Shown here piece by piece: positions 1 to 64,000 of a DNA stretch of 64,000 bases. The DNA is from Chthonomonas sp. GTDB taxonomy: Bacteria > Armatimonadota > Fimbriimonadia > Fimbriimonadales > Fimbriimonadaceae. The notes under the pieces were generated by a model. That model did not search any database. It worked only from the letters and a program-made list of their open reading frames with translations, and was not told where the DNA came from. A program made the translations under genes and the position numbers. The DNA lies in NCBI GenBank assembly GCA_016788115.1, contig JAEURR010000005.1, forward strand, positions 124,001 to 188,000, given 5' to 3'. Every line of letters starts with the position of its first letter. Within the stretch, counting starts at the first letter, position 1.

Positions 1-89
1 CGTTACAAACATTATACCAATGGACCCTTGCATCCCCAAGACTGTTTCTTCTACTGGACGTTAAGAGTTGGTTCTGGTTCTGTAGAGGG

Positions 90-1919
90 TTATTCCACGG
101 TCACGGACTTGGCCAAGTTTCGAGGCTGATCGATCTCCAGATCGTTCAATCGGGCCAGATGATAAGCCAGCAATTGCAACGGGATGATCGAGAGCAGCGC
201 CCCGAGATAGGTGTGCTGAACCTGCGGAAGCTTTAGCGTGATCTCGGCAGCCTTGGGAGTCAGATCATCCCCCTCCGTGGTGACCGCCACCGCGAACCCA
301 CCGCGCGCCTGGATCTCTTTCATGTTGCTGATGAGCTTGTCTCGGAGGTGCGCCTCGGTCGCGCCGAACATCGCGAAGACCCCCTCTTCAACCAGGGCGA
401 GTGGGCCGTGCTTCATCTCGCCAGCGGGCGACTCTTGCGTCGGAATGTATGCGATCTCCTTGAGCTTGAGTGCGCCTTCGAGCGCAACATAGGCATCTGC
501 GCCCCGGCCGAGGAAGAAGAATAGCTTGGCTTGGCGCGCACGCTGAGCCAGTTCAATCACTTGCTGCTCGAGCATCAGAGCGTCCTCCGCCATCTCAGGG
601 AGCCGCTTCAGTTCTTGCACCACGCTCTCCACTCGGACGCCCGGCATCTCTTTGACCTGCGCCACGTGGAGGACCAGCAGGATCAGCGCGATCACTTGAG
701 CGGTGTACGCCTTGGTGCTTGCGACGCTAATCTCCGGGCCCGCCTGTGTAAAGATCGTCCGGTCACATTCGCGCGCGATCGAGCTGCCGATCACGTTCAC
801 GATTCCCAGCGTGCGGATGCGCCGCTCGCGGCAGAGTTTGAGTGCAGCAAGCGAGTCCGCCGTCTCGCCCGATTGCGAGATGAAAATCGCCAAAGAGCGC
901 GGCGAGAGCACGGGGTCGCCGTATCGAAATTCGCTGGAGTGGAAGACGTCCGTCGGCAACCGCAACAGTTTTTCGAACAGGTACTTGCCCATCAGGCCCG
1001 CGTGGTAGCTGGTTCCGCAGGCGATCACCACCACTCGGTCGATCTCACCCCACACGTGCTCGCTGAAAACGTTGTCGAGTCGCACCGCACCCTTTTCGTC
1101 CAGCCGACCCGCGAGGCATTGGCGGATAACCGACGGCTGCTCGTGAATCTCCTTGAGCATAAAGTGGTCGTAGCCGCCCTTCTCCGCGGCATCCAGGTCC
1201 CAATCGATGTGCATCGGCACGTAAGGCTGCTCAATGCCGTGAAGATCGGTGAGCACCACCCCTTCCGGAGTCAAAATCGCCACGCGGTTGTCGTCCATCG
1301 CCAGGACCTGCCGGGTGTACGGCAGCAGCGCAGGGATATCGCTCGCCAGCATGTTCTCACCTTCGCCAAAGCCGATCACAAGCGGGCTGGAATTGCGTGC
1401 GCAGACAATCTTGTCCGGCTCGCGCTTGCTCACAACCACCAGCGCGTAGGCTCCTCGGAACTGCAATGCCGCGCGGCGTACGGCCTCTTCCAGACTTACA
1501 CCTGCCGCAAGTTCCGCCCCGATCACATGAGCCGCCACCTCGGTGTCAGTCTCGCTCTGGAACGTGTGACCCTGCGCGCTCAGGTGCTCCTTCAGCTCCA
1601 GATAGTTTTCGATGATCCCGTTGTGGATGAGCGCAATCTGCTCGTACTGATCAAAGTGCGGGTGCGCGTTGAGGTCGGTCGGCGCACCATGAGTCGCCCA
1701 GCGCGAATGGGCGATCGCCATGTGGGCGTCGGTCGGAAGGTCGGGCATGAGCTTGCCCAGTTCGCTTAACTTGCCCGCACGCTTCGTGATCTGGATCACG
1801 CCCCCATCGAGGAACGCAATTCCGGCGGAATCATAACCCCGGTACTCCAGCCGTTTGAGTTGGTCGTACACGATCTCCACGGCGTTCTTCGGCCCAACGT
1901 ATCCAGCGATCCCACACAT
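90..1919 (-). CDS. glmS: Glutamine--fructose-6-phosphate aminotransferase (isomerizing)
   Basis: Makes glucosamine-6-phosphate from fructose-6-phosphate and glutamine, the first step toward UDP-GlcNAc for peptidoglycan. The 609-aa protein has the usual family length. It starts M-C-G-I-A-G, so Cys2 is the N-terminal nucleophile of the class II amidotransferase domain (about residues 1-225). Two SIS sugar-isomerase domains follow, with the S-x-S-G-E-T-type phosphosugar loop (SQSGETADS) near residue 350. The end DQPRNLAKSVTVE is the conserved GlmS C-terminus. There is no Shine-Dalgarno; a TACCAT box lies 6 nt before the ATG, so the mRNA is probably leaderless. That leaves no room for a glmS ribozyme. 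The family call is certain; the leaderless start is inferred. Confidence 0.97.
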   Translation of the reverse strand: MCGIAGYVGPKNAVEIVYDQLKRLEYRGYDSAGIAFLDGGVIQITKRAGKLSELGKLMPDLPTDAHMAIAHSRWATHGAPTDLNAHPHFDQYEQIALIHNGIIENYLELKEHLSAQGHTFQSETDTEVAAHVIGAELAAGVSLEEAVRRAALQFRGAYALVVVSKREPDKIVCARNSSPLVIGFGEGENMLASDIPALLPYTRQVLAMDDNRVAILTPEGVVLTDLHGIEQPYVPMHIDWDLDAAEKGGYDHFMLKEIHEQPSVIRQCLAGRLDEKGAVRLDNVFSEHVWGEIDRVVVIACGTSYHAGLMGKYLFEKLLRLPTDVFHSSEFRYGDPVLSPRSLAIFISQSGETADSLAALKLCRERRIRTLGIVNVIGSSIARECDRTIFTQAGPEISVASTKAYTAQVIALILLVLHVAQVKEMPGVRVESVVQELKRLPEMAEDALMLEQQVIELAQRARQAKLFFFLGRGADAYVALEGALKLKEIAYIPTQESPAGEMKHGPLALVEEGVFAMFGATEAHLRDKLISNMKEIQARGGFAVAVTTEGDDLTPKAAEITLKLPQVQHTYLGALLSIIPLQLLAYHLARLNDLEIDQPRNLAKSVTVE

Positions 1920-1925
1920 ACCTAG

Positions 1926-1931
1926 ATGGTA
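1926..1931 (-). promoter_or_regulatory. Extended -10-like box for leaderless glmS
   Basis: TACCAT reads toward glmS and ends 6 nt before its ATG, with a loose -35 (TTAGCA, 18 nt further upstream). This places the transcription start at or next to the start codon. The same TACCAT occurs before mrp. Confidence 0.5.
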
Positions 1932-2056
1932 GCATTTTGGTCTCGACGATGCTAAAAACCGTGTCGTAAGCCTAGCCTGCGACTGTCTTCACGTGCCATA
2001 ATGAAGGTTCGCGCCCTCACTACTCTCTGTTTTCAAGGGCGCAAGGTGGACCCACT

Positions 2057-3880
2057 TTGGCCAAAGCTATCGAACTCAAACCCGAAGAGATTACCGCACG
2101 CGCGTATGCAGATCGCATGATCCTGGGCAAGCTCACCGAGCTCCACGAAGCGGTCAAGCTGAGCGAATTGGCAGAGCAGCTGCAATCGACCGGCATCGGT
2201 CTCGCCGCCATCCGCTCGCTACTCGCCTCCAACCCCGACCGTTTTGCGTACGCAGAGCGCCGCTGGGTACCTGCCGCCCGCATCGAAGCCGAGGGACGCC
2301 CCGCCTACGAAGCGATTCGACTGCTCGTCGATCGATTTGGCGGGCCGATGCCGATTCGCCTCGTCGCGAAGGAATTTGCCTACGTCCGGGGCATGGACGA
2401 AGAGCAGGGCCTTGAACTGGTTCGGCGCATTGCCGTCTCCAGCGACGTGTGCTTCATCACGGACCGAGACGAGGTCGCCCTGAGCGACTGGGTGTTCGTC
2501 CAGGGGCCGCACGAGACGCTTGACCGCGCTCTGGCCGTTAACGGATTTACCACGGAGCAGGTCAACGAGGCCGCCTCCAAGATTGCGAAGCTGAATCTTC
2601 GGGACGCGAGCAGCGTCGCCGAAGCACTCAAGGTCACCGCTCCAATCAATACCAAGCTCCTCGGTGCCGCCATCGCCACCGTCCTGTACGATGTCGATCC
2701 ACACGCCGCGCAGTTTTACGATTGGAAGGCCTATGGGGCCGCAATCCTTTCCGTGGAGGGCTACGAATTCGACGGCGCGGGCAACCTCGCTGCGGAATCA
2801 GACGCCAAGAAGTGGATCACCAGTGCCGTCAAGTTTGCCGAGCGCATCGCCCCACTCGTTGAGATCGAGGACGCCGCCCCGATTGAAGTCAAGAAGGAAG
2901 ACGTCAGCACGATCGTCAAGCGAGTGGTTGGCAGTGAGGACAGCATCTCCGCCATCAAGTTGTTGGAGGAGATGTTCGAGATCACACCAAGCGTGAAGAC
3001 CTTCCCCGACGACTTGGCCAACCTAATGGCCGCGCTCAAGGGCGAGCAGGACATCGTGTGGGTCGGTGGAGACCGATTCCGCAAGGCTACGACACTGCCC
3101 GACTACGTCGAAACGATCCCCGAGATCTTCCAGTACGAGCAGACCGAGTTCACCGACGATGAAGGCGAACTCATCGACGCCGAGCTGAACGACGAAGGGC
3201 TTAGCAGCACACTGCGCAAGCTCCTCACGCACCCGCTCGCCACGGACGTCCTCGACGAAGACATCCTCCCTGCGCCGAAACAGTACCAAGACACGATCCG
3301 ATTGGTTCTCAAGCCGATCCACCGCGAGCTCGGTACGTTCCCGCTCTGCCAGTTCCCAACCGGATGGCTCGATGCCACTCCCGACATCCAGGAGCTGCTC
3401 CTCATCGACGAAAACGGCCGCGAGCTCCAGGCTTGGGCGAATATGAAGGAGCGACTGATCTTTGGCCTCGTCGATTGGTTCTATGAGCAGCCAGTCGAGT
3501 CGGGCGCAGTCTTCAGCCTCGTCAAGACGCCGAAGCCGAACGTGCTCGAATTCCACTGGTTGGATCAGACCGACCCTGTCGTCTTCATCACCAGCCAGCG
3601 CATGGAAGAGCTGCGAGAGATTGCGGGCAGCGCGGCCGAAATGCCGACGCTCAGCATCTTGCAAGCTGTCATGGCGCACTGGCCGAAGGGTGCCGACTTC
3701 CTCACCATCCTCTGGGAAATGAACGTGATCCGACGCTGCTCGCGCCGTCTGGTCGCCTCGCTTCTCAGCAGCTACGCTTGCTTCTATCAGCGAAGCGGTT
3801 CGCCGGTCTGGCACTACGACGCCAAGAAGGTGGAGCAGGGCTTCGACAAGACCAAGCGTAAGTTCGTCGTCAAGCGCTAG
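2057..3880 (+). CDS. Unrecognised 607-aa protein with winged-helix-like N-terminus
   Basis: I do not recognise the family. The TTG start at 2057 is preceded by AAGGTGG about 9 nt upstream, a good Shine-Dalgarno. Residues about 10-75 and 75-150 look like two helix-turn-helix/winged-helix modules, each ending in an aromatic strand (ERRWVPAARIE; DWVFVQGP). The middle (about 370-400) is very acidic (TDDEGELIDAELNDEG) and the C-terminus is basic (KKVEQGFDKTKRKFVVKR). There is no signal peptide or membrane segment, so it is probably cytoplasmic and may bind nucleic acid. It stands alone, diverges from glmS and precedes rpsT, from which a hairpin and a separate promoter divide it. Coding is confident; function is unknown. 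Confidence 0.8.
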   Translation: MAKAIELKPEEITARAYADRMILGKLTELHEAVKLSELAEQLQSTGIGLAAIRSLLASNPDRFAYAERRWVPAARIEAEGRPAYEAIRLLVDRFGGPMPIRLVAKEFAYVRGMDEEQGLELVRRIAVSSDVCFITDRDEVALSDWVFVQGPHETLDRALAVNGFTTEQVNEAASKIAKLNLRDASSVAEALKVTAPINTKLLGAAIATVLYDVDPHAAQFYDWKAYGAAILSVEGYEFDGAGNLAAESDAKKWITSAVKFAERIAPLVEIEDAAPIEVKKEDVSTIVKRVVGSEDSISAIKLLEEMFEITPSVKTFPDDLANLMAALKGEQDIVWVGGDRFRKATTLPDYVETIPEIFQYEQTEFTDDEGELIDAELNDEGLSSTLRKLLTHPLATDVLDEDILPAPKQYQDTIRLVLKPIHRELGTFPLCQFPTGWLDATPDIQELLLIDENGRELQAWANMKERLIFGLVDWFYEQPVESGAVFSLVKTPKPNVLEFHWLDQTDPVVFITSQRMEELREIAGSAAEMPTLSILQAVMAHWPKGADFLTILWEMNVIRRCSRRLVASLLSSYACFYQRSGSPVWHYDAKKVEQGFDKTKRKFVVKR

Positions 3881-3888
3881 TGCGCACC

Positions 3889-3921
3889 GCTTCCAGGTTT
3901 GCCTGTGGTAGACCTGGAAGC
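3889..3921 (+). terminator. Hairpin after the 607-aa gene
   Basis: A perfect 10-bp inverted repeat (GCTTCCAGGT / ACCTGGAAGC) with a 13-nt loop begins 9 nt after the stop codon. No T-run follows, so it may be a weak terminator or an mRNA 3' stabiliser. Its 3' arm overlaps the rpsT promoter region. Confidence 0.45.
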
Positions 3922-3938
3922 AGCCCACCGGGTATAGT
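3909..3938 (+). promoter_or_regulatory. Promoter of rpsT
   Basis: TAGACC and TATAGT (3933-3938) are spaced by 18 nt. The predicted start lies near 3945 and leaves a leader of about 47 nt before the rpsT ATG. The leader has no strong Shine-Dalgarno. Confidence 0.45.
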
Positions 3939-3991
3939 ATTCATTCGCGGCTTCTGGGCATTGGCTCAGAGTCAGTTGGAACCAGATTTCT

Positions 3992-4261
3992 ATGGCAAAC
4001 ATCAAGTCAATGAAGAAGGATTTGCGTCGCAATGCGAAGCGACGCGCCGTGAACCTCGGCGTTAAGAGCGGTCTCAAGACCCGCATCAAAAAAGTGCGAA
4101 CGCTCGCCGCGAAGGGTACGGCCGCCGACGTTGCCAAGGCGTTGACCGAAGCGCAGAGCGCGCTCGGCAAGGCCTTGCAGCGGGGCATCATCCACAAGAA
4201 TCAGGCTGCTCGTCGCACGAGCCGCGCAGCGAAGGCTGCGAACAAAGCCGCCGCAAAGTAA
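3992..4261 (+). CDS. rpsT: 30S ribosomal protein S20
   Basis: An 89-aa, very basic, all-helical protein beginning MANIKSMKKDLRRNAKRR, the hallmark of S20. It binds 16S rRNA in the lower body of the 30S subunit. Length and the alanine/lysine-rich C-terminus (RAAKAANKAAAK) fit the family. It forms a single-gene transcription unit: its own promoter lies upstream and a strong hairpin begins 24 nt after its stop. S20 represses its own translation in E. coli. The weak ribosome-binding site and moderate leader would allow similar control here, but no specific structure is evident. Confidence 0.97.
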   Translation: MANIKSMKKDLRRNAKRRAVNLGVKSGLKTRIKKVRTLAAKGTAADVAKALTEAQSALGKALQRGIIHKNQAARRTSRAAKAANKAAAK

Positions 4262-4285
4262 ACACTCCGCGAACAGCGGACAAGT

Positions 4286-4315
4286 GCCCGTGTCGAACTA
4301 GCGTTCGACGCGGGC
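4286..4315 (+). terminator. Terminator after rpsT
   Basis: A 13-bp stem with one wobble pair (GCCCGTGTCGAAC / GTTCGACGCGGGC) and a 4-nt loop, followed by CTATTTGTTC. It touches the stop codon of the convergent DinB gene, so it separates the two transcripts. Confidence 0.75.
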
Positions 4316-4780
4316 CTATTTGTTCTTCTGGTGCTTCCAGAGCGTGAAGTCCGTTTCCGGAAACTCCACGCCGGCCGCCCCGGCCAGCGCACGGAGTTGG
4401 CCCCGATGATAGGTCCCATGGTTCACCACGTGCCGTGCAAGGTCACCAAGAAGATCGAAGTAGCTCTCCCCTTTCGAGTTCGTGTACGACACGTAGGCCG
4501 TCGGATCGCTGGTGCGAATCAGGTCAATCCACATCGTGCCGACCATGTGGAGCGCCGCGGAGGTGTCCGAAGGTAAGTCCGGTAGCTCGTCGTGATTCAG
4601 GGCTCGCCGGTACCAAATGACCTGGACAATAAGCATGTGCTCCCACACTTCTTTACCAGCCGCGCCCAAGTGTGGCACGACGGGAGACCACAGGCCGTTC
4701 GCCCACTGCTCGTACTCGAATCCTTCGATCAGGCGATCGCGTTCCGCCTGCACCACCGCTTGCAGCTCTGTTACTTCCAT
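4316..4780 (-). CDS. DinB-family protein
   Basis: A 154-aa four-helix-bundle protein of the DinB/YfiT superfamily, whose members bind a metal through three histidines and include thiol-dependent S-transferases. The N-terminal helix runs EVTELQAVVQAERDRL. The candidate metal ligands are the His in VWEHML and the H-x4-H in VVNHGTYHRGQL, near residues 60 and 130. I chose the ATG at 4780, not the longer open frame, because the protein then aligns to DinB length; the rest of that frame is antisense-like filler inside dihydroorotase. The start overlaps the end of pyrC by 10 nt, so translation is probably coupled. The substrate is unknown. Confidence 0.85.
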   Translation of the reverse strand: MEVTELQAVVQAERDRLIEGFEYEQWANGLWSPVVPHLGAAGKEVWEHMLIVQVIWYRRALNHDELPDLPSDTSAALHMVGTMWIDLIRTSDPTAYVSYTNSKGESYFDLLGDLARHVVNHGTYHRGQLRALAGAAGVEFPETDFTLWKHQKNK

Positions 4781-6096
4781 TCGAACTCCACAATGCGCCC
4801 CGCGGGTGTATCCGCGATTTCGCCATCCTCCACTACCATTCGCCCGTTCACGATCACGCGCTCGGGCCTGCCATAAAGCGTGCGACCGGTGTACGGGCTC
4901 CAGCCCGCCTTGCTCTGCAGCCAGTCCTCTCCGACGGTGAACGGCTCGTTCGGGTCCAGCACGACCAGATCGGCCCAACATCCCGGCTCGATGCGTCCAC
5001 GATCCCGGATCCCGAAGAGTTCCGCGGGGCGCGCGCTCGTCATCTGCACCAAGCGCTCCAAGCTCATGGCCCCGTCGTGCACCAACGTCAGCATCACTGG
5101 AAGCAGCGTCTGCACTCCTGGCATCCCGCTCGGGGACTTCGGGTACGGCTGCGCCTTCTCGCCAAGCGTGTGCGGAGCATGGTCACTCCCGATGACGTCA
5201 AACAGCCCTCCCTGCCACGCGGCAAAGATCGCTGATCGGTGCGACTCATCGCGGACCGGCGGGTTCATTTGCAGGTGCGAACCAAGCGTCTCGTAAAGCT
5301 CCGCGTTTAACATCAGGTGCTGCGGCGTGGCCTCGCATGTCACAGGCTGGCCCGCATCCTTGGCCGCACGGAGCAATGGCAATTCGTCCGCGGACGAGAT
5401 GTGTAAGACGTGGACGGGCCGACCGGTCTCCGCCGATAGGGCGAGCAGTCGCTCGGTGCACAATCTCGCCGCCTCGGCGTCGCGCAGGAACGGGTGCTCC
5501 CGAACGTGCGGTTCGGCGCTGATCAGAGCTTGGCGCGCGCGCAGTCGCGGCTCATCCTCGCTATGAACGGAGCAAGGGCGCACGCCATTCTGAAGCACGC
5601 GACGGACGTCTTCGTCCTTCTGCACTAGCAGCGAGCCAGTGGAAGAACCCATAAAGATCTTCACGCCCGGAGTTCCGGGCAGCATCTCCAGGTGCCCAAG
5701 CGCTTCGATGTTGTCAGTAGTTGCCCCGACAAAGAACGCAAAGTTCACCCACGAACGGCCAGTCGCGCGCCGGAGCTTATCCGCCAGGGCGTCCCCGGTC
5801 GAAGTCGTCGGTCGGGTGTTGGGCATTTCGAAGTACGTCGTTACGCCGCCCATGAGGGCCGCCCGCGAACCACTCTCAAGGTCTTCCTTGTGCTCCATCC
5901 CCGGCTCGCGAAAATGGACTTGCGTGTCGATGGCCCCTGGCAAGACGTGCTTTCCAGCACAGTCGATTTCCCGTAATGCCGAGCGACCGCGAAGGTCACC
6001 GACGGCGTCAATACGGCCGCGCCGAATCGCGATATCTGCGATGGTCGTTCCACCAGGGGTCACGACCATCGCTCCGCGCAGAATCAGATCGACCAT
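4771..6096 (-). CDS. pyrC: Dihydroorotase, class I, Gln-for-His variant
   Basis: Cyclises N-carbamoyl-aspartate to dihydroorotate in pyrimidine synthesis. The 441-aa amidohydrolase starts MVDLILRGAMVV. Metal and substrate motifs visible: IDTQVHFREPG near residue 50, MPNTRPTT near 85, VHSEDE, VLHISS and GSDHAPHT. The usual H-x-H of the first motif is Q-V-H here, so one canonical zinc ligand is missing. I recall the same Q-V-H-F-R-E-P-G form in Bacteroidetes-type dihydroorotases, so this is probably a subfamily trait, not decay. The ATG at 6096 overlaps the upstream gene's stop (TGATG), and the 3' end overlaps the DinB gene. A non-pyrimidine cyclic amidohydrolase is the main alternative. Confidence 0.85.
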   Translation of the reverse strand: MVDLILRGAMVVTPGGTTIADIAIRRGRIDAVGDLRGRSALREIDCAGKHVLPGAIDTQVHFREPGMEHKEDLESGSRAALMGGVTTYFEMPNTRPTTSTGDALADKLRRATGRSWVNFAFFVGATTDNIEALGHLEMLPGTPGVKIFMGSSTGSLLVQKDEDVRRVLQNGVRPCSVHSEDEPRLRARQALISAEPHVREHPFLRDAEAARLCTERLLALSAETGRPVHVLHISSADELPLLRAAKDAGQPVTCEATPQHLMLNAELYETLGSHLQMNPPVRDESHRSAIFAAWQGGLFDVIGSDHAPHTLGEKAQPYPKSPSGMPGVQTLLPVMLTLVHDGAMSLERLVQMTSARPAELFGIRDRGRIEPGCWADLVVLDPNEPFTVGEDWLQSKAGWSPYTGRTLYGRPERVIVNGRMVVEDGEIADTPAGRIVEFEWK

Positions 6097-6575
6097 CAGG
6101 GTTCGATGAAGAAGTGGATCCCTTCCTTGTCCTTGCCGGTCGAAATCTTGCCCATGAACTTCTCGTCCATCACCACTTCGTACTTGTCGACGGTCAGGTA
6201 ACGTGCCGTCACTTCGACGTTGCCGTCTTCGTAGATGCGGAACCGAACGTAGTTGTAGACGTGCCCGTATCGCGGGTGCGAGATGAGCACCGTGTGTGAC
6301 GTGGAGATCCACTCTCGCTTGTCACGGCTCAACTCGCGACCAAAGCGCTCCCAGCTTTCCATCTGGGTGCCACCGGTCGCGTTTGGGGCGGCCTCTTCCT
6401 TACCGTCCATGATGAGCTTGGTCTTCGCATACTCGGCTACGATCCGGACCTGATTGCCCGATTCGAGCGCTTTGACCAGATCCGCGTAGGTACTAACTCG
6501 CTTGGGTGCCGCAAAGGCCATCACCGCCAATGCGAAGGTGAGGACGAGCGAAAGTAGAAGTCGCTTGGGTGCCAT
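6096..6575 (-). CDS. Exported VirK-like protein
   Basis: A 159-aa protein with a clear signal peptide (residues 1-23, ending A-F-A-A). The following TYADLVKALESGNQVRIVAEYAKTKL region resembles the VirK family, small exported proteins of unclear role. The usual VirK cysteine appears to be replaced. The rest is beta-rich (YNYVRFRIYEDGNVEVTARYLTVDKY). It is the first gene of the VirK-pyrC-dinB cluster and its stop overlaps the pyrC start by one base (TGATG). Why an exported protein should be coupled to pyrimidine synthesis is not clear. The coding call is firm; the family call is moderate. Confidence 0.7.
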   Translation of the reverse strand: MAPKRLLLSLVLTFALAVMAFAAPKRVSTYADLVKALESGNQVRIVAEYAKTKLIMDGKEEAAPNATGGTQMESWERFGRELSRDKREWISTSHTVLISHPRYGHVYNYVRFRIYEDGNVEVTARYLTVDKYEVVMDEKFMGKISTGKDKEGIHFFIEP

Positions 6576-6602
6576 TCCCCTATTGTGACAGCATGGATTC
6601 GC

Positions 6603-8264
6603 TCAAACGCCTAGAAGGTCCCGGGCATTTGCGAGACTCGCTTCGCTCACCGTCTCGCCCGCGAGCATTCGCGCGATCTCAACGACGCGATCTTCCCCGG
6701 AGAGCGCGGTGATGCTTGTGGCAACCCGCCCTGACCGCTCGCCCTTCTCGATCCGAAAGTGCGTCGTGGCACGACCCGCAATCTGGGGTAAGTGCGAGAT
6801 CACGATTACCTGGTAGTGGTGCGCCAGTTGGGAGAGCTTGTTCGCGACGACCGCCGCCGCCCGCCCGCTGAGACCCGCGTCCACTTCATCGAAGATGAGC
6901 GTCGGGACGCCGGCGCGGCCTGCGAAGACGACCTTGAGCGCCAGCATCACACGCGAGACTTCGCCGCCGCTGGCGATCTTCCTGAGCGGACGGGGAAATT
7001 CCCCCACGTTCGAGGAAAAGTAGAACTCGAGCGCGTCGGCACCCACGGGCCCGGGTTCGATCGAACTCAGCCGGACCTCGAAGACCGCTTTCTCCATGGC
7101 AAGCTCGCCCAGCTCCGCCGTCACCAGCTTAGCAAACTCGTGACTCCGGTCAGTGCGCAGCTTTGTGAGCTCCGCCGCGAACCCCCGCAGTGCCTTCGCT
7201 TGCTCCTCGATCTGCGACTCCAGGTCCCCGAGGTTCGAGTCCGCATCGGCGAGCAGCGCCCGCTCCTCATGGGCAAGTTCCAACGTGCGCAAGACTTCGG
7301 CCTCGTCATCGCCGTACTTCCTGCGTAAGCGCTTCAGCGCCTCAAGCCGCTCTGCGGCGAGCTCGATCATGTCCGGCGACGCCTCGATGGCGTCAGAGTA
7401 GTGTGCGACCGTTCGGCTCGCCTCCTCCAGCGCGTACACCGCACTGCGCAACTGCTCCAGCGGGTCCTCCAGGGTCGGATCCAGTCGGGCTGCCGACTCC
7501 AGAGTCTTGACCGACTGCGTGGCTCGCTCTAGGGCTGCACCCTCGGTGTTCACGAGCAGCTCTCCGACTTCGCCCGTGAGCTGCGCCAACGTGCCCGCGT
7601 GCTGCAACCGTCGCAGGTTCGCCTCGACCTCTTCGTACTCGCCAGGCCTCGGGTCCACTGCCTCGATTTCTTGGATCTGGAATTCAAGCATGTCGAGCCG
7701 CTGCGAGCGATCGCGCTGGCTCGCCCGGAGCTGGGCATGCTTGCGGCGCAAAGACTCTACTGCAGCGTACTGCTGGGCAACCTGCTCGACTAAAACGCGC
7801 GCAGGTTCCCCGATCCACAGGTCCAGGTAACTCAAGTGCTGCGAATCGTCGAAGAGAGTTTGGTGATCGTGTTGGCCGTGCAGGTCGACCAGCAGGTCAC
7901 CGATCTGCTTGAGCATGTTGACGGGTGCCAACCGCCCACCGATCCGGCAGCTTGACCGACCTTCGGCGCTTACTTCGCGCTGCACAAACAGAACGCCGTC
8001 TTCCAACTCTGCCCCCAGATCAGCGCACCGATCACGTGCCGCCTGGTTCTCGCTGAGGTCGACCGACATCGTCACCACGCCGCGCGCCGCGCCGGTCCGA
8101 ACGAGGTCGCTATCAGCCCGTCCGCCCAGCGCAAGCCCGATCGAGTCAATGAGGAGCGATTTGCCCGCGCCGGTCTCGCCCGTAAGCGCCGTGAAACCGG
8201 GTCCGAGCCGTAGCTGACATCGGTCCAAGATTGCGACGTTTTCGACAGTGAGTTCGAGCAACAA
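6603..8264 (-). CDS. recN: DNA repair protein RecN
   Basis: An SMC-like ATPase acting on double-strand breaks in RecA-dependent repair. The 553-aa length fits. Near the N-terminus is Walker A GETGAGKS (about residues 29-36). A long coiled coil spans about 150-370 (RRLQHAGTLAQL, ERLEALKRLRRKYGDDEAEV). The C-terminal half has the ABC signature SGGEVSRVMLALK and Walker B IFDEVDAGLSG. I place the start at the TTG at 8264 (or the TTG at 8261), where homology begins with LLELTVENVAIL; the longer open frame reads through the DUF4870 gene in another frame. It begins 8 nt after that gene's stop, so they form a pair. Confidence 0.95.
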   Translation of the reverse strand: MLLELTVENVAILDRCQLRLGPGFTALTGETGAGKSLLIDSIGLALGGRADSDLVRTGAARGVVTMSVDLSENQAARDRCADLGAELEDGVLFVQREVSAEGRSSCRIGGRLAPVNMLKQIGDLLVDLHGQHDHQTLFDDSQHLSYLDLWIGEPARVLVEQVAQQYAAVESLRRKHAQLRASQRDRSQRLDMLEFQIQEIEAVDPRPGEYEEVEANLRRLQHAGTLAQLTGEVGELLVNTEGAALERATQSVKTLESAARLDPTLEDPLEQLRSAVYALEEASRTVAHYSDAIEASPDMIELAAERLEALKRLRRKYGDDEAEVLRTLELAHEERALLADADSNLGDLESQIEEQAKALRGFAAELTKLRTDRSHEFAKLVTAELGELAMEKAVFEVRLSSIEPGPVGADALEFYFSSNVGEFPRPLRKIASGGEVSRVMLALKVVFAGRAGVPTLIFDEVDAGLSGRAAAVVANKLSQLAHHYQVIVISHLPQIAGRATTHFRIEKGERSGRVATSITALSGEDRVVEIARMLAGETVSEASLANARDLLGV

Positions 8265-8272
8265 GGGAGTAT

Positions 8273-8614
8273 CTAGATCGTGGCACGGAATAGCATCCGG
8301 TAGACCGGGTAGATGACGGCTGGGTTGTACTCCTCGCCAGAGTAGGCACGGACGGCCCCGATGATCACCACCGCGAGACTCCATACCCCGAGCACCGGCA
8401 GAAGAAGAAAGCCAATGAGCACCAGCGTTAGGAGCGCGCTTATCGCTCCAAAAACCAGGAACGTGACCCACGCCGCCAGCGCCATCGCCGCGTGTCGCCT
8501 CACAAATGGACGGCCAGGCAACGCGAAGAACATCACCAGCGGCCCCAAAACGGGGAAAAAGTAGGATAGCACCCAGACCAGCGTTCCCATCGTTCGATCT
8601 TCTTGACTCACCAT
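8273..8614 (-). CDS. DUF4870 (Tic20-like) membrane protein
   Basis: A 113-aa integral membrane protein with three to four hydrophobic segments: VLSYFFPVLGPLVMFFAL, MALAAWVTFLVFGAISALLTLVLIGFLLLPVLGVWSLAVV (two segments) and a short amphipathic tail. The pattern R-R-H-A-A before the second helix and the terminal E-E-Y..P..Y region fit DUF4870/Tic20-like proteins. Function is unknown. It starts at ATG 8614, with GAGGT about 15 nt upstream, or at ATG 8590 (MGTLVW), which fits homology equally well. It lies directly upstream of recN on the same strand; the divergent cation efflux gene is on its other side. Confidence 0.8.
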   Translation of the reverse strand: MVSQEDRTMGTLVWVLSYFFPVLGPLVMFFALPGRPFVRRHAAMALAAWVTFLVFGAISALLTLVLIGFLLLPVLGVWSLAVVIIGAVRAYSGEEYNPAVIYPVYRMLFRATI

Positions 8615-8691
8615 CTCGTTCCGTTTACCTCATCGCAACTGGGCGAGCACCCCAACGATTGAGGCGGCGTCCGTCTAGAATGATAGTACGC

Positions 8692-9621
8692 ATGAGCGAG
8701 CGGGTAGGATTCGACGCTGCACGTCGCGCCGAAAACGGGGCGCGCCTGTCGTTTGTGGTCACGGTCGTGGTCGTCGCCATCAAACTTGTCGGAGGATGGA
8801 TGTCCAACTCCGCGAGCGTCCTCGCCGAAGCGTTCCAGAGCAGCGTGGACGTCATCGCTTCGTTTGGCATCTGGCAGGCGATCCGAGTCGCAAGCCGCCC
8901 TGCCGACGACACCCACCCTTATGGCCATGGCAAAGCGGAAGTGCTCATGAGCGCCGCCCAACTCGTGCTCATCCTCGGTGCCTCGGGGTTCATCTTGCTC
9001 ATGGCTGTCCAGCGCCTCACGAACCCCGAGCCGCTCAGAGTCGACATTGGACTTCTCACGCTCGGAGTCACGGCATTGATCAACGTGGCGATTTCTGCAT
9101 ACCTGGCGCGGGTCGCAGCCCAGACGAGCTCTTCCGGGCTGCGGACCGAGGTGCTACACCTGCGGGGCGACCTCTTCTCCGTGATCGGTGTCCTGCTGGG
9201 TCTCGCTCTCGTCCGGCTCACCGGCGCTGCCTGGCTGGATCCCGTGGTTGCAATCGTCTTCACCCTCGTGGTCATCGTCGCCGCAATCCGTCAGATGATC
9301 TCGGTGATCCACACGCTCATGGACGGTGCGCTGCCGGACAACGAGATCCAGGCGATGGAGGCGGTCTTGCGCACCCATCCCGACGTGCGCGGGTTCCATA
9401 ACGTCCGAACGCGCGCGCTGGGCACTTCGCGCTACGTGGAACTGCACGTCCTGCTCGATGACGACCTAAGTTTCGTTCGCGCGCACGACATGGCCGAGCA
9501 CTTGGAAGCCGACCTCAGCGCTACCCTCGGTGGCGCGACCGTGAGCATCCACTACGAACCGTACGAAGCCGAGATGGCGCACCGCGCAGAAAAGCATGGA
9601 GACAAGAGATGGGGTGTGTGA
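8692..9621 (+). CDS. Cation diffusion facilitator (zinc/iron/manganese efflux)
   Basis: A 309-aa CDF transporter that exports divalent metal ions in exchange for protons. About five to six membrane segments occupy residues 15-205. The transport-site motif in helix 2 is degenerate in position, with S-N-S-A-S-V-L-A-E. The loop signature DTHPYGHGKAE follows near residue 75, and the second HxxxD motif (LHLRGD) is near 150. A cytoplasmic ferredoxin-like domain fills residues 210-300 and ends in a His-containing tail (HRAEKHGD). The start could be the ATG at 8692 or the ATG at 8680. The 3' end lies inside a perfect inverted repeat. Metal specificity cannot be read from the sequence. Confidence 0.9.
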   Translation: MSERVGFDAARRAENGARLSFVVTVVVVAIKLVGGWMSNSASVLAEAFQSSVDVIASFGIWQAIRVASRPADDTHPYGHGKAEVLMSAAQLVLILGASGFILLMAVQRLTNPEPLRVDIGLLTLGVTALINVAISAYLARVAAQTSSSGLRTEVLHLRGDLFSVIGVLLGLALVRLTGAAWLDPVVAIVFTLVVIVAAIRQMISVIHTLMDGALPDNEIQAMEAVLRTHPDVRGFHNVRTRALGTSRYVELHVLLDDDLSFVRAHDMAEHLEADLSATLGGATVSIHYEPYEAEMAHRAEKHGDKRWGV

Positions 9622-9643
9622 TCGCTGTGATCACACACCCCAT
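9609..9643. terminator. Perfect 15-bp inverted repeat, bidirectional terminator
   Basis: ATGGGGTGTGTGATC and its exact complement flank a 5-nt loop. The 5' arm includes the last codons and the stop of the cation efflux gene. It separates that gene from the convergent ribosomal protein genes. A strong T-run is absent on both sides. Confidence 0.65.
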
Positions 9644-9667
9644 CGAAAACGCTCCCGACTCGGTCGG

Positions 9668-9850
9668 TTAGTCTTTGTAACCAGGAAGTCGTCGGCCCTT
9701 GTAGTACCCTTCCGGCGTCGCGTGGTGGCGCAGGTGGAAAGGCTGACCGCCGACCTGCTTGTTCGCGGTGATTTCCGGAAGGTCGGTAGTGTAGTGCGTT
9801 CGGCGCTTGGCCGTTCGCTGCTGGCTAAATCGTCGTTTCGGGTTCGGCAT
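9668..9850 (-). CDS. rpmF: 50S ribosomal protein L32, zinc-free form
   Basis: A 60-aa protein starting MPNPKRRFSQQRTAKRRTHY, the conserved L32 N-terminus, and ending in the L32-type GYYKGRRLPGYKD. The region that in many bacteria carries four zinc-binding cysteines has none here (ITANKQVGGQPFHLRHHATPEG), so this is the cysteine-less form. A good Shine-Dalgarno (GAGGA, about 7 nt) precedes the ATG. It lies 23 nt after rpmG on the same strand and is probably co-transcribed with it. A bidirectional hairpin lies downstream. Confidence 0.95.
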   Translation of the reverse strand: MPNPKRRFSQQRTAKRRTHYTTDLPEITANKQVGGQPFHLRHHATPEGYYKGRRLPGYKD

Positions 9851-9873
9851 CGGGGGTCCTCAGAGTAATCCGC

Positions 9874-10041
9874 TTACTTCTTCTCGCGGTGCAGAGTCAT
9901 CTTGCGAAGGTTCGGGTTGAACTTCATGAGTTCCAACTTGTCCTTCGTGTTGACCTTATTCTTCGTGGTCGTGTAGTAATTCTTTCCGTCTTCCGTGCAT
10001 ACCAGCCGGATGATCTCGCGCTTTTCGCCTTTCTTTGCCAT
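9874..10041 (-). CDS. rpmG: 50S ribosomal protein L33, zinc-free form
   Basis: A 55-aa protein read from the sequence: it starts [19 protein letters not shown], continues [21 protein letters not shown] and ends [10 protein letters not shown]. This is the standard L33 architecture. It has a single cysteine (residue 15), not the two CxxC pairs of the zinc form. AAGGA lies about 12 nt before the ATG. It is the first gene of the rpmG-rpmF pair and has its own promoter at 10077-10106. Having both L32 and L33 in zinc-free form suits growth under zinc limitation; I cannot see from this window whether zinc-containing paralogs exist elsewhere. Confidence 0.95.
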
Positions 10042-10076
10042 GGTCGTTCTGGTCCTTAATTCGCTCGCGGCCCTCT

Positions 10077-10106
10077 ATGATAGCACCTTGGAGAACTCAA
10101 GTTCAA
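10077..10106 (-). promoter_or_regulatory. Promoter of rpmG-rpmF
   Basis: On the minus strand, TTGAAC (10101-10106) and TATCAT (10077-10082) are 18 nt apart. It sits between tRNA-Gln and rpmG, giving a leader of about 30 nt. Confidence 0.6.
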
Positions 10107-10135
10107 GGGTACCCACCGGAAAGCGTGAGATGATG

Positions 10136-10209
10136 TGGCTGCCGGACAAGGATTCGAACCTTGATTGACGGTACCAAAAACCGTTGTCCTGCCCTTAGAC
10201 GATCCGGCA
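10136..10209 (-). tRNA. tRNA-Gln (anticodon TTG)
   Basis: Folds into a full cloverleaf. The acceptor stem TGCCGGA pairs with TCCGGCA, the discriminator is G, and CCA is encoded. The anticodon stem ACGGT/ACCGT encloses TTTTGGT, giving anticodon TTG. The T arm contains GGTTCGAATCC. It lies 25 nt after the RNase E/G gene on the same strand and may be transcribed with it. Confidence 0.95.
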
Positions 10210-10234
10210 ACGGGCCAGATTATACTCGATCCCA

Positions 10235-12058
10235 CTAGGTTCCAGACTGCCGACTCACGAGCCCGGCCGAGGCCCCGCCGGACAGAATCACGTCCGCTAC
10301 GGCGAACGATCTGCGTAGGTCTTGCAGGCTCACTTTCACGCGGTGCCCTACGTAGCTGTTGCCATCAAGCAGCTCAATGTAATAACCGGTGTCGGTCCAG
10401 CCGATGACTTTGTTCAGATGCTCGAAGCTGCTGGAGCGCACGTTGCACTCCAATACCTGGGCGCGACGGTAACCCATGACGCTTCGGTCAAACTGCTCGA
10501 TGGTCCCCGAGGTGATCTCCCACTCGTCGAACTGGTAGTCGAAGTTCGCGCGGAGGTAGATCGCCCGGTTCAAGTCGTGCTCGAGTTCCTCGACGCTTTC
10601 GCCGTCCGCCCCGATCAGCGTCTCGACAACCGCTGGGTGGCACTCGATCAGGAACGCATTGCCCGGATCGGCCAGGCGTCGGCGCATCTCGCGCTCGATC
10701 CACAGCGAAACGGTCTCTTGTGACGGGATTCGGCCACGGCCCTGGCACGTAGGACAGAGCTCGGTGAGCGCTTCGGTAACCGATTCGCCCGTCCGCTTGC
10801 GCGTGATCTCGACCAGGCCCAAACTGCTGATGCGCCCGACTCGGGTGCGCGCCAAATCTCGGCTGAGACGCGAGGTGAAGTGGTCGAGGACCTGCTTCTT
10901 GTCTTCCGCCGACTCCATGTCGATGAAGTCGATGACGATGATGCCGCCCATGTCGCGCAATCGCAATTGGCGACAGACTTCTTCGGCCGCCTCCATGTTC
11001 GCCTTAAGGATCGTCTCGTTCAGCGAAGTCGATCCCACGAGTTTGCCCGTGTTCACGTCGATGGCGGTGAGCGCCTCCATCTCATCCACGACCAAGTACG
11101 CGCCCGACTTGAGCCACACCTTGTGCTGCAGCAGCCGGTCCACATCGCGCTCGATGTTGTACTTGTCGAAGATCGGAGTCTCTTCGTCGTAGAGGTCAAT
11201 CTTGTCTTTGAGCTTGGGCGCAACGACGCGCGCGACCAAGTGCACCTTCTCGTACTCGTCCGGATCGTCGATAATCAGGCGGTCGATCTCTTCGCCGAAG
11301 ACATCGCGGATGGTGCGGTAGAGCAGCGTCTGGTCGCGATGCACGCAGGCTGGAGCACGCTGACGCTTGGCCGACTGGAGCACCTGGCCCCAGAGCTGCT
11401 GCAAAAACTGAACGTCCGCGTGGAGCTCTTGCGCGGTGCGCGACTCGCACTCGGTCCGCAGAATCAGTCCGAACCCTGCAGGAAGGATCGCTTCGCCGAT
11501 CTTGCGCAGGCGCTCGCGCTCCGATCGATCTTCGATCTTCCGGCTCACGCCCACGTGGTTCCCTTCCGGCATCATCACGACGTAGCGGCCCGGTAGAGCG
11601 ACGCGCGTTGTGACGCGAGCACCCTTGGTGCCGCGCGGCCCCTTGGTGACCTGCACCATGATCTCTTGGCCCGGTTTGAGCAGGTCCTTGATCTTGCGAC
11701 GGCGCAGTTCCCCACGCTTGATGCTGGCGGGTGTATTGTCCGTTGCCGAATCTTCCGGCAGAATGTCGGCCACGTACAGGAAAGCATTGCGCTCCAAGCC
11801 GATATCGACGAACGCCGCATCCATGCCCGGAAGGACGTTTTGGACGATCCCCTTGAAGATAGAGCCGACGACGCGCTCTTCGCGCTCGACGCGGTACTCC
11901 TGGAGCTGTCCGTCCTCAAGCATCGCAATGCGCGTTTCGCGAGCGCTGCAATTGACAATGATTTCGGTTCGATTCACCCCGCGGGCGGGAGTCTTAAGGG
12001 GCGATGATTTAGTTCTAGAATTCGTTCTTCGTTGTGGTGATTTCAAGGCGCGCCTCAC
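10235..12058 (-). CDS. rng: Ribonuclease E/G family endoribonuclease
   Basis: Cleaves single-stranded RNA at AU-rich sites and matures rRNA and tRNA. The 607-aa protein carries an S1-like RNA-binding domain (VGSIFKGIVQNVLPGMDAAFVDIG, near residues 60-90), a long 5'-sensor/DNase I-like catalytic region with VVDEMEALTAIDVNTG and IIVIDFIDME (Mg-binding aspartates), and the zinc-link CPTCQGRGR near residue 440. The C-terminal 100 residues form an extra beta-rich domain (GYYIELLDGNSYVGHRVKVSL). The GTG at 12058 gives a basic 27-residue extension; the GTG at 11977 (VNRTEIIV) is where family homology begins and may be the real start. Its leader of about 110 nt contains a hairpin. Confidence 0.92.
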   Translation of the reverse strand: MRRALKSPQRRTNSRTKSSPLKTPARGVNRTEIIVNCSARETRIAMLEDGQLQEYRVEREERVVGSIFKGIVQNVLPGMDAAFVDIGLERNAFLYVADILPEDSATDNTPASIKRGELRRRKIKDLLKPGQEIMVQVTKGPRGTKGARVTTRVALPGRYVVMMPEGNHVGVSRKIEDRSERERLRKIGEAILPAGFGLILRTECESRTAQELHADVQFLQQLWGQVLQSAKRQRAPACVHRDQTLLYRTIRDVFGEEIDRLIIDDPDEYEKVHLVARVVAPKLKDKIDLYDEETPIFDKYNIERDVDRLLQHKVWLKSGAYLVVDEMEALTAIDVNTGKLVGSTSLNETILKANMEAAEEVCRQLRLRDMGGIIVIDFIDMESAEDKKQVLDHFTSRLSRDLARTRVGRISSLGLVEITRKRTGESVTEALTELCPTCQGRGRIPSQETVSLWIEREMRRRLADPGNAFLIECHPAVVETLIGADGESVEELEHDLNRAIYLRANFDYQFDEWEITSGTIEQFDRSVMGYRRAQVLECNVRSSSFEHLNKVIGWTDTGYYIELLDGNSYVGHRVKVSLQDLRRSFAVADVILSGGASAGLVSRQSGT

Positions 12059-12110
12059 TGTGCGGTCATCGTTGCCGGCGCGCGGCTGTTCACACTTCCA
12101 GGGGGCACTT

Positions 12111-12128
12111 CCGATTCACGGGAATCGG
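12111..12128. promoter_or_regulatory. Hairpin in the rng leader
   Basis: CCGATTC and GAATCGG form a 7-bp stem with a 4-nt loop (ACGG on the plus strand). It lies between the predicted rng start of transcription and the rng start codon. RNase E mRNAs autoregulate through leader hairpins in E. coli, so this is a candidate feedback element. Confidence 0.4.
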
Positions 12129-12173
12129 TGGCCCGCACCCTTTACGTGAGTACAGGTTCCGGCAATGCATGAG

Positions 12174-12201
12174 AGTATACCTACCAGTACACCGGATCCA
12201 A
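12174..12201 (-). promoter_or_regulatory. Promoter of rng
   Basis: On the minus strand TTGGAT (12196-12201) and TATACT (12174-12179) are separated by 16 nt. Transcription would begin near 12168, giving a leader of about 110 nt. Confidence 0.55.
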
Positions 12202-12203
12202 GC

Positions 12204-12209
12204 TAAAAT
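12204..12209 (+). promoter_or_regulatory. -10 box for leaderless MFS gene
   Basis: TAAAAT ends 5 nt before the ATG of the MFS transporter gene, which has no Shine-Dalgarno. It overlaps the -35 side of the divergent rng promoter. Confidence 0.5.
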
Positions 12210-12214
12210 GTCGC

Positions 12215-13480
12215 ATGCCCTCCCGCGCGAAGCTCTGGCCGATCTACTTGACGGTCTTCATCGATCTACTGAGCTTCGGGCTGGTCATCCCGGACATTCA
12301 GCTTCGCGGCCAACAGCTGGTCCAAGCGAGCTGGATGGTGGGGTGGATGATCGCCGCCTACAGCGCCGCCCAACTGCTCTTCTCCCCGCTTTTAGGCCGT
12401 CTTAGCGACCAGCGAGGTCGCCGCCTGATCCTTTTGATCACCAGCGCACTCAGTTGCGCTTCCATGGCGGTCTACGCATTCGCTGACAACGCAAACATGA
12501 TGCTCCTTGCGCGGATCATCGGGGGGCTCGGCGCGGCCAACCTCGGGGTCGCGTTCGCCTACGTTGCCGACGTAACAAAGCCGGAAGAACGTGCCCAGGC
12601 GATGGGCGGAATCGGTGCAGCGTTTGGCGTCGGTTTCATCATCGGACCCGCGGCCGGGGCCGCGCTCGCAAGCCTTGATCACCGCGCTTACCTGATGGCG
12701 AACGATCTCCCCGTTACGGCGGAGAACCTGCGCACACTCGCATTCCACGGCAAGCCGCTCATCATGGGGCTCACGGCCTCGTTCTTGTCGCTCGTGAACT
12801 TCGTCTTTATCTGGACTAGCGTGCCCGAGCCTGAAAGCCGCGGCGCGAAGGCAAGTGGCGGCATGGACATGGCCTCGCTCCGCAAGGCGCTCTCGACCCA
12901 GGGTCTCGGCCACTTGCTCATCCTCTTCTTCGCGGCGGGATTCTCGTTCTCGAACCTGGAGAGCACCTACTTCCGGCTCGTGGATGCCCGGTTCGGGCTC
13001 AGCCAGCAGCAAGGAACGATCATGCTCGTGGCCGTAGGAGTCGCCACTGCCTTCATGCAGGGCTACCTCATCCGCAAGCTTTTGAGGCGGTACCCCCAGG
13101 AGCAGCTCCTGCGCGTCTCGTACCTGTTGCAAGCACCGCTGCTCTTGGCGATCCCATTCGCACTGCCGTGGGCCCCCGCGCTCTTGGGTGCCGTCTCGCT
13201 TGGCCTGGCCACTGGCATGGCTCAGCCCGTGCTCAGCAGTCTCATCAGTAGTTCGGCACCGCTTGATATGCAGGGCGGTGTGTTCGGAATCACTCAAGGG
13301 CTAGGCGCTCTTGCGCGCATCCTCGGCCCCGCGCTCGGCAATTGGCTCTTTGGGTTTTCGCCGGTGGCACCCTACGTGGCCGCTGCGGTGATGATGCTGG
13401 TACCAGTGCTCCTCGCATTCCGATTCAAGCAACCGGCTGCTGGCGCAGAGCCCTCGGAAGCGCTCGTCATCGGCCACTAA
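12215..13480 (+). CDS. MFS transporter, TetA-like
   Basis: A 421-aa major facilitator with 12 predicted membrane segments. The N-terminal half has F-I-D-L-L-S-F-G-L-V-I-P, typical of the DHA1/TetA group of drug/proton antiporters. The loop 2-3 motif A is GRLSDQRGRR (near residue 60). A central cytoplasmic loop (ESRGAKASGGMDMASLRKAL) divides the halves, and motif C-like GPAAGAAL lies near residue 148. The substrate cannot be predicted. The ATG is preceded by TAAAAT at leaderless spacing. Its TAA overlaps the TAG of the convergent lipoprotein gene in the shared tetranucleotide CTAA. Confidence 0.88.
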   Translation: MPSRAKLWPIYLTVFIDLLSFGLVIPDIQLRGQQLVQASWMVGWMIAAYSAAQLLFSPLLGRLSDQRGRRLILLITSALSCASMAVYAFADNANMMLLARIIGGLGAANLGVAFAYVADVTKPEERAQAMGGIGAAFGVGFIIGPAAGAALASLDHRAYLMANDLPVTAENLRTLAFHGKPLIMGLTASFLSLVNFVFIWTSVPEPESRGAKASGGMDMASLRKALSTQGLGHLLILFFAAGFSFSNLESTYFRLVDARFGLSQQQGTIMLVAVGVATAFMQGYLIRKLLRRYPQEQLLRVSYLLQAPLLLAIPFALPWAPALLGAVSLGLATGMAQPVLSSLISSSAPLDMQGGVFGITQGLGALARILGPALGNWLFGFSPVAPYVAAAVMMLVPVLLAFRFKQPAAGAEPSEALVIGH

Positions 13481-14370
13481 GGGGTCGAGACGGTGAACTT
13501 CGAGCGATCGACACCCTTGTTGAAGCTCCAGCGCAAGTTCCACTGGACGTTCCACGGTCGTCCCTGGGCGTCCAAATCGGACACCTTGAGCGTGATCGGC
13601 AGTTTCCGGTTCCCATCGAATCGGAACTCCCACATGACGTTCGGGTTCTTTCGGTCCGTCGCGACGACGCGCACGAACTCCATCGAACGTCCGTCGTTCT
13701 TCACTGTCTGCCGCTCAAATGTACTCTGCATCGGACCGGTCGGATCAAACAGCGTCGTCCAGAGCGGAGCCCAAACCGGCTGGCCCGTAGCCCAGTTCGT
13801 GGTGACAAACCGTGTTAATCCCTGCTTCCAACCCTTGAGCAGGTCCGCATTCCCCGGCATTTCCAGCGACCCCACAGTGGGTTTGCCGTCGGCGACCCAC
13901 ATCCTCTTGCCAGCGGACGAGATCATGGCGCGAGTCTGTGTCGGGTCCGTTATCTCCTGAAACTCAAGGTGGTAGTTCTTGCTGTCGCCGTAGTTGAAGT
14001 AGGCCGTGATGTTCCCTTTCCCCTGAGCCGTATCCACGAATAGGTCCCCTTCGCCGTAAAGGTTGGAGGCATCCGGAACAGCGGCATCGGCAGAATTGGC
14101 GAACACCTTCCAATCGCTGACCGGAGCGGGTTTCCACCCCCCAGTCCCTGGCTTTGTGACCTCGTAAGGCCGCTCTTGCGGTGTGGTCGAGGGCTTCGGA
14201 CCTTGCGGAGTCGAAGGCGTCTGCGGTGTTCCTGGCTTTGTCGCAGTCGCCCCTGCGGTCGAAGCCGTCTGCGGAGCCGCTGGCATCGGTGCGTCCTTCG
14301 CAGACTGACACCCCACCACGACCAGCGCAATGGGCAACGCAAGAATTAGGAGGCGACGCATCGAACTCAT
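13477..14370 (-). CDS. Lipoprotein with beta-rich LolA-like region
   Basis: A 297-aa lipoprotein. The signal peptide ends in the lipobox V-V-G-C (Cys21). A Pro/Thr/Ala-rich linker (about 25-70) leads to a beta-rich domain with pairs such as LFVDTAQGKGNITAYFNYGD and MWEFRFDGNRKLPITLKVSDL. That alternation of amphipathic strands recalls LolA/LolB or outer-membrane lipoprotein-sorting folds, but I cannot confirm membership. Its ATG overlaps the stop of the GH57 gene (ATGA), so the two are translationally coupled. At the 3' end it shares its stop region with the convergent MFS gene. The substrate and partners are unknown. Confidence 0.72.
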   Translation of the reverse strand: MSSMRRLLILALPIALVVVGCQSAKDAPMPAAPQTASTAGATATKPGTPQTPSTPQGPKPSTTPQERPYEVTKPGTGGWKPAPVSDWKVFANSADAAVPDASNLYGEGDLFVDTAQGKGNITAYFNYGDSKNYHLEFQEITDPTQTRAMISSAGKRMWVADGKPTVGSLEMPGNADLLKGWKQGLTRFVTTNWATGQPVWAPLWTTLFDPTGPMQSTFERQTVKNDGRSMEFVRVVATDRKNPNVMWEFRFDGNRKLPITLKVSDLDAQGRPWNVQWNLRWSFNKGVDRSKFTVSTP

Positions 14371-16073
14371 AACGCTCCGGAAGGCATGATGGGTCGATCA
14401 AGTTTGGCCCACATGCTCAAATCGATCTCCGGGAACGGAGCGTCCTTGCGCTGGCAGTCTTCAAAGAATTCCCGATCGGCAGCGCTCGGCGGCGTACCGA
14501 AATGGGCTCGTTCGGCGATTTCCGCGAGCTTGAAGAACCGCTCGATGTGATCATCGAACCGAATCTCAGCATAGTCACGGGCAGCAAAGGTTGAGATCAA
14601 GAATTGCCAGTCACTGGCTTCGGCAAGCAACAATTCGCGCGCACACTGCTCAACGATCTCCTTCGCAGGACCGGTTGCGTAGTTGCGCGCCATTTGCACC
14701 ATCTTTCGCTCTGCTGGGTAGAGCTTCTCCCAGGTCCAGACGTTGCCATCATTGAGCCAAATATAGTGGTAGCCGCCTTCGCCCCACGACCCTTCGGGCA
14801 GGTGGATGCTGTGCCGTGGAGGCTCGATGTCGAGCATGTCCCCGCCGGAAACCGAATCCAAGTCGGGGTCGTGGTGGATGCGACGCCCGACTTCGTACAA
14901 GAACTCGGGACCCTCGAACCACCAGTGGCCGAAGAGCTCGGTGTCGTACATCGCCACCAGACAACCCGTGCGATTCGCTTGGCCTTTGTAGTGGGCGAGC
15001 GTACTCTTCATGGTGTTCACGAAGTCCTCGGCATGCTGCGGGATATTCTCGAATGCGTCCCACGGGTTGTACGGCTGCTTCGCCCCGAGATCGGCCTTGT
15101 TCTCGCTGATGCGCCAGTAGCGCAGACGGCCCGGGTACAGCTGCTTGTGGAATTCGAGGTAGTCCGGATCGCCAGGGTAACCGACGTCGCCCGACCACAC
15201 TTTCACCGTCGTTTCCGGATCGCGCGCGAAGCACACGACGCCGTTCTCCAGTGCGTAGTGCTCGTACTCGCTGCGGAATTCGCTCGGCGGCGAGAACATC
15301 TTCTTGCTGCGCGCGAACATCTCGGCTAGCTGCGGGAAGTTGGCGGCATAAGTACCCAACGGCTCGCCCCCGCGGATCATGTGCGAATCCACGAAGAAGT
15401 ACTCAACACCGTTTTCTTCAAGGAACTGCTCGACGCCCTTTCGCGGCCACGGAGCGTCATCCCCAACCGGCGCTTTCCAGTCGTACATGGGTCGGTAGGC
15501 GCACTCGGGCAGCCAGATCCCGCGCGGCTGTCGGCCAAACCGCTTCTTGTAGTTCTCGACACCAAGCTTGATTTGCACTTGCACGCTCTCGTCAGTCCCG
15601 AGTAGCGCAGAGTAGCCGTGCGTCGCCCCGCAGGTAATGATCTCGATGCAACCCTCGTCTTGGAAGAACCTGAAGGCATCGCAGATGCTTCGTCCCCATT
15701 GGTGCTTAAACGAGACCAGGGCCCGCGTGTAGTACCGCTGCCACATGGCGGCGACCCCTTCCATCCACATCGGCCCCTGCGCCCGGAAGTTCTTCTGATC
15801 GCTGAGCGCCCAGTCGATCTTCTCTTGGCAGTAATCCTCAAACCCGGCCTTGAAGCTGGGGTCGTCCAACTGCTCGGCAAGGATTGGGGTCATGTTGATC
15901 GTCCAGCGCGGACGGATCCCCTCGTTGCGTAGCCGGTCGAGCGCATCGAGAATGGGCAAGTAGCACTCAGCCGCGCTCTCGTTCAGCCAGTCTGTGCCGT
16001 GCGGCGACTTGCCGTGCGATAGGACATAAGGCATGTGAGAGTGCAGGCAAAGGAGGAATCGACCGACGGCCAT
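14367..16073 (-). CDS. GH57 family 1,4-alpha-glucan branching enzyme
   Basis: A 568-aa glycoside hydrolase of family 57, the type that forms alpha-1,6 branches in glycogen-like glucans. The N-terminal strand FLLCLHSHMPYV contains the conserved H-x-H. The catalytic nucleophile is Glu190 in IWLPECAYRP and the acid/base is Asp377 in YDTELFGHWWFEG. The C-terminal helical domain common to branching enzymes follows (about 430-560). There is no signal peptide, so it acts in the cytoplasm on stored glucan. A TACAAT box 7 nt upstream of the ATG suggests a leaderless mRNA. It is the first gene of an operon with the downstream lipoprotein. An alpha-amylase of the same family is the alternative. Confidence 0.9.
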   Translation of the reverse strand: MAVGRFLLCLHSHMPYVLSHGKSPHGTDWLNESAAECYLPILDALDRLRNEGIRPRWTINMTPILAEQLDDPSFKAGFEDYCQEKIDWALSDQKNFRAQGPMWMEGVAAMWQRYYTRALVSFKHQWGRSICDAFRFFQDEGCIEIITCGATHGYSALLGTDESVQVQIKLGVENYKKRFGRQPRGIWLPECAYRPMYDWKAPVGDDAPWPRKGVEQFLEENGVEYFFVDSHMIRGGEPLGTYAANFPQLAEMFARSKKMFSPPSEFRSEYEHYALENGVVCFARDPETTVKVWSGDVGYPGDPDYLEFHKQLYPGRLRYWRISENKADLGAKQPYNPWDAFENIPQHAEDFVNTMKSTLAHYKGQANRTGCLVAMYDTELFGHWWFEGPEFLYEVGRRIHHDPDLDSVSGGDMLDIEPPRHSIHLPEGSWGEGGYHYIWLNDGNVWTWEKLYPAERKMVQMARNYATGPAKEIVEQCARELLLAEASDWQFLISTFAARDYAEIRFDDHIERFFKLAEIAERAHFGTPPSAADREFFEDCQRKDAPFPEIDLSMWAKLDRPIMPSGAL

Positions 16074-16080
16074 TGGCGCT

Positions 16081-16086
16081 ATTGTA
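16081..16086 (-). promoter_or_regulatory. -10 box for leaderless GH57 gene
   Basis: TACAAT on the minus strand ends 7 nt before the ATG at 16073. Although GGAGG-like bases occur inside the gene, none precedes the start. Confidence 0.45.
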
Positions 16087-16117
16087 CCGATCCGCGCCTC
16101 AGGTTCGAGAGTCTGAA

Positions 16118-16819
16118 CTAGCTCTTCTTGCGCAGCTTGGCGGCGTACTTCTCTCGAAACTTGCGGACCTTAGGCTCGATCACGACGCTGCAGTAGCCCG
16201 AGTTCATCTTCATGCGCTCCATGGTGCCTGCCTTCTCGAACTTCTCGAAGTAGTTCTGGTGGTACGCCTCCGCCGTCGCATAGTTCTTCAGCGGTTCCAG
16301 GGTCGTGACAATCGGGTCGCGCCAAATCTTCTCCCTCTCGATGTCCGCTTTCACTTTCTCCGCCAGCGCCTTGGTTTCCGGGTCAGCGTAGAACACCACA
16401 CTTCGGTACTGGGTGCCCGAGTCACCGCCCTGCCGGTTCAATGTGGTCGGATCGTGCACGGTGAAGAAGATGTGCAACAGATCGTCGGCGGTAATGAGCT
16501 TTGGATCGTAGGTGATCTTGATGACTTCTGCGTGGCCGGTCTGACCTGAGCAAACCTCTTCGTAGGTGGGGTTCGGGTTCTCTCCACCGGCGTAGCCGCT
16601 CTCCACGCTGCTCACCCCGATCAAGTCTTCGAAGATGGCTTCGACACACCAGAAGCAACCTGCGCCAAGAACCAACTCCTTTGCGTTGGCTGGCTTCTGC
16701 GCCGGCGGAGTCGTCTTTTCGGTGGGGGAGGAGTTCGCTTGATTCGACATGAGCATGCATCCGCACAGCGCGACCGCCGCCAGGATGCCAGAGGGAGCCC
16801 AAGACAGTCGTCGGTTCAT
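16118..16819 (-). CDS. msrA: Lipoprotein peptide-methionine (S)-S-oxide reductase
   Basis: Reduces methionine-S-sulfoxide in oxidised proteins. This 233-aa form carries a lipoprotein signal (lipobox L-C-G-C, Cys21), so it is a periplasmic or surface enzyme, not the usual cytoplasmic one. A Ser/Thr/Pro/Lys linker leads to the MsrA domain from about residue 47. The active site is G-A-G-C-F-W-C with Cys55 catalytic, and YRSVVFY, the Glu and Tyr of the pocket, are present. The C-terminus has a resolving-type cysteine (SGYCSVVIEPK) and a basic tail. It diverges from the secreted hydrolase-like gene at 16884, with 64 nt between the two starts. Confidence 0.94.
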   Translation of the reverse strand: MNRRLSWAPSGILAAVALCGCMLMSNQANSSPTEKTTPPAQKPANAKELVLGAGCFWCVEAIFEDLIGVSSVESGYAGGENPNPTYEEVCSGQTGHAEVIKITYDPKLITADDLLHIFFTVHDPTTLNRQGGDSGTQYRSVVFYADPETKALAEKVKADIEREKIWRDPIVTTLEPLKNYATAEAYHQNYFEKFEKAGTMERMKMNSGYCSVVIEPKVRKFREKYAAKLRKKS

Positions 16820-16871
16820 GAAATCTGCTACGACCGCTGTGCAAATTGCGTTCCAAACCGCCGCTGATCCC

Positions 16872-16877
16872 TATAAT
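16872..16877 (+). promoter_or_regulatory. Consensus TATAAT for leaderless gene at 16884
   Basis: A perfect TATAAT ends 6 nt before the ATG at 16884. This is one of the clearest leaderless arrangements in the window. Confidence 0.6.
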
Positions 16878-16883
16878 GAGGGC

Positions 16884-17762
16884 ATGACCGCGCTGCTCGC
16901 TGCTCTCATAGTTGTCATCCCGCCCACCATGGCGACGCGGAGCATCGCCCCGTGGACAACCCCTTACCCCGGTGAAAAATTGTCCATGACCGTGGGCGTG
17001 AACACCTTCACCCTGTACATCCCCAACACGTGGAAACCGCAGCAGAACCTCTCCATCCAAGTCCACTTCCACGGTCCCGACTGGCACATGATCCAGGAGT
17101 CCATTGATCGTGGCAGCACCGACCCACTCATCAGCAGCTACGCCGGCGAGGGCAGCACCGTGTACAAGAACCTGATGATCGCCCCCGGAACGCTGGAGTC
17201 GTGGCTGGCGGCAGCCATGGTTAAGCTCAAGGAGCGCGGCGCGCCGAGCAATGCCATCTTCAACGCGTACGACCTCACGAGCTTCAGCGCGGGTTATGGT
17301 GCGATCCGCGAACTGGTGCAACAGCCCACCGTTTTCAAACGCATTCGCAAAGTCGTGCTGGGAGACTCGATGTACGGCAGCCTCCAGTCGACTAACCCCC
17401 GCGTGCCGCTAGATGCGCACATTACAGTTTGGGAGCCTCTGGCGCGAGCGGCTATGCGCGGCGACAAGACCTTTGTGGTCAGCGTAAGCAGTGTGCCCAC
17501 CTCGACTTATGCCAGCAGTAGCGAGTGTCTGGACGCCTTGGTCAAGCGCGTGGGAGGGTCATGGGCAAATGCTGACCCGACTTGGCCGTGTTCTCAAGAC
17601 CCCAGCTTCCCCCTGCTTCGGTACTTCGAATCGCGCCGGTTCTTCGCCTGGCACTACGGGGGGTCTGACGCCGCTGCCCACAACACCCAAGCGCGTCACT
17701 TCGCCGATATCTGGAAGGCGATTGACCCGCCACGCCCCAAGTCGGTCCGCGACGGCTCTTAG
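16884..17762 (+). CDS. Secreted alpha/beta-hydrolase-like protein
   Basis: A 292-aa protein with a short signal peptide (MTALLAALIVVIPPTMA). I do not recognise the family precisely. Hydrolase-like features are a strand ending in VHFHGPDW, which resembles an oxyanion-hole HG, and SFSAGYGAIREL, which resembles a nucleophile elbow with Ser in S-A-G-Y-G. A following strand VVLGDSMYGSL and a late His region (FAWHYGGSDAAAHN) complete the picture. This would suit an exported esterase or peptidase, but the triad is not proven. I chose the ATG at 16884 because of the TATAAT box 6 nt upstream; the longer frame runs into the divergent msrA. gpmA follows on the same strand after 33 nt. Confidence 0.75.
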   Translation: MTALLAALIVVIPPTMATRSIAPWTTPYPGEKLSMTVGVNTFTLYIPNTWKPQQNLSIQVHFHGPDWHMIQESIDRGSTDPLISSYAGEGSTVYKNLMIAPGTLESWLAAAMVKLKERGAPSNAIFNAYDLTSFSAGYGAIRELVQQPTVFKRIRKVVLGDSMYGSLQSTNPRVPLDAHITVWEPLARAAMRGDKTFVVSVSSVPTSTYASSSECLDALVKRVGGSWANADPTWPCSQDPSFPLLRYFESRRFFAWHYGGSDAAAHNTQARHFADIWKAIDPPRPKSVRDGS

Positions 17763-17795
17763 CCTCGCCTGCAGACCCTCGGGTACAACCTGGGT

Positions 17796-18407
17796 ATGTC
17801 CAAACTCGTCCTCGTTCGTCACGGCCAGTCGCTTTGGAACCTGGAGAATCGGTTCACTGGATGGGTGGACGTCCCGCTCACCGCGCAGGGAATTGCCGAA
17901 GCGCGTCGAGCCGGGCAGATGATGCGCGCGGCGGGACTGACTTTTGAAGTCGCTTACACGAGTGTCCTGACCCGGGCGCAGACGACTCTGCAACTCATCC
18001 TTGAGGAGATGGGAGTGCAAGTCCCCACGATCCGAGACGTCGCCCTCAACGAGCGCCACTACGGCGACCTCCAAGGGATGAACAAGGACGATATGCGCGC
18101 ACAGTTCGGCGAGGAGCAGGTCAAGATTTGGCGGCGCAGCTACGACGTTCCGCCCCCCGGCGGCGAGGCCTTGAAGAACACGGCCGAGCGCACTGTCCCC
18201 TTCTTCGAGCGGTGCATCATGGGCGACATCCGCCAGGGCAAGGACGTGCTCGTCGTCGCCCATGGCAACAGCAACCGCAGCATCGTCATGAAGCTCGAGA
18301 ACCTGAGCAAAGAGGAAGTGCTTGAACTCAATCTTGAGACCGGGGTGCCTCTCGTCTACGACATCGAGCACGACGGCACCATCGCCCACAAGCAGACGCT
18401 CGCATGA
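17796..18407 (+). CDS. gpmA: 2,3-bisphosphoglycerate-dependent phosphoglycerate mutase
   Basis: Interconverts 3- and 2-phosphoglycerate in glycolysis. The 203-aa protein has the histidine-phosphatase signature [12 protein letters not shown] with phospho-acceptor His9. [29 protein letters not shown] and the second histidine in VVAHGNSNR follow. It is shorter than the E. coli enzyme (about 250 aa), lacking part of the C-terminal region, like other compact dPGMs. TACAAC lies 6 nt upstream of the ATG, close to the leaderless pattern but with C in place of the final T. Its stop overlaps the start of the next gene (ATGA), so the two are coupled. Confidence 0.93.
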
Positions 18408-18901
18408 AGCGCGCGCCTCTCTGGGTCACGCTTGGCGTAGCGACGACATTCGTGGCGATTGCTCAAAGTCAGTTGGCTGGCCAGAGCGCTGGGTACAAGA
18501 GGGCCGAGGCAGCCCTACGATCCGGCGGTGCGATACCCAAGAGCGGCAAGGACTCCGCTGGGCGCTCGTACCTCGTCACGCAAGCCAAAGTCGGAGCGAC
18601 TACTCTGGATCTGCGCGTCACCCTCAGTCGGGACGACCGCATCGCCCTCTACGCGCTCAAACTGCCAGTGATTCGTGATCCGAAAAAGCTGACCCGAGAC
18701 CACCTCTTGCGCTTGTTCATCGAGAGCGGCGAGTACGGCGTGGCGTACTTCGCTTACAGCATGGCCGAGAAGCGGCTGGAACTCCGCGAGCCGGTCCCAA
18801 CCTCGGACTTGGGTCCGTCAACTCACCGCGACGCTGTCGCTCGGCTGGTGAACTTTGCGATGCTTACGCGCGCGATCTGGGATGACCCCGCGCTGAAGTA
18901 A
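18404..18901 (+). CDS. Exported hypothetical protein coupled to gpmA
   Basis: A 165-aa protein with an N-terminal hydrophobic signal ([19 protein letters not shown]). The mature part alternates strands ([35 protein letters not shown]) and helices ([53 protein letters not shown]). This layout is reminiscent of YbjN/type III secretion chaperone-like folds, but that is only a guess. The ATG overlaps the gpmA stop by 4 nt, so translation is coupled. Downstream, a small membrane-protein gene converges 7 nt after its stop. Function is unknown. Confidence 0.7.
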
Positions 18902-18908
18902 CGGGCTC

Positions 18909-19094
18909 TCAGTTACGCGAGGCGGCGAACCCGTTCGAACGTACTTCCAATTCGCTCAACCGCGAACGGACCGTGTCCGTCAGTTGGTCGGTCGCTTCTT
19001 CTTCGCGCTCCCTGCTGTCGGACCGCAACGCGAATGTTGCGATCAGCACACCGACCACAACTCCAATTCCAAAAAAAGTGATGCCCTTCGTCAC
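18909..19094 (-). CDS. Small membrane-anchored coiled-coil protein
   Basis: A 61-aa protein with a GTG start at 19094, one membrane segment (ITFFGIGVVVGVLIATFAL) and a charged helical tail (SREREEEATDQLTDTVRSRLSEL). Such one-helix proteins resemble YtxH-like stress proteins, but the sequence is too short for a firm family call. A GAGG lies about 15 nt before the start. The next gene upstream is the giant repeat protein, and a strong hairpin lies between them, so it is probably transcribed alone. Confidence 0.55.
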   Translation of the reverse strand: MTKGITFFGIGVVVGVLIATFALRSDSREREEEATDQLTDTVRSRLSELEVRSNGFAASRN

Positions 19095-19152
19095 CCGTGT
19101 TACTAACCTCTTCCTTTCATAACGCTTCCGCGGTGGAAAAGGTTCAAATGAA

Positions 19153-19185
19153 CGCGGCCCCCGAGCTTGATGCTCGGAGGCCGCG
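19153..19185 (-). terminator. Terminator of the giant repeat-protein gene
   Basis: CGCGGCCCCCGAGC and GCTCGGAGGCCGCG form a 14-bp stem with one mismatch around a 5-nt loop. On the minus strand it is followed by TTCATTTG. It lies 24 nt after the stop codon. Confidence 0.75.
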
Positions 19186-19208
19186 AGTCTCGATCGCCGG
19201 GTCCTGAG

Positions 19209-22200
19209 TTAGTTCAGGTTGCGCTCGATGTAGAGGGTACTCGTGATCTTCGTATTCGTCGAGCGAACCGTCGCCGTGATCACGACACCGACGAGGCGCG
19301 TGACCTGGGCTGTTCCCACGTTGAACGTGATCGTCTTCGTACCAGCCGGGACCGTGACTGACGCCGGCATACTGACGAAGCCTGGCTTGTCGGCGCTCAG
19401 GTCAATGATCAGACCGCCCGCAGGAGCGAACTGGGTCAACGTCAGAGTCGCGGTCGAGGTCAGACCACCCTTGACGATCGACGGGTTGAAGGTCAGCGAC
19501 GCGATGGTCGAGACCGAGACCGTGATCTGGGTGCTCTTCGACTGAGATCCGTTCGTGGCCGTGATAGTGACCGCCACCGGCGCAGACACCGGCAGGGTCG
19601 TAACGGTGAAGTTCGCCGTCGTAGCGCCAGACGCCACGGTCACCGTTGCCGGGACCGATGCCGCGCTGTTGCTACTCGACAGGTTGACCACCAGACCACC
19701 CGTTGGCGCAGCCGCGCCGAGGGTCACCGTACCGGTCGCCGTTGAACCACCGATTGGGCTCGTCGGGGCTACCGTGACCGATAGGAGCTCTGGAGCTCTT
19801 ACGGTCAGGTTGGCTTGGGCGGTGAAGCCCGTTCCAGCGGTCGCTGAGACAGTTCCCACCACGTCGCCGCCGACCCGATTCGTTGTAATCGTGAAGCTGG
19901 CCGTGTTCGTGCCTGCCGGGATCACGACGCTCGTCGGGACCAAGATCGCCGAGTTGTTGCTGCTCAGATTAATGGTGAGTCCACCATCCGGAGCCACCTC
20001 GACACCCGCAAGGGTAATCGTTCCCGTAGTGGTCGAGCCACCGGTCACGACGTTCGGGCTGATGACCAAGCCAAAGCTCAGTGCACGGACCTGGAGCGTC
20101 GCCGAAGGCGTCGCGTAACCCGGCTTGTTCGCGGTCACGATCAGGTTCTGCGTCGTACTGACACCGAACGTATTGATCGTAAACGTGCCGGTAACGTCGC
20201 CCGGGCTGATGAAGACACTGGCGGGAGTCACCGTTCCAGCAGTCGTATTCGAATTCAAGAGAGGAATCGTGATTCCGCTCGGGCTTGCAGGACGGGCGAG
20301 GGTGACCGTACCGGTTACCGAAGCGCCGCCGAGCACGCTATTCGAACTGAGCGTGATGCTGACGATGTTGTTCCCTTCGATGATGAGCGACTGAGTGACG
20401 GACGTGCCGCTCAGCGATGCCGTGATCGAAGCAGCGATGCTTGTTCCCGTTACAGCCGAGGTACCCACCGTAAACGTCGCCTGCGTCGCCCCCGCCGTCA
20501 GCGGGATTGTTGCAGGGATCGTCACCGGTGCACCAGCCTGGCTGAGCGTGATGGACATACCAGCCGCCGCTTTACCATCCAAGAACACGGTGCCTACCGA
20601 CGACTCGCCGCCATTCACCGTGCCCGGCGAGAACGAGAGCCCCACTACCGTTGCGGGTAGTAGTCGAAGCGCCTGGCCAAACCCGATACCATCGAGCGAC
20701 GCGCTGAGATTTACGTCAGTCGGAGCTGCAACGCCCTGAGTATCGATGTTAAACGTCACGCTTTGCTGACCTTCGGGAACGGTAATTGTCGCCGGAAGAC
20801 TGACGAGCGTGCTGTCCGAAGACAGGTTGATAGTAATGCCACCCGTGGGTGCAACTTGGAAGAGCGTCACCGTGCCTTGAAGCGTGTTGCCACCGGGCAA
20901 CTCGTTCGAGCTCAGTGTGAAGCTATCGAGCCATGGGCGAACGTTCAGGCGGCGCACCAAGAAGTCGCCGTTCAGTTCAGCGCGTACGTCGCACGAACTG
21001 GGAACCGTCACCGGTCGCGAGAAGACCTGGAACGTCCCTACCGATTGGCCCTGAGGAATCGTGATGCGAATGCTCGTGGCGCCACCCACCGAAAGACGGG
21101 CGACCGATGGCTGGAGAACACGAACAGTAACCTGGGTCCCTCCCGCTGGCGCAGGATTCTGAAGGAATACTGCCCCATTGGACACGGCACCGCGTCCGCC
21201 TGCGATGAGATCCGGGGTCAACGTCAAGTCGGCAAGCGCCGGTAGCGCGATGCGCAGTTTGACGAGGAAACCGTCACCCGAAAGGTCTTCGTTGGTCTTG
21301 AACCCGAGATTCGTGATGAATCCGTTAGGCAAACCAATGGACTGACCGGCAACTGCACGGTTGGGCAGATTTGCTTGACCCGGGTGCGTGTTCAGCACTG
21401 CGGGATTGCCCTGCAGTCCAGGCCATCGCACGTCGGCAAAAGTTGTGAACACCCGATTCTCTGGGTTGTTGGCAGTTACCACCGAACCCATGCCAGCTTC
21501 GGTGCCGTAGGACAGGCTATAGCCGGAGAAGACGCTGAAGAAGTTGAGGTTCGTCAGATCCATCAGGTGGTATCCACCGGACTCGTACTTACCTCCAACG
21601 AAGACTCCGTCTGTAGCATCAACGCGAACCGAGAAGACGTCCTCGTTTCGATCCATGCCCAAATAGGAACCGTAGAGCAGCCCCGTCGCGCCTGAGTTCA
21701 AGACGCTGAGGAACCCTTCGGTACCCATCGTGGCATCGAAGAAGTGATGCTTCATCTGCAGTGCGGCTGCAACCGCGCCTGTGCCATTGCTATACGTCGG
21801 GTCATCTGCGGCCGTCTGGTTAGGTACCACAGGCCCGACGGGAGTTGTTCGAATGGTGCCCTGAGTAATCGTAATCGGCATGGTCTGGCCGGAACCGTAA
21901 TCCATGCCAACCACGCCACCGATGTACGCGTTACCCCGACTGTCCACGGCAATGGTCCGCGGCTGGACCGAACCCGAAGTTTGCAGGTTCGTGCTGTAAA
22001 CAAGTTGAGAAGCGTTCGGGTTGATCTTCGTCACCGTCACCACGCGGTTTGCGGAGAAGATCTGGCCAAAGGCACTGGCAGTTCGCGGGAAGTTAAACGA
22101 GCGAGCGATGCCCGCGACGTAGGCGTTCCCCAGAGCGTCAACTGCGATGGCGCAGCCATCGTCCGTGCCCGAGCCACCAAGCACTGCGCTGTAAACCAAC

Positions 22201-24620
22201 AGGCCCGTCGTATCGTACTTGCGCACGAATGCATCGCGGAATCGGATGAGGTTTCCGTTGGTGAAGACACCGGTCGTGGTTGCAAACGTCGTCGAGGCAG
22301 GGCCCGTTGAGACGTTTTGCGTGGCAAGAACCGATCCGGTGACGTAAAGCCCGCCATTCGAATCCATGGCTGCACCAGCCAACACGGACGCCAATGATCC
22401 TGCGATGTACTGCGAACGCGGCTGGTCCACGGCAACCGTGTTGGCCCCGTTCGTGTACGTGAACTGAGTGAAGTAACCCGCTTGTCGCGGCAGCGAAGCG
22501 GCAGTCATCAAGTCGATGGGGCCGAGCGTGTTACCGAGAACCGTAATCTGAACTTGACCTGCGGCGCTTGGGAACGGCCGAACCAACATACTGCTGAGTC
22601 CGGTCGCAAACGAATCCTTACCGTCGACGTACTTGACGACTTCTGTTGTAAGCGGATCCAACTGGCCCGCCGACTTTGCCTCGAAGCGCATCAGGAAAAC
22701 GCGGGACTGACTGCTCAGGTCCGGGTAGATCGCCCGGTGATCAAGCAATCTGCTGTTCGGAGTGTTCGTCGATGGATACGCCGCAAATGAGAAACCGGCA
22801 CCGGTGTCATCGATCTCAAGCGATCGCTCATCGGTGTAACCCGTGTAGTAGCCGCCCAAGAGTCGGGTCGGCGCAGTGAAGTCGCTCGCGAAGACGCTCC
22901 GATCTGTTTGGTTCGCGTCGCGAGTTTCGATGGCGATGCGCTGCACATTCTGATCAGGATTGATCTGGAAAGTAACGATGTCATCCGGCAGGTTGCCTGG
23001 ATCCACATTGACCTTATCACCAGGCAAGCTCACTGGAGCCTGAGTGAAGGCAGCACGAATGGCGGCGTCTGAAGCATTCCAGGCCATCCAGCGGGATTTT
23101 GTCACCGTCCCGTTTCGAGTGATCGAAAATCTGAACAGACCGCCGTTTGGCTTCAGCCCGAAGTCGCCATAGAAGTTGCCAGCATCGACCGAGTTGTCAG
23201 TGCCCGCAACCCAACCCACGCCGAGATTGCCCAATCCGTCATCCACAATAGAGTACGGCTTCGTCGGACAGTGGATCACGACCGGCTCGGCCAAGTTCTC
23301 GCCCGAAGCGAGGGTAATCACCAAGCGATCGTCCGGAAGTTGCCCGCCGGTCACGAGGAAACCACCCGCGGGTGCGCTGCCCAATGTGTTCAGCTCGGCC
23401 TGGATCTCCGCGTCGGTCGCGTCGAAGTCGATGGCCTGAGTGAACTCACCGCCAAAGCTCATGACGAAGTTGCCACCCGTGGGTGGGCCTTCGTACACGC
23501 CTGCCTGGACGATTTGGAACGGGGCGCCCTTGAACCCAAAGCTGGACTCGCCAGCGAGCCAAAGGTTGCCGTATTGGTCGACCTGCAGGAACTTGCCGAC
23601 GTCGTTGCGAAGTCCGCCGAGGTAAGCGGCATAGCTCACGTCATAAGCGTCGCCGGTCAGAGCAACGACAAACGCGTCGTTCAGGTCGGCTCGGTTCAGA
23701 CTGTAGATACCGGTGGTTATCGGGAAGAAATCGGATTCGGTCGAACCGGTGATGTACACCTGACCGTTATTGTTCGAGATCGAGTCTCGAACCTCGTCCG
23801 AACCAAAGTCGCCGCCGACGTACGTGCCGTAAACGACCGGGTCGATCACGAGCGGAAGGTTGCGGTCGTACGACCCAAGGTCGATGCCCACCGAGTTTTT
23901 GCCCGTCACGCGGAACCGCGCACTGACGACCGACTTGCGGCCGTTGACCGTCTGGTAGACCTTGAGGCCGGCTTGGCGGACCGTGCGGATCGAGGTGCGG
24001 ATGAGCACGTCACCGGCGGAGTCCACTTCGATGCCCGAGGCACCTTCAAAAACGATCGAAGCTCCAGCGGGATCGGCGCCGGGCTTCAGGATGAGGTCAT
24101 ATCGAGGTTCGGAACCGTCAAAGTAGTACCGCGCATCCATGCCACGGCCCAGATTGGTGATTTGCGCTTCTTTGAAGCTGGGTACGCCCACGTGGTTCTT
24201 ACCACGGTAGTAGAGGTAATCCGTCTTGTGCGCTGGCTCACCGACGCCACGGGCCACAGGCGCGCCGGAAACGGCACCCGTGAACTTCATGTCGACGACC
24301 TGACCGACTCGCTGCGTGTCCTGATTCACAAAGACGTCAAGTCGGATGCCCTGCTCGGTGATCCAGTAAGTCATCCCAGGGCGGCCTGCGCGGAAGAGCG
24401 CTCGCTCATCCCATTGGCCGTCATTGCGAACAAACACGTTTTGTCGCGATGCGCGCAATGCGTCCGTCGGAGACTTGACGCCACCGACCGCGTCCAGCAA
24501 CAAATTCCCACCCTTCTGGGGGGCCACCGATGCGTCTTGTGCCACTGCCATGGACGGGGCTGCTGCCAGCACACCCATCGCAACACCAAGCGCGAGAAGT
24601 CCTTTACGAATTCCGATCAC
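19209..24620 (-). CDS. Giant secreted SBBP and Ig-like repeat protein
   Basis: An 1803-aa secreted protein. The start is the GTG at 24620, because GAGGTGG lies 5 nt upstream and the signal peptide (IGIRKGLLALGVAMGVLAA...AVAQ) begins there. An N-terminal beta domain (about 50-280) resembles the domain that precedes SBBP repeats (FVRNDGQWDERALFRAGRPG...YDLILKPGADP). Beta-propeller (SBBP) units follow, e.g. VYGTYVGGDFGSDE and YSAVLGGSGTDDGCAIAVDALGNAYVAG. From about residue 1130 to the end, some seven to eight Ig-like repeats of about 90 residues run to the C-terminus. No sortase, PEP-CTERM or type IX sorting tail is visible. It is probably a surface or matrix protein. A strong terminator follows. 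Confidence 0.85.
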   Translation of the reverse strand: MIGIRKGLLALGVAMGVLAAAPSMAVAQDASVAPQKGGNLLLDAVGGVKSPTDALRASRQNVFVRNDGQWDERALFRAGRPGMTYWITEQGIRLDVFVNQDTQRVGQVVDMKFTGAVSGAPVARGVGEPAHKTDYLYYRGKNHVGVPSFKEAQITNLGRGMDARYYFDGSEPRYDLILKPGADPAGASIVFEGASGIEVDSAGDVLIRTSIRTVRQAGLKVYQTVNGRKSVVSARFRVTGKNSVGIDLGSYDRNLPLVIDPVVYGTYVGGDFGSDEVRDSISNNNGQVYITGSTESDFFPITTGIYSLNRADLNDAFVVALTGDAYDVSYAAYLGGLRNDVGKFLQVDQYGNLWLAGESSFGFKGAPFQIVQAGVYEGPPTGGNFVMSFGGEFTQAIDFDATDAEIQAELNTLGSAPAGGFLVTGGQLPDDRLVITLASGENLAEPVVIHCPTKPYSIVDDGLGNLGVGWVAGTDNSVDAGNFYGDFGLKPNGGLFRFSITRNGTVTKSRWMAWNASDAAIRAAFTQAPVSLPGDKVNVDPGNLPDDIVTFQINPDQNVQRIAIETRDANQTDRSVFASDFTAPTRLLGGYYTGYTDERSLEIDDTGAGFSFAAYPSTNTPNSRLLDHRAIYPDLSSQSRVFLMRFEAKSAGQLDPLTTEVVKYVDGKDSFATGLSSMLVRPFPSAAGQVQITVLGNTLGPIDLMTAASLPRQAGYFTQFTYTNGANTVAVDQPRSQYIAGSLASVLAGAAMDSNGGLYVTGSVLATQNVSTGPASTTFATTTGVFTNGNLIRFRDAFVRKYDTTGLLVYSAVLGGSGTDDGCAIAVDALGNAYVAGIARSFNFPRTASAFGQIFSANRVVTVTKINPNASQLVYSTNLQTSGSVQPRTIAVDSRGNAYIGGVVGMDYGSGQTMPITITQGTIRTTPVGPVVPNQTAADDPTYSNGTGAVAAALQMKHHFFDATMGTEGFLSVLNSGATGLLYGSYLGMDRNEDVFSVRVDATDGVFVGGKYESGGYHLMDLTNLNFFSVFSGYSLSYGTEAGMGSVVTANNPENRVFTTFADVRWPGLQGNPAVLNTHPGQANLPNRAVAGQSIGLPNGFITNLGFKTNEDLSGDGFLVKLRIALPALADLTLTPDLIAGGRGAVSNGAVFLQNPAPAGGTQVTVRVLQPSVARLSVGGATSIRITIPQGQSVGTFQVFSRPVTVPSSCDVRAELNGDFLVRRLNVRPWLDSFTLSSNELPGGNTLQGTVTLFQVAPTGGITINLSSDSTLVSLPATITVPEGQQSVTFNIDTQGVAAPTDVNLSASLDGIGFGQALRLLPATVVGLSFSPGTVNGGESSVGTVFLDGKAAAGMSITLSQAGAPVTIPATIPLTAGATQATFTVGTSAVTGTSIAASITASLSGTSVTQSLIIEGNNIVSITLSSNSVLGGASVTGTVTLARPASPSGITIPLLNSNTTAGTVTPASVFISPGDVTGTFTINTFGVSTTQNLIVTANKPGYATPSATLQVRALSFGLVISPNVVTGGSTTTGTITLAGVEVAPDGGLTINLSSNNSAILVPTSVVIPAGTNTASFTITTNRVGGDVVGTVSATAGTGFTAQANLTVRAPELLSVTVAPTSPIGGSTATGTVTLGAAAPTGGLVVNLSSSNSAASVPATVTVASGATTANFTVTTLPVSAPVAVTITATNGSQSKSTQITVSVSTIASLTFNPSIVKGGLTSTATLTLTQFAPAGGLIIDLSADKPGFVSMPASVTVPAGTKTITFNVGTAQVTRLVGVVITATVRSTNTKITSTLYIERNLN
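19212..21245 (-). repeat. Tandem Ig-like repeats in the giant protein
   Basis: About seven to eight degenerate protein repeats of 85-95 residues. Each has a start like LTLSSNxVxGGxxxxGTVTL, a middle xAPxGGLxINLSS, then VPATVTVPAGxxTxTFxV and an end xVxITAT. They are best conserved at the G-G, the APxGG and the P-A-T-V positions. Divergence at the DNA level is high, so no recent expansion is evident. Confidence 0.7.
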
Positions 24621-24640
24621 CAATTCCACCTCGAATGCGC

Positions 24641-24646
24641 AGTATA
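24641..24646 (-). promoter_or_regulatory. -10 box of the giant protein gene
   Basis: TATACT on the minus strand, about 20 nt before the GTG start, precedes the Shine-Dalgarno GAGGTGG (24626-24632). I found no convincing -35. Confidence 0.4.
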
Positions 24647-24763
24647 ACTCTAGATTAATGCAAATGGGAACGCACAAGAGTGCGCGCCGCATGTTTGACG
24701 GTTATTCTCCCTGAATCGTGTTGCAATCTTTTGCAGAAATTTGCGGTTTCTCCGCAAAATCGC

Positions 24764-25858
24764 CTAGGCCGGGGTGAACTCGCCCTCTTGAACTGTCGCC
24801 TCAGACGACTCCCGGCCGATGGCCATGATGCTCGCTTGAGCGGCCAACTTGTTGGCGACTTGCCGAAACGCACGACTCTGCGCCTCCTCCGGGTGCGAGA
24901 CAATGCTAGGTTCCCCGCGATCGCTGCACTCGCCGATCGCCGGATCAAGGGGGATCGAACCCAGGTAGGGGATGCGTAGCGTGTTCGCCAGCTCTTCACC
25001 TGTCGAACCCGAAAAGATGCGGGCCTCGGTTTGGCAGCTTGGGCAAACGAAACTCGCCATGTTCTCCACCACCCCAATCAGCGGCGCGTTCAACCGACGA
25101 AAGAGCGCGGCGGCCTTTCCCGCGATGTTTGAGGCCACGTGGTGCGGTGTCGTCACGATCAGGACGCCACTGATGGGGGCAAGCTGAGCCAACGACATCG
25201 GGGCGTCGCCAGTGCCGGGCGGCAAATCGACCAGCAGATAGTCAAGCTCGCCCCAGTCCACGTCAGCCAAGAGCTGCCGGACAGTGCTCGCCACCATCGG
25301 TCCGCGCCACAGCACGGCCTGACCCTCTTCCAGCAGGAATCCGAGCGACATCATGCTGATGCCAAATTTCTCGATCGGGACGATCTTCTGATCCCGGGTG
25401 TAGGGGCGTGCATCGGCACATCCCATCATCAGCGGAATGCTGGGTCCATAGACGTCCGCATCCATCAGCCCCACCTTCGCGCCAGACTGCGCGAGCGCGA
25501 TCGCCAGGTTCATCGCCACCGTGCTCTTGCCCACCCCACCTTTGCCGCTCGCAACTGCGATGACGTTCTTGACACCGGGGACGAGGTCCTCGTTCTTCGG
25601 TTTGCGGGCGCGCACTTCGGCCGTCATTTCAACCGCGACCGCGGTGACACCCGGAATTGCGCGGACCGCCTCTTCGCACTGGCTCTTCAGTAGGTCCTTA
25701 ACGGGGCAGGCTGGGGTGGTCAGCACGACTTGGAACGTGACCTCCTGGCCCGAGATGACCAAATCGCGAACAAAACCGAGCGTCACGATGTCGCGATGCA
25801 AGTCAGGGTCCTGGACACTGCGCAACGCATCGAGAACTTGAGATTCGGTGACGGCCAT
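24764..25858 (-). CDS. mrp: Mrp/ApbC-family iron-sulfur cluster carrier ATPase
   Basis: A P-loop ATPase that carries Fe-S clusters to apoproteins. The 364-aa protein has an N-terminal MIP18/PaaD-like domain (residues 1-85, VQDPDLHRDIVTLGFV with TTPACPVKD) and a C-terminal ParA/MinD-type domain. Walker A is GKGGVGKS near residue 110. The switch motif MDADVYGPSIPLMMG and Walker B LLVDLPPGTGDAP follow. The cluster-binding CxxC is FVCPSC near residue 280. The ATG at 25858 is preferred because TACCAT lies 7 nt before it. pabA lies 14 nt upstream on the same strand, so read-through is also likely. Confidence 0.93.
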   Translation of the reverse strand: MAVTESQVLDALRSVQDPDLHRDIVTLGFVRDLVISGQEVTFQVVLTTPACPVKDLLKSQCEEAVRAIPGVTAVAVEMTAEVRARKPKNEDLVPGVKNVIAVASGKGGVGKSTVAMNLAIALAQSGAKVGLMDADVYGPSIPLMMGCADARPYTRDQKIVPIEKFGISMMSLGFLLEEGQAVLWRGPMVASTVRQLLADVDWGELDYLLVDLPPGTGDAPMSLAQLAPISGVLIVTTPHHVASNIAGKAAALFRRLNAPLIGVVENMASFVCPSCQTEARIFSGSTGEELANTLRIPYLGSIPLDPAIGECSDRGEPSIVSHPEEAQSRAFRQVANKLAAQASIMAIGRESSEATVQEGEFTPA

Positions 25859-25865
25859 ACCCACG

Positions 25866-25871
25866 ATGGTA
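25866..25871 (-). promoter_or_regulatory. -10-like box for leaderless mrp
   Basis: TACCAT ends 7 nt before the ATG of mrp. It lies in the 14-nt gap after pabA, so any -35 would be inside pabA. It may be an internal promoter or chance. Confidence 0.35.
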
Positions 25872-25872
25872 C

Positions 25873-26484
25873 CTACGCCCTCTGCGCGCGAAACGACCGA
25901 GTCCAGTCAACGAAGTTCTGAACGATCTGCAGTCCGTTCTCAGTGAGCACCGATTCGGGGTGAAACTGAACCCCCTCTATCGGCAAGCGCTCGTGACGCA
26001 GGCCCATGATCTCGTGATCGTCCAGCGAGTGCGCCGTGGCGATGAAACCGGCCGGCACAGTGCTCGAACGCACCACGAGCGAGTGGTAGCGGATGGCCGA
26101 GAACGGATTCCGCATCTTTGCAAACAGCCCCTGGCCATCGTGCTCGACGAGACTCGCCTTGCCGTGTTTGATCTGCCCTGCTTGCTCCACAACCCCACCG
26201 GAGACATGCGCGATTGCTTGGTGGCCCAGGCAAACGCCGAAGATCGGGACATCCAATGCCGCATGCCCACCGGCGAGCGCGGTCTCCAGAATGTTCAGGC
26301 AAACCCCCGACTCACGCGGCGTGCACGGCCCAGGCGAGAGCATGATTCCCTCCGGCCTAAGCGCTTCGATCTCCTCGACGGTGATCGCATTGTTCCGGAA
26401 GACGCGTACCTCTGCCTGGCACATTCCCAAATACTGCACCAGGTTAAACGTGAAGCTATCGAAATTGTCGATGACCAGGATCAC
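25873..26484 (-). CDS. pabA: Glutamine amidotransferase of anthranilate/aminodeoxychorismate synthase
   Basis: Supplies ammonia to the synthase subunit making anthranilate (tryptophan) or aminodeoxychorismate (folate). About 203 aa starting VILVIDNFDSFTFNLVQYLG. The class I triad is clear: Cys in GVCLGHQAI and His/Glu in GVQFHPES. LSPGPCTPRESG is the oxyanion-side loop. I prefer the GTG at 26484, where the family begins, over the ATG at 26526. No trpE/pabB lies in the window, so which pathway it serves (trpG or pabA) cannot be decided; the free-standing gene suggests a shared subunit. Confidence 0.9.
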   Translation of the reverse strand: MILVIDNFDSFTFNLVQYLGMCQAEVRVFRNNAITVEEIEALRPEGIMLSPGPCTPRESGVCLNILETALAGGHAALDVPIFGVCLGHQAIAHVSGGVVEQAGQIKHGKASLVEHDGQGLFAKMRNPFSAIRYHSLVVRSSTVPAGFIATAHSLDDHEIMGLRHERLPIEGVQFHPESVLTENGLQIVQNFVDWTRSFRAQRA

Positions 26485-26571
26485 GGTGAAGCCGGTAGAG
26501 TACCGCGCGGCTCCCGCGCGAAACATGGAAAGAACCGTATGGGAAACATCCTCCGTCTGATCGCATAGAGG

Positions 26572-26577
26572 TACAAT
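26572..26577 (+). promoter_or_regulatory. -10 box of tRNA-Ser
   Basis: TACAAT lies 12 nt before the mature 5' end of the tRNA, consistent with a start of transcription near 26584. No good -35 is visible. Confidence 0.4.
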
Positions 26578-26589
26578 GGTTCGATCTGC

Positions 26590-26680
26590 GGAGAGATGGC
26601 TGAGTGGACGAAAGCGCCCGCCTGCTAAGTGGGTAGGGGGTTATGCCCCCTCTCGGGTTCGAATCCCGATCTCTCCGCCA
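26590..26680 (+). tRNA. tRNA-Ser (anticodon GCT)
   Basis: A class II cloverleaf: acceptor GGAGAGA/TCTCTCC with discriminator G and encoded CCA. The anticodon stem CCCGC/GTGGG encloses CTGCTAA, giving anticodon GCT for AGC/AGT. The variable arm is long (GGGGGTTATGCCCCC) and the T arm is CGGGTTCGAATCCCG. The lytic transglycosylase gene starts 15 nt later. Confidence 0.97.
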
Positions 26681-26694
26681 CCTTCCCAGCGATC

Positions 26695-27657
26695 ATGAGG
26701 ACAACATCGACGCTGACTCTGCTCCTCGCTTTCGCCAGCTACGGCGCAGCGCAATCCACCGACGCCTACCTCAAGGTGCGCAAGCAGTATGGGATCTCGC
26801 AATCGACCACGACGGCGGCGCTGGAAACACTTGTAGGGAAGCGGACGCTGGAAGTGCGCGGCATCGTGAAGGGCACCGTCTCCAGCGACGAAGGTGGCTA
26901 CCTCTATCTTGAGACCGCCGACGGCGGCGATGTCACCGTCAAGGCGAGCGCCATTCCCGTATGGCTCCGAGGCGGCGATGTCACTGCGCGCCTGATCATC
27001 CATGCCGAACGCAAGGACGAGCATGGATCGCTCTCCGCCGAGCTTCTGGCCGCAGCGACCGACGAGTCCGTCGCCCGGTTCGATCAGCCCGAGAAAAAAG
27101 TCGGTCGGCCCACCCAGAAACCGACAAGCCGCGGAGCGATGACCCCCGCTCCTGCCACGCGCAACTGGAATTTGCCCGCGAGCGAAGCGCTTCCCTACTA
27201 CACCGCCTTTATCCAGAAAACCAACAAGCGACTCACTGCTCCTCAGGCGGAAGAGATTGCCCGAGGTGTCATCGGTTTCAGCATCCAGTACGCCGTTGAT
27301 GCGCGCCTCATCATGGCGATCGTCCTCTGCGAAAGCGGTTTCAACCCCAACTCAGTGAGCCACTCCGGTGCGCGCGGTCTGGGTCAGCTCATGCCCGGCA
27401 CCGCCAAGTCGCTGGGCGTTTCAAACTCCTTTGACACCAACGAGAACCTATACGGCACCGTCAAGCTCATTCGCCAGCACCTGGACAAGTACAACAAGAC
27501 GACCGATGACGGATTCGAAGCGCTGGTCCTGAGCCTGGCGGCTTACAATGCCGGCCCAGGGGCGGTTAAGCGGCACGGCGGGGTTCCTCCCTACCGCGAG
27601 ACACAGAACTACGTCCGCAAAGTCACCCAGGTTTATCGTCAACTCTGTGGCTACTAG
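26695..27657 (+). CDS. Secreted lytic transglycosylase (SLT domain)
   Basis: Cleaves the glycan strands of peptidoglycan. The 320-aa protein has a signal peptide (residues 1-20, ending YGAAQ) and a beta-rich middle domain (LEVRGIVKGTVSSDEGGYLYLE) that may be an OB-like fold. A linker leads to the SLT domain (about 205-320). The catalytic Glu is in LCESGFNPNSVSHSGARGLGQLMP, and LSLAAYNAGPGAV and PPYRETQNYVRKV complete the family pattern. The ATG is 15 nt after tRNA-Ser with no promoter between, so it is probably expressed by read-through from the tRNA promoter. It converges on ftsK, with one base between the two stops. Confidence 0.9.
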   Translation: MRTTSTLTLLLAFASYGAAQSTDAYLKVRKQYGISQSTTTAALETLVGKRTLEVRGIVKGTVSSDEGGYLYLETADGGDVTVKASAIPVWLRGGDVTARLIIHAERKDEHGSLSAELLAAATDESVARFDQPEKKVGRPTQKPTSRGAMTPAPATRNWNLPASEALPYYTAFIQKTNKRLTAPQAEEIARGVIGFSIQYAVDARLIMAIVLCESGFNPNSVSHSGARGLGQLMPGTAKSLGVSNSFDTNENLYGTVKLIRQHLDKYNKTTDDGFEALVLSLAAYNAGPGAVKRHGGVPPYRETQNYVRKVTQVYRQLCGY

Positions 27658-27658
27658 G

Positions 27659-29902
27659 TCACTCTTCTTCGAGATCCATCCCGCTCAGGTCCGGTCCGGA
27701 GTAGGTATTGCGACCAAAGATCGACTCCACGTCCATCGGATCGACCAGCACCTCGCGCGGGCGAGGGCCGTCGCGCGGACCCACGATGCCTCGCTCCTCC
27801 ATCGCGTCCAGCAATCGCGAGGCGCGCTGGAACCCGATCGAGAACTTCCGCTGAAGCATGGAGGTGCTCGCTTGACCGCGTTCGACCACCCATCGGACTG
27901 ACTCTTCCCATAGTGGCTCCGACTCTTGGTCGGCCATCTCGGCTTCTTTGTCCGCAATCGCCAAAGCAATCGGGTTGAGAACGTAATGCGGCTTCTCCTG
28001 GGCCTTCCAGTGCTTGCAGACCTGCTCGATCTCAATCTCGCTCACGTAGCAGCCCTGGATGCGCGTAGGCTTCGTGGCGTCGATCGGCAAGAAGAGCATG
28101 TCGCCCTTACCAACGAGTTTCTCCGCGCCCGCTTGATCGAGAATCGTGCGCGAGTCGATGTGCGACGAGACCGCAAACGCCATACGACTCGGAATGTTTG
28201 CTTTGATGAGGCCGGTAATGACGTCAACCGAAGGTCGCTGCGTGGCGATGACCAAGTGAATTCCCACTGCGCGGGCAAGCTGGGCCAGCCGCACGATGCT
28301 TGTTTCGACCTCGGCAGCGGCCTGGATCATGAGATCCGCAAGCTCGTCGATCACCACGACGATGTACGGCAGCTTTTCCGCAAAGGTCGCCTTCTCGTTC
28401 CATCCGTCGATATTCCGGACCCCTCGCTCGCTCATGAGGTCGTAGCGGATGTCCATTTCACGCCACACCGCACGCAAGACGCCTGGTGCCTCCTTCACGT
28501 CTTTCACGACCGGGCACATCAGGTGCGGGATGCCGTCGAAAAGTGAAAGCTCCACCCGCTTGGGGTCGATCATCACCATGCGCACATCCTTCGGCGTGTT
28601 CCGCATCAGCAGGCTCGTGATGATCGTCGCCAATCCGATCGACTTGCCCGAGTTGGTCGCGCCGCCGATAAGCAGGTGAGGCATCTTCGTGAGGTCCGCA
28701 AACTTCGGTCGACCACTGACATCCTGCCCGAGTCCCACGATCAACCGGCGCGGCTCATCAACAAACTCCTTCTGTTCGCAGAGCTCTCGCAGCGTCACCA
28801 TCGCGGCCTTCGTGTTCGGGACCTCGACACCGATTGCATTCTTCCCCGGGATCGGAGCTTCAACTCGAACGTGCGAAGCGGCGAGGCTCATGGCGATGTT
28901 GTCGGCCAGCGCGGAGATGCGACCGACGCGGATTCCCGGGCCAAGCTGCACCTCATACCGGGTAATCGTCGGTCCCGTGGCAATCTCCACAACGTTCGAA
29001 TCGATACCGAATTCCTCAAGGGTGCGCTCTAGTGTCGCGATGTTGCGCTGCATTTCGTCCGGCGAGCGCTTGCTGCGTTCACCGGGGCTCGAAAGAAGCG
29101 TCGTTGGCGGCAGTTCGTACCCTTCCTTGGTGGTCGTCTCCAGGGTGACGGTCTCCATCGACCGGGTCTCGCGCACCGTTGGTGCGGTTCGGGTCCTCGG
29201 TGGTGCCTGGGTCGCCTTGGGATCGGGGCGCGGCTCGTCGTCCGAAGCGGCGCGAGCATTGACCAGCGCCTGCCGCAGCGCGCTACGCCGGACACTTCGT
29301 GACTTGTCCGGTACTGATTCGTCCCCTTCGATGCCGCGTGGAGCGGCGACCGCCGCTGGCGAGGGTCGGCGTAGCGGCGACACGGCACGAAGCAAGTCTC
29401 TAAGCGGATGGTCGATGCAAAGGACCAGCCCAACGATGGCGAGCACCGCGATGCCAACCCACCAGCCGCGTCCCAACAGTTCATTGCACGCCCAGCCGAC
29501 GATCGCCCCGAGATAGCCGCCCGAAGCCGCAACGGTGTCGGGATCGAAGAAGTCGCCTTGCCGCGTCTGCGCCAGACCCCCGACCACAGCCGTCGCGATG
29601 AGCGTGATGCCCCAGGACATGCGTCCGATTTCGAACCGTTTGCCGCCCATGATGAGCCCGCCTCCAAGCAGGGTAAGCGCAAGGGGGAACACCCAGGCAG
29701 CGCGGCCAAACAGATTGCGGAAAATTGCTTGGAGACCATCGCCGAGCACGCCCGCTCGTCCAACGGCAAGCCCGATGAACAGGACCAATCCGACCGCTAC
29801 GATCACGATCCCAAGCACATCGACAGAGCGATGCGAGGGGGGCGGTGGGGCCTTTGGTTTTTCGGCGGTCTTTCTTGCCACCGGGCGCGTTGTGGTGGGC
29901 AT
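27659..29902 (-). CDS. ftsK: DNA translocase FtsK/SpoIIIE
   Basis: Pumps chromosomal DNA through the closing septum. The 747-aa protein has four membrane segments in the first 180 residues (LGIVIVAVGLVLFIGLAVG and others) and a short linker (about 190-290, rich in basic and Pro residues). The RecA-like motor follows, with Walker A GGATNSGKS near residue 420, Walker B YIVVVIDELADLM and the HLVIATQRPSVDVITG motif. The C-terminal gamma winged helix (about 675-735, MLQRKFSIGFQRASRLLDAMEERGIVG) reads KOPS-like sequences. An AAGGAG precedes the ATG by about 18 nt. It stands as a single gene or heads a unit with no close partner. Confidence 0.96.
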   Translation of the reverse strand: MPTTTRPVARKTAEKPKAPPPPSHRSVDVLGIVIVAVGLVLFIGLAVGRAGVLGDGLQAIFRNLFGRAAWVFPLALTLLGGGLIMGGKRFEIGRMSWGITLIATAVVGGLAQTRQGDFFDPDTVAASGGYLGAIVGWACNELLGRGWWVGIAVLAIVGLVLCIDHPLRDLLRAVSPLRRPSPAAVAAPRGIEGDESVPDKSRSVRRSALRQALVNARAASDDEPRPDPKATQAPPRTRTAPTVRETRSMETVTLETTTKEGYELPPTTLLSSPGERSKRSPDEMQRNIATLERTLEEFGIDSNVVEIATGPTITRYEVQLGPGIRVGRISALADNIAMSLAASHVRVEAPIPGKNAIGVEVPNTKAAMVTLRELCEQKEFVDEPRRLIVGLGQDVSGRPKFADLTKMPHLLIGGATNSGKSIGLATIITSLLMRNTPKDVRMVMIDPKRVELSLFDGIPHLMCPVVKDVKEAPGVLRAVWREMDIRYDLMSERGVRNIDGWNEKATFAEKLPYIVVVIDELADLMIQAAAEVETSIVRLAQLARAVGIHLVIATQRPSVDVITGLIKANIPSRMAFAVSSHIDSRTILDQAGAEKLVGKGDMLFLPIDATKPTRIQGCYVSEIEIEQVCKHWKAQEKPHYVLNPIALAIADKEAEMADQESEPLWEESVRWVVERGQASTSMLQRKFSIGFQRASRLLDAMEERGIVGPRDGPRPREVLVDPMDVESIFGRNTYSGPDLSGMDLEEE

Positions 29903-29988
29903 CCTTGCTACCAGTCTCCTTGAAGTTTAGTCGTGCTCGTCCATGAGCCTGACCGCATTATACGCGCAAACTCGACGCGCTCCCGCAA

Positions 29989-30597
29989 TTAGGTCCCGAA
30001 CTCGACCGTTACCGGCACCTGGTGGGACTCACGGATCAGGGTCTCGACCCGACGACGCGCCTCGGTTTGAGCGGTAGCGAGGATCCCTGCTCGGACACTA
30101 GCTTCGCTGACCGTGCGTTTGGCCGAGTCGACCGCTTTCAGCGGCAGATTCGCGTCTTGCCAGAGCAGACCGCGACGGTACGAGTGGATCTTCGCGTGGA
30201 TGTGCGGTTCGTACACGGTGGGCATCGGTATGCGCACCACGACTCCGGTGGCGGACCGACGCACCTGCACCTGGCCTAGGTCCACCCCCGCTTCGACCGT
30301 TCCCGTGATCGACACTAGCGCGCGATTGGCGGTCGTGGCACCCACGACGCTCGCCGCCCCGGGGATCCATTTGGCCCACTCGGCAGGCGTTCGCTGAGTC
30401 TCGTAGGTGAAGACCTGATTGTAGGCGTGCCGAGCCGTGTGCAACTCGCCCAGTGCCTGGACCCGATCGAGGATGAGCGGTGTGGGATCCATAACGCCTC
30501 CCTCGCCTCGCGAACGGCTTCCTGAAGAGAGCAGCACGATCCCCGCGATTCCGGTCACCGCCAGACCTGCCCAAAGCCATGATGGTTTCAGCCTCAT
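29989..30597 (-). CDS. Membrane-anchored DUF4230 protein
   Basis: A 202-aa protein with one N-terminal membrane anchor (WLWAGLAVTGIAGIVLLSS) and a DUF4230-type domain. The typical entry is ILDRVQALGELHTARHAYNQVF, followed by NRALVSITGTVEAGVDLGQVQV, VVVRIPMPTVYEPHI and a C-terminal helix of about 50 residues. DUF4230 proteins are widespread cell-envelope proteins of unknown role. It sits 41 nt upstream of the start of... nothing coupled: dedA ends 42 nt... on the same strand it follows dedA (dedA stop 30639, this start 30597), so the two may share a transcript. Confidence 0.8.
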   Translation of the reverse strand: MRLKPSWLWAGLAVTGIAGIVLLSSGSRSRGEGGVMDPTPLILDRVQALGELHTARHAYNQVFTYETQRTPAEWAKWIPGAASVVGATTANRALVSITGTVEAGVDLGQVQVRRSATGVVVRIPMPTVYEPHIHAKIHSYRRGLLWQDANLPLKAVDSAKRTVSEASVRAGILATAQTEARRRVETLIRESHQVPVTVEFGT

Positions 30598-30638
30598 GTC
30601 TCGTGTGACGCGCGGGCGTGTCGACTCGTTCCCGGGTC

Positions 30639-31262
30639 CTAGGCCGCCTTGGGGTCTTTTCGGAATCGGTACAGCAGAAACCTGCCGATGAAGAACGCGA
30701 GCACCGCCAGAACGACGACGTCGAGGTACTTCATGTACTTATCGACCGCGTGCCAGTTCTCGCCCAGCTGCCAACCCACAAGCGCCCAGAAGTAGCACCA
30801 AGGCAAGCTCCCAAGGAACGCATAGAGCATGAACACTTTGAAATCAGCACGGAAGAACCCGGCGGGCAGGGAAATGAAGGTGCGCACCAGCGGAATAAAT
30901 CGACCCCACAAGGTGACGATGAGCCCGTGCTTCTTGAACCAGCGCTCCGCATGCTCGATTTCCTTGGGCCGCAGAAGGACGAACTTCCCGTACTTCATCA
31001 AGAAGTCTTTCCCCAGGAGCGCACCCACCCAATAGCTCACACCGCTCCCAATGGTCGCTCCAAAGGTGCCCGCGAGCGCGACCGCGTGGATGTTGAACTT
31101 GCCTTGTTGAGCCAGCATGCCGCCAAACGGCATGATCACCTCACTCGGAATGGGAATGTTGGCGGCGTCCAACCCCATGAGCAGCGCAATGCCAGGGGTC
31201 CCAATGCTCAGAATGATGCCTTCGGCCCAGGCCTTGATCGGGTCGATAAGCTGCTCTAACAT
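30639..31262 (-). CDS. DedA-family membrane protein
   Basis: A 207-aa integral membrane protein of the DedA/SNARE-associated family, whose members include undecaprenyl-phosphate and phospholipid flippases dependent on the proton gradient. The re-entrant helix region has IPIPSEVIMPFGG with the functional Glu. The characteristic F-x-R-x-x-P-x-x-R is present as WGRFIPLVRTFISLPAG near residue 125, with both arginines. The C-terminus has two further membrane segments and a basic tail (RFLLYRFRKDPKAA). A CATAAT box lies 8 nt upstream of the start. It probably recycles lipid carriers for wall synthesis; the exact lipid is not known. Confidence 0.92.
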   Translation of the reverse strand: MLEQLIDPIKAWAEGIILSIGTPGIALLMGLDAANIPIPSEVIMPFGGMLAQQGKFNIHAVALAGTFGATIGSGVSYWVGALLGKDFLMKYGKFVLLRPKEIEHAERWFKKHGLIVTLWGRFIPLVRTFISLPAGFFRADFKVFMLYAFLGSLPWCYFWALVGWQLGENWHAVDKYMKYLDVVVLAVLAFFIGRFLLYRFRKDPKAA

Positions 31263-31313
31263 GCAAGCCGATTATGGCAGGCTCAGGCTCGCGCGGGTAC
31301 CTTGACCTGAGAA

Positions 31314-32063
31314 ATGAGCACGGGACCCTTCGAGACTTGGCGCGACTTCTTCGACGCCATTGCCCCCACCTACGAGCAGAACGAATTCACGAAGAACACC
31401 CTGGTCGAAGTTCAATTCTTGCTTGACCACATGAACCTCGCGCCCGGAGCGCGCATTTTGGATGTCGGCTGCGGCACCGGCCGGCATGCGATTGAACTCG
31501 CCCGTCGCGGCTTTTCCGTCGTCGGAGTCGATTTCTCGGGGCAGATGCTCTTCGAGGCCAAACGAAACGCGGAGAGCGCGGGTGTCAACGTTGATTGGAT
31601 CGAAGCGAACGCGACCGAGTACATCTGCGCCACCCCCTGCGACGCCGCGATCTGCTTGTGCGAGGGTGCCATCGGGCTCATCGGCCACGACGAAGACGCT
31701 CTGACCCACGACCTATCCATCTACCGAAACATCGCCGCTTCGCTCAAGCCCCAGGCCCCGTTCATTCTTACGACGCTCAATGCTTACGCGATGATCCGGC
31801 GCATGACAGACAAGGAGATCGAGGCCGAGGCGTTCGATCCGGCGACGATGGTGGCGCGATATGCCGATTCTTTCGAACTCCCAACCGGCTCCACAACCGT
31901 CTACATCAAAGAGCGGCGATTCATCCCGCCCGAGGTGATTTCGATGATGCACCACGCGGGGTTCGACGTTCAACATGTGTGGGGCGGAACCGCTGGCGAG
32001 TGGGGCGAGCGGCAGTTGAAGCTGGACGAAGTCGAAGTGATGTTCGTTTCGTTCAAGCGATGA
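31314..32063 (+). CDS. Class I SAM-dependent methyltransferase
   Basis: A 249-aa methyltransferase. Motif I is ILDVGCGTGRHAIELARRG (about residues 45-63), followed by VVGVDFSGQML with the acidic residue that binds the SAM ribose. The region DWIEANATEYI and the post-core DAAICLCEGAIGLIGHDEDA follow. The C-terminal part (TTVYIKERRFIPPEVISMMHHAGF) fits the Ubie/COQ5-like group acting on small molecules. The substrate is unknown. The ATG has a TACCTT box 10 nt upstream and no Shine-Dalgarno. It diverges from dedA and is followed after 55 nt by an unrelated secreted-protein gene. Confidence 0.88.
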   Translation: MSTGPFETWRDFFDAIAPTYEQNEFTKNTLVEVQFLLDHMNLAPGARILDVGCGTGRHAIELARRGFSVVGVDFSGQMLFEAKRNAESAGVNVDWIEANATEYICATPCDAAICLCEGAIGLIGHDEDALTHDLSIYRNIAASLKPQAPFILTTLNAYAMIRRMTDKEIEAEAFDPATMVARYADSFELPTGSTTVYIKERRFIPPEVISMMHHAGFDVQHVWGGTAGEWGERQLKLDEVEVMFVSFKR

Positions 32064-32105
32064 TCGCGGATTGCCAAGAGACCTAGAGTCGCTTAGCACG
32101 TCCGA

Positions 32106-32111
32106 TACACT
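32106..32111 (+). promoter_or_regulatory. -10 box for leaderless gene at 32119
   Basis: TACACT ends 7 nt before the ATG. GAGGGA lies within that gap but is too close to the ATG to serve as a Shine-Dalgarno. Confidence 0.4.
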
Positions 32112-32118
32112 GAGGGAA

Positions 32119-32763
32119 ATGTTAGCGAGTCTGGCGCTTGCTACGATAGTGCTGCAAGATGTAAATCGGATGGGGCTGAGCTCCGCCGATATCCTTCGCA
32201 TGGGTCGATCGCAGTGGGTGGAAACGTACGTCAACCACTTTGGCAAGACTTCCTCGGACTTGGTCACCGCCCAATCGACCTACGGCGAGGTCCTCTTCGA
32301 GTTCAACGAGAGCCAGCTCAAGAACAAGTCTGCTGCCACTCGCGCTGCCCTCCGTGGACTGCGGCGCTACGCGATCGACTTTCAGATGAACCTGATCGAC
32401 CTCAAGGCATGCTTCAGCGGCGGAGGAACGATGTGGGCTCCGATCCGTGCGGGGGTGGTTGCCGACGTCGAAGAGCTTTTGCAACCGCTGGTACTGGGCC
32501 GCTGCCGACCTCAGAATCGCTGGACTGCGGTGGCGCTCGAGAAGAATTTCGACTACATCAATGCGCAGATCGGCCGCAACTCAAAGGCAATGGACCGGGC
32601 AAAGGATGCGGAGATCAGCTCCAAGGCCGCACGTTCCTTGCTCAAAAGTGCGCGAAAGTCGTTTGACAGGATCGCCGAGATCGCCGGTAAGCGTAGCCAA
32701 GACGAATCCGACTGGATCCTCGAATTCTGCAACGGACAGTTGCAGTTCGACGACGTACTCTAG
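32119..32763 (+). CDS. Unrecognised helical, probably exported protein
   Basis: A 214-aa protein of unknown family. The start MLASLALATIVLQD looks like a short signal peptide or buried helix. The rest is predicted helical, with repeated charged heptad-like stretches (KSAATRAALRGLRRYAIDFQMNLIDLKA; KAARSLLKSARKSFDRIAEIAGK) and two cysteines (CFSGGG and LGRCRPQ) plus one near the end. The start was chosen for its leaderless box; an in-frame ATG 48 nt upstream gives a longer but less hydrophobic start. Its TAG shares the tetranucleotide CTAG with the stop of the convergent lipoprotein gene. No function can be proposed. Confidence 0.65.
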   Translation: MLASLALATIVLQDVNRMGLSSADILRMGRSQWVETYVNHFGKTSSDLVTAQSTYGEVLFEFNESQLKNKSAATRAALRGLRRYAIDFQMNLIDLKACFSGGGTMWAPIRAGVVADVEELLQPLVLGRCRPQNRWTAVALEKNFDYINAQIGRNSKAMDRAKDAEISSKAARSLLKSARKSFDRIAEIAGKRSQDESDWILEFCNGQLQFDDVL

Positions 32764-33203
32764 CTCTTATTCTCGACCTTGGACAACTTCTTCTTTGGGT
32801 CGTCCAAGTCCGCCAGGGTCTTCATATCGTCCGAGAGCGTCATCCGCGCACCTTCTTTGAAGGCCTTTAGAGCGGTGTCAAGCTCCTTGCTCTTCTGCGG
32901 CATAGATTTTTGGACTCTTTCCAACACGTTGATGTATTCCGTGGCGGGCTGGCCATTGATGGATTCGAACTTCATGGTGACGACCCTCTCGCTCATGCTC
33001 CAGGTGCCGTTCATCGGGGAACTCGCTGAGCCCATCTGAGTTGAGCCTGACCACTTCTTATCCTGCGAGAAATTGATAGTCAAGTTCGCGCCTATGTCCG
33101 TTCCTGTCCATTCGCCAACGACCGCCTGTTCGGGGGACATTTTGGAGCACCCTGCAGCCAAGATAGAAAGAGCGACAAACGGAAGAGCCGACCGAAATTT
33201 CAT
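32760..33203 (-). CDS. Lipoprotein, tandem paralog B
   Basis: A 147-aa lipoprotein: signal MKFRSALPFVALSILAAGC with lipobox A-A-G-C (Cys19). The mature part is a lipocalin-like small beta domain (VGEWTGTDIGANLTINFSQDKKWSG; NGTWSMSERVVTMKFESING) with a lysine-rich helical tail. It is clearly a paralog of the next gene (33284-33724), sharing CSKMSPEQAV, DKKW(S/T)GSTQMG and the S-D-D-M-K motif. Each gene has its own TANNNT box 6 nt before the ATG (TATCCT here), so they are probably transcribed separately. Function is unknown. Confidence 0.78.
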   Translation of the reverse strand: MKFRSALPFVALSILAAGCSKMSPEQAVVGEWTGTDIGANLTINFSQDKKWSGSTQMGSASSPMNGTWSMSERVVTMKFESINGQPATEYINVLERVQKSMPQKSKELDTALKAFKEGARMTLSDDMKTLADLDDPKKKLSKVENKS

Positions 33204-33209
33204 GGCGAC

Positions 33210-33215
33210 AGGATA
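33210..33215 (-). promoter_or_regulatory. -10 box for leaderless lipoprotein B
   Basis: TATCCT ends 6 nt before the ATG at 33203. The paralogous gene upstream has TATGAT at the same distance. Confidence 0.5.
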
Positions 33216-33283
33216 TCACGTAACGGGTGGGCCACTCACATCAAAGACGCTAATAGGAACCGTCCGGCTCGCGACCGATAAGC

Positions 33284-33724
33284 CTAACTCTTGGATTCGA
33301 CTTTGATCAGTTTGTTGGTCGGGTCCCCCTCTTCGATCATGGACTTCATATCGTCCGAGATCGTCATCCGTGCGCCAGCTTTGAACGTACTGATGACCTT
33401 GTCCAGCTCCTTGTCCTTTGTAGCCGCAGCCTTCCCCACCGATTCCGCCATCTTGATGAAATCTGCGATCGGCTGGTTGTTGATGGACTCAAACTTCATG
33501 GTCAGGACTTTGTCGCTCACGCTCCATGTGCCTTTCAAGGGGACGGGCACCGGACCCATTTGAGTTGATCCGGTCCACTTTTTGTCCGAGGTGAACGTGA
33601 CGGTTGCCTGCGTCGCACCCGCAGCCTTCCACTCGCCAAGGACTGCCTGTTCGGGCGACATCTTAGAGCAAGCTGCGAGGATGAGTGGCAATGCGAGAAG
33701 GGGCAAGGCAGAGCGGAACTTCAT
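33284..33724 (-). CDS. Lipoprotein, tandem paralog A
   Basis: A 146-aa lipoprotein: signal MKFRSALPLLALPLILAAC with lipobox L-A-A-C (Cys19). The mature part matches its neighbour closely: CSKMSPEQAVLGEW, DKKWTGSTQMG, KGTWSVSDKVLTMKFESINNQP and a C-terminal ARMTISDDMKSM...KLIKVESKS. The spacing of strands suggests a small beta barrel followed by a helical hairpin. The duplication is old enough that only about half the residues are shared, judged by eye. The 80-nt gap between the two holds the second gene's own promoter. Function is unknown; stress-related or cell-envelope roles are possible. Confidence 0.78.
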   Translation of the reverse strand: MKFRSALPLLALPLILAACSKMSPEQAVLGEWKAAGATQATVTFTSDKKWTGSTQMGPVPVPLKGTWSVSDKVLTMKFESINNQPIADFIKMAESVGKAAATKDKELDKVISTFKAGARMTISDDMKSMIEEGDPTNKLIKVESKS

Positions 33725-33730
33725 CCCGCC

Positions 33731-33736
33731 ATCATA
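33731..33736 (-). promoter_or_regulatory. -10 box for leaderless lipoprotein A
   Basis: TATGAT ends 6 nt before the ATG at 33724, with no Shine-Dalgarno in between. Confidence 0.5.
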
Positions 33737-33833
33737 CTACGGCTGACACAGGTGACCAACCGTATCGAAGGGGCGACTCACCCCGGAGAGGTAAACTGAG
33801 CCTCACTTTTCCGAAGGAGATCCCCCCTTATCC

Positions 33834-36515
<2,682 letters not shown>

Positions 36516-36531
36516 GTGACATCGCGCCAGC

Positions 36532-36684
36532 CTATGCGTTCCGTATGGAGGCATCGACAATGGCTCGAAGTACCTGCGCGAAGTCCTTTTCCTCGGTCCC
36601 AATCCATCCTGCGACGTGCCGATACTCCCAGACCATGAGAGCGGCGAGTGTACCGCAAGTGTTAATAACGATTGGGTCTGACAG
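36532..36684 (-). CDS. Candidate small ORF after the glycosyltransferase
   Basis: The minus strand is open for 50 codons in a gap otherwise without a gene. It reads SDPIVINTCGTLAALMVWE, then YRHVAGWIGTEEKDFAQ and VLRAIVDASIRNA, ending in TAG. It has no ATG or GTG at the expected place: either a CTG at 36684, 7 nt after the glycosyltransferase stop, or the internal ATG giving 34 aa. The composition looks protein-like (helical, balanced charges) and the frame differs from the upstream gene. It may be a small coupled protein, the remnant of a lost gene or a chance ORF. Low confidence. Confidence 0.3.
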   Translation of the reverse strand: MSDPIVINTCGTLAALMVWEYRHVAGWIGTEEKDFAQVLRAIVDASIRNA

Positions 36685-36691
36685 TAGCTGT

Positions 36692-37765
36692 CTACTCGGC
36701 TGGGGGGCCTCCGTACGTCCGACCCTTCCACTGCACTGCCCCCTTCAGGTGCCAGTGCGCCGAACGAAGGAACGTGTAGCCCGCCGCCACAAGGACAAGC
36801 GGCATGAGCGGCGCAAGCCAGACGGACCGCCGGACTGCCAAGCAAGTGATGATCCCTGAACCCATCAGCAGCAAGTACGCCCAGCCCGGCGGGGTCAGCG
36901 AAAGCCCCGCCAGCCCAAAGAAGAACGCCGCCATCGCCAGCGTCCCCGCAAGGGTGCCCGTGATCTCGTACGAATTCTTCGACATCCCGTCGAGCGCCTC
37001 ACGAAACGAGTGGTACATGCGTACCGCCATCACCTGCGAGAGATCCATCACCTCGACGCGGATGCCGCGCTTGGCCAGCAGCCGCCCAATTCGCACGTCC
37101 TCGAGAATCACGTCTCGCAGCGTTTCGTGCGGATTGACGTCCCAATAGGTCGATGCCCGCCACAGCACAAACTGCCCGTTCAAGAATCGGTTGTGTCCCA
37201 CACCCAGCCGGGCAACGATTCCAAGTGGGTTCGCGCAACCCAAAATCCACGGCACCCACAAGAGGTACGCGTTTTCGAGTAAGTCGCCGCGTGCCCCCAA
37301 CAGCTCGGGCATGCCTGTCAGCACAGGGTTCCGCACACCACGGGTCGCGGCCATGTTCCGCACCGCCTGGACGAACCCTGGTTTCGGCTTCACATCGGCG
37401 TCCAAGAACAGCATCCACTCGCCATCGAACGCCTCGGACGCCGCCCGCGCGAGCTGCGCGCATGCATGGTTCTTACCGGTCCACCCATCGGGCAGCGGCC
37501 CTCCGCGGATGAGAGTAGCCCCAAACTGCTTGGCCACCGCCGCTGTTTGGTCAGTGGAGTCGTCGTCGTAGACGAAGGCTGTTGCCCCTTGGCGTTGCAA
37601 CTCGGGAAGCAACTCTGCGAGGTTCTGTTCCTCGTTCCGTGCCGGAATGAGGATGGCGACGGGAGGATGCTCACCAGGCGTAGGCAAAGCCCGGCGCATC
37701 AGCAGCATGTTGCTGAGCCCAACCAACAAAAAAACCGCGAAGATGCAGCAGGCGATCAGGCTCAT
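36692..37765 (-). CDS. Family 2 glycosyltransferase, CrtQ-like
   Basis: A 357-aa membrane-bound GT-A glycosyltransferase. One N-terminal membrane helix (LIACCIFAVFLLVGL) precedes the catalytic domain. That domain has VAILIPARNEEQNL, the acidic VYDDDSTDQT, the GGPLPDGWTGKNHACAQLA motif typical of carotenoid-type GT2 enzymes, and DADVKPKPG as the metal-binding DxD. Later come FLNGQFVLWR and ILEDVRIGRL. Three membrane segments close the protein (AGTLAMAAFFFGLAGLSL and others). The likely product is a glycosylated carotenoid or other polyisoprenoid lipid. It follows gapA on the same strand after 51 nt. Confidence 0.85.
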   Translation of the reverse strand: MSLIACCIFAVFLLVGLSNMLLMRRALPTPGEHPPVAILIPARNEEQNLAELLPELQRQGATAFVYDDDSTDQTAAVAKQFGATLIRGGPLPDGWTGKNHACAQLARAASEAFDGEWMLFLDADVKPKPGFVQAVRNMAATRGVRNPVLTGMPELLGARGDLLENAYLLWVPWILGCANPLGIVARLGVGHNRFLNGQFVLWRASTYWDVNPHETLRDVILEDVRIGRLLAKRGIRVEVMDLSQVMAVRMYHSFREALDGMSKNSYEITGTLAGTLAMAAFFFGLAGLSLTPPGWAYLLLMGSGIITCLAVRRSVWLAPLMPLVLVAAGYTFLRSAHWHLKGAVQWKGRTYGGPPAE

Positions 37766-37816
37766 GGAAGTTGTGGCCGCCGCGCGAGCCCGCAGGTCGC
37801 GCGGCGGAAAGAGCGA

Positions 37817-38824
37817 TTAGAGTCGGTCGCCCATGAACTTGACGAGATCAGCGATGCGGCAGCTGTAGCCCCACTCGTTGTCGTACCAGCTGACGACCTT
37901 CACGAAATTGCCCATGCCGATCGTGTCAACCGAGCTGAAGATCGAGCTGTACGCGTTCCCCACGAGATCGCTGCTGACGAGTTCTTCGTCACTGTAGTAC
38001 AGGATGCCCTTCATGGGGCCATCGGCGTACTCCTTCATCGCGGCGTTGATCTCTTCCGGAGAAGCGTCCTTGTTCAAGATCGCCGTGAAGTCCACGACCG
38101 ACACCGTTCGGGTCGGGACGCGAAACGCCATGCCCGTGAACTTGCCCTTCAGTTCAGGAATGACCAAACCAACAGCCTTGGCCGCGCCGGTGCTGCTCGG
38201 AACGATATTCTCGGCCGCGGCACGTGCGTCGCGCAAATCCTTGGCCGCGGTATCCACGGTGCGCTGCGAGTTCGTGTAAGCGTGCACCGTCGTCAGTAGG
38301 CCTCGGTCGATGCCGAATCGATCGTGGAGCACTTTGGCCACCGGGGCTAGACCGTTCGTGGTGCAGCTCGCGTTCGAGACCACGTGGTGGTTCTTCGGGT
38401 CGTACATCCCCTCGTTCACCCCCAGCACAATCGTTACGTCTTCATTCTTGGCAGGGGCCGAGATGATCACCTTCTTCGCGCCGCCGGCCAAGTGCGCCTT
38501 GGCAAGCGTGGCATCGGTGAATCGGCCGGTCGCTTCGATGACGATGTCGCAACCAAAGTCGCCCCACGGGATCTGCGCTGGGTCGGTCTGCGCAAAGACC
38601 GCAAGCTTGTCACCATCGACGGTGATCGAGCTCTCATCGTGCGTCACCGTGCCTGCATAGGGGCCGTATGTGGTGTCGTACTTGAAGAGGTGGGCGTTCG
38701 TCTTCGTGTCCGTCAGGTCGTTGATGGCCACGACGTCAAATTGACCCCTGTAGCGGGCGAGCATCGTGCGAAGGGAAAGCCGTCCGATGCGGCCGAAACC
38801 GTTGATTCCAACTTTTACTGCCAT
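37817..38824 (-). CDS. gapA: Glyceraldehyde-3-phosphate dehydrogenase, type I
   Basis: Oxidises glyceraldehyde-3-phosphate to 1,3-bisphosphoglycerate in glycolysis. The 335-aa protein has the usual length. The NAD-binding fold begins VKVGINGFGRIGRLSLR. The catalytic Cys154 is in SNASCTTNGLAP, and the general base His is in TTVHAYTNSQR. RVPTRTVSVVDF and WYDNEWGYSCRIADL are conserved. Asp at the end of the second strand (INDL) indicates NAD preference. Upstream TACACT lies 9 nt from the ATG, so leader length is unclear. The glycosyltransferase gene follows on the same strand. Confidence 0.97.
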   Translation of the reverse strand: MAVKVGINGFGRIGRLSLRTMLARYRGQFDVVAINDLTDTKTNAHLFKYDTTYGPYAGTVTHDESSITVDGDKLAVFAQTDPAQIPWGDFGCDIVIEATGRFTDATLAKAHLAGGAKKVIISAPAKNEDVTIVLGVNEGMYDPKNHHVVSNASCTTNGLAPVAKVLHDRFGIDRGLLTTVHAYTNSQRTVDTAAKDLRDARAAAENIVPSSTGAAKAVGLVIPELKGKFTGMAFRVPTRTVSVVDFTAILNKDASPEEINAAMKEYADGPMKGILYYSDEELVSSDLVGNAYSSIFSSVDTIGMGNFVKVVSWYDNEWGYSCRIADLVKFMGDRL

Positions 38825-38865
38825 GGTCCTACCAGTGTACCGGGGGGGCTGGTAGCCTCGCCGGG

Positions 38866-38871
38866 TAAACT
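38866..38871 (+). promoter_or_regulatory. -10 box of the ANTAR regulator gene
   Basis: TAAACT lies about 60 nt before the ATG, giving a leader of about 50 nt. No strong terminator-type hairpin is evident in that leader. Confidence 0.35.
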
Positions 38872-38929
38872 CGTGTCCGCAACCGGCCGACGGCGTCCGT
38901 GCGTAGAACCCCTAGGCGGGATCAAAACC

Positions 38930-39505
38930 ATGGAAAAAATGCGCATTCTTATCGCCGATGACGACCCCATCATCTTGCTCGACCTCAAGCAGATGCTTGA
39001 GAGCCTGGACTACGAAGTCGTCGCGGAAGCGGGCGATGGCAAGCAGGCCGTCGCGCTCGCGGAGGAAGTTCAACCCGACACGTGTGTCTTCGACGTAAAG
39101 ATGCCCGTGATGGACGGCATCGAGGCCGCAAGCCTTGTCGCTGAGCAGGGACTCGCACCCGTTATCCTTCTGACCGCTTACAGCGATCGAGAGTTGGTCG
39201 AGCGCGCCAAAGGTGCAGGCGTCTTTGCCTACCTGGTGAAGCCGTTCAAACCGAGCGACCTGCCCCCGGCCATCGAGGTTGCGCGCAGCCGATTTGAGCA
39301 GAACCGCGCTCTCGTCGCAGACTATGAGGACGTCAAGGAGCGCTTGGAAACCCGCAAGTTGCTCGACCGTGCCAAGGGTCTACTGATGCAGGAGCACGAC
39401 GTGAGCGAGTCCGAGGCCTATCGCCGGATGCAAGTCCAGTCGATGAACTCTCGCAAGAGCATGAGGGAAGTCGCCGAAGCGATCATCCTCGCCAAGAGCG
39501 TCTAA
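38930..39505 (+). CDS. Response regulator with ANTAR RNA-binding domain
   Basis: A 191-aa AmiR/NasR-type regulator. The receiver domain (about 1-120) has ILIADDDPIILLDL with the acidic pocket, the phospho-acceptor Asp in CVFDVKMPVMDG, the LLTAYSD switch and VKPFKPSD lysine. A helical linker (ENRALVADYEDVKERLETRK) leads to the ANTAR domain (about 135-190), with LLDRAKGLLMQEHDVSESEAYRRMQ and the trailing REVAEAIILAKSV. Such proteins bind twin-hexaloop RNA hairpins and prevent transcription termination, usually of nitrogen genes. No sensor kinase or target genes lie here. Its TAA shares CTAA with the stop of the convergent tag gene. Confidence 0.92.
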   Translation: MEKMRILIADDDPIILLDLKQMLESLDYEVVAEAGDGKQAVALAEEVQPDTCVFDVKMPVMDGIEAASLVAEQGLAPVILLTAYSDRELVERAKGAGVFAYLVKPFKPSDLPPAIEVARSRFEQNRALVADYEDVKERLETRKLLDRAKGLLMQEHDVSESEAYRRMQVQSMNSRKSMREVAEAIILAKSV

Positions 39506-40083
39506 AAATTCTTCGCAAGCTCACAGCAGACTTCATAGCGGGGACAGGTGACTTCGTGGTCATTGACGAGCCCAGCCGCCTGCATGAACGCGTACATGAT
39601 CGTCGGACCGACGAACGTGAATCCCCTCTGCTTGAGATCCTTGCTGAGCGCATCGCCCTCCGGTGAGGTCGCCGGGATCTCGGACATCGATTTCCTAGCA
39701 TGAACGATCGGCTTGCCTCCCACAAAAGACCACAGATACTCCACCGGATCGCGCTCCGACTTCAGCGCAAGCCAAGCGCGCGCGTTCTTTCGCGCACCGA
39801 AGACCTTGAGCCGATTCCGAATGATGCTAGGGTCGAGGAGTAGCGTCTCCAAGTGTTCGTCTGTGTAGTCCGCCATTTTCACCGCGTCAAAGTCCTCGAA
39901 CAGACGCCGGTACCCTTCCCGCTTGTTCAGGATGATCCGCCAACTCACCCCGGCCTGCGCACCATCAAGGATGAGTTTCTCGAACAGGAACCGTTCGTCG
40001 CGACTGGGGACTCCCCACTCCGAATCGTGGTAGGAGAGTTCAGGCTCGACCGTCGCCCAGGCACAAGTACGAAGTTCTGTCAT
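39502..40083 (-). CDS. tag: DNA-3-methyladenine glycosylase I
   Basis: Removes 3-methyladenine from alkylated DNA. The 193-aa protein starts MTELRTCAWATVEPELSYHDSEWGVP and fits the Tag family. The zinc site is formed by Cys7, His in SYHDSEWG, and the final HEVTCPRY region. Helix-hairpin-helix elements lie between (AGVSWRIILNKREGYRRLF; LLDPSIIRNRLKVFGARKNARAW), and GFTFVGPTIMYAFMQAAGLVNDH is the conserved substrate pocket. I chose the ATG at 40083, where homology begins; TACAAC lies 7 nt upstream. It converges with the ANTAR regulator, with a 4-nt stop overlap. Confidence 0.95.
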   Translation of the reverse strand: MTELRTCAWATVEPELSYHDSEWGVPSRDERFLFEKLILDGAQAGVSWRIILNKREGYRRLFEDFDAVKMADYTDEHLETLLLDPSIIRNRLKVFGARKNARAWLALKSERDPVEYLWSFVGGKPIVHARKSMSEIPATSPEGDALSKDLKQRGFTFVGPTIMYAFMQAAGLVNDHEVTCPRYEVCCELAKNF

Positions 40084-40183
40084 GGATCGGGTTGTACCGA
40101 ATCCGTGTATCTTGTGGCCCGGTGTGGAATGTAGTAGAACAAGTCCATTCTGTGACTCGTCAACATGGACACGGAGACTTCTC

Positions 40184-40717
40184 ATGAAGGCACCTTTGAA
40201 TCAAGATCATCCGCTCTACACACTGTTCTGGGAATCGGTGCAGGGTGCTGTGGATCGTTACGTGGCGACGCACGGCCAAGACGAGATCTCGGCCTATCTC
40301 ACGCGCCTGCTCGTGACCTTCGTCCACACCGATGCGATTTTCAAGATCAAGAACCGCGAAGGCCAAACGCTCGTCTCCATTGCCGAGATGATGGCCGAGG
40401 GCGACATCCGAGCCAACGCGGACTCGTTCGAGCGCGAGCGCCAGGTGCACCAGCACATCGCAGACGTGATCCTCTTTTGGCAGGGGGTCTATCCGCAGTT
40501 TCTGAACCGAGTCCGACTCAGCAATGCCGCTGACCTCGTGTGTGATTACCCAAAGCAAGCGCGGCAATCGTATCAGCTCGTGGCTTCGTACGAAGAGCAC
40601 AAGAACTCGCCGGACGCGGCCACCTACTACCAGCTCGCGGAAGGGTTCGACGACTACGCATTCTGCCTCAGAGTCGTGCGAGAGAACCTGCTCCTCATCC
40701 CCGGCGGATCAAGCTAA
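40184..40717 (+). CDS. Conserved-looking cytoplasmic protein upstream of ftsE
   Basis: A 177-aa soluble protein of unknown family. The Shine-Dalgarno GGAGA lies 6 nt before the ATG at 40184. It is mostly helical (FWESVQGAVDRYVATHGQDEISAYLTRLLVTFVHTDAIFKI; DSFERERQVHQHIADVILFWQGVYPQFLNRV) and contains clusters of His and acidic residues, such as ERERQVHQHIAD and YEEHKNSPDAATYYQLAEGFDDYAF. It is the first gene before ftsE, which starts 46 nt later, so it may belong to the division operon. I see no motif that suggests an activity. Confidence 0.75.
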   Translation: MKAPLNQDHPLYTLFWESVQGAVDRYVATHGQDEISAYLTRLLVTFVHTDAIFKIKNREGQTLVSIAEMMAEGDIRANADSFERERQVHQHIADVILFWQGVYPQFLNRVRLSNAADLVCDYPKQARQSYQLVASYEEHKNSPDAATYYQLAEGFDDYAFCLRVVRENLLLIPGGSS

Positions 40718-40763
40718 TCGGGCGGCTGGGGTAGCATCGGGGTCCCCGTCGGGGGCCTATAAG

Positions 40764-41453
40764 ATGGCTGAACCCGTCCCCTTTATTCGCTTGCGCAACG
40801 TCGTTGTGCGCTACACCGAGCTTGTCACTGGTTTGCGCGATACATCGTTGGACATCCAGAAGGGCGAGTTCGTGTTCCTATGTGGCCCGACCGGCTCTGG
40901 CAAGTCCACGCTTCTGAAACTCCTGACCCGCGAAGTGATCGCGACCTCCGGAGAAGTGGTCCTGGAAGGGCGTAACCTCAGCACCGTCAGCGACCGGGAA
41001 GTCCCCGCCCACCGACGCCAGCTCGGGATCGTGCCCCAGGATTTCGCACTACTACCCGACAAACGCGTATGGGAGAACGTAAGCTACGCCATGCGTGCGG
41101 TAGGCAAAACCCGTCGCGAGGTGCGCAAGCTCGTCCCGCGCATCCTGGACCAGGTGGATATCGGCATGCGTGCCGACGCCTATCCGAACCAACTTTCGGG
41201 TGGCGAGCAGCAGCGTGTGGCGATCGGCCGCGCGCTCATCAATAGCCCTTCGCTTCTCCTTGCCGACGAGCCCACCGGCAACCTCGACCCGGCCCACAGC
41301 ATGGAGATCATGAATCTGCTCGCGGAACTGAACGCCCGCGGCGCAACCGTTCTAGTCGCCACCCACGACCTAATGGTCGTCGAGAAGATGCGCAAGCGGA
41401 TCGTCCACATGGAGAACGGTGCGATCGTGGGTCAGGAGGCTGCCAGTGTTTGA
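40764..41453 (+). CDS. ftsE: Cell division ATP-binding protein FtsE
   Basis: The ATPase of the FtsEX complex, which couples ATP hydrolysis to activation of septal peptidoglycan hydrolases. The 229-aa ABC protein has Walker [10 protein letters not shown] near residue 38, Q-loop [13 protein letters not shown], signature LSGGEQQR and Walker [14 protein letters not shown], then the switch His in ATHDLM. It starts at ATG 40764; TATAAG lies immediately upstream, and no clear Shine-Dalgarno is present. The ftsX start overlaps its end by 8 nt. Confidence 0.95.
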
Positions 41454-42318
41454 TCGATTTGAGTTCCTGTTCTCCGAAGCGATCCACGCGCTGACTCGCA
41501 AGCGTTGGATGTCGTTCGCCTCGATCACTACAGTCACGATGGCGCTCTTCCTGCTCGGCGGGTTGATCTACACCGTTCTGTCGCTCCAATCCAGCGCGGC
41601 CAAGCTCACCGAGCGGTTCGAAATGCGGGTCTTCATGCAGATGGAGAACCCCGAAGCCGACACCAAACGGGCCCAGGCCGTCATCGCCACGATGCCCGAG
41701 GTGCGTGGCGTCGCGATCAAGCCGCGCGCCCAAGCTTGGGAGGAATACAAGAAGAAGTTCCCCCGCATCGTCGAAGATCTTTCCAATCCGCTTCCCGACA
41801 TGCTCTACGTTTCGCTACGCGACATGCGGACCGCGCCGGAAGTCTCGAAGCGCATCCAGCGGCTGCCTGGCGTCATGCCGAACGGCGTGCGCTACATGGA
41901 TGACGCGCGGCAGTTCGTGAGTGACGGAATGCGCGTGCTACGTTGGATCGGAATCGCGCTCGGTGTCGTCATGCTCATCACCAGCGGTATTCTCATCTAC
42001 AACACGATCCGGATGACGGTCGTGGCGCGGCGACGCGAGATCCGTATTATGGAACTGGTCGGAGCAAGCAAGAGCACCATTGTCACCCCAATGCTCATCG
42101 AGGGGACGATCCAGGGCGCAATCGGCGGTTCAATGGCTGGCCTCCTGCTGTACCTGTCTTGGTTTGGATTTATGCGGCTCAGCAACGACCTCACCTCGCA
42201 GGTCAACCAATCGTCCTTCCCCGTGATACCGGCGACCCTGATCCTGTGCGTGCTCGGTGCAACCTACGGCTTCCTATGCTCACTCTTCGCCATGCGCGAC
42301 CCCAAGAGGATCCGATGA
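41446..42318 (+). CDS. ftsX: Cell division protein FtsX
   Basis: The membrane partner of FtsE. The 290-aa protein has four membrane segments: one near residue 30 (ITTVTMALFLLGGLIYTVL) and three after residue 170, separated by a large extracellular loop (about 55-165, MRVFMQMENPEADTKRAQAVI...PDMLYVSLRDM). That loop recruits the hydrolase. The GTG start at 41446 has a strong CAGGAGG 7-8 nt upstream and overlaps the end of ftsE by 8 nt. Its stop overlaps the ATG of the next gene (ATGA), so the three genes form a tightly coupled unit. Confidence 0.93.
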   Translation: MFDRFEFLFSEAIHALTRKRWMSFASITTVTMALFLLGGLIYTVLSLQSSAAKLTERFEMRVFMQMENPEADTKRAQAVIATMPEVRGVAIKPRAQAWEEYKKKFPRIVEDLSNPLPDMLYVSLRDMRTAPEVSKRIQRLPGVMPNGVRYMDDARQFVSDGMRVLRWIGIALGVVMLITSGILIYNTIRMTVVARRREIRIMELVGASKSTIVTPMLIEGTIQGAIGGSMAGLLLYLSWFGFMRLSNDLTSQVNQSSFPVIPATLILCVLGATYGFLCSLFAMRDPKRIR

Positions 42319-43460
42319 GAAGAACGCTCCTGCTCACTCTGGTGATTGCCGTCGGGCTCTTCGGCACCCCGCTTCCCGGTTCGTCGCAGAGCAAGACTAA
42401 GAAGCAGGGCAAATCGGTCAAAGAACTCCGAACGAACCTCAAGAGCGTTCAGGCCAAAAAGTCGAGCCTTGCCACCGAGATCCGAAAGGTGAAGCGGTCA
42501 GCTGCGGCGGTGACCGCCGACATCCGCGCGACGGACGTGCAACTTACCCAAGTCGAGGACTCGCTCGACCGAACGGAATCGCGTTTGAGAGCGGGCAAGC
42601 AGGAGCAGGCTCAGATTGGCGTCGAACTCAAGCTCGCAGAATCCGATCTCGCGGACAAACGCAAGGCCGCTGCTGCACGGATCCGCGCCATGTTCATGCA
42701 GGGAGAAGAGTCGGGAGTCCTGGCGCTGCTAGCCTCCCGCGATCTCGGTGAGCTTGCCGCGAGACGCACCGTAATGGAACTCGTCGCTGCCGCGGACCGA
42801 AAACTGTTTGATGCCCTCGTGCATGTTCGCGACAAGGTCGAGGAGCGCCGAAAACGTCAAGAGGCGTTGGTTGCCGAGCTCAAAGGGCTCTACGGGCAGC
42901 AAGCCGCATCCCGAGCCTCGATTGCGTCCAAGAAAGCCACGAAGCGCGCGCTGCTCGAAGAGATCCAAGGGACTCAGGAAGAACTGGAAGCCGCCTACAA
43001 CAAGCTCGACCGGGAGAGCGACGCCATTGCCGCGCAGATCCGCGCTTACCAGCGAGCGACCGGTGGTACCCCGTTCACGGGTCGGTTCCGCCGACCGTCC
43101 AGTGGCCCCATCACCAGCGGTTACGGCTCACGTTTCCATCCGATCCTCAAGAAGCGCCGCATGCATACCGGCATCGATTTCGGAGCTCCCAGCGGCTCTC
43201 CGATCTGGGCCGCCGCCAGCGGGGTTGTGATCTCCGCGGGATACCGAGGCGGGTACGGAAATGCGGTGATCATCGACCACGGCGGAGGGATTTCCACCCT
43301 GTATGGCCACTGTTCGCGCGTCTTCGTCTCCGCTGGACAGCGGGTGAGCTCGGGCCAGAAGATCGCTGCCGTCGGGTCTACCGGACTGTCCACCGGCCCT
43401 CACCTCCACTTCGAAGTGCGCGTAAACGGCTCACCCGTGAACCCGATGGGGCGGCTCTGA
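42315..43460 (+). CDS. Exported coiled-coil M23 peptidase (FtsEX-controlled)
   Basis: A 381-aa secreted protein: signal peptide (residues 1-25), long coiled coil (about 35-250, VKELRTNLKSVQAKKSSLATEI...EELEAAYNKLDRES) and a C-terminal M23/LytM domain (about 265-381). The zinc site is complete: His in SRFHPILKKR, H-x-x-x-D in MHTGIDFG, and H-L-H in GPHLHFEV. E. coli EnvC has the same architecture but a dead LytM domain, so this protein could itself be a cross-link-cleaving endopeptidase, as in Gram-positive FtsEX partners. AAGAGG precedes the ATG, which overlaps the ftsX stop. A septal role is inferred from the operon. Confidence 0.92.
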   Translation: MRRTLLLTLVIAVGLFGTPLPGSSQSKTKKQGKSVKELRTNLKSVQAKKSSLATEIRKVKRSAAAVTADIRATDVQLTQVEDSLDRTESRLRAGKQEQAQIGVELKLAESDLADKRKAAAARIRAMFMQGEESGVLALLASRDLGELAARRTVMELVAAADRKLFDALVHVRDKVEERRKRQEALVAELKGLYGQQAASRASIASKKATKRALLEEIQGTQEELEAAYNKLDRESDAIAAQIRAYQRATGGTPFTGRFRRPSSGPITSGYGSRFHPILKKRRMHTGIDFGAPSGSPIWAAASGVVISAGYRGGYGNAVIIDHGGGISTLYGHCSRVFVSAGQRVSSGQKIAAVGSTGLSTGPHLHFEVRVNGSPVNPMGRL

Positions 43461-43475
43461 GCGACCACGAGCGAG

Positions 43476-43481
43476 TAACGT
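43476..43481 (+). promoter_or_regulatory. -10 box for leaderless GH66 gene
   Basis: TAACGT ends 6 nt before the ATG at 43488, inside the 27-nt gap after the M23 gene, so the GH66 gene probably has its own start. Confidence 0.4.
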
Positions 43482-43487
43482 CCAAGC

Positions 43488-45128
43488 ATGCCACTCCTCT
43501 ATGCGACTCCCGCGGCGATGACCATCACCACGGACTGCGCTCGAGTAGCTCCGGGTCAGGTCGTCGAAATTCAAGTACGCGGCGGAGATGCCCAAGCAGC
43601 CCTGTCTCTGGACGCGATGCGATGGGATGGCCGCGTCATCCGCATCCGGGCTGACGGCACGGGGACCGAGACGCGCGTGAGGTGGAAGGCCCCCGCACCC
43701 GACGGCACGGGATACCTGTTGATCGCCCGGCGCGGGACGAGCCTCGCCACATGTGGTCTCGATGTCTCCAGCCGCTGGACCCTGTACCCGCGGTACGGCT
43801 ACCTCGCTCACTTCGGTCCAGATTTGGAAACCCGCGCGCCTGGCATCATTGACGGTTTGCGCGATCTCGGCCTCAACGTTCTGCAGTTCTACGACTTCCA
43901 GTTCCGCCACGATCAACCGCTGAGTGACCAACCCATCTGGCCCGACATCGCCAACCGTCCAACCTGCGCCTCGACTGTCCAAGCCCTAGTCAAAGCTTGC
44001 AAGCGTAACCGAATTGCCGCGATGGCGTACAACCTGGGCTACGGAGGATACGCGGACTACGCCGAGCACGGGATGTCGCCAGCGTGGGGGCTCTACTCGG
44101 ATCCTCTGGGCAAACGGCAGATCACTGCGTCGCTGCCGAGTGGCTGGGCAACCCCCTCGATCGCGCTCTTCGCGCCCGACGATCCTGGCCTCATCGACCA
44201 CCTGGCCCGAGAACAGCAGCGCGTGATGGACCGTTTTAGCTTCGATGGGTGGCACATCGACACCCTCGGAGACCCCGGAGCCGCCTACCGCTCGGGTGGG
44301 ACCGCGGTCAAGCTTGATGAGACGTTCCCAGCCTTTCTGCGGGGAGTGCGCCAGCGAGTTTCGGGCGACCTAGTCATGAACGCGGTCGCGGGGTATGGCT
44401 TGGCTGCCATCGCCTCGGGCCCAACCGCAATGACCTACATGGAATGCTGGGATAAGGACGCTCAGCGAACCTATCTAGATCTTAACCATTTGGTTAGATC
44501 GCTCCGCTCGACTGGGAGGCAAGGAACCGTCGCCGGTTACATGAACTACCGCAAGGCCCAGCGCGGCGAGGGAGAATTCAACACCTCGGGAGTCCTGCTA
44601 ACCCAGGCGACACTCCTGGCAAGCGGCGGATTTCAGATCGCCCTCGGTGACGATGGTCGCATGCTCTGCCACGAGTACTTCCCCAACCGCAATCTTGCCG
44701 TCCCACCGAGGCTACTCGCGGTCGTGCGCGACCAGATCCACTTCGCTATCGCCTACCAGAACTTGCTGCGCGGGCCCGACACTGAATCCATCGACTTACC
44801 CGTGCGGTTAGGCGGGGGAGCCTTCAGCCGCGATGCCGAACCGGGGACAGTTTGGGCGTTCGCCACGCGCACCGGGCAGTTCGCCACCGTCCATTGCATC
44901 AACCTCGTGAGCGCGACGAGCAACGAGTGGCGCGACACCGACGGTCTTCAGCCGCCCATCCGGCCCCAAGCGCATCTGCACGCGACCGTCCCGCAGCGGT
45001 GCCACCGGGTGTGGTGGGCCAGTCCTGACACCAGCCAAGGAATTCGCATGGAGCTTCCTGTTCGCGATGGCGAGGTTCAACTGCCAGAACTGAACGTCTG
45101 GGGAATGCTGATTCTCGAACTCAAATGA
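43488..45128 (+). CDS. GH66 family dextranase-like glycoside hydrolase
   Basis: A 546-aa enzyme of glycoside hydrolase family 66, which contains endodextranases and cycloisomaltooligosaccharide glucanotransferases acting on alpha-1,6 glucans. An N-terminal beta domain (about 1-100) precedes the barrel, which opens with RYGYLAHFGPD. The likely nucleophile is Asp in FDGWHIDTLGD (near residue 262), and the acid/base is Glu in MTYMECWD (near 320). A C-terminal beta domain follows. There is no signal peptide, so it acts inside the cell, probably on imported oligosaccharides. The last 8 bases overlap the convergent ARC gene. The exact product cannot be told. Confidence 0.85.
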   Translation: MPLLYATPAAMTITTDCARVAPGQVVEIQVRGGDAQAALSLDAMRWDGRVIRIRADGTGTETRVRWKAPAPDGTGYLLIARRGTSLATCGLDVSSRWTLYPRYGYLAHFGPDLETRAPGIIDGLRDLGLNVLQFYDFQFRHDQPLSDQPIWPDIANRPTCASTVQALVKACKRNRIAAMAYNLGYGGYADYAEHGMSPAWGLYSDPLGKRQITASLPSGWATPSIALFAPDDPGLIDHLAREQQRVMDRFSFDGWHIDTLGDPGAAYRSGGTAVKLDETFPAFLRGVRQRVSGDLVMNAVAGYGLAAIASGPTAMTYMECWDKDAQRTYLDLNHLVRSLRSTGRQGTVAGYMNYRKAQRGEGEFNTSGVLLTQATLLASGGFQIALGDDGRMLCHEYFPNRNLAVPPRLLAVVRDQIHFAIAYQNLLRGPDTESIDLPVRLGGGAFSRDAEPGTVWAFATRTGQFATVHCINLVSATSNEWRDTDGLQPPIRPQAHLHATVPQRCHRVWWASPDTSQGIRMELPVRDGEVQLPELNVWGMLILELK

Positions 45129-46767
45129 TGGACTTCTGATCCCGAGTGCGGTCGATCCTGCCCACCGGCTTGACCACCGATACTTTCTCCGGCTCGACGT
45201 CGATCAGCTTCAGCCAATCGTCCATCACGTCGCTCTTGGGGAAGATTTCATTCTCGGAGTATTCGGCGCGCAGTGCCTCGGTCAGGTCCGCCATGTTCAC
45301 GCCTCCTTCGCCGTCGTTCTCGATCGCCCGGCGAATGGCAGTGTCCTTGGCCCGGTCAACCACCGACTTCAGCAGAGCCCCACTCACCAAGTCGTGGTAG
45401 TACAGAGTCTGCTTCGAGCCGTTCTTCAGCCCAAGCTCCAAGAATTCCGTCGCGGAGGTCTCTCGCCACAACTCCGCGATGGTGGCTTCCACAAGCGCTT
45501 TGCGCGCGCAGGCAGGCTCGCCCTCGTTCTCCGCAACCCACTCCGGATCTAGCGGCAAGTTCTCGTGCAAGTAGATACCGAGGATCTCGCGAGCGCTGTC
45601 CCGGTCGGGCCGACGAATCTTAACCTTGCGGTCGATCCGCTCTGGACGCAGAATCGCAGGATCAATGTAGTCCGGACGATTGCTGGTCAGAACCAAGACG
45701 ACGTTGTCCAAGCTCACCAGCCCGTCAAGCTCTGCACAAAACTGCGGGACCACGGTGTTACTGATGTTGAGCCAGCGGCCACTGGACCGAGTACGCAACA
45801 CCGACTCGGCCTCATCCATGAAGATCACCACCAGACGGCCGTCCTTCGCGCGTTGCCGCGCCGTGTCGAAGATCTCACGAACCATCCGCTCGGTCTCTCC
45901 CAGCCACATGTTCAGAATCTTTGGGCCGCTGATGTGCATGAAGTACTCCTTCACGTCGTGTCCGACCCGCTCGGAGTACTCCTTGGCGAGGTTGTATGCG
46001 ATCGCCTTCCCTATCAGCGTCTTGCCGCAGCCGGGAGGACCGTAGAGGAGTATCCCCTTCACCGGACGCTTGTCGAACTTCGCATAGAGCTCTGGATAGA
46101 GCATGGGATGCTCGATGGTTTCACGGATGAGCTGGATCGCCTCTTGCTGCCCGCCGATGCTAGACCACGGTGTTACCGGCACCTCTTCGACAAAGTAGTC
46201 CTGCGTCTCGGTCTGAGCGAAGTGCTCAAGCGCGAGCCGCCCGCTTGGGTCCATCCGGACATCGTCGCCGCGCTTGATGACGGTCTGGCGCAGGCTCTCG
46301 GATCGCCCAATGAATCGCGATTGCTGGCCCTGGCCATCGGTACTGATTCTCAGCCGACCGTCCGCGAGGGCTTCCGCCACCTTGACGACGTTACCGGACT
46401 CATTCGGCGGCATCATCCCAACAACGGCGTATGCCTCGTTCAAAAGCACGCGCGTACCAGCCCTGAGAGTTGCTCGATCGACCGCCGGGTCGCACAGCGC
46501 TACCATCTCCGAGTCTCCCTGGCAGATGAGGATCTTCTCGCCTTCTAGCTCGCGGAGGAAAATGCCGATCCTATTCGCCGGCTGGGTCAACTTCTGGTAA
46601 GCCTCTTCGTACTTGGCGAGCAGCTCGTCTCGCTCTTCGGCACGGCGCGCTTGTGCCTTGAGCTGCTCTTGGAGGGCGTCCAGGTACGCGCGGGCCTTGG
46701 TATCTTGGCCAGCTAGCTCTTCGAGCTTCTGCACGATCTTCTCTAGCTGATCACCATGTTCCGACAT
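45121..46767 (-). CDS. ARC/Mpa-like proteasome-associated AAA ATPase
   Basis: A 548-aa AAA ATPase with the ARC/Mpa plan: N-terminal coiled coil (about 3-65, DQLEKIVQKLEELAG...RRAEERDELLAKYEEAY), tandem OB domains (about 70-190), and one AAA module with Walker A GPPGCGKT, Walker B VVIFMDEAESVL and the arginine-finger region NRPDYIDPAILRPERIDRK. In actinobacteria Mpa unfolds pupylated proteins for the 20S proteasome and ends in a Tyr-containing tail. This protein ends RDQKSII, without the penultimate Tyr. No prcA, prcB, dop, pafA or Pup/UBact gene is in the window. TAGAAT 5 nt before the ATG suggests a leaderless mRNA. Confidence 0.9.
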   Translation of the reverse strand: MSEHGDQLEKIVQKLEELAGQDTKARAYLDALQEQLKAQARRAEERDELLAKYEEAYQKLTQPANRIGIFLRELEGEKILICQGDSEMVALCDPAVDRATLRAGTRVLLNEAYAVVGMMPPNESGNVVKVAEALADGRLRISTDGQGQQSRFIGRSESLRQTVIKRGDDVRMDPSGRLALEHFAQTETQDYFVEEVPVTPWSSIGGQQEAIQLIRETIEHPMLYPELYAKFDKRPVKGILLYGPPGCGKTLIGKAIAYNLAKEYSERVGHDVKEYFMHISGPKILNMWLGETERMVREIFDTARQRAKDGRLVVIFMDEAESVLRTRSSGRWLNISNTVVPQFCAELDGLVSLDNVVLVLTSNRPDYIDPAILRPERIDRKVKIRRPDRDSAREILGIYLHENLPLDPEWVAENEGEPACARKALVEATIAELWRETSATEFLELGLKNGSKQTLYYHDLVSGALLKSVVDRAKDTAIRRAIENDGEGGVNMADLTEALRAEYSENEIFPKSDVMDDWLKLIDVEPEKVSVVKPVGRIDRTRDQKSII

Positions 46768-46772
46768 AGCCG

Positions 46773-46778
46773 ATTCTA
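46773..46778 (-). promoter_or_regulatory. -10 box for leaderless ARC gene
   Basis: TAGAAT ends 5 nt before the ATG at 46767 on the minus strand, in the 50-nt gap after the GGDEF gene. Confidence 0.5.
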
Positions 46779-46817
46779 CGCCGAATCGCGGTCACGGGTC
46801 GCTGGTTGGGCAATGGA

Positions 46818-47699
46818 TCAACGACGAACTTCGGGGTCGTCTTCGTATGGCTCGTCTACACCCGCCGGTCGACGGCGTCGTTTGAGTTCTTCTTTGGCGG
46901 CCATGCAAGCCTTGCTCGCCGCCGTCACGAGGTCATCGTACGTCGCGTCAGGGTGCAAGCCGTCGCGGAGCGCAGAACGTCGTCCGCCACTCACGCCGAT
47001 GCAAAAAGTGATCGGGCGACCATTTTCGTCTGTCAAGTCGTTTTCCGCGCGCTCTTTGATCACGTGGGCAAGCTCTTCGGCCGAGCTGCGTTCACGGACC
47101 GAACCAATCGCAAACTCGTCTCCGCCGTACCGAACCAATAGGTCGCGCTTGGGGTCCACGCAATCGCGCAATAGGTTCGCCACCCGCCGGAGAACCTTGT
47201 CCCCGAAGACGTGGCCGTACTCGCGATTGTAGTGCTTAAAATCGTTGAGGTCGAAGAAAAGGATGGAGATCTCGCGTCCCTCGCGTAGCATCTCAATGCC
47301 CCACTCGCGCAGCCGCTCGCCGGAGCCTAGGTTCGTCCGTGCATCCCACGGACGCAGGAGGTGTCGCAGCAACATGGTCGAGGTGACCATGCCGATGAAG
47401 AGGTCTTCGTCCATGACGACTGCGAAATCGACATCCGCATCATGCATCTGCTGGGCCGCTTTGTGGATCGGCGTGCTGGCCTCCATGACGAGCTTGGCGG
47501 GCTGCATGAGCGCGTCCATAACGATGTCGGCGGGGGCAGTGGAGAGTTGATCCGTGGTGACCACGCCCAGCACCAAGCGGCCTTCCATCACCGCGAGCGC
47601 GCGAAGATGGTGCCCCTGCGTGAGCATTCTTGCAGTATCGACCCGGTGTCCAGCGTTTACCCACACCGGTACCAAGTTCAGCTCTCCTAAAGTTCTCAT
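46818..47699 (-). CDS. CBS-pair diguanylate cyclase
   Basis: A 293-aa cytoplasmic protein with a CBS-domain pair (about 1-120, VPVWVNAGHRVDTARMLTQGHHLRALAV and MQPAKLVMEASTPIHKAAQQM) followed by a GGDEF domain (about 135-285). The active-site loop is intact (RYGGDEFAIG), as are FFDLNDFKHYN and GDKVLRRVA, so it should make c-di-GMP. The inhibitory RxxD site expected five residues before the Tyr of the loop is P-K-R-D, so product inhibition is probably lost. I placed the start at ATG 47699, where the CBS domain begins; the longer frame has an unrelated N-terminus. Adenine nucleotides binding the CBS pair may set its activity. Confidence 0.88.
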   Translation of the reverse strand: MRTLGELNLVPVWVNAGHRVDTARMLTQGHHLRALAVMEGRLVLGVVTTDQLSTAPADIVMDALMQPAKLVMEASTPIHKAAQQMHDADVDFAVVMDEDLFIGMVTSTMLLRHLLRPWDARTNLGSGERLREWGIEMLREGREISILFFDLNDFKHYNREYGHVFGDKVLRRVANLLRDCVDPKRDLLVRYGGDEFAIGSVRERSSAEELAHVIKERAENDLTDENGRPITFCIGVSGGRRSALRDGLHPDATYDDLVTAASKACMAAKEELKRRRRPAGVDEPYEDDPEVRR

Positions 47700-47854
47700 T
47701 CCAAGCAATGCCGAGATGTCGGCTGTAACCTCATATCCACGTTTGTACGCCGGTTGCAACGACCGATCTACGGGGTTCGGGGCGAATCCCGCTGAACTAC
47801 GAGCACTCAGCAGCACGTTCGCTCAGACGCCCCAAAAGCCCGAAACGTTGCAGT

Positions 47855-48880
47855 TCAATGATGACCCTTGTCAACCAAATGGTTAAACGCTACGATCCAT
47901 GCGTCTTCCAGGTCCTCTCGCTCCGTCAATGGGTGCCCAATCATCTGATCGTGTCGGAAGTACGCCTGGCCTGTGGTCAACCCAAAGTACCCCGCGACGT
48001 GCTCTTCGCGAATGCCGAACCGATGCGCCATCACGTAGACCGCAAGGTTCAGGACATCGTTCGGAGCAATCTCAGGAAATGAACGTGCGGCGACTTCGAC
48101 CGCCTCATGAATAACGTCCCGAAGGTCCCAACCTTCGAGCGCAACACCGGCCCCGAACACGAGTCCTAGGGCCTTGTGCTCACGATCCTCGGTCAGCCAC
48201 TCGCTGTCGACGATGCTCAGCCGAAGCAAGTTGCCTCTCAGCGACTGCCCGTTGCCGGGCAAGTACCGCGCCATAAGCCAAATCAGCCGATCGGAGAGCA
48301 TAACGCCTAAACTTGCCGCCATGCGCCGCACAATCAGGGCTCGCTCGGAGAAAGTTGGCTCGACGATCTCGCTCCACGACCACAGACGAGTGCAGGGCAA
48401 GAATGCCTTGAGCCAGCGGGAAAGTTTGGCCTGCTCGAAAACAATCAACGTAGGCTTGCCCGAACGAATCCGGTGCTCCAAAGCCAGCCTCAACCGGTGC
48501 TTCGCCCGGGGATTCCGGAGCACGGCCTGCCCATTGTCGAGGAGTAGCGGAGTTTGGAGTTCCAGCCGTGGATCGTCCTGCTGAAGTTCAGGGACCGAGA
48601 GCGTGATCGGCTCGTAGCCGAAGCGACGCTTGCTTACCTCTGAGACGCACGCCAGCAAGTGGGTCTTTCCCCACCCGCTGGGGCCAACCAGGGCCACGAA
48701 CGGGAGCAAACCATTCGCGAACAATAGGCTCGATTCGACCGCACGCACGTTACTCGGCAGTGCCGCGAAGTTTGCAAAGTCGACGGCAGAAGGCCGAAAG
48801 AGGGCATCGGACAGCTTGCCACCTTGCGTAACCCGGGACCGAATCCTGCGGCTCGACGTGGTGGTCATTGAAACATCCAT
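47855..48880 (-). CDS. Degenerate DnaA/Hda-like AAA ATPase
   Basis: A 341-aa protein that resembles DnaA domains III and IV. RPSAVDFANFAALPSNVRAVESS and Walker A GPSGWGKTH (near residue 70) match the DnaA pattern. Walker B is weak (TPLLLDNG), with Asp-Asn where DnaA has Asp-Asp. ALIVRRMAASLGVMLSDRLIWLMARYLPGNGQSLRGNLLRL matches the DnaA sensor-2 region. The end (DVLNLAVYVMAHRFGIREEHVAGYFGLTTGQAYFRHDQM) is a helix-turn-helix in the place of domain IV but without the DnaA-box signature. The ATG at 48880 follows GAGGGAAG by a short spacer; ATG 48901 is an alternative. It may be an initiator paralog or a transcription regulator. Confidence 0.7.
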   Translation of the reverse strand: MDVSMTTTSSRRIRSRVTQGGKLSDALFRPSAVDFANFAALPSNVRAVESSLLFANGLLPFVALVGPSGWGKTHLLACVSEVSKRRFGYEPITLSVPELQQDDPRLELQTPLLLDNGQAVLRNPRAKHRLRLALEHRIRSGKPTLIVFEQAKLSRWLKAFLPCTRLWSWSEIVEPTFSERALIVRRMAASLGVMLSDRLIWLMARYLPGNGQSLRGNLLRLSIVDSEWLTEDREHKALGLVFGAGVALEGWDLRDVIHEAVEVAARSFPEIAPNDVLNLAVYVMAHRFGIREEHVAGYFGLTTGQAYFRHDQMIGHPLTEREDLEDAWIVAFNHLVDKGHH

Positions 48881-49104
48881 AACTTCCCTCTTGATCTTCA
48901 TCCCAGTTGCCCAGGCCCCTCAGAAAATCACTGTGTCAGTGTGCCATGGGGCGTCTGCAGGCGGTCAAGGCTTGACTTTCGAACGTTAACGGATGGTTAG
49001 GCAAAACATAGGATTGTTGCGAACCAAATCGCAATAATTGTAAATTTCGAAGGAGTTTGCGCACTCAATTCCCCGCCGCTGTCCCCGCGTTATCCCCACG
49101 ATCC
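48881..49104. promoter_or_regulatory. Palindrome-rich region upstream of the DnaA-like gene
   Basis: The longest gap in the window (224 nt). It holds three short inverted repeats: CACTG-TGT-CAGTG (48930-48942), GTCAAG-G-CTTGAC (about 48964-48976) and CGTTAACG. An AT-rich patch (about 49026-49050, CGCAATAATTGTAAATTTCG) follows. TTATCCCCA near 49090 matches 8 of 9 bases of a DnaA box. I see no protein-coding potential. It must at least contain the promoter and leader of the DnaA-like gene; the palindromes are candidate operators. Confidence 0.4.
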
Positions 49105-50304
49105 CTAGTGTTTGATCCGTTTCCAGTACGCTTCGAACTCGAAGTTAGGACTGTGCGGGGGAGTGTGGCAATTTGCGCAACTCTTGGACCCAACTTTGGG
49201 CATGGGTGAGCGTTTGGGGCTCTTCACGTGGGCCTTTCCCGCGCCGTGGCAACTCTCGCATCCGACGTCGGTCATATTAGGCGTTTTCTTGCGTGATTGG
49301 AATCCGTCTTTTGCGGTCAACCCCACGACGTGGCAGCCGACGCAATCCGGATCGCGGTCCTGGTTGACCGCCTCCAGCGTCTTCAACGCTTGTGCATGCT
49401 TAGAGTGCTGCCAGACGCTCTTGGCCGGGGAATGGCAACTCTGACACGTGCGATTTCCCACGTAACCTGCTGAGCCGCTGCGGGGAATCGCATCCAACAA
49501 CCCTTCGGTTGTGACGCGCTTTAGGTACCGCTGGAAGACCTGAGTTACCGCGGCATCGTCCGCCACGTCCGGCCCGAGCGACACCGCAGTCGCGCTCAGA
49601 TACCGATTGCCGCGCATCCGTACGACCAAAACACTTCGGCCCTGGCTGCCCGGAGAGACGTACGCCGTGCCGTCTTGGATCACGGTCGCGGGCGGAGTCG
49701 AGCCATCGGTCTCATAAACCACGAGCGCTGCCTTAACGTCCTCATTGCGAGCCTTCGCCGCCTCAAGCGAACCTTCAAACAGGACCACTTGCCGCGGATG
49801 CGAGTCCAGCGCAAGTCCGGGACCCGCGCCCAAACGCGTGCGGAGCGAGCCCGCGCGGTCACCGAGCGCAAGGATCTGCCACCCGGCGGCCTCGGCAGAT
49901 GGATTCGCAAGTGACGCCTCGTCGATCTCCGACTGAATCAATAATCCGGTTCGAGTCTGGGCGCCACGCCAGTAGGCCGTTCCCAACACCGCGTCGCCGC
50001 TCCCGAGTGCCATTGCATCGGCACGAAGCTCTTTCATGACGTCGAGCACTGCGTCAACCTTGAGTTCGCTCTGGCGTCCTGCCTCGACCACGCTGTTCGC
50101 GCTGCACAGGAGCACCGTGCTCTCCTGGCGCAAATCCCGCACAACCGTTGCCAAGCGGCGAATGCCCCCCGACATCGGCTTGGTGCATCCACACGGCGAG
50201 AGGTAGCCGCGAAAGTTGCCCGTGATCAGGAATGTCGTCTCAGGATCGCTCGGCGCTAGCAAGCTCGCCAGCACCGCGCATCCTGCGACGATCAGCCCCC
50301 TCAT
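49105..50304 (-). CDS. Exported tetraheme cytochrome c with UshA-like N-terminus
   Basis: A 399-aa exported protein. The N-terminal part (about 20-280) begins with a signal-like helix and then TFLITGNFRGYLSPCGCTKPMSGGIRRLATVV, which resembles metallophosphatase/5'-nucleotidase-type proteins with a conserved C-G-C. The C-terminal part (about 285-399) resembles cytochrome c554 and has four CxxCH heme sites: CQSCH, CVGCH, CESCH and CANCH. It should transfer electrons in the periplasm. The ATG at 50304 lies one base after the stop of the DUF1573 gene, so the two genes are translationally coupled. The N-terminal activity is unknown, as metal ligands are not obvious. Confidence 0.88.
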   Translation of the reverse strand: MRGLIVAGCAVLASLLAPSDPETTFLITGNFRGYLSPCGCTKPMSGGIRRLATVVRDLRQESTVLLCSANSVVEAGRQSELKVDAVLDVMKELRADAMALGSGDAVLGTAYWRGAQTRTGLLIQSEIDEASLANPSAEAAGWQILALGDRAGSLRTRLGAGPGLALDSHPRQVVLFEGSLEAAKARNEDVKAALVVYETDGSTPPATVIQDGTAYVSPGSQGRSVLVVRMRGNRYLSATAVSLGPDVADDAAVTQVFQRYLKRVTTEGLLDAIPRSGSAGYVGNRTCQSCHSPAKSVWQHSKHAQALKTLEAVNQDRDPDCVGCHVVGLTAKDGFQSRKKTPNMTDVGCESCHGAGKAHVKSPKRSPMPKVGSKSCANCHTPPHSPNFEFEAYWKRIKH

Positions 50305-50305
50305 C

Positions 50306-51925
50306 TCACTTAACCACGCCGAGCACGGGCACCGTGATCTGCGGCTGCTTGGGGTCATTGGTCGCGATCTTCACCCACCCGTCAAAGTCGCCCACCGGGG
50401 CTCCGCCGACGTACCGTAGCGTTACGAAGAACTCGTCCCCTGCTCGCTGCTTCACGAACGATGCTTTCAAAAACGGGTGGCTCGTCTGGACGGCGGTGAT
50501 CTTGAACGGCTTTCCCGGACGATTGAAGGTGACCGTCGTGCTCACTCCCGTCGCCACCATGTCCCCTAGGTAGGCCGCAGACGGAAACGCTGCGATGCCT
50601 CGTTGCACTTCGAACGGGCCGATGAGCGTCGGCCAATCCGGATCGTTCGTTTCAACCAAAAGATTAACCAGCGCGCGACCAGTCGGGATGTTGGGGCTCA
50701 GGAGTACCTTGATGTGGTAGCCAGCGCGCACTTTCGAGCCTTCACCCATCTCGGGGTCGGCCAGTTTCCCTCCCCAAGGCTCGACATCCGCCATGCCGAC
50801 GACTCCCGCAACGGTGGCGGACTTGATCTCGAACTTCGGATCGTCCACGAACAGATAGTAGTCCACGACCAAGCCGTTCTCCTCAGCGATGAACACTCGC
50901 TTCGACTCGGGCCGCATCAGCCGGTACTTGGGTTGGATCATGACCTTGAACGGGACCTTGATCACGCTACGCTCGGGGTCGCTCGTGTAAAAGTAAATCG
51001 CTTTGTCCTGAGGTCCGATAAAGTCACGCGTGCTCATGGTGACGGTGACTAGTCCGGTACTCCCCGCGGCGATCGTCTGAGGGTTCTTGATCGCGAAGCA
51101 TCCGCAGTCGGGGACGAGCGTCAGGTTCAAATCGGCGTTGCCCGTGTTGGTGACCGTCAGCGTTGCAGTCGGACGATCGCCTTGCTTGACATACCCAAGG
51201 TCGACCACACGTGGTTCAAGCACAGCGGTCGGAACCGCTGGCGTCAGTCGCTCACGCAGTCGAACTGACTTCTGTAGATCGTCAACCGCCTTGAAAATCG
51301 CGGTCGTCGCGCTCGTGTTCAGGTTCAGAATCTTATGCTCCATGGCATACAACCCTTCGCCGCGGTCCATGCACGAATTCGTCTTGTAGGTGCGCTCAAG
51401 CCCCAAGTACCGCCCGATTGAGTACGTCACCTCGTTCCGGATTTCGGTCTTCGTGATCGGTACCTGACTGCCGCCGCGACGAAGCGCAAGGACGACCTCC
51501 AATCGTGGATCGGTCGGTGCGTCCGAATCGAAGAACACCGCGCCTGCGGGCCCTGCTGAATCCGCATTCGGTGGCAGTGTCGGTTGAAACGAGAATGCCA
51601 CGTCCGCACGTTGATTCAGGAAGATCACTTCGAGTCCGGGGACGTAACGTTTCCACTCCGAGATCGCCGCATCACGGGCAGTGCGGAACTCAACTTGGTC
51701 TTGAGCGCGAACGTCCTTGTCCTCCCAGTGCATCGAGAACTGCTTCTTCGGGAGTTTCAAAGCGAGCTTGCTCGCGGCGTCGAAGTCGCCTGCCTCCAGG
51801 TGGCGCTGTACTCCCAGAAACGTCGCCGCAAAGGCTGCGTGAGCACCGGGCGGGACCGACGGTCCTACTTTGAGTGAAGTTTGCGCACTAAGGATCGCAA
51901 TTCCGAACAGAACCGTGCCGAACAT
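50306..51925 (-). CDS. Exported DUF1573 protein with dead matrixin-like domain
   Basis: A 539-aa exported protein with a short signal peptide (MFGTVLFGIAILSAQTS). The N-terminal half resembles a zinc metallopeptidase of the matrixin type: ISEWKRYVPGLEVIFLNQRADVAFSF, then YSIGRYLGLERTYKTNSCM in the place of HExGHxLGLxHS...SxM. All three zinc histidines and the catalytic Glu are missing, so it is a pseudo-protease. The C-terminal half begins with a DUF1573 domain (PRVVDLGYVKQGDRPTATLTVTNTGNADLNLTLVPDCGCF), an Ig-like fold with the conserved C-G-C, followed by more Ig-like strands. It precedes and is coupled to the tetraheme cytochrome gene. Confidence 0.82.
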   Translation of the reverse strand: MFGTVLFGIAILSAQTSLKVGPSVPPGAHAAFAATFLGVQRHLEAGDFDAASKLALKLPKKQFSMHWEDKDVRAQDQVEFRTARDAAISEWKRYVPGLEVIFLNQRADVAFSFQPTLPPNADSAGPAGAVFFDSDAPTDPRLEVVLALRRGGSQVPITKTEIRNEVTYSIGRYLGLERTYKTNSCMDRGEGLYAMEHKILNLNTSATTAIFKAVDDLQKSVRLRERLTPAVPTAVLEPRVVDLGYVKQGDRPTATLTVTNTGNADLNLTLVPDCGCFAIKNPQTIAAGSTGLVTVTMSTRDFIGPQDKAIYFYTSDPERSVIKVPFKVMIQPKYRLMRPESKRVFIAEENGLVVDYYLFVDDPKFEIKSATVAGVVGMADVEPWGGKLADPEMGEGSKVRAGYHIKVLLSPNIPTGRALVNLLVETNDPDWPTLIGPFEVQRGIAAFPSAAYLGDMVATGVSTTVTFNRPGKPFKITAVQTSHPFLKASFVKQRAGDEFFVTLRYVGGAPVGDFDGWVKIATNDPKQPQITVPVLGVVK

Positions 51926-52007
51926 CGTTAGATTGAAGGTACCCCCTCATCGGACGTTCACCCAAACCTCGATGTTTCACAGGTCTGGAGCGACGGACCA
52001 ATTCGTC

Positions 52008-52013
52008 TATAAT
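52008..52013 (+). promoter_or_regulatory. Consensus TATAAT for the leader-secA operon
   Basis: TATAAT lies 19 nt before the ATG at 52033, giving a leader of about 13 nt. No obvious second promoter lies between the small gene and secA, so the two should be co-transcribed. Confidence 0.5.
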
Positions 52014-52032
52014 TGAGACCAGACCTGATCGC

Positions 52033-52392
52033 ATGCTGAACTTCCTGCCCGCGCTCCTGATTCTCTTGATGCACGGCTCATTCGGAGCCGAGCAGCAGAA
52101 TCGTGCGTCGCAGTGGTTAGTCGCACCCCATGCGATGTCGGTCCAGAGCCTCGAAGCTCTGGCCCATGCGCAGGTCCAAGCTGGCTCGCCCGAGCTCGGC
52201 TCGTACTCGCAGCGCTCCTTCGTCCGACTGGTCGTCGCTTACTACCTGCAACCGACCGAGACGCCGCTGCTGGATGCGGAGGAAGTCGTAACCAAGCGCA
52301 CTCCGCCGCCCGTCGCATCCAACGATGTCCCGCCGCCCGATCTACGCTCGGTCGCCTCTTCGTTGATCGTGCGCGCTGGCCCCCTGGCCTAA
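52033..52392 (+). CDS. SecM-like secreted leader with C-terminal RAGP arrest motif
   Basis: A 119-aa protein. Residues 1-19 form a signal peptide (LNFLPALLILLMHGSFGA). The mature part has no known domain. It ends SSLIVRAGPLA, so R114-A-G-P117 lies two residues before the stop. E. coli SecM (170 aa, secreted, encoded just before secA) stalls ribosomes with G-I-R-A-G-P near its end and so raises secA expression when export is slow. The W-I of the SecM motif is absent. Position, export signal and RAGP together make an arrest peptide the best explanation. Known related arrest cores are RAPP and RAPG (ApdP, ApdA). The function is inferred and not proven. Confidence 0.75.
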   Translation: MLNFLPALLILLMHGSFGAEQQNRASQWLVAPHAMSVQSLEALAHAQVQAGSPELGSYSQRSFVRLVVAYYLQPTETPLLDAEEVVTKRTPPPVASNDVPPPDLRSVASSLIVRAGPLA

Positions 52393-52449
52393 GCCCCAGT
52401 TTCTCTCGACTGCTCCGCACGGTCAGACCTCTTTGTAGGTCAAGCGTGC
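52365..52449 (+). promoter_or_regulatory. Alternative RNA helices at the leader-secA junction
   Basis: GATCGTGCG (52365-52373, the I-V-R codons before A-G-P) can pair with CGCACGGTC (52416-52424) in 9 bp with one G-U. Alternatively GCACG (52417-52421) pairs with CGTGC (52445-52449), around the small hairpin GACCT/AGGTC (52426-52441). The second fold hides AGGTC and a GTG in frame with secA. The two outer folds exclude each other. Confidence 0.5.
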
Positions 52450-52472
52450 CCCTTTCTCCCACCGAAATTCCT

Positions 52473-55400
52473 ATGTTACAGACCTTACTCCGAAAGTTTT
52501 TTGACACCAGCGACAAGGACGTCAAGATGATCCTTCCTACGATCGAGCGAATCAACGATCTGGAAGAATCGATCGTTACGATGAGCGAAGATGAACTCAA
52601 AGGCAAGCCCGCGCTTTGGCGCAGCCGCCTCGCCGAAGGTTCGACGATCGACCAACTCCTGCCCGAAGTTTTCGCGGTCGTGCGCGAAGTCAGCAAGCGC
52701 CTGCTGAAAATGCGCCAGTTCGACGTCCAGCTGATCGGCGGCGTCGTCCTGCACCAGGGCCGCATCGCCGAGATGAAGACCGGTGAAGGTAAGACCTTGG
52801 TCGCCGTCTGCCCGATGGTCCTGAACGCTCTTACCGGCCGCGGCGCACACCTCGTCACCGTCAACGACTACCTGGCTCGACGCGACGCGGTTTGGATGGG
52901 TCCGGTCTATCACTTCCTCGGGCTGAGCATCGGCGTCATCCAGGGCCAGTCGGTAGATAACGATGAGCTCGGCGGTTCGTACATCTATGACCCCGGCTTC
53001 GAGCACGAAGATCCACGCTATGCCAGTCTGCGACCCGCGACGCGACGCGAAGCGTATCTCTGCGACATCGTCTACGGCACGAACCACGAGTTCGGGTTCG
53101 ACTACCTCCGCGACAACATGGCGTTCGAGAAGGAGCAGCTTGTGATGAGCGAACTCCACTTCGCCATCGTTGACGAAGTTGACTCGATCCTCATCGATGA
53201 AGCGCGCACCCCGCACATCATCTCCGGCCCCTCGGCCGACGATGTCTCGCACTACCGCATCGTCGACGCAGTCGTGCGCCGCATGGAGCCCGAGACCCAC
53301 TACACCTCGGACAAGAAGAACCATTCGGCGAGCTTGACTGAAGAGGGGATGGACTTCGCCGAAGAGCAGTTGGGTATCCCCAACATCGCGCTCGACCCCA
53401 AGGTCTTCCACCACTTGAATGCGTCGGTCAAGGCGTATGCCCTTTTTGATAAGGACGTGGACTACGTCGTCCGCCAGGGCGAGGTCGTCATCGTCGACGA
53501 GAACACAGGCCGCATGATGTTCGGCCGCCGATTCTCGGATGGCTTGCACCAGGCGCTTGAAGCCAAAGAAGGGGTCCAAGTCCAACGCGAGAGCCAAACG
53601 GTCGCCGTCATCACGTTCCAGAATCTGTTCCGCTTGTACGAGAAGCTCGCCGGCATGACCGGCACGGCCAAGACCGAAGAGGACGAGTTCCGCAAGATCT
53701 ACGGTCTGGACGTGGTGAGCATCCCCACGAACCGCCCGATGACGCGTGTGGACCAGGACGACATCGTTTACAAAACGGCCGAGGGCAAGTGGCGCGGCAT
53801 CGCCCGCGAACTCCTCCGCGCGCATTCGCACCTGCAGCCGGTCCTCGTCGGTACGCGCTCCATCGAGATGTCCGAAGTCGTTTCGGAGCGGCTCAGCTCG
53901 GAAGCACTGCAAAAGCTCATACTCATGGACCGCCTCTACGATGCCCGCGAGAACCGAAAGGACCTCACGAAGGAAACGCGTCGCAGTATCAACTCGGTGA
54001 TGGACCTCTCGCTCATCGACACCAAGCTGGAAACGCTGAAGACCTTGGCCCAAGAGATCGGCATCGCCCGGGATCCGCTCGCCGCCGAGCACCGCGACTG
54101 GTTCTTCGCCAAGAACGGGATCAGCGCCGATTGCGCGGAGACGTTCGAGGATTGCTTGCAGCACGGCATCCCACACAACGTCCTCAACGCGAAATACCAC
54201 GAGCGAGAGGCGCTCATCATCAGCGAAGCCGGTCGCAAGGGCGCGGTGACCATCGCGACCAACATGGCTGGACGCGGTGTGGACATTCTGCTCGGCGGAC
54301 GCATCGCCGACCAGATCATCCAGCAGGCACGCGACGCCGACGATGAGGCCGGTGTCGACGCCTTCAAGCATGAGTACGAAGAGACCATGGCCGGGTTCCG
54401 CCGCGGTGGCAAGCAACGCGCTGCTCCCCCGCTGCCCGTCGACGACGCCGAGCGCCGCGGGCTCGCGGAAGAGGTTCGCGCGCTTGGAGGACTGTACATT
54501 CTCGGTACCGAACGCCACGAGAGTCGCCGCATCGACAACCAGTTGCGAGGCCGCGCGGGGCGCCAAGGCGACCCTGGCGAGTCGCGGTTCTTTGTGAGCC
54601 TGGAGGACACGCTCTGGAAGATCTTCAACGCGAAGATGCTCGAGAACCCAATGCTGAAGACCTGGCCCTCGATGGAAGAAGTCAAGGCTGGATTCCTCAG
54701 CAAGATGATCCTCAAAACGCAGGAGCGGATTGAGAATCACTTCTTCGAGGCGCGTAAAAACGTTCTTGAGTACGACGACGTTTTGAACTCGCAGCGCGAG
54801 CACGTTTACGGCATGCGCCGCGAAGTCCTGCTGGGCAAGGACGTGACCGACGACATCCTGAAGGGTATCGACGAGGTCATCGAAGACGAAGTAAGCCAGT
54901 CGTGGGTCCTTGACGACGATGGGCATCAGGTTCTCGACATCGACGGACTCTACGATCGCATCAACACGATCTTCCCGCTCGTCGACTACGCCACACTCGA
55001 AGAGGTACGCACCGTGGAGGGACCGGCCCTGGTCGGGTTCCTACAGGAGAAGGCGCACGAGGCCTACCAAACCAAGCGCTCCGCCGTCGGCGACGAAATG
55101 ATGGAGATGCTCGAACAGAAGGTCATGCTCCAGTCAGTCAACGACAACTGGATGGAGCACCTGCAGATCATCGACTACATCCGTGAAGGCATCAGCCTGC
55201 GCGCTTATGGTCAGGTTGACCCTTTGATCGCTTACAAGCGAGAAACGTACGACCTCTTCCAGGCGACTGAACGCAAGACCCGCGACCAGATGGTCAGACT
55301 CGTCTTCCGCGCGAATATCCAGGTCCAGTCTCCCGAGGAGAGCTACGAGTCGGAGGCTGCGCCTGCCATGGCCGCGACTGCCGAACCCACTGGCACACCG

Positions 55401-55523
55401 GGCACTTGGCCGGACAACATCGATCCGAAGTTCATCGGTCGAAACGACCCCTGTCCCTGTGGCAGCGGCTTGAAATTCAAGAACTGTCACTACGGCAAGT
55501 TCCGCGAAACTGGCACGATCTAA
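52473..55523 (+). CDS. secA: Preprotein translocase ATPase SecA
   Basis: Drives post-translational export through SecYEG. The 1016-aa protein is longer than E. coli SecA (901). Start at ATG 52473 (MLQTLLRKFF aligns with the canonical N-terminus); an in-frame GTG at 52446 is possible. Walker A is MKTGEGKT (about 101-108), and DEAD-box motif II lies in VDEVDSILIDEA. The C-terminal zinc motif is CPCGSGLKFKNCH. Insertions relative to typical SecA: about 25 residues after SIGVIQGQ (ELGGSYIYDPGFEHED), and about 70 residues before HGIPHNVLNAKYHERE. No Shine-Dalgarno precedes the ATG. It follows the SecM-like gene by 80 nt and ends at a strong terminator. Confidence 0.97.
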   Translation: MLQTLLRKFFDTSDKDVKMILPTIERINDLEESIVTMSEDELKGKPALWRSRLAEGSTIDQLLPEVFAVVREVSKRLLKMRQFDVQLIGGVVLHQGRIAEMKTGEGKTLVAVCPMVLNALTGRGAHLVTVNDYLARRDAVWMGPVYHFLGLSIGVIQGQSVDNDELGGSYIYDPGFEHEDPRYASLRPATRREAYLCDIVYGTNHEFGFDYLRDNMAFEKEQLVMSELHFAIVDEVDSILIDEARTPHIISGPSADDVSHYRIVDAVVRRMEPETHYTSDKKNHSASLTEEGMDFAEEQLGIPNIALDPKVFHHLNASVKAYALFDKDVDYVVRQGEVVIVDENTGRMMFGRRFSDGLHQALEAKEGVQVQRESQTVAVITFQNLFRLYEKLAGMTGTAKTEEDEFRKIYGLDVVSIPTNRPMTRVDQDDIVYKTAEGKWRGIARELLRAHSHLQPVLVGTRSIEMSEVVSERLSSEALQKLILMDRLYDARENRKDLTKETRRSINSVMDLSLIDTKLETLKTLAQEIGIARDPLAAEHRDWFFAKNGISADCAETFEDCLQHGIPHNVLNAKYHEREALIISEAGRKGAVTIATNMAGRGVDILLGGRIADQIIQQARDADDEAGVDAFKHEYEETMAGFRRGGKQRAAPPLPVDDAERRGLAEEVRALGGLYILGTERHESRRIDNQLRGRAGRQGDPGESRFFVSLEDTLWKIFNAKMLENPMLKTWPSMEEVKAGFLSKMILKTQERIENHFFEARKNVLEYDDVLNSQREHVYGMRREVLLGKDVTDDILKGIDEVIEDEVSQSWVLDDDGHQVLDIDGLYDRINTIFPLVDYATLEEVRTVEGPALVGFLQEKAHEAYQTKRSAVGDEMMEMLEQKVMLQSVNDNWMEHLQIIDYIREGISLRAYGQVDPLIAYKRETYDLFQATERKTRDQMVRLVFRANIQVQSPEESYESEAAPAMAATAEPTGTPGTWPDNIDPKFIGRNDPCPCGSGLKFKNCHYGKFRETGTI

Positions 55524-55543
55524 GCCGGTCCATCGGAATCCCG

Positions 55544-55575
55544 CAGAGCCACGAACCGAACGGTTTGTGGCTCTG
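55544..55575. terminator. Terminator between secA and the convergent gene
   Basis: CAGAGCCACGAACCG and CGGTTTGTGGCTCTG form a 15-bp stem with one G-U and a 2-nt loop, followed by TTACTT. It ends at the stop codon of the convergent STN-like gene and can serve both directions. Confidence 0.8.
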
Positions 55576-57450
55576 TTACTTGGGGCCCACGAACGGTCCG
55601 ATCCAGTCGCTCACGAGCGAAGTGGGCCTTCGATCGCTGAGGAGCGGATCGACGACCCCAAGTCCTGGCAGCAACGCATCAAACAGATACCGGGACTCTG
55701 CGCCTGCTCGGTCGCGGTAGACGTTGATCGTACTTCGGCTGAGCAACTGCGTCAGGTCGGATCGAAACACAATGTGCCGAGCCGCCCCGCGATTGGGGCT
55801 TAGTGGAATGGACGCCATGCTCGCGGAGCGCAGGTCAGCAGCGAAGGTCTGGAGCGTGGACGGCGGGATCTGCGCGCTGGCCATCGTGAGCGAACTCCCG
55901 GGCGGCAGAGCCTCAATCTTCGCGCGGAGGTCCGCCGGGAGCGCGGCGAGGAACCTGAGAATGACGGTCGCCCGAGGGAGATTGCCCATGCCAGCGGACG
56001 GCTTCGCCCTCCCAAAGGATTGGACCTTTGCGATGCTCAACCCCTTGGCCCAGTTCATCGCTTCCTGCAGCGTCATCGGCTTCTTCGCTTGGGTGAGCCA
56101 CTCGGATGCGCCCGCAAACTCGTACCGACGATCCAGAAACGCCCACACATTACGGACGACCCAAACCCCGTCGATCTTCTCGTACACTGCCCAGGGGATG
56201 TTTGCAACCGCCGTGTCTGGCTCGACTGACCCACCCAGCATCGCCACCGATTGCGCTTTCCACCCGGTTTGCCCGATCGCCGGTGCCAGCTTTGCGAGCT
56301 CCGCTTCTGGCCCGGCGGGTGCCGCAAGATCGCGGACTGGGCTGACCTCCATGACCACTTCACTGCCCGATTGTTGAGCAAGCGCCACTAGCAGGAATGC
56401 GACCGACTTGGGGTTTACCCCTGCCTTGAACTTAGCAGGGCAGCTTTTTGGTTGGCCGGTTACCCAGCGGTCCCACCGTTCAGCGAATCCAGCACCTTCG
56501 TAGATCATCTCCAGCCACTTCTCGTCGCTGGGCATGCTGAGGCCCGGCACCAAGTCTGCAGCGTACCATTCGACGGTCGTCGTGCCGTCCATGGCATGCA
56601 CGGAGTACTCGTAGTAAACAGAAAGGTCGAGCGGATCAAGATGGATGCGGTGCGTGACCGTCGTTGAACGCGCCCGGCGGTCCAATCGTGCGCGCTGCTC
56701 CTCCGGGCTCTGCTTGGAGGCCTTCAATTCGGTCTCGTAGGAGCGAATGTGAGCCGTGGCGTACCAGTTCACCCATGCGGGCCACCGAGTGTTGTCGCGC
56801 CACCAGTAGGCGTCGCCAGTGATGATGGGATCCTCATTCAGCAGTCTTGCGGACTCTGTGGCCCGCAGCGTGTAGAACAGCGGTCCACTCATGGGCATCT
56901 CGGCAAGGTCGCTACTGAGCAGGCCGCGCGCGACTGCCAGCCCGGCCCTTTCTTCCCAGGGCAGATCGACCTTCCAAAGGCCGTTGGTCCACCACCGATT
57001 CAATTGACTTTCCGGCGAAGCCTTCGGCTTGCCGCTTGCCGCTTCAAGGGCCCGCGTGATCGGCTCCAGATTTGGCGGGACTGTCAGGTTGTTCGTGAAT
57101 GGTGCGGCCACCCGAAAGACCTTTGACCACGTGGAGTTCACCGTCGTCGTCAACTCGCGGTAGAGCGCAGAGTCGCGGGCCTTCGCCTCGGGCGCGGCGA
57201 CTACGTTGAAACCGCTCCCCGCGGGCTCAAACCTCACATCGAGCGCCTGCGACAGGATCTCAATGGTCTTGTCGAGCGCTCGTTCGTGAAGTGCCACGGC
57301 AACGACCCGATTCTTCAGCGGAGCTGAACAAGTGAACACTTGGTCGCGCGTAGAGAGTAGCGCACATAGCTCAGGGAGGGTCACCACTTGCGGTTCAACC
57401 CGCCATGCGACCGGCACCAGAAGCCCCGCCAACGCACCCCAAACAGACAT
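55576..57450 (-). CDS. Exported protein with STN-like N-terminal domain
   Basis: A 624-aa exported protein (626 with the GTG at 57456). A signal-like helix (SVWGALAGLLVPVAW) precedes a domain that resembles the secretin/TonB short N-terminal (STN) fold: VTLPELCALLSTR, RVVAVALHERALDKTIEILSQALDVRFEPAGSGFNVVA. The remaining 500 residues are unrecognised, with scattered tryptophans (ITGDAYWWRDNTRWPAWVNWY) and a mixed fold. No outer-membrane barrel or secretin domain is evident, so it is not a receptor or secretin itself. It stands alone: it converges with secA and diverges from the GYF_2 gene. Function is unknown. Confidence 0.7.
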   Translation of the reverse strand: MSVWGALAGLLVPVAWRVEPQVVTLPELCALLSTRDQVFTCSAPLKNRVVAVALHERALDKTIEILSQALDVRFEPAGSGFNVVAAPEAKARDSALYRELTTTVNSTWSKVFRVAAPFTNNLTVPPNLEPITRALEAASGKPKASPESQLNRWWTNGLWKVDLPWEERAGLAVARGLLSSDLAEMPMSGPLFYTLRATESARLLNEDPIITGDAYWWRDNTRWPAWVNWYATAHIRSYETELKASKQSPEEQRARLDRRARSTTVTHRIHLDPLDLSVYYEYSVHAMDGTTTVEWYAADLVPGLSMPSDEKWLEMIYEGAGFAERWDRWVTGQPKSCPAKFKAGVNPKSVAFLLVALAQQSGSEVVMEVSPVRDLAAPAGPEAELAKLAPAIGQTGWKAQSVAMLGGSVEPDTAVANIPWAVYEKIDGVWVVRNVWAFLDRRYEFAGASEWLTQAKKPMTLQEAMNWAKGLSIAKVQSFGRAKPSAGMGNLPRATVILRFLAALPADLRAKIEALPPGSSLTMASAQIPPSTLQTFAADLRSASMASIPLSPNRGAARHIVFRSDLTQLLSRSTINVYRDRAGAESRYLFDALLPGLGVVDPLLSDRRPTSLVSDWIGPFVGPK

Positions 57451-57516
57451 CGCCACTCACTGTTATGACGCGCATTGACCACTGTTGGTGCTTCAAAGGT
57501 GTATGATGCGCGATGA

Positions 57517-58026
57517 GTGCTTATGCAATATTTCGTGGTCTTGCCTGATGGTCAGAAGTTTGGTCCCGCTGATGCTCAGACGCTAAGCGCGTGGGCTGCC
57601 GAGGGGCGGCTAAGCCGCGATTCGATGGTGGAGGATGCCTCCACGGGCCAACGGATACAGGCGGGCTCCGTGTCGGACATTGTTTGGCCGATGACCGCGC
57701 CGCCTGAACCGACCCCGATGACTCCCCCAGGACCCATGGATGTGCCCCAGAATCCGTACCAAAATGCCAGTAGCAACTACTATCGGGACCCACCGCAGCC
57801 CGCAATGGGCTGGGCCGAGCGCCAGATGCTCCAGACACACATGGCGTTCCTTGTGCTCGGGCTTCTCTGCTGTGCGCTGCCCATGACGATCCTCTCGACT
57901 GTGGCCTTCTTCACGGCGGTGACTCCCAATGGAAAGCAGCGCTCGCAGATCTTCATGATCATCGGGATCCTGTACACCCTCCTTGGCTTCGGGGCCAGGA
58001 TCATGCTCAGGACAATGGTCGACTAG
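57517..58026 (+). CDS. GYF_2-domain membrane protein
   Basis: A 169-aa protein. The first 60 residues form a GYF_2-type domain (YFVVLPDGQKFGPADAQTLSAWAAEGRLSRDSMVEDASTG), which in other proteins binds proline-rich segments. A Pro-rich linker (about 60-95, EPTPMTPPGPMDVPQNPYQ) leads to two membrane segments (MAFLVLGLLCCALPMTILSTVAFF and FMIIGILYTLLGFGARI). It starts with GTG 57517 or ATG 57523. A TATGAT box lies at 57502-57507. Its stop shares CTAG with the convergent GNAT gene. Confidence 0.75.
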   Translation: MLMQYFVVLPDGQKFGPADAQTLSAWAAEGRLSRDSMVEDASTGQRIQAGSVSDIVWPMTAPPEPTPMTPPGPMDVPQNPYQNASSNYYRDPPQPAMGWAERQMLQTHMAFLVLGLLCCALPMTILSTVAFFTAVTPNGKQRSQIFMIIGILYTLLGFGARIMLRTMVD

Positions 58027-58796
58027 AACTGGTCGGTCAGGAACATCTCCGGAACTTCGGTGAATCCGCGACCCATGAAGTAGAGATCGGCGTTCGACGC
58101 GAGCAGCGGGACGCCGATCTTCTCTGTCAAGCTGCTCAGCCCAATCCACTCTGTCCCCTTGGGCACGGGCCAAACATCGGTGGGCATCTGCCCAACCGCT
58201 TCACGAACGGTCGTGCCTTCGAGGCACAGGTAGCCGTTGCCCACGCGGTCACACACCCGCAATCCCCAACTCCAGAAGCGCCACCGGGCATCGTTACGGC
58301 GCATGCGATTCGGCGAGCCCTCCGCCCACTCTCTATAGCGTTCGTGAATCTCAATCGTGGACATCTCGCCGAGTTCGGTCATTTCCGGTTCCGCCGCGAC
58401 GGAGCCGCGCAAGACCCTATCCAGCGTCTCGAATCCGACCCGGGTGTAGAGAGACTCTCGGTGGGCAAAGAGCAGCGCTGGCCCTTCGCCGCGGTCTTCG
58501 GACGCTTGGAGCACACGCTCCAGCAACTGGGTCCCGATCCCCTGGCCCGCGCGCTCAGGGCGGGTTGCGACGCCCGCAATTCCAATCGCTGCGCCCCAAC
58601 CAAACTCCAGCGCAGTCGTCGTAAGGATGCTCTGCATCACGCCATCCTCAAACGCCGCCCATTTGCGGTTCAGATCGTAAAGCGGTTCGGCGAAGAACAC
58701 CGAACTGGCGCGCTGGAAGTCAAGCGAAAACACCTCGCACAAAAGGCGCAAGAAGTCGGGTGCCTCGGATTTTTGGATGGTCCGAATCTCGATCAT
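58023..58796 (-). CDS. GNAT-family N-acetyltransferase, Eis-like
   Basis: A 257-aa acetyltransferase. The acetyl-CoA motif is GVATRPERAGQGIGTQLLERVL near residues 75-95, with the R-x-x-G-x-G/A loop. The length exceeds a single GNAT domain, and the C-terminal half (about 145-257) could be a second, degenerate GNAT-like domain, as in Eis and related proteins. The substrate is unknown. The ATG overlaps the YbbR gene stop by 4 nt (ATGA), so it belongs to the cdaA-ybbR-GNAT operon. Its stop lies in the shared CTAG with the convergent GYF_2 gene. Confidence 0.82.
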   Translation of the reverse strand: MIEIRTIQKSEAPDFLRLLCEVFSLDFQRASSVFFAEPLYDLNRKWAAFEDGVMQSILTTTALEFGWGAAIGIAGVATRPERAGQGIGTQLLERVLQASEDRGEGPALLFAHRESLYTRVGFETLDRVLRGSVAAEPEMTELGEMSTIEIHERYREWAEGSPNRMRRNDARWRFWSWGLRVCDRVGNGYLCLEGTTVREAVGQMPTDVWPVPKGTEWIGLSSLTEKIGVPLLASNADLYFMGRGFTEVPEMFLTDQF

Positions 58797-59734
58797 GGCG
58801 TTGCGGGATCCACGCGGTTGATGCGCACATTAACGCGGACTTCGCGAACTTCCGTGGGTCGGATGCCGCTCGGGAACTGAATCGGAACGGTGAACGACTT
58901 GCTTTGCCTCAGGCCCGAGAGATCGATCGCCTCGGTCCACAACGTCTGCACCGCGGTGAGGACGCGCACTTCGCCCGAGATCGTGATCTGGTTGGGGACG
59001 ACCTCGAATCCATCGACCTGATAGCCGAACGGCGGATTCCCCTTCCATCGGGGGGCGACGAGCACATTGAGCGTGGCGGGAGCTGCGGCCACCCTCGGTC
59101 GAATCGTCACCGTCCCCGGTTCGGCGCGGACCTCGCTGAGGTTGCCGCCGTCAGTCGCCACGATCTCCACTGGCTGGACGGGCGTCTCACCCGTGCGGAG
59201 CTTTGAGAGATCGAGGAAGACCCGCACTTCGCGGACCCGAGCGAGCAACGAAGCCGGTCCGCTTAGTGTGACGTGCTCGGGTTCGGTGACGGCACCGCCG
59301 TACTCCAGATCGGAAGCCAATCGTCCCCGTTCGGCCACGGTGACCGGGAACGATTTGCGCACCACGGCGGAGAGATTGATCAGCGCGGTGGGAGACTTCA
59401 GCACGACCGTGATCGCCTGAAGCGTCGGGCCACTGAGGTTGACGCGCAGCCGCTGCTCGCCTTGTTTGGCACTGCGCAGATCGACGTTTGCAGAGTAGGC
59501 ATCCGTCTCGAAATCCCGTAGCAAGCTCGCGCGACCTTCGGCGACGACGTCCACTTCGAGCGGCGGGTTCACCGCCGCCAAGCTCTCAGGCAGACCACGA
59601 AGCTGCAATGGCACACGGAACGATTGCTGCACCACTTGGTCATCGAGCGCCGAGACTTGGAGCCACAAGAGGACTGCCAAGACAGCACTGAATACGATCA
59701 GGCCAAACCGCTCAACGGCGGTACGTCTCGTCAC
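58793..59734 (-). CDS. YbbR/CdaR-like regulator of the c-di-AMP cyclase
   Basis: A 313-aa protein with one N-terminal membrane helix (RFGLIVFSAVLAVLLWLQVSA) and two to three extracytoplasmic YbbR repeats. The repeat starts are visible as SFRVPLQLRGLPESLAAVNPP, KSFPVTVAERGRLASDLEYGG and LNVLVAPRWKGNPPFGYQVDG, each followed by PxxVxxxGP-like strands. In Firmicutes CdaR of this type controls the cyclase CdaA. The GTG start overlaps the cdaA stop (GTGA), and the GNAT gene is coupled at its other end. Confidence 0.9.
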   Translation of the reverse strand: MTRRTAVERFGLIVFSAVLAVLLWLQVSALDDQVVQQSFRVPLQLRGLPESLAAVNPPLEVDVVAEGRASLLRDFETDAYSANVDLRSAKQGEQRLRVNLSGPTLQAITVVLKSPTALINLSAVVRKSFPVTVAERGRLASDLEYGGAVTEPEHVTLSGPASLLARVREVRVFLDLSKLRTGETPVQPVEIVATDGGNLSEVRAEPGTVTIRPRVAAAPATLNVLVAPRWKGNPPFGYQVDGFEVVPNQITISGEVRVLTAVQTLWTEAIDLSGLRQSKSFTVPIQFPSGIRPTEVREVRVNVRINRVDPATP

Positions 59735-60600
59735 GGCGCAAGCTCCTCGTCTCGGTCAACTGCCTCAACCAACGGTTCGGTCTGCGGCTCGGCGTGACGT
59801 GGGCTCGACGTCGCCAGCTTCAACAGTTGGTGAAGGCGCGTCCGGAGCGCGAGGTGGTCCGCCAGCTTCTCGAGACGACCATTCTCAGCAATGCTGATCG
59901 AGCCCCGTTCTTCACTGACGACTACGACGAACGCGTCACATTGCTCGCTGAGCCCAATCGCCGCGCGGTGCCGCATGTGATATTCCTTCTCGACGACCCG
60001 CGACTCGCTCAGCGGGAGTCGGCATGCAGCAGCCATGACACGATTGCCCCGGATGACCACGGCTCCGTCGTGGAGCGGGTTTGCGCCGTAGAAGATCGCG
60101 TTGAGGAGCGCTGAGGTGACGTTGCCACCGATCGGCACCCCCGTTCCCACGATGTCGTCAAGCTTGTTGCCACGCTCGAAGACGATGAGCGCCCCGACGC
60201 GCAGGCTCGACATCTCAGCCGCAGCCGAGACGACTTCCTCGGCGACTGCGGTGGTCAGGTCAGACCGGGCGAGCGTACCGTCCGTGATCAAGCCGAACTT
60301 GGCGAACCCTTCGAGCGCCTGACGCAGCTCGGGCAGGAACAAGATGACGAGCGCCACGGGCCCGAGCAACGTCGCCTTCTCCAGCAGCCAATGCAGCGTC
60401 CGCAGTTGCAGGAACTCGCTGAGGAAAAGGACGACAACGAAGATGGTGATCCCGACGAAAATCCGCCATGCGCGCGTCGATCGGACGAGCTGGAGCATGA
60501 AGTAGATCAGGAGCCCGACAACGAAGATATCGACGAGGTGGATCAGGTTGTCCACGCTCGGTCGCATCAACTGCTGCAATCGGCTAATGATCTCGTTCAC
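59731..60600 (-). CDS. cdaA: Diadenylate cyclase CdaA
   Basis: Makes c-di-AMP from two ATP, a messenger controlling potassium balance and wall turgor. The 289-aa protein has three N-terminal membrane helices (about 20-95, IHLVDIFVVGLLIYFML and others) and a DAC domain (about 105-255). The two hallmark motifs are intact: D-G-A in NPLHDGAVVIRG and R-H-R in YHMRHRAAIGLSE. An acidic tail of about 30 residues ends the protein. GTG start at 60600. A TAAAAT box at 60622-60627 lies about 21 nt upstream. It heads the operon with ybbR and GNAT and diverges from pheA. Confidence 0.95.
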   Translation of the reverse strand: MNEIISRLQQLMRPSVDNLIHLVDIFVVGLLIYFMLQLVRSTRAWRIFVGITIFVVVLFLSEFLQLRTLHWLLEKATLLGPVALVILFLPELRQALEGFAKFGLITDGTLARSDLTTAVAEEVVSAAAEMSSLRVGALIVFERGNKLDDIVGTGVPIGGNVTSALLNAIFYGANPLHDGAVVIRGNRVMAAACRLPLSESRVVEKEYHMRHRAAIGLSEQCDAFVVVVSEERGSISIAENGRLEKLADHLALRTRLHQLLKLATSSPRHAEPQTEPLVEAVDRDEELAP

Positions 60601-60689
60601 GAAAGTCCGTAGTCGAATCCGATTTTAGCTAGTTTCTCGGCACAGAATGTTCATGTTAGAAACTCGACCGTTAGAATAGAATTCAACCT

Positions 60690-61775
60690 ATGGCCGACGA
60701 CCTGCTCCGCAAGCTTGACGAGATCCGAACTGAGATCGATTTGCTCGATGGAGAACTCATTCGGCTGCTGAATCAGAGGGCGGAGCTGGCCCAAGAAGTC
60801 GGCAGGGTCAAGGGGGCAGACCGCGCACCGTTCTTCACCCCCGAGCGCGAGCGGCAGATCTTCCGGAAGCTGGAGGAGTCCAACCCTGGTCCCCTCAATG
60901 CGCAGCAATTGCAGGCGATTTACCGCGAGATCATCAGTGCCGCCCGCGCCGCCGAGAAACCGCTCGACGTCGCCTACTGGGGTCCGCCCGGCACGTTCTC
61001 AAACATGGCCTCTCTGCAGACGTTCGGGAGCAGTACTAGCCACGTACCGCAAGAGTCGATCCAAGATGTGTTCCTCGCCGTCGAGCACGGACAAGCCGAC
61101 TACGGCGTCTGTCCGATTGAGAACTCGACCGCAGGCGTGGTGCCGGAGACCCTCGACATGTTCCCGCAGACGAATGTGAAAATCTGCGCCGAGACGAACG
61201 TGGACATTCACCACCACCTGTGCAGTTTTGCACCCGATTTGAGCGCGGTCAAGCGCGTCTATGCCGGACCCCAACCGGCCAACCAATGCAAGCGCTGGCT
61301 ACGCGGAAACGTCCCGCACGCCGAAATTGTGGAGTGCATGCCCACCACGCGCGCCATCGAGCGCGCAATGGAGGACCGAGAGGGCGCGGCGATCGCGAAC
61401 AAGTTGGGGGCGGAGGTGTTCCAGATTCCTGTTCTGGTGGAGCACATCGAAGACAACCCGCACAATCGCACCCGATTTATCGTCATCGGCTATAACGAAC
61501 CTGCCAAAACTGGCAACGACAAGACGAGTCTCATGTTCTCGCTACGCAACCGCCCCGGCGAGTTGTATCGATCGCTTGGTGCGTTTGTGGCGCACGGCGT
61601 GAACATGATGATGATCGAGTCACGCCCGGCGCAGCGCGCCACGTTTGAGTACATCTTCTATTGCGACTGCGCGGGCCATCACAGCGACAGCACCGTCCAC
61701 ATGGCAATCGAAAGCCTCAAGCTTTGTGCGCTAGAAACGACAATCTTGGGCAGCTATCCGGTCGCAGCCGAGTAA
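60690..61775 (+). CDS. pheA: Chorismate mutase/prephenate dehydratase
   Basis: Bifunctional enzyme of phenylalanine synthesis. The 361-aa protein has an AroQ chorismate mutase domain (about 1-85, LDEIRTEIDLLDGELIRLLNQRAELAQEVGRVKG). A prephenate dehydratase domain (about 92-270) follows, with VAYWGPPGTFSNMA, GVCPIENSTAGVV and the catalytic Thr in NRTRFIVIG. A C-terminal ACT domain (about 280-355) has RPGELYRSLGAF and the ESRP motif, which bind Phe for feedback inhibition. A TAGAAT box lies 12 nt before the ATG. It diverges from cdaA and stands alone; the ABC transporter genes converge 3 nt after its stop. Confidence 0.96.
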   Translation: MADDLLRKLDEIRTEIDLLDGELIRLLNQRAELAQEVGRVKGADRAPFFTPERERQIFRKLEESNPGPLNAQQLQAIYREIISAARAAEKPLDVAYWGPPGTFSNMASLQTFGSSTSHVPQESIQDVFLAVEHGQADYGVCPIENSTAGVVPETLDMFPQTNVKICAETNVDIHHHLCSFAPDLSAVKRVYAGPQPANQCKRWLRGNVPHAEIVECMPTTRAIERAMEDREGAAIANKLGAEVFQIPVLVEHIEDNPHNRTRFIVIGYNEPAKTGNDKTSLMFSLRNRPGELYRSLGAFVAHGVNMMMIESRPAQRATFEYIFYCDCAGHHSDSTVHMAIESLKLCALETTILGSYPVAAE

Positions 61776-61778
61776 TCG

Positions 61779-62546
61779 CTACTCGGTATCTTCGCGCGGG
61801 ACGAACTCGAACCGGCTGAACCACCACAGGGACAGCCCGCCCACCGCGGAGATGAGCCCAATCATGACCGTCCAGCCAACCCAGACCGCAATCTGCTGAC
61901 TCGCACCGAGGACATTCGAACCGCCGAAGAGCGCGGGGATGACGCCTCCATCACCGTGGCCAGCAATGCCGTTCAGGTACGTCGTGATCGAGAGGAAGTA
62001 GATCGAGCCGGGCATGCTCGGCACCGCCAGCTCCCACGCGAAGGCGAAGAGCAGGCAGAAGATCATCGACTTGTTGATGATCAGCGAAACGAACACGAAC
62101 AGCACTACATACGCCAATGCCCCGACCGCAAACGCCACCAAGTCTCGTAGTACCAGCGAACTCATCGGGCCGACCCCGGGAATCACGATGCTGACGAGAA
62201 TGAGAGACAGTGCGCCGATGACGAAGGTGATCGTCGCGGCGGCAAGGATTCTTCCCGTGAGCATCTTCCACCGGGCGACCGGGCGAGTGAGCAAGTACAC
62301 GATGGTCTTCTGCTCGACTTCTTGGCTGGTGACAGCGGCCGAGAAGATGGCGCCCGCGAGCGCCAAGACACGGTACGAAAACAGGTTGCTCAGCTGAGCG
62401 TAGGTTTCGCCCGGGGTGGTTGCTGTGAGCTCCGACTGAAGCCACCTGCTCAGAGCTGCAAGGAGCATCACCACGACAAGCCAAGTCATCACCCGGCCAG
62501 GCCGTGTGAACAATCGAAGGGAACTACTGTAGATGTATCCGATCAT
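61779..62546 (-). CDS. ABC-2 type transporter permease
   Basis: A 255-aa membrane protein with six predicted segments (TWLVVVMLLAALSRW; VLALAGAIFSAAVTS; AATITFVIGALSLILVSIVI; LVAFAVGALAYVVLFVFVSLII; MIFCLLFAFAWELAVP; VWVGWTVMIGLISAVGGLSLWWF). The loop SQEVEQKTIVYLLTRPVARWKMLTGR is typical of ABC-2 permeases of the NosY/gliding type. It is the last gene of a three-gene exporter operon. It starts 2 nt after the stop of the ATPase gene. Substrate unknown. Confidence 0.87.
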   Translation of the reverse strand: MIGYIYSSSLRLFTRPGRVMTWLVVVMLLAALSRWLQSELTATTPGETYAQLSNLFSYRVLALAGAIFSAAVTSQEVEQKTIVYLLTRPVARWKMLTGRILAAATITFVIGALSLILVSIVIPGVGPMSSLVLRDLVAFAVGALAYVVLFVFVSLIINKSMIFCLLFAFAWELAVPSMPGSIYFLSITTYLNGIAGHGDGGVIPALFGGSNVLGASQQIAVWVGWTVMIGLISAVGGLSLWWFSRFEFVPREDTE

Positions 62547-62548
62547 GT

Positions 62549-63466
62549 TCAGGCCTCCACCAGATACTGGTAGATCGACTCCAGGTTGTTGTCGGGGCTC
62601 GTAAACCCAGTAACGCGCACCCCACCCGCGAGAATCACATGCTGCAATTCGGTGAAGAACTTGTCCAGATCACGGGTTTGAATCTCGATACACTTGTTGG
62701 TTGGCTCAAAGCTCAGGTTCGTGACAAACGGAAGTCGTACCAAAGCTGAGGCAAGCTCGTTCGGCGTTTCAGTCTCGATGGAAACGCGGTGCGGAAACTT
62801 ATCGATGAGTTCGCGAATCGTGCGCAAGTCGCCGCTCGCCAGCAGGCGGCCGCGGTGCAGCAGCAGAATGTTTCGAGTCATCTGCTCGACTTCGAACAGG
62901 ATATGGCTGCTGACGACGATCGCTTTGCCTTGGCTGCCGAGCTGACCAAGTAGGTTCATCAGATCGCGTCGACCGACGGGGTCCAGCCCATTCAGTGGCT
63001 CGTCAAGGAGAATAATGTCCGGGTTGTGCAGCATCGCCTGGGCGAGCTTGATCCGCTGCCGCATGCCTTTGCTGTACCCGCGAATCTTGCCTGCCGCACG
63101 CTCGGCCATCCCGACCATGATCAGCTTTTCCTCGGTGCGCTTCTCGGCCACTTCCTTACTTAGGCCGTGCAGCCGTGCTAGGTGGTTCACAAACGCGCGG
63201 CCGGTCATGTCCTCGTAGAAGTTGTCGATCTCCGGGCAGTAGCCCATGATCCGGTGCACTTCCGGATTCGCAAAAGGCTCCATGCCCTTAACGAGGACCT
63301 TGCCGGTTGTGGGTCGGAGTTGGCCCGTGAGTACCTTGAGTAGCGTCGACTTGCCCGCCCCATTCTGGCCAAGCAGGGCCGTCACGCCCGCTGGGATCGT
63401 GCAGGTGATGTCATTCATCCCGATGACCTCGCCGTACCAACGGGACGCGTTCTGGAACTCGATCAT
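62549..63466 (-). CDS. ABC transporter ATP-binding protein
   Basis: A 305-aa ABC ATPase of the CcmA/NosF/Nod type. Walker A GQNGAGKS near residue 40, signature YSKGMRQR and Walker B IILLDEPLNGLDP are clear, followed by the switch His in VVSSHIL. A C-terminal domain of about 80 residues (VSIETETPNELASALVRLPFV...CIEIQTRDLDKFFTELQHVI) is the usual regulatory extension. I chose the ATG at 63466, where homology begins; it overlaps the stop of the upstream permease gene (ATGA). It powers the ABC-2 exporter formed with the neighbouring permeases. Confidence 0.93.
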   Translation of the reverse strand: MIEFQNASRWYGEVIGMNDITCTIPAGVTALLGQNGAGKSTLLKVLTGQLRPTTGKVLVKGMEPFANPEVHRIMGYCPEIDNFYEDMTGRAFVNHLARLHGLSKEVAEKRTEEKLIMVGMAERAAGKIRGYSKGMRQRIKLAQAMLHNPDIILLDEPLNGLDPVGRRDLMNLLGQLGSQGKAIVVSSHILFEVEQMTRNILLLHRGRLLASGDLRTIRELIDKFPHRVSIETETPNELASALVRLPFVTNLSFEPTNKCIEIQTRDLDKFFTELQHVILAGGVRVTGFTSPDNNLESIYQYLVEA

Positions 63467-64000
63467 TGGACCACCTCCACCGCGCGGATCCGTCTCCAGG
63501 CGATCCCCAACGACCCGACGACCACGACCAGGGCCAACCCCACCCAAATGCCTAACGTAGGTGCGTGGATCGCGGGGAGTCCCGAATTCTGGAGGAGCGA
63601 GTAGTTGGTGCCCTTGAAGCCCATCACGTGCTTGGCCAGGCCGTTCACGATCCCGTCAATGCTCAGATGGAACATGTTCACAAAGCCCTGGGCAGGGGCG
63701 AAGTCCTGAGCCATCTGGCGACGGGATGGACGATCGGGCTCGTGACCGAACATCTGCATCATCAAGACCATCTGCACGGCCTTGGTGAAGAGGTTCGACA
63801 GGAAATACGTCGCTGCTAGCACAGCACCTGCGATGCGGCCCTGATTAAACATGCTGCTGATCCCCACAACCAGACTCGCATAGATCGCGGCGATGATCGG
63901 AAGCGCAGCGATCAGACGCAGGGGGACCCACGGATCGCGGGAAATGAACCCGTAGTCCAGATAGGTCAGCGACCCATAGAGCAAGAAGAATAGGTGCGGA
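63463..64000 (-). CDS. ABC-2 transporter permease, 5' part outside window
   Basis: The C-terminal part (at least 179 aa) of a membrane permease; the frame stays open to the window edge, so the start is beyond base 64000. Visible segments are LRLIAALPIIAAIYASLVVG, GAVLAATYFLSNLFTKAVQMV and LGIWVGLALVVVVGSLGIAW. A polar loop with KGTNYSLLQNSGLPAIHAP lies before the last segment. It is coupled to the ATPase gene by an ATGA overlap. It probably forms the second half of a heterodimeric ABC-2 channel with the downstream permease. Substrate unknown. Confidence 0.8.
   Translation of the reverse strand, partial: PHLFFLLYGSLTYLDYGFISRDPWVPLRLIAALPIIAAIYASLVVGISSMFNQGRIAGAVLAATYFLSNLFTKAVQMVLMMQMFGHEPDRPSRRQMAQDFAPAQGFVNMFHLSIDGIVNGLAKHVMGFKGTNYSLLQNSGLPAIHAPTLGIWVGLALVVVVGSLGIAWRRIRAVEVVQ

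Follow-up and report, generated by a model that had tools for sequence, protein, structure and literature searches.

The uORF and secA in the window and in relatives

The window, i.e., the whole 64,000-nucleotide stretch of the Chthonomonas sp. contig analysed here, carries upstream of secA an open reading frame (uORF) without annotated function whose C-terminus holds an R-A-G-P motif (Table 1). Its N-terminal signal or transmembrane segment, MLNFLPALLILLMHGSFGA, was recognized by hydropathy only, and about 90 amino acids separate this segment from the arrest site (group membership calls for >30). The FxxxxWIxxxxGIRAGP sequence of E. coli SecM is absent from the uORF, which reads SLIVRAGP. The uORF almost certainly belongs to the uA_RQH_Fimbriimonadales group of arrest peptides as described in the main text of Fujiwara et al. 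2024 (PMC10987492), sharing with it the order, the position before secA, an N-terminal localization signal, and a C-terminal RAPP-like motif. It is probably a short secreted peptide that would stall its own ribosome in Chthonomonas sp.; the expected stall position is taken from the SecM and RAGP literature, as given in the same main text. A TATAAT at 52008–52013, 20 nt 5' of the uORF ATG, is a possible −10 element that would leave a very short leader; no −35 element to match it emerged from the promoter scan. Two divergent genes on the minus strand 5' of the uORF (49105–51925) encode a DUF1573/Ig-like protein and a cytochrome c554-type protein, and a 626-aa open frame without a Pfam match (55576–57456, minus strand) converges with secA.

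Table 1. Coordinates of the features around the uORF and the secA start, in window positions
Feature	Positions	Strand	Remarks
uORF (119 aa)	52033–52392	+	Hydrophobic N-terminus; C-terminus ...SLIVRAGPLA; almost certainly of the uA_RQH_Fimbriimonadales arrest-peptide group (PMC10987492)
R-A-G-P codons	52372–52383	+	Expected stall with Gly codon 52378–52380 in the P site
Arm A	52364–52373	+	5' arm of helix 1; within the expected stalled-ribosome footprint
Arm B	52416–52430	+	3' arm of helix 1 (52416–52425) or 5' arms of fold 2 (52417–52421, 52426–52430)
Arm C	52437–52449	+	Pairs with B as 3' arms of fold 2 or with D as 5' arms of the helix closing the secA start; includes GTG 52446, an unlikely start
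Arm D	52472–52485	+	secA start region; predicted, context-dependent pairs 52472–52477/52443–52448 and 52481–52485/52437–52441
secA	52473–55523	+	Most likely start ATG 52473; no Shine-Dalgarno sequence

The arrest motif is found throughout the sampled Fimbriimonadaceae, the family of Armatimonadota in which the named relatives place the window genome. Our locus set comprised 190 loci, most of them surrounding the secA gene of a relative, and the family counts refer to 75 distinct Fimbriimonadaceae loci with enough upstream sequence; one contig end of 328 bases (L158) was left out as too short to judge. Among these loci, which had been selected by the less strict pattern R[ADGS][GP]P, the uORF before secA ends in R-[D/A]-G-P in 75/75, with R and G-P invariably kept and the second place taken by D (61 loci) or A (14 loci). 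The motif mostly lies 2–3 codons from the uORF stop and 78–170 nt 5' of the secA ATG, the family consensus is G-F-x4-R-[S/T]-R-D-G-P, and 71 of the 75 uORFs have a hydrophobic N-terminus by hydropathy only. The motif is absent in all 19 loci examined from sister families of the order. According to the main text of PMC10987492, RDGP was among the query motifs, and a uA_RQH_Fimbriimonadales member caused efficient stalling in vitro (B. subtilis ribosomes) and in vivo (E. coli ribosomes). Several loci are unusual in other respects. In L013, the uORF runs 17 codons past RDGP instead of the usual 0–7, placing its stop well outside the footprint. Two small genomes of one genus (L055 and L168; about 1.5 Mb, g45) seemingly keep the motif as RAGP in divergent, more AT-rich surroundings. 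A contig labelled as a Methanoregulaceae archaeon (L034) is probably mis-binned; its secA locus is that of a Fimbriimonadaceae member and seems identical to L006.

The alignment of relatives points to ATG 52473, and not GTG 52446, as the most likely start of SecA. The position aligned with 52473 is ATG in 73 and GTG in 2 of the 75 relatives, and an in-frame stop lies within 27 nt upstream of the secA start in 21/75; GTG 52446 is therefore an unlikely start and was rejected as a candidate. The sequence-only reading had left room for this outcome, proposing control opposite to that in E. coli unless SecA starts at ATG 52473, and it is this exception that applies. Antisense to secA, an 813-codon open frame (52485–54926, minus strand) is probably a by-product of GC-rich codon use.

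No Shine-Dalgarno (SD) sequence precedes secA in the window, and SD sites are scarce before secA in the family as a whole. An SD-like tetramer occurs at 4/75 secA starts, below the random background of 14%, and pairing at −7 kcal/mol or better was found at 1/75 starts with the consensus antiSD, which was used because the window genome assembly (G000) gave no match to 16S rRNA of its own; the assembly is therefore probably incomplete there. In Fimbriimonadia, SD is used in about 25% of genes (PMC10783764).

Complementarity between the arrest codons and the secA start

Across the family, the codons at the stall site seem to have co-evolved with the bases in front of secA, although neither sequence is conserved. 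The arrest region of each genome was compared with its own secA start region and with the start regions of other genomes. Across 66 dereplicated genomes, own pairs were better than swapped pairs with a combined z of −8.7, a value that 0/20,000 permutations equalled; z was −6.5 under stricter dereplication (51 representatives) and −4.6 with GC-matched swaps, and the signal was gone when the start region was reversed or complemented. The main focus of the complementarity map lies at ATG −24 to −1 on the 3' side. Its partners on the 5' side are windows that run from the Pro codon to about +24 (starts 0 to +6; z to −7.2) and windows about −30 to −6 before the Pro codon (z to −5.6), and a stalled ribosome would be expected to cover part of either 5' arm. 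Representative helices are GATTCACGGT/ACTGTGAATC in L128, TTCGCTGGTT/AATCAGCGAG in L024, CGTCGGTCG/CGACCGACG in L062, and CGTTAAGCA/TGCTTAACG in L018. Taken singly, 17 of the 66 relatives reach p 0.05 against about 6 expected; the signal is therefore strong when summed over the family, and some members do not show it. At the level of the family, a SecM-type helix was thus found, in which the arrest region pairs with the secA start and the 5' arm lies under the stalled ribosome.

Folding of the family RNAs is consistent with such a helix. Their stability exceeds that of intergenic shuffles (mean z −1.55), and with the footprint masked the start region opens to a greater extent than it does in shuffled RNAs (p 0.001). 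Local intergenic hairpins over the secA start were considered as a family feature and rejected; they show no covariation with the start region, which tends to avoid local pairing. Since secA lacks an SD, the family helix would close a bare start region. A stalled ribosome would open it, and the expected outcome is therefore an E. coli-like derepression: judging by the co-evolved pairing, stalling most likely makes the secA start accessible, as it does with SecM.

Alternative helices in the window

The direct helix of the family is missing in the window (swapped p 0.29), where two other folds compete. Helix 1 pairs 52365–52373 (GATCGTGCG) with 52416–52424 (CGCACGGTC) over 9 bp including one G-U; it extends to 10 bp through U52364-A52425 (52364–52373/52416–52425), and to 11 with a terminal U-G. 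In fold 2, GCACG 52417–52421 pairs with CGTGC 52445–52449 around GACCT 52426–52430/AGGTC 52437–52441. Both structures had been proposed from the sequence, and both are present as described, mutually exclusive, with fold 2 covering AGGTC and GTG 52446 in frame with secA. The 5' arm had been assigned to the I-V-R codons, and here the pairing holds and the codon frame does not, as 52365 ends a Leu codon and I-V-R occupies 52366–52374. The fold is also stable against shuffled sequence, the comparison named in the sequence-only reading: the minimum free energy of 52360–52480 is −35.5 kcal/mol (z −2.9, 0/200 shuffles as stable), with helix 1 present. Masking the putative footprint, 52363–52395, yields exactly fold 2 at −17.3 kcal/mol, and the predicted RNA thus switches from helix 1 to fold 2, in line with the earlier suggestion that a stalled ribosome picks the fold. 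In isolation, the energies are −13.0 kcal/mol for helix 1 and −14.1 kcal/mol for fold 2. A third helix, between the RAGP codons (52372–52381) and 52438–52448, forms a good duplex and was rejected, as its 6-bp core has a probability of 0.00 in every ensemble. Rfam gave no match, and no intrinsic terminator was found in the uORF–secA gap; the sole terminator-like match (52338–52354) sits within the uORF.

Helix 1 is a genuine feature that, judged on the window sequence alone, exceeds chance modestly. Its length has p values of 0.0045 against intergenic shuffles, 0.046 against intergenic regions taken from other species, and 0.074 when the codons are resampled synonymously, and its duplex energy is unexceptional under the same three nulls (0.10, 0.45, and 0.41, respectively). 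Helix 1 and fold 2 are lineage-specific, as comparison with the relatives, the nearest of which are only 72% identical to the window in SecA, gave no counterpart of either at the same positions; the conservation by which the sequence-only reading had proposed to judge its helices is lacking.

The window may instead reach derepression through an erm-like chain of helices, A:B / B:C / C:D, whose last member is predicted to cover ATG 52473 (Table 1). As helix 1 sequesters B, C:D can close ATG 52473. This helix over the start is compatible with fold 1 and incompatible with fold 2, and the predicted direction in the window is therefore again derepression. In a 121 nt context, the unpaired probability of ATG 52473 rises from 0.06 in the free to 0.96 in the stalled state, and in longer contexts it goes from 0.69 to 0.70, 0.09 to 0.37, 0.04 to 0.13, 0.04 to 0.08, and 0.14 to 0.15. 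The mean over four contexts rises from 0.22 to 0.53 (+0.31), dominated by the shortest context and nearly vanishing in several longer ones; the mean opening in shuffles is 0.01, and 0.3% of them reach the observed value, a p value that is soft since the four shuffle-tested contexts were picked after six had been inspected. In the free state, 98.7% of shuffles leave the ATG more open than the window does. Mutually exclusive helices of the erm type, the last over the start codon, are thus predicted in the window, beyond shuffles on average and in a context-dependent manner, and derepression is the likely direction of control by these predictions, with the exact helices less settled.

These features also bear on an alternative that we consider unlikely, in which the arrest peptide of the window works and helix 1 and fold 2 are incidental, with secA controlled through another element or its control weakened in this lineage. 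The missing direct helix, the unconserved positions of helix 1 and fold 2, the context dependence of the prediction, and the p of 0.074 for helix 1 under synonymous codon resampling all fit this alternative. However, the mean opening of the ATG on stalling lies beyond 99.7% of shuffles, the uORF is kept by every relative, and the two congeners show a direct helix between codons before the motif and the start region (p 0.08 in L002 and 0.04 in L003).

Control of secA and comparison with known systems

We favour, with a probability of about two in three, a SecM-type secretion monitor in which an export-dependent stall at R-A-G-P refolds the mRNA and raises SecA. The uORF product would be a Sec substrate, and slow export would leave the ribosome stalled at R-A-G-P, where it would cover the arrest codons and free the secA start from the helices that close it, raising SecA synthesis. 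For most relatives, the closing helix would be the direct one between codons at or around R-D-G-P and the 24 nt before the secA ATG. In the window, A would pair with B in the unstalled state, so that C could pair with D across ATG 52473; upon stalling, B would pair with C in fold 2 and the ATG would be freed. Our results bear out that the motif and the complementarity extend through the family, that the ATG start is conserved and lacks an SD, and that both folds of the window can form; we infer the stalling at this locus, the footprint, the pairing of C with D in vivo, and the direction of control.

Two further explanations carry much less weight. The complementarity could slow the ribosome at the arrest site or shield the mRNA from cleavage without controlling initiation; a stem just 3' of the stall site could indeed add to pausing, and the 5' arm often starts right at the Pro codon, but we consider this improbable because the 3' arm stays at −24 to −1 of the ATG despite widely varying intergenic length, and initiation is what such stems affect in the precedents of SecM and Alteromonas. 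The opposite logic, with SecA starting at GTG 52446 and stall-formed fold 2 closing it, draws on the frame of this codon and its place in fold 2 and is the least credible, as the aligned starts and upstream stops of relatives speak against GTG 52446, this codon is closed in the free state as well (unpaired 0.11–0.22), and the family-wide helix implies derepression. Of the sequence-only reading, the arrest-peptide uORF whose stall would alter the fold before secA finds support; the inverse logic does not, and the helices that it named are not conserved in position.

The favoured mechanism resembles E. coli SecM–secA, where a secreted uORF also ends in R-A-G-P, its 3' part pairs with the secA start region, and the stall opens this pairing. 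In contrast, the Fimbriimonadaceae uORFs lack FxxxxWIxxxxGI before the motif, their secA has no SD to mask, and the window helices differ. Successive mutually exclusive helices are the logic of erm-type translational attenuators, which the predicted A:B, B:C, C:D chain of the window follows; here, however, the trigger would be slow secretion instead of an antibiotic, and the chain is predicted only and not conserved in relatives. In Alteromonas uDF_RQH_Enterobacterales–secDF2, arrest likewise opens a stem that masks a downstream start, as established with reporters and stem mutations, but the stem masks an SD and the target is secDF2 (PMC10987492, main text). In that main text, the RNA switch was tested only for Alteromonas secDF2, and stalling, with no RNA switch or secA control, is given for uA_RQH_Fimbriimonadales. 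The arrest peptide is thus already known, and the co-evolution of the RNA across the family and the SD-free target appear to be unpublished as far as that main text is concerned.

The complementarity result adds the RNA half to the published arrest-peptide group. For the window, the likely direction of control, which the sequence-only reading had left open, can now be given as derepression. More tentatively, the whole family may control secA by an SD-free stalled-ribosome switch whose helices have been rewired repeatedly with the logic kept, the direct helix having given way to an erm-like chain in the lineage of the window. At an SD-free secA start, control would consist solely in the opening of structure, and the uA_RQH_Fimbriimonadales group would offer a clean model for SD-free translational regulation.
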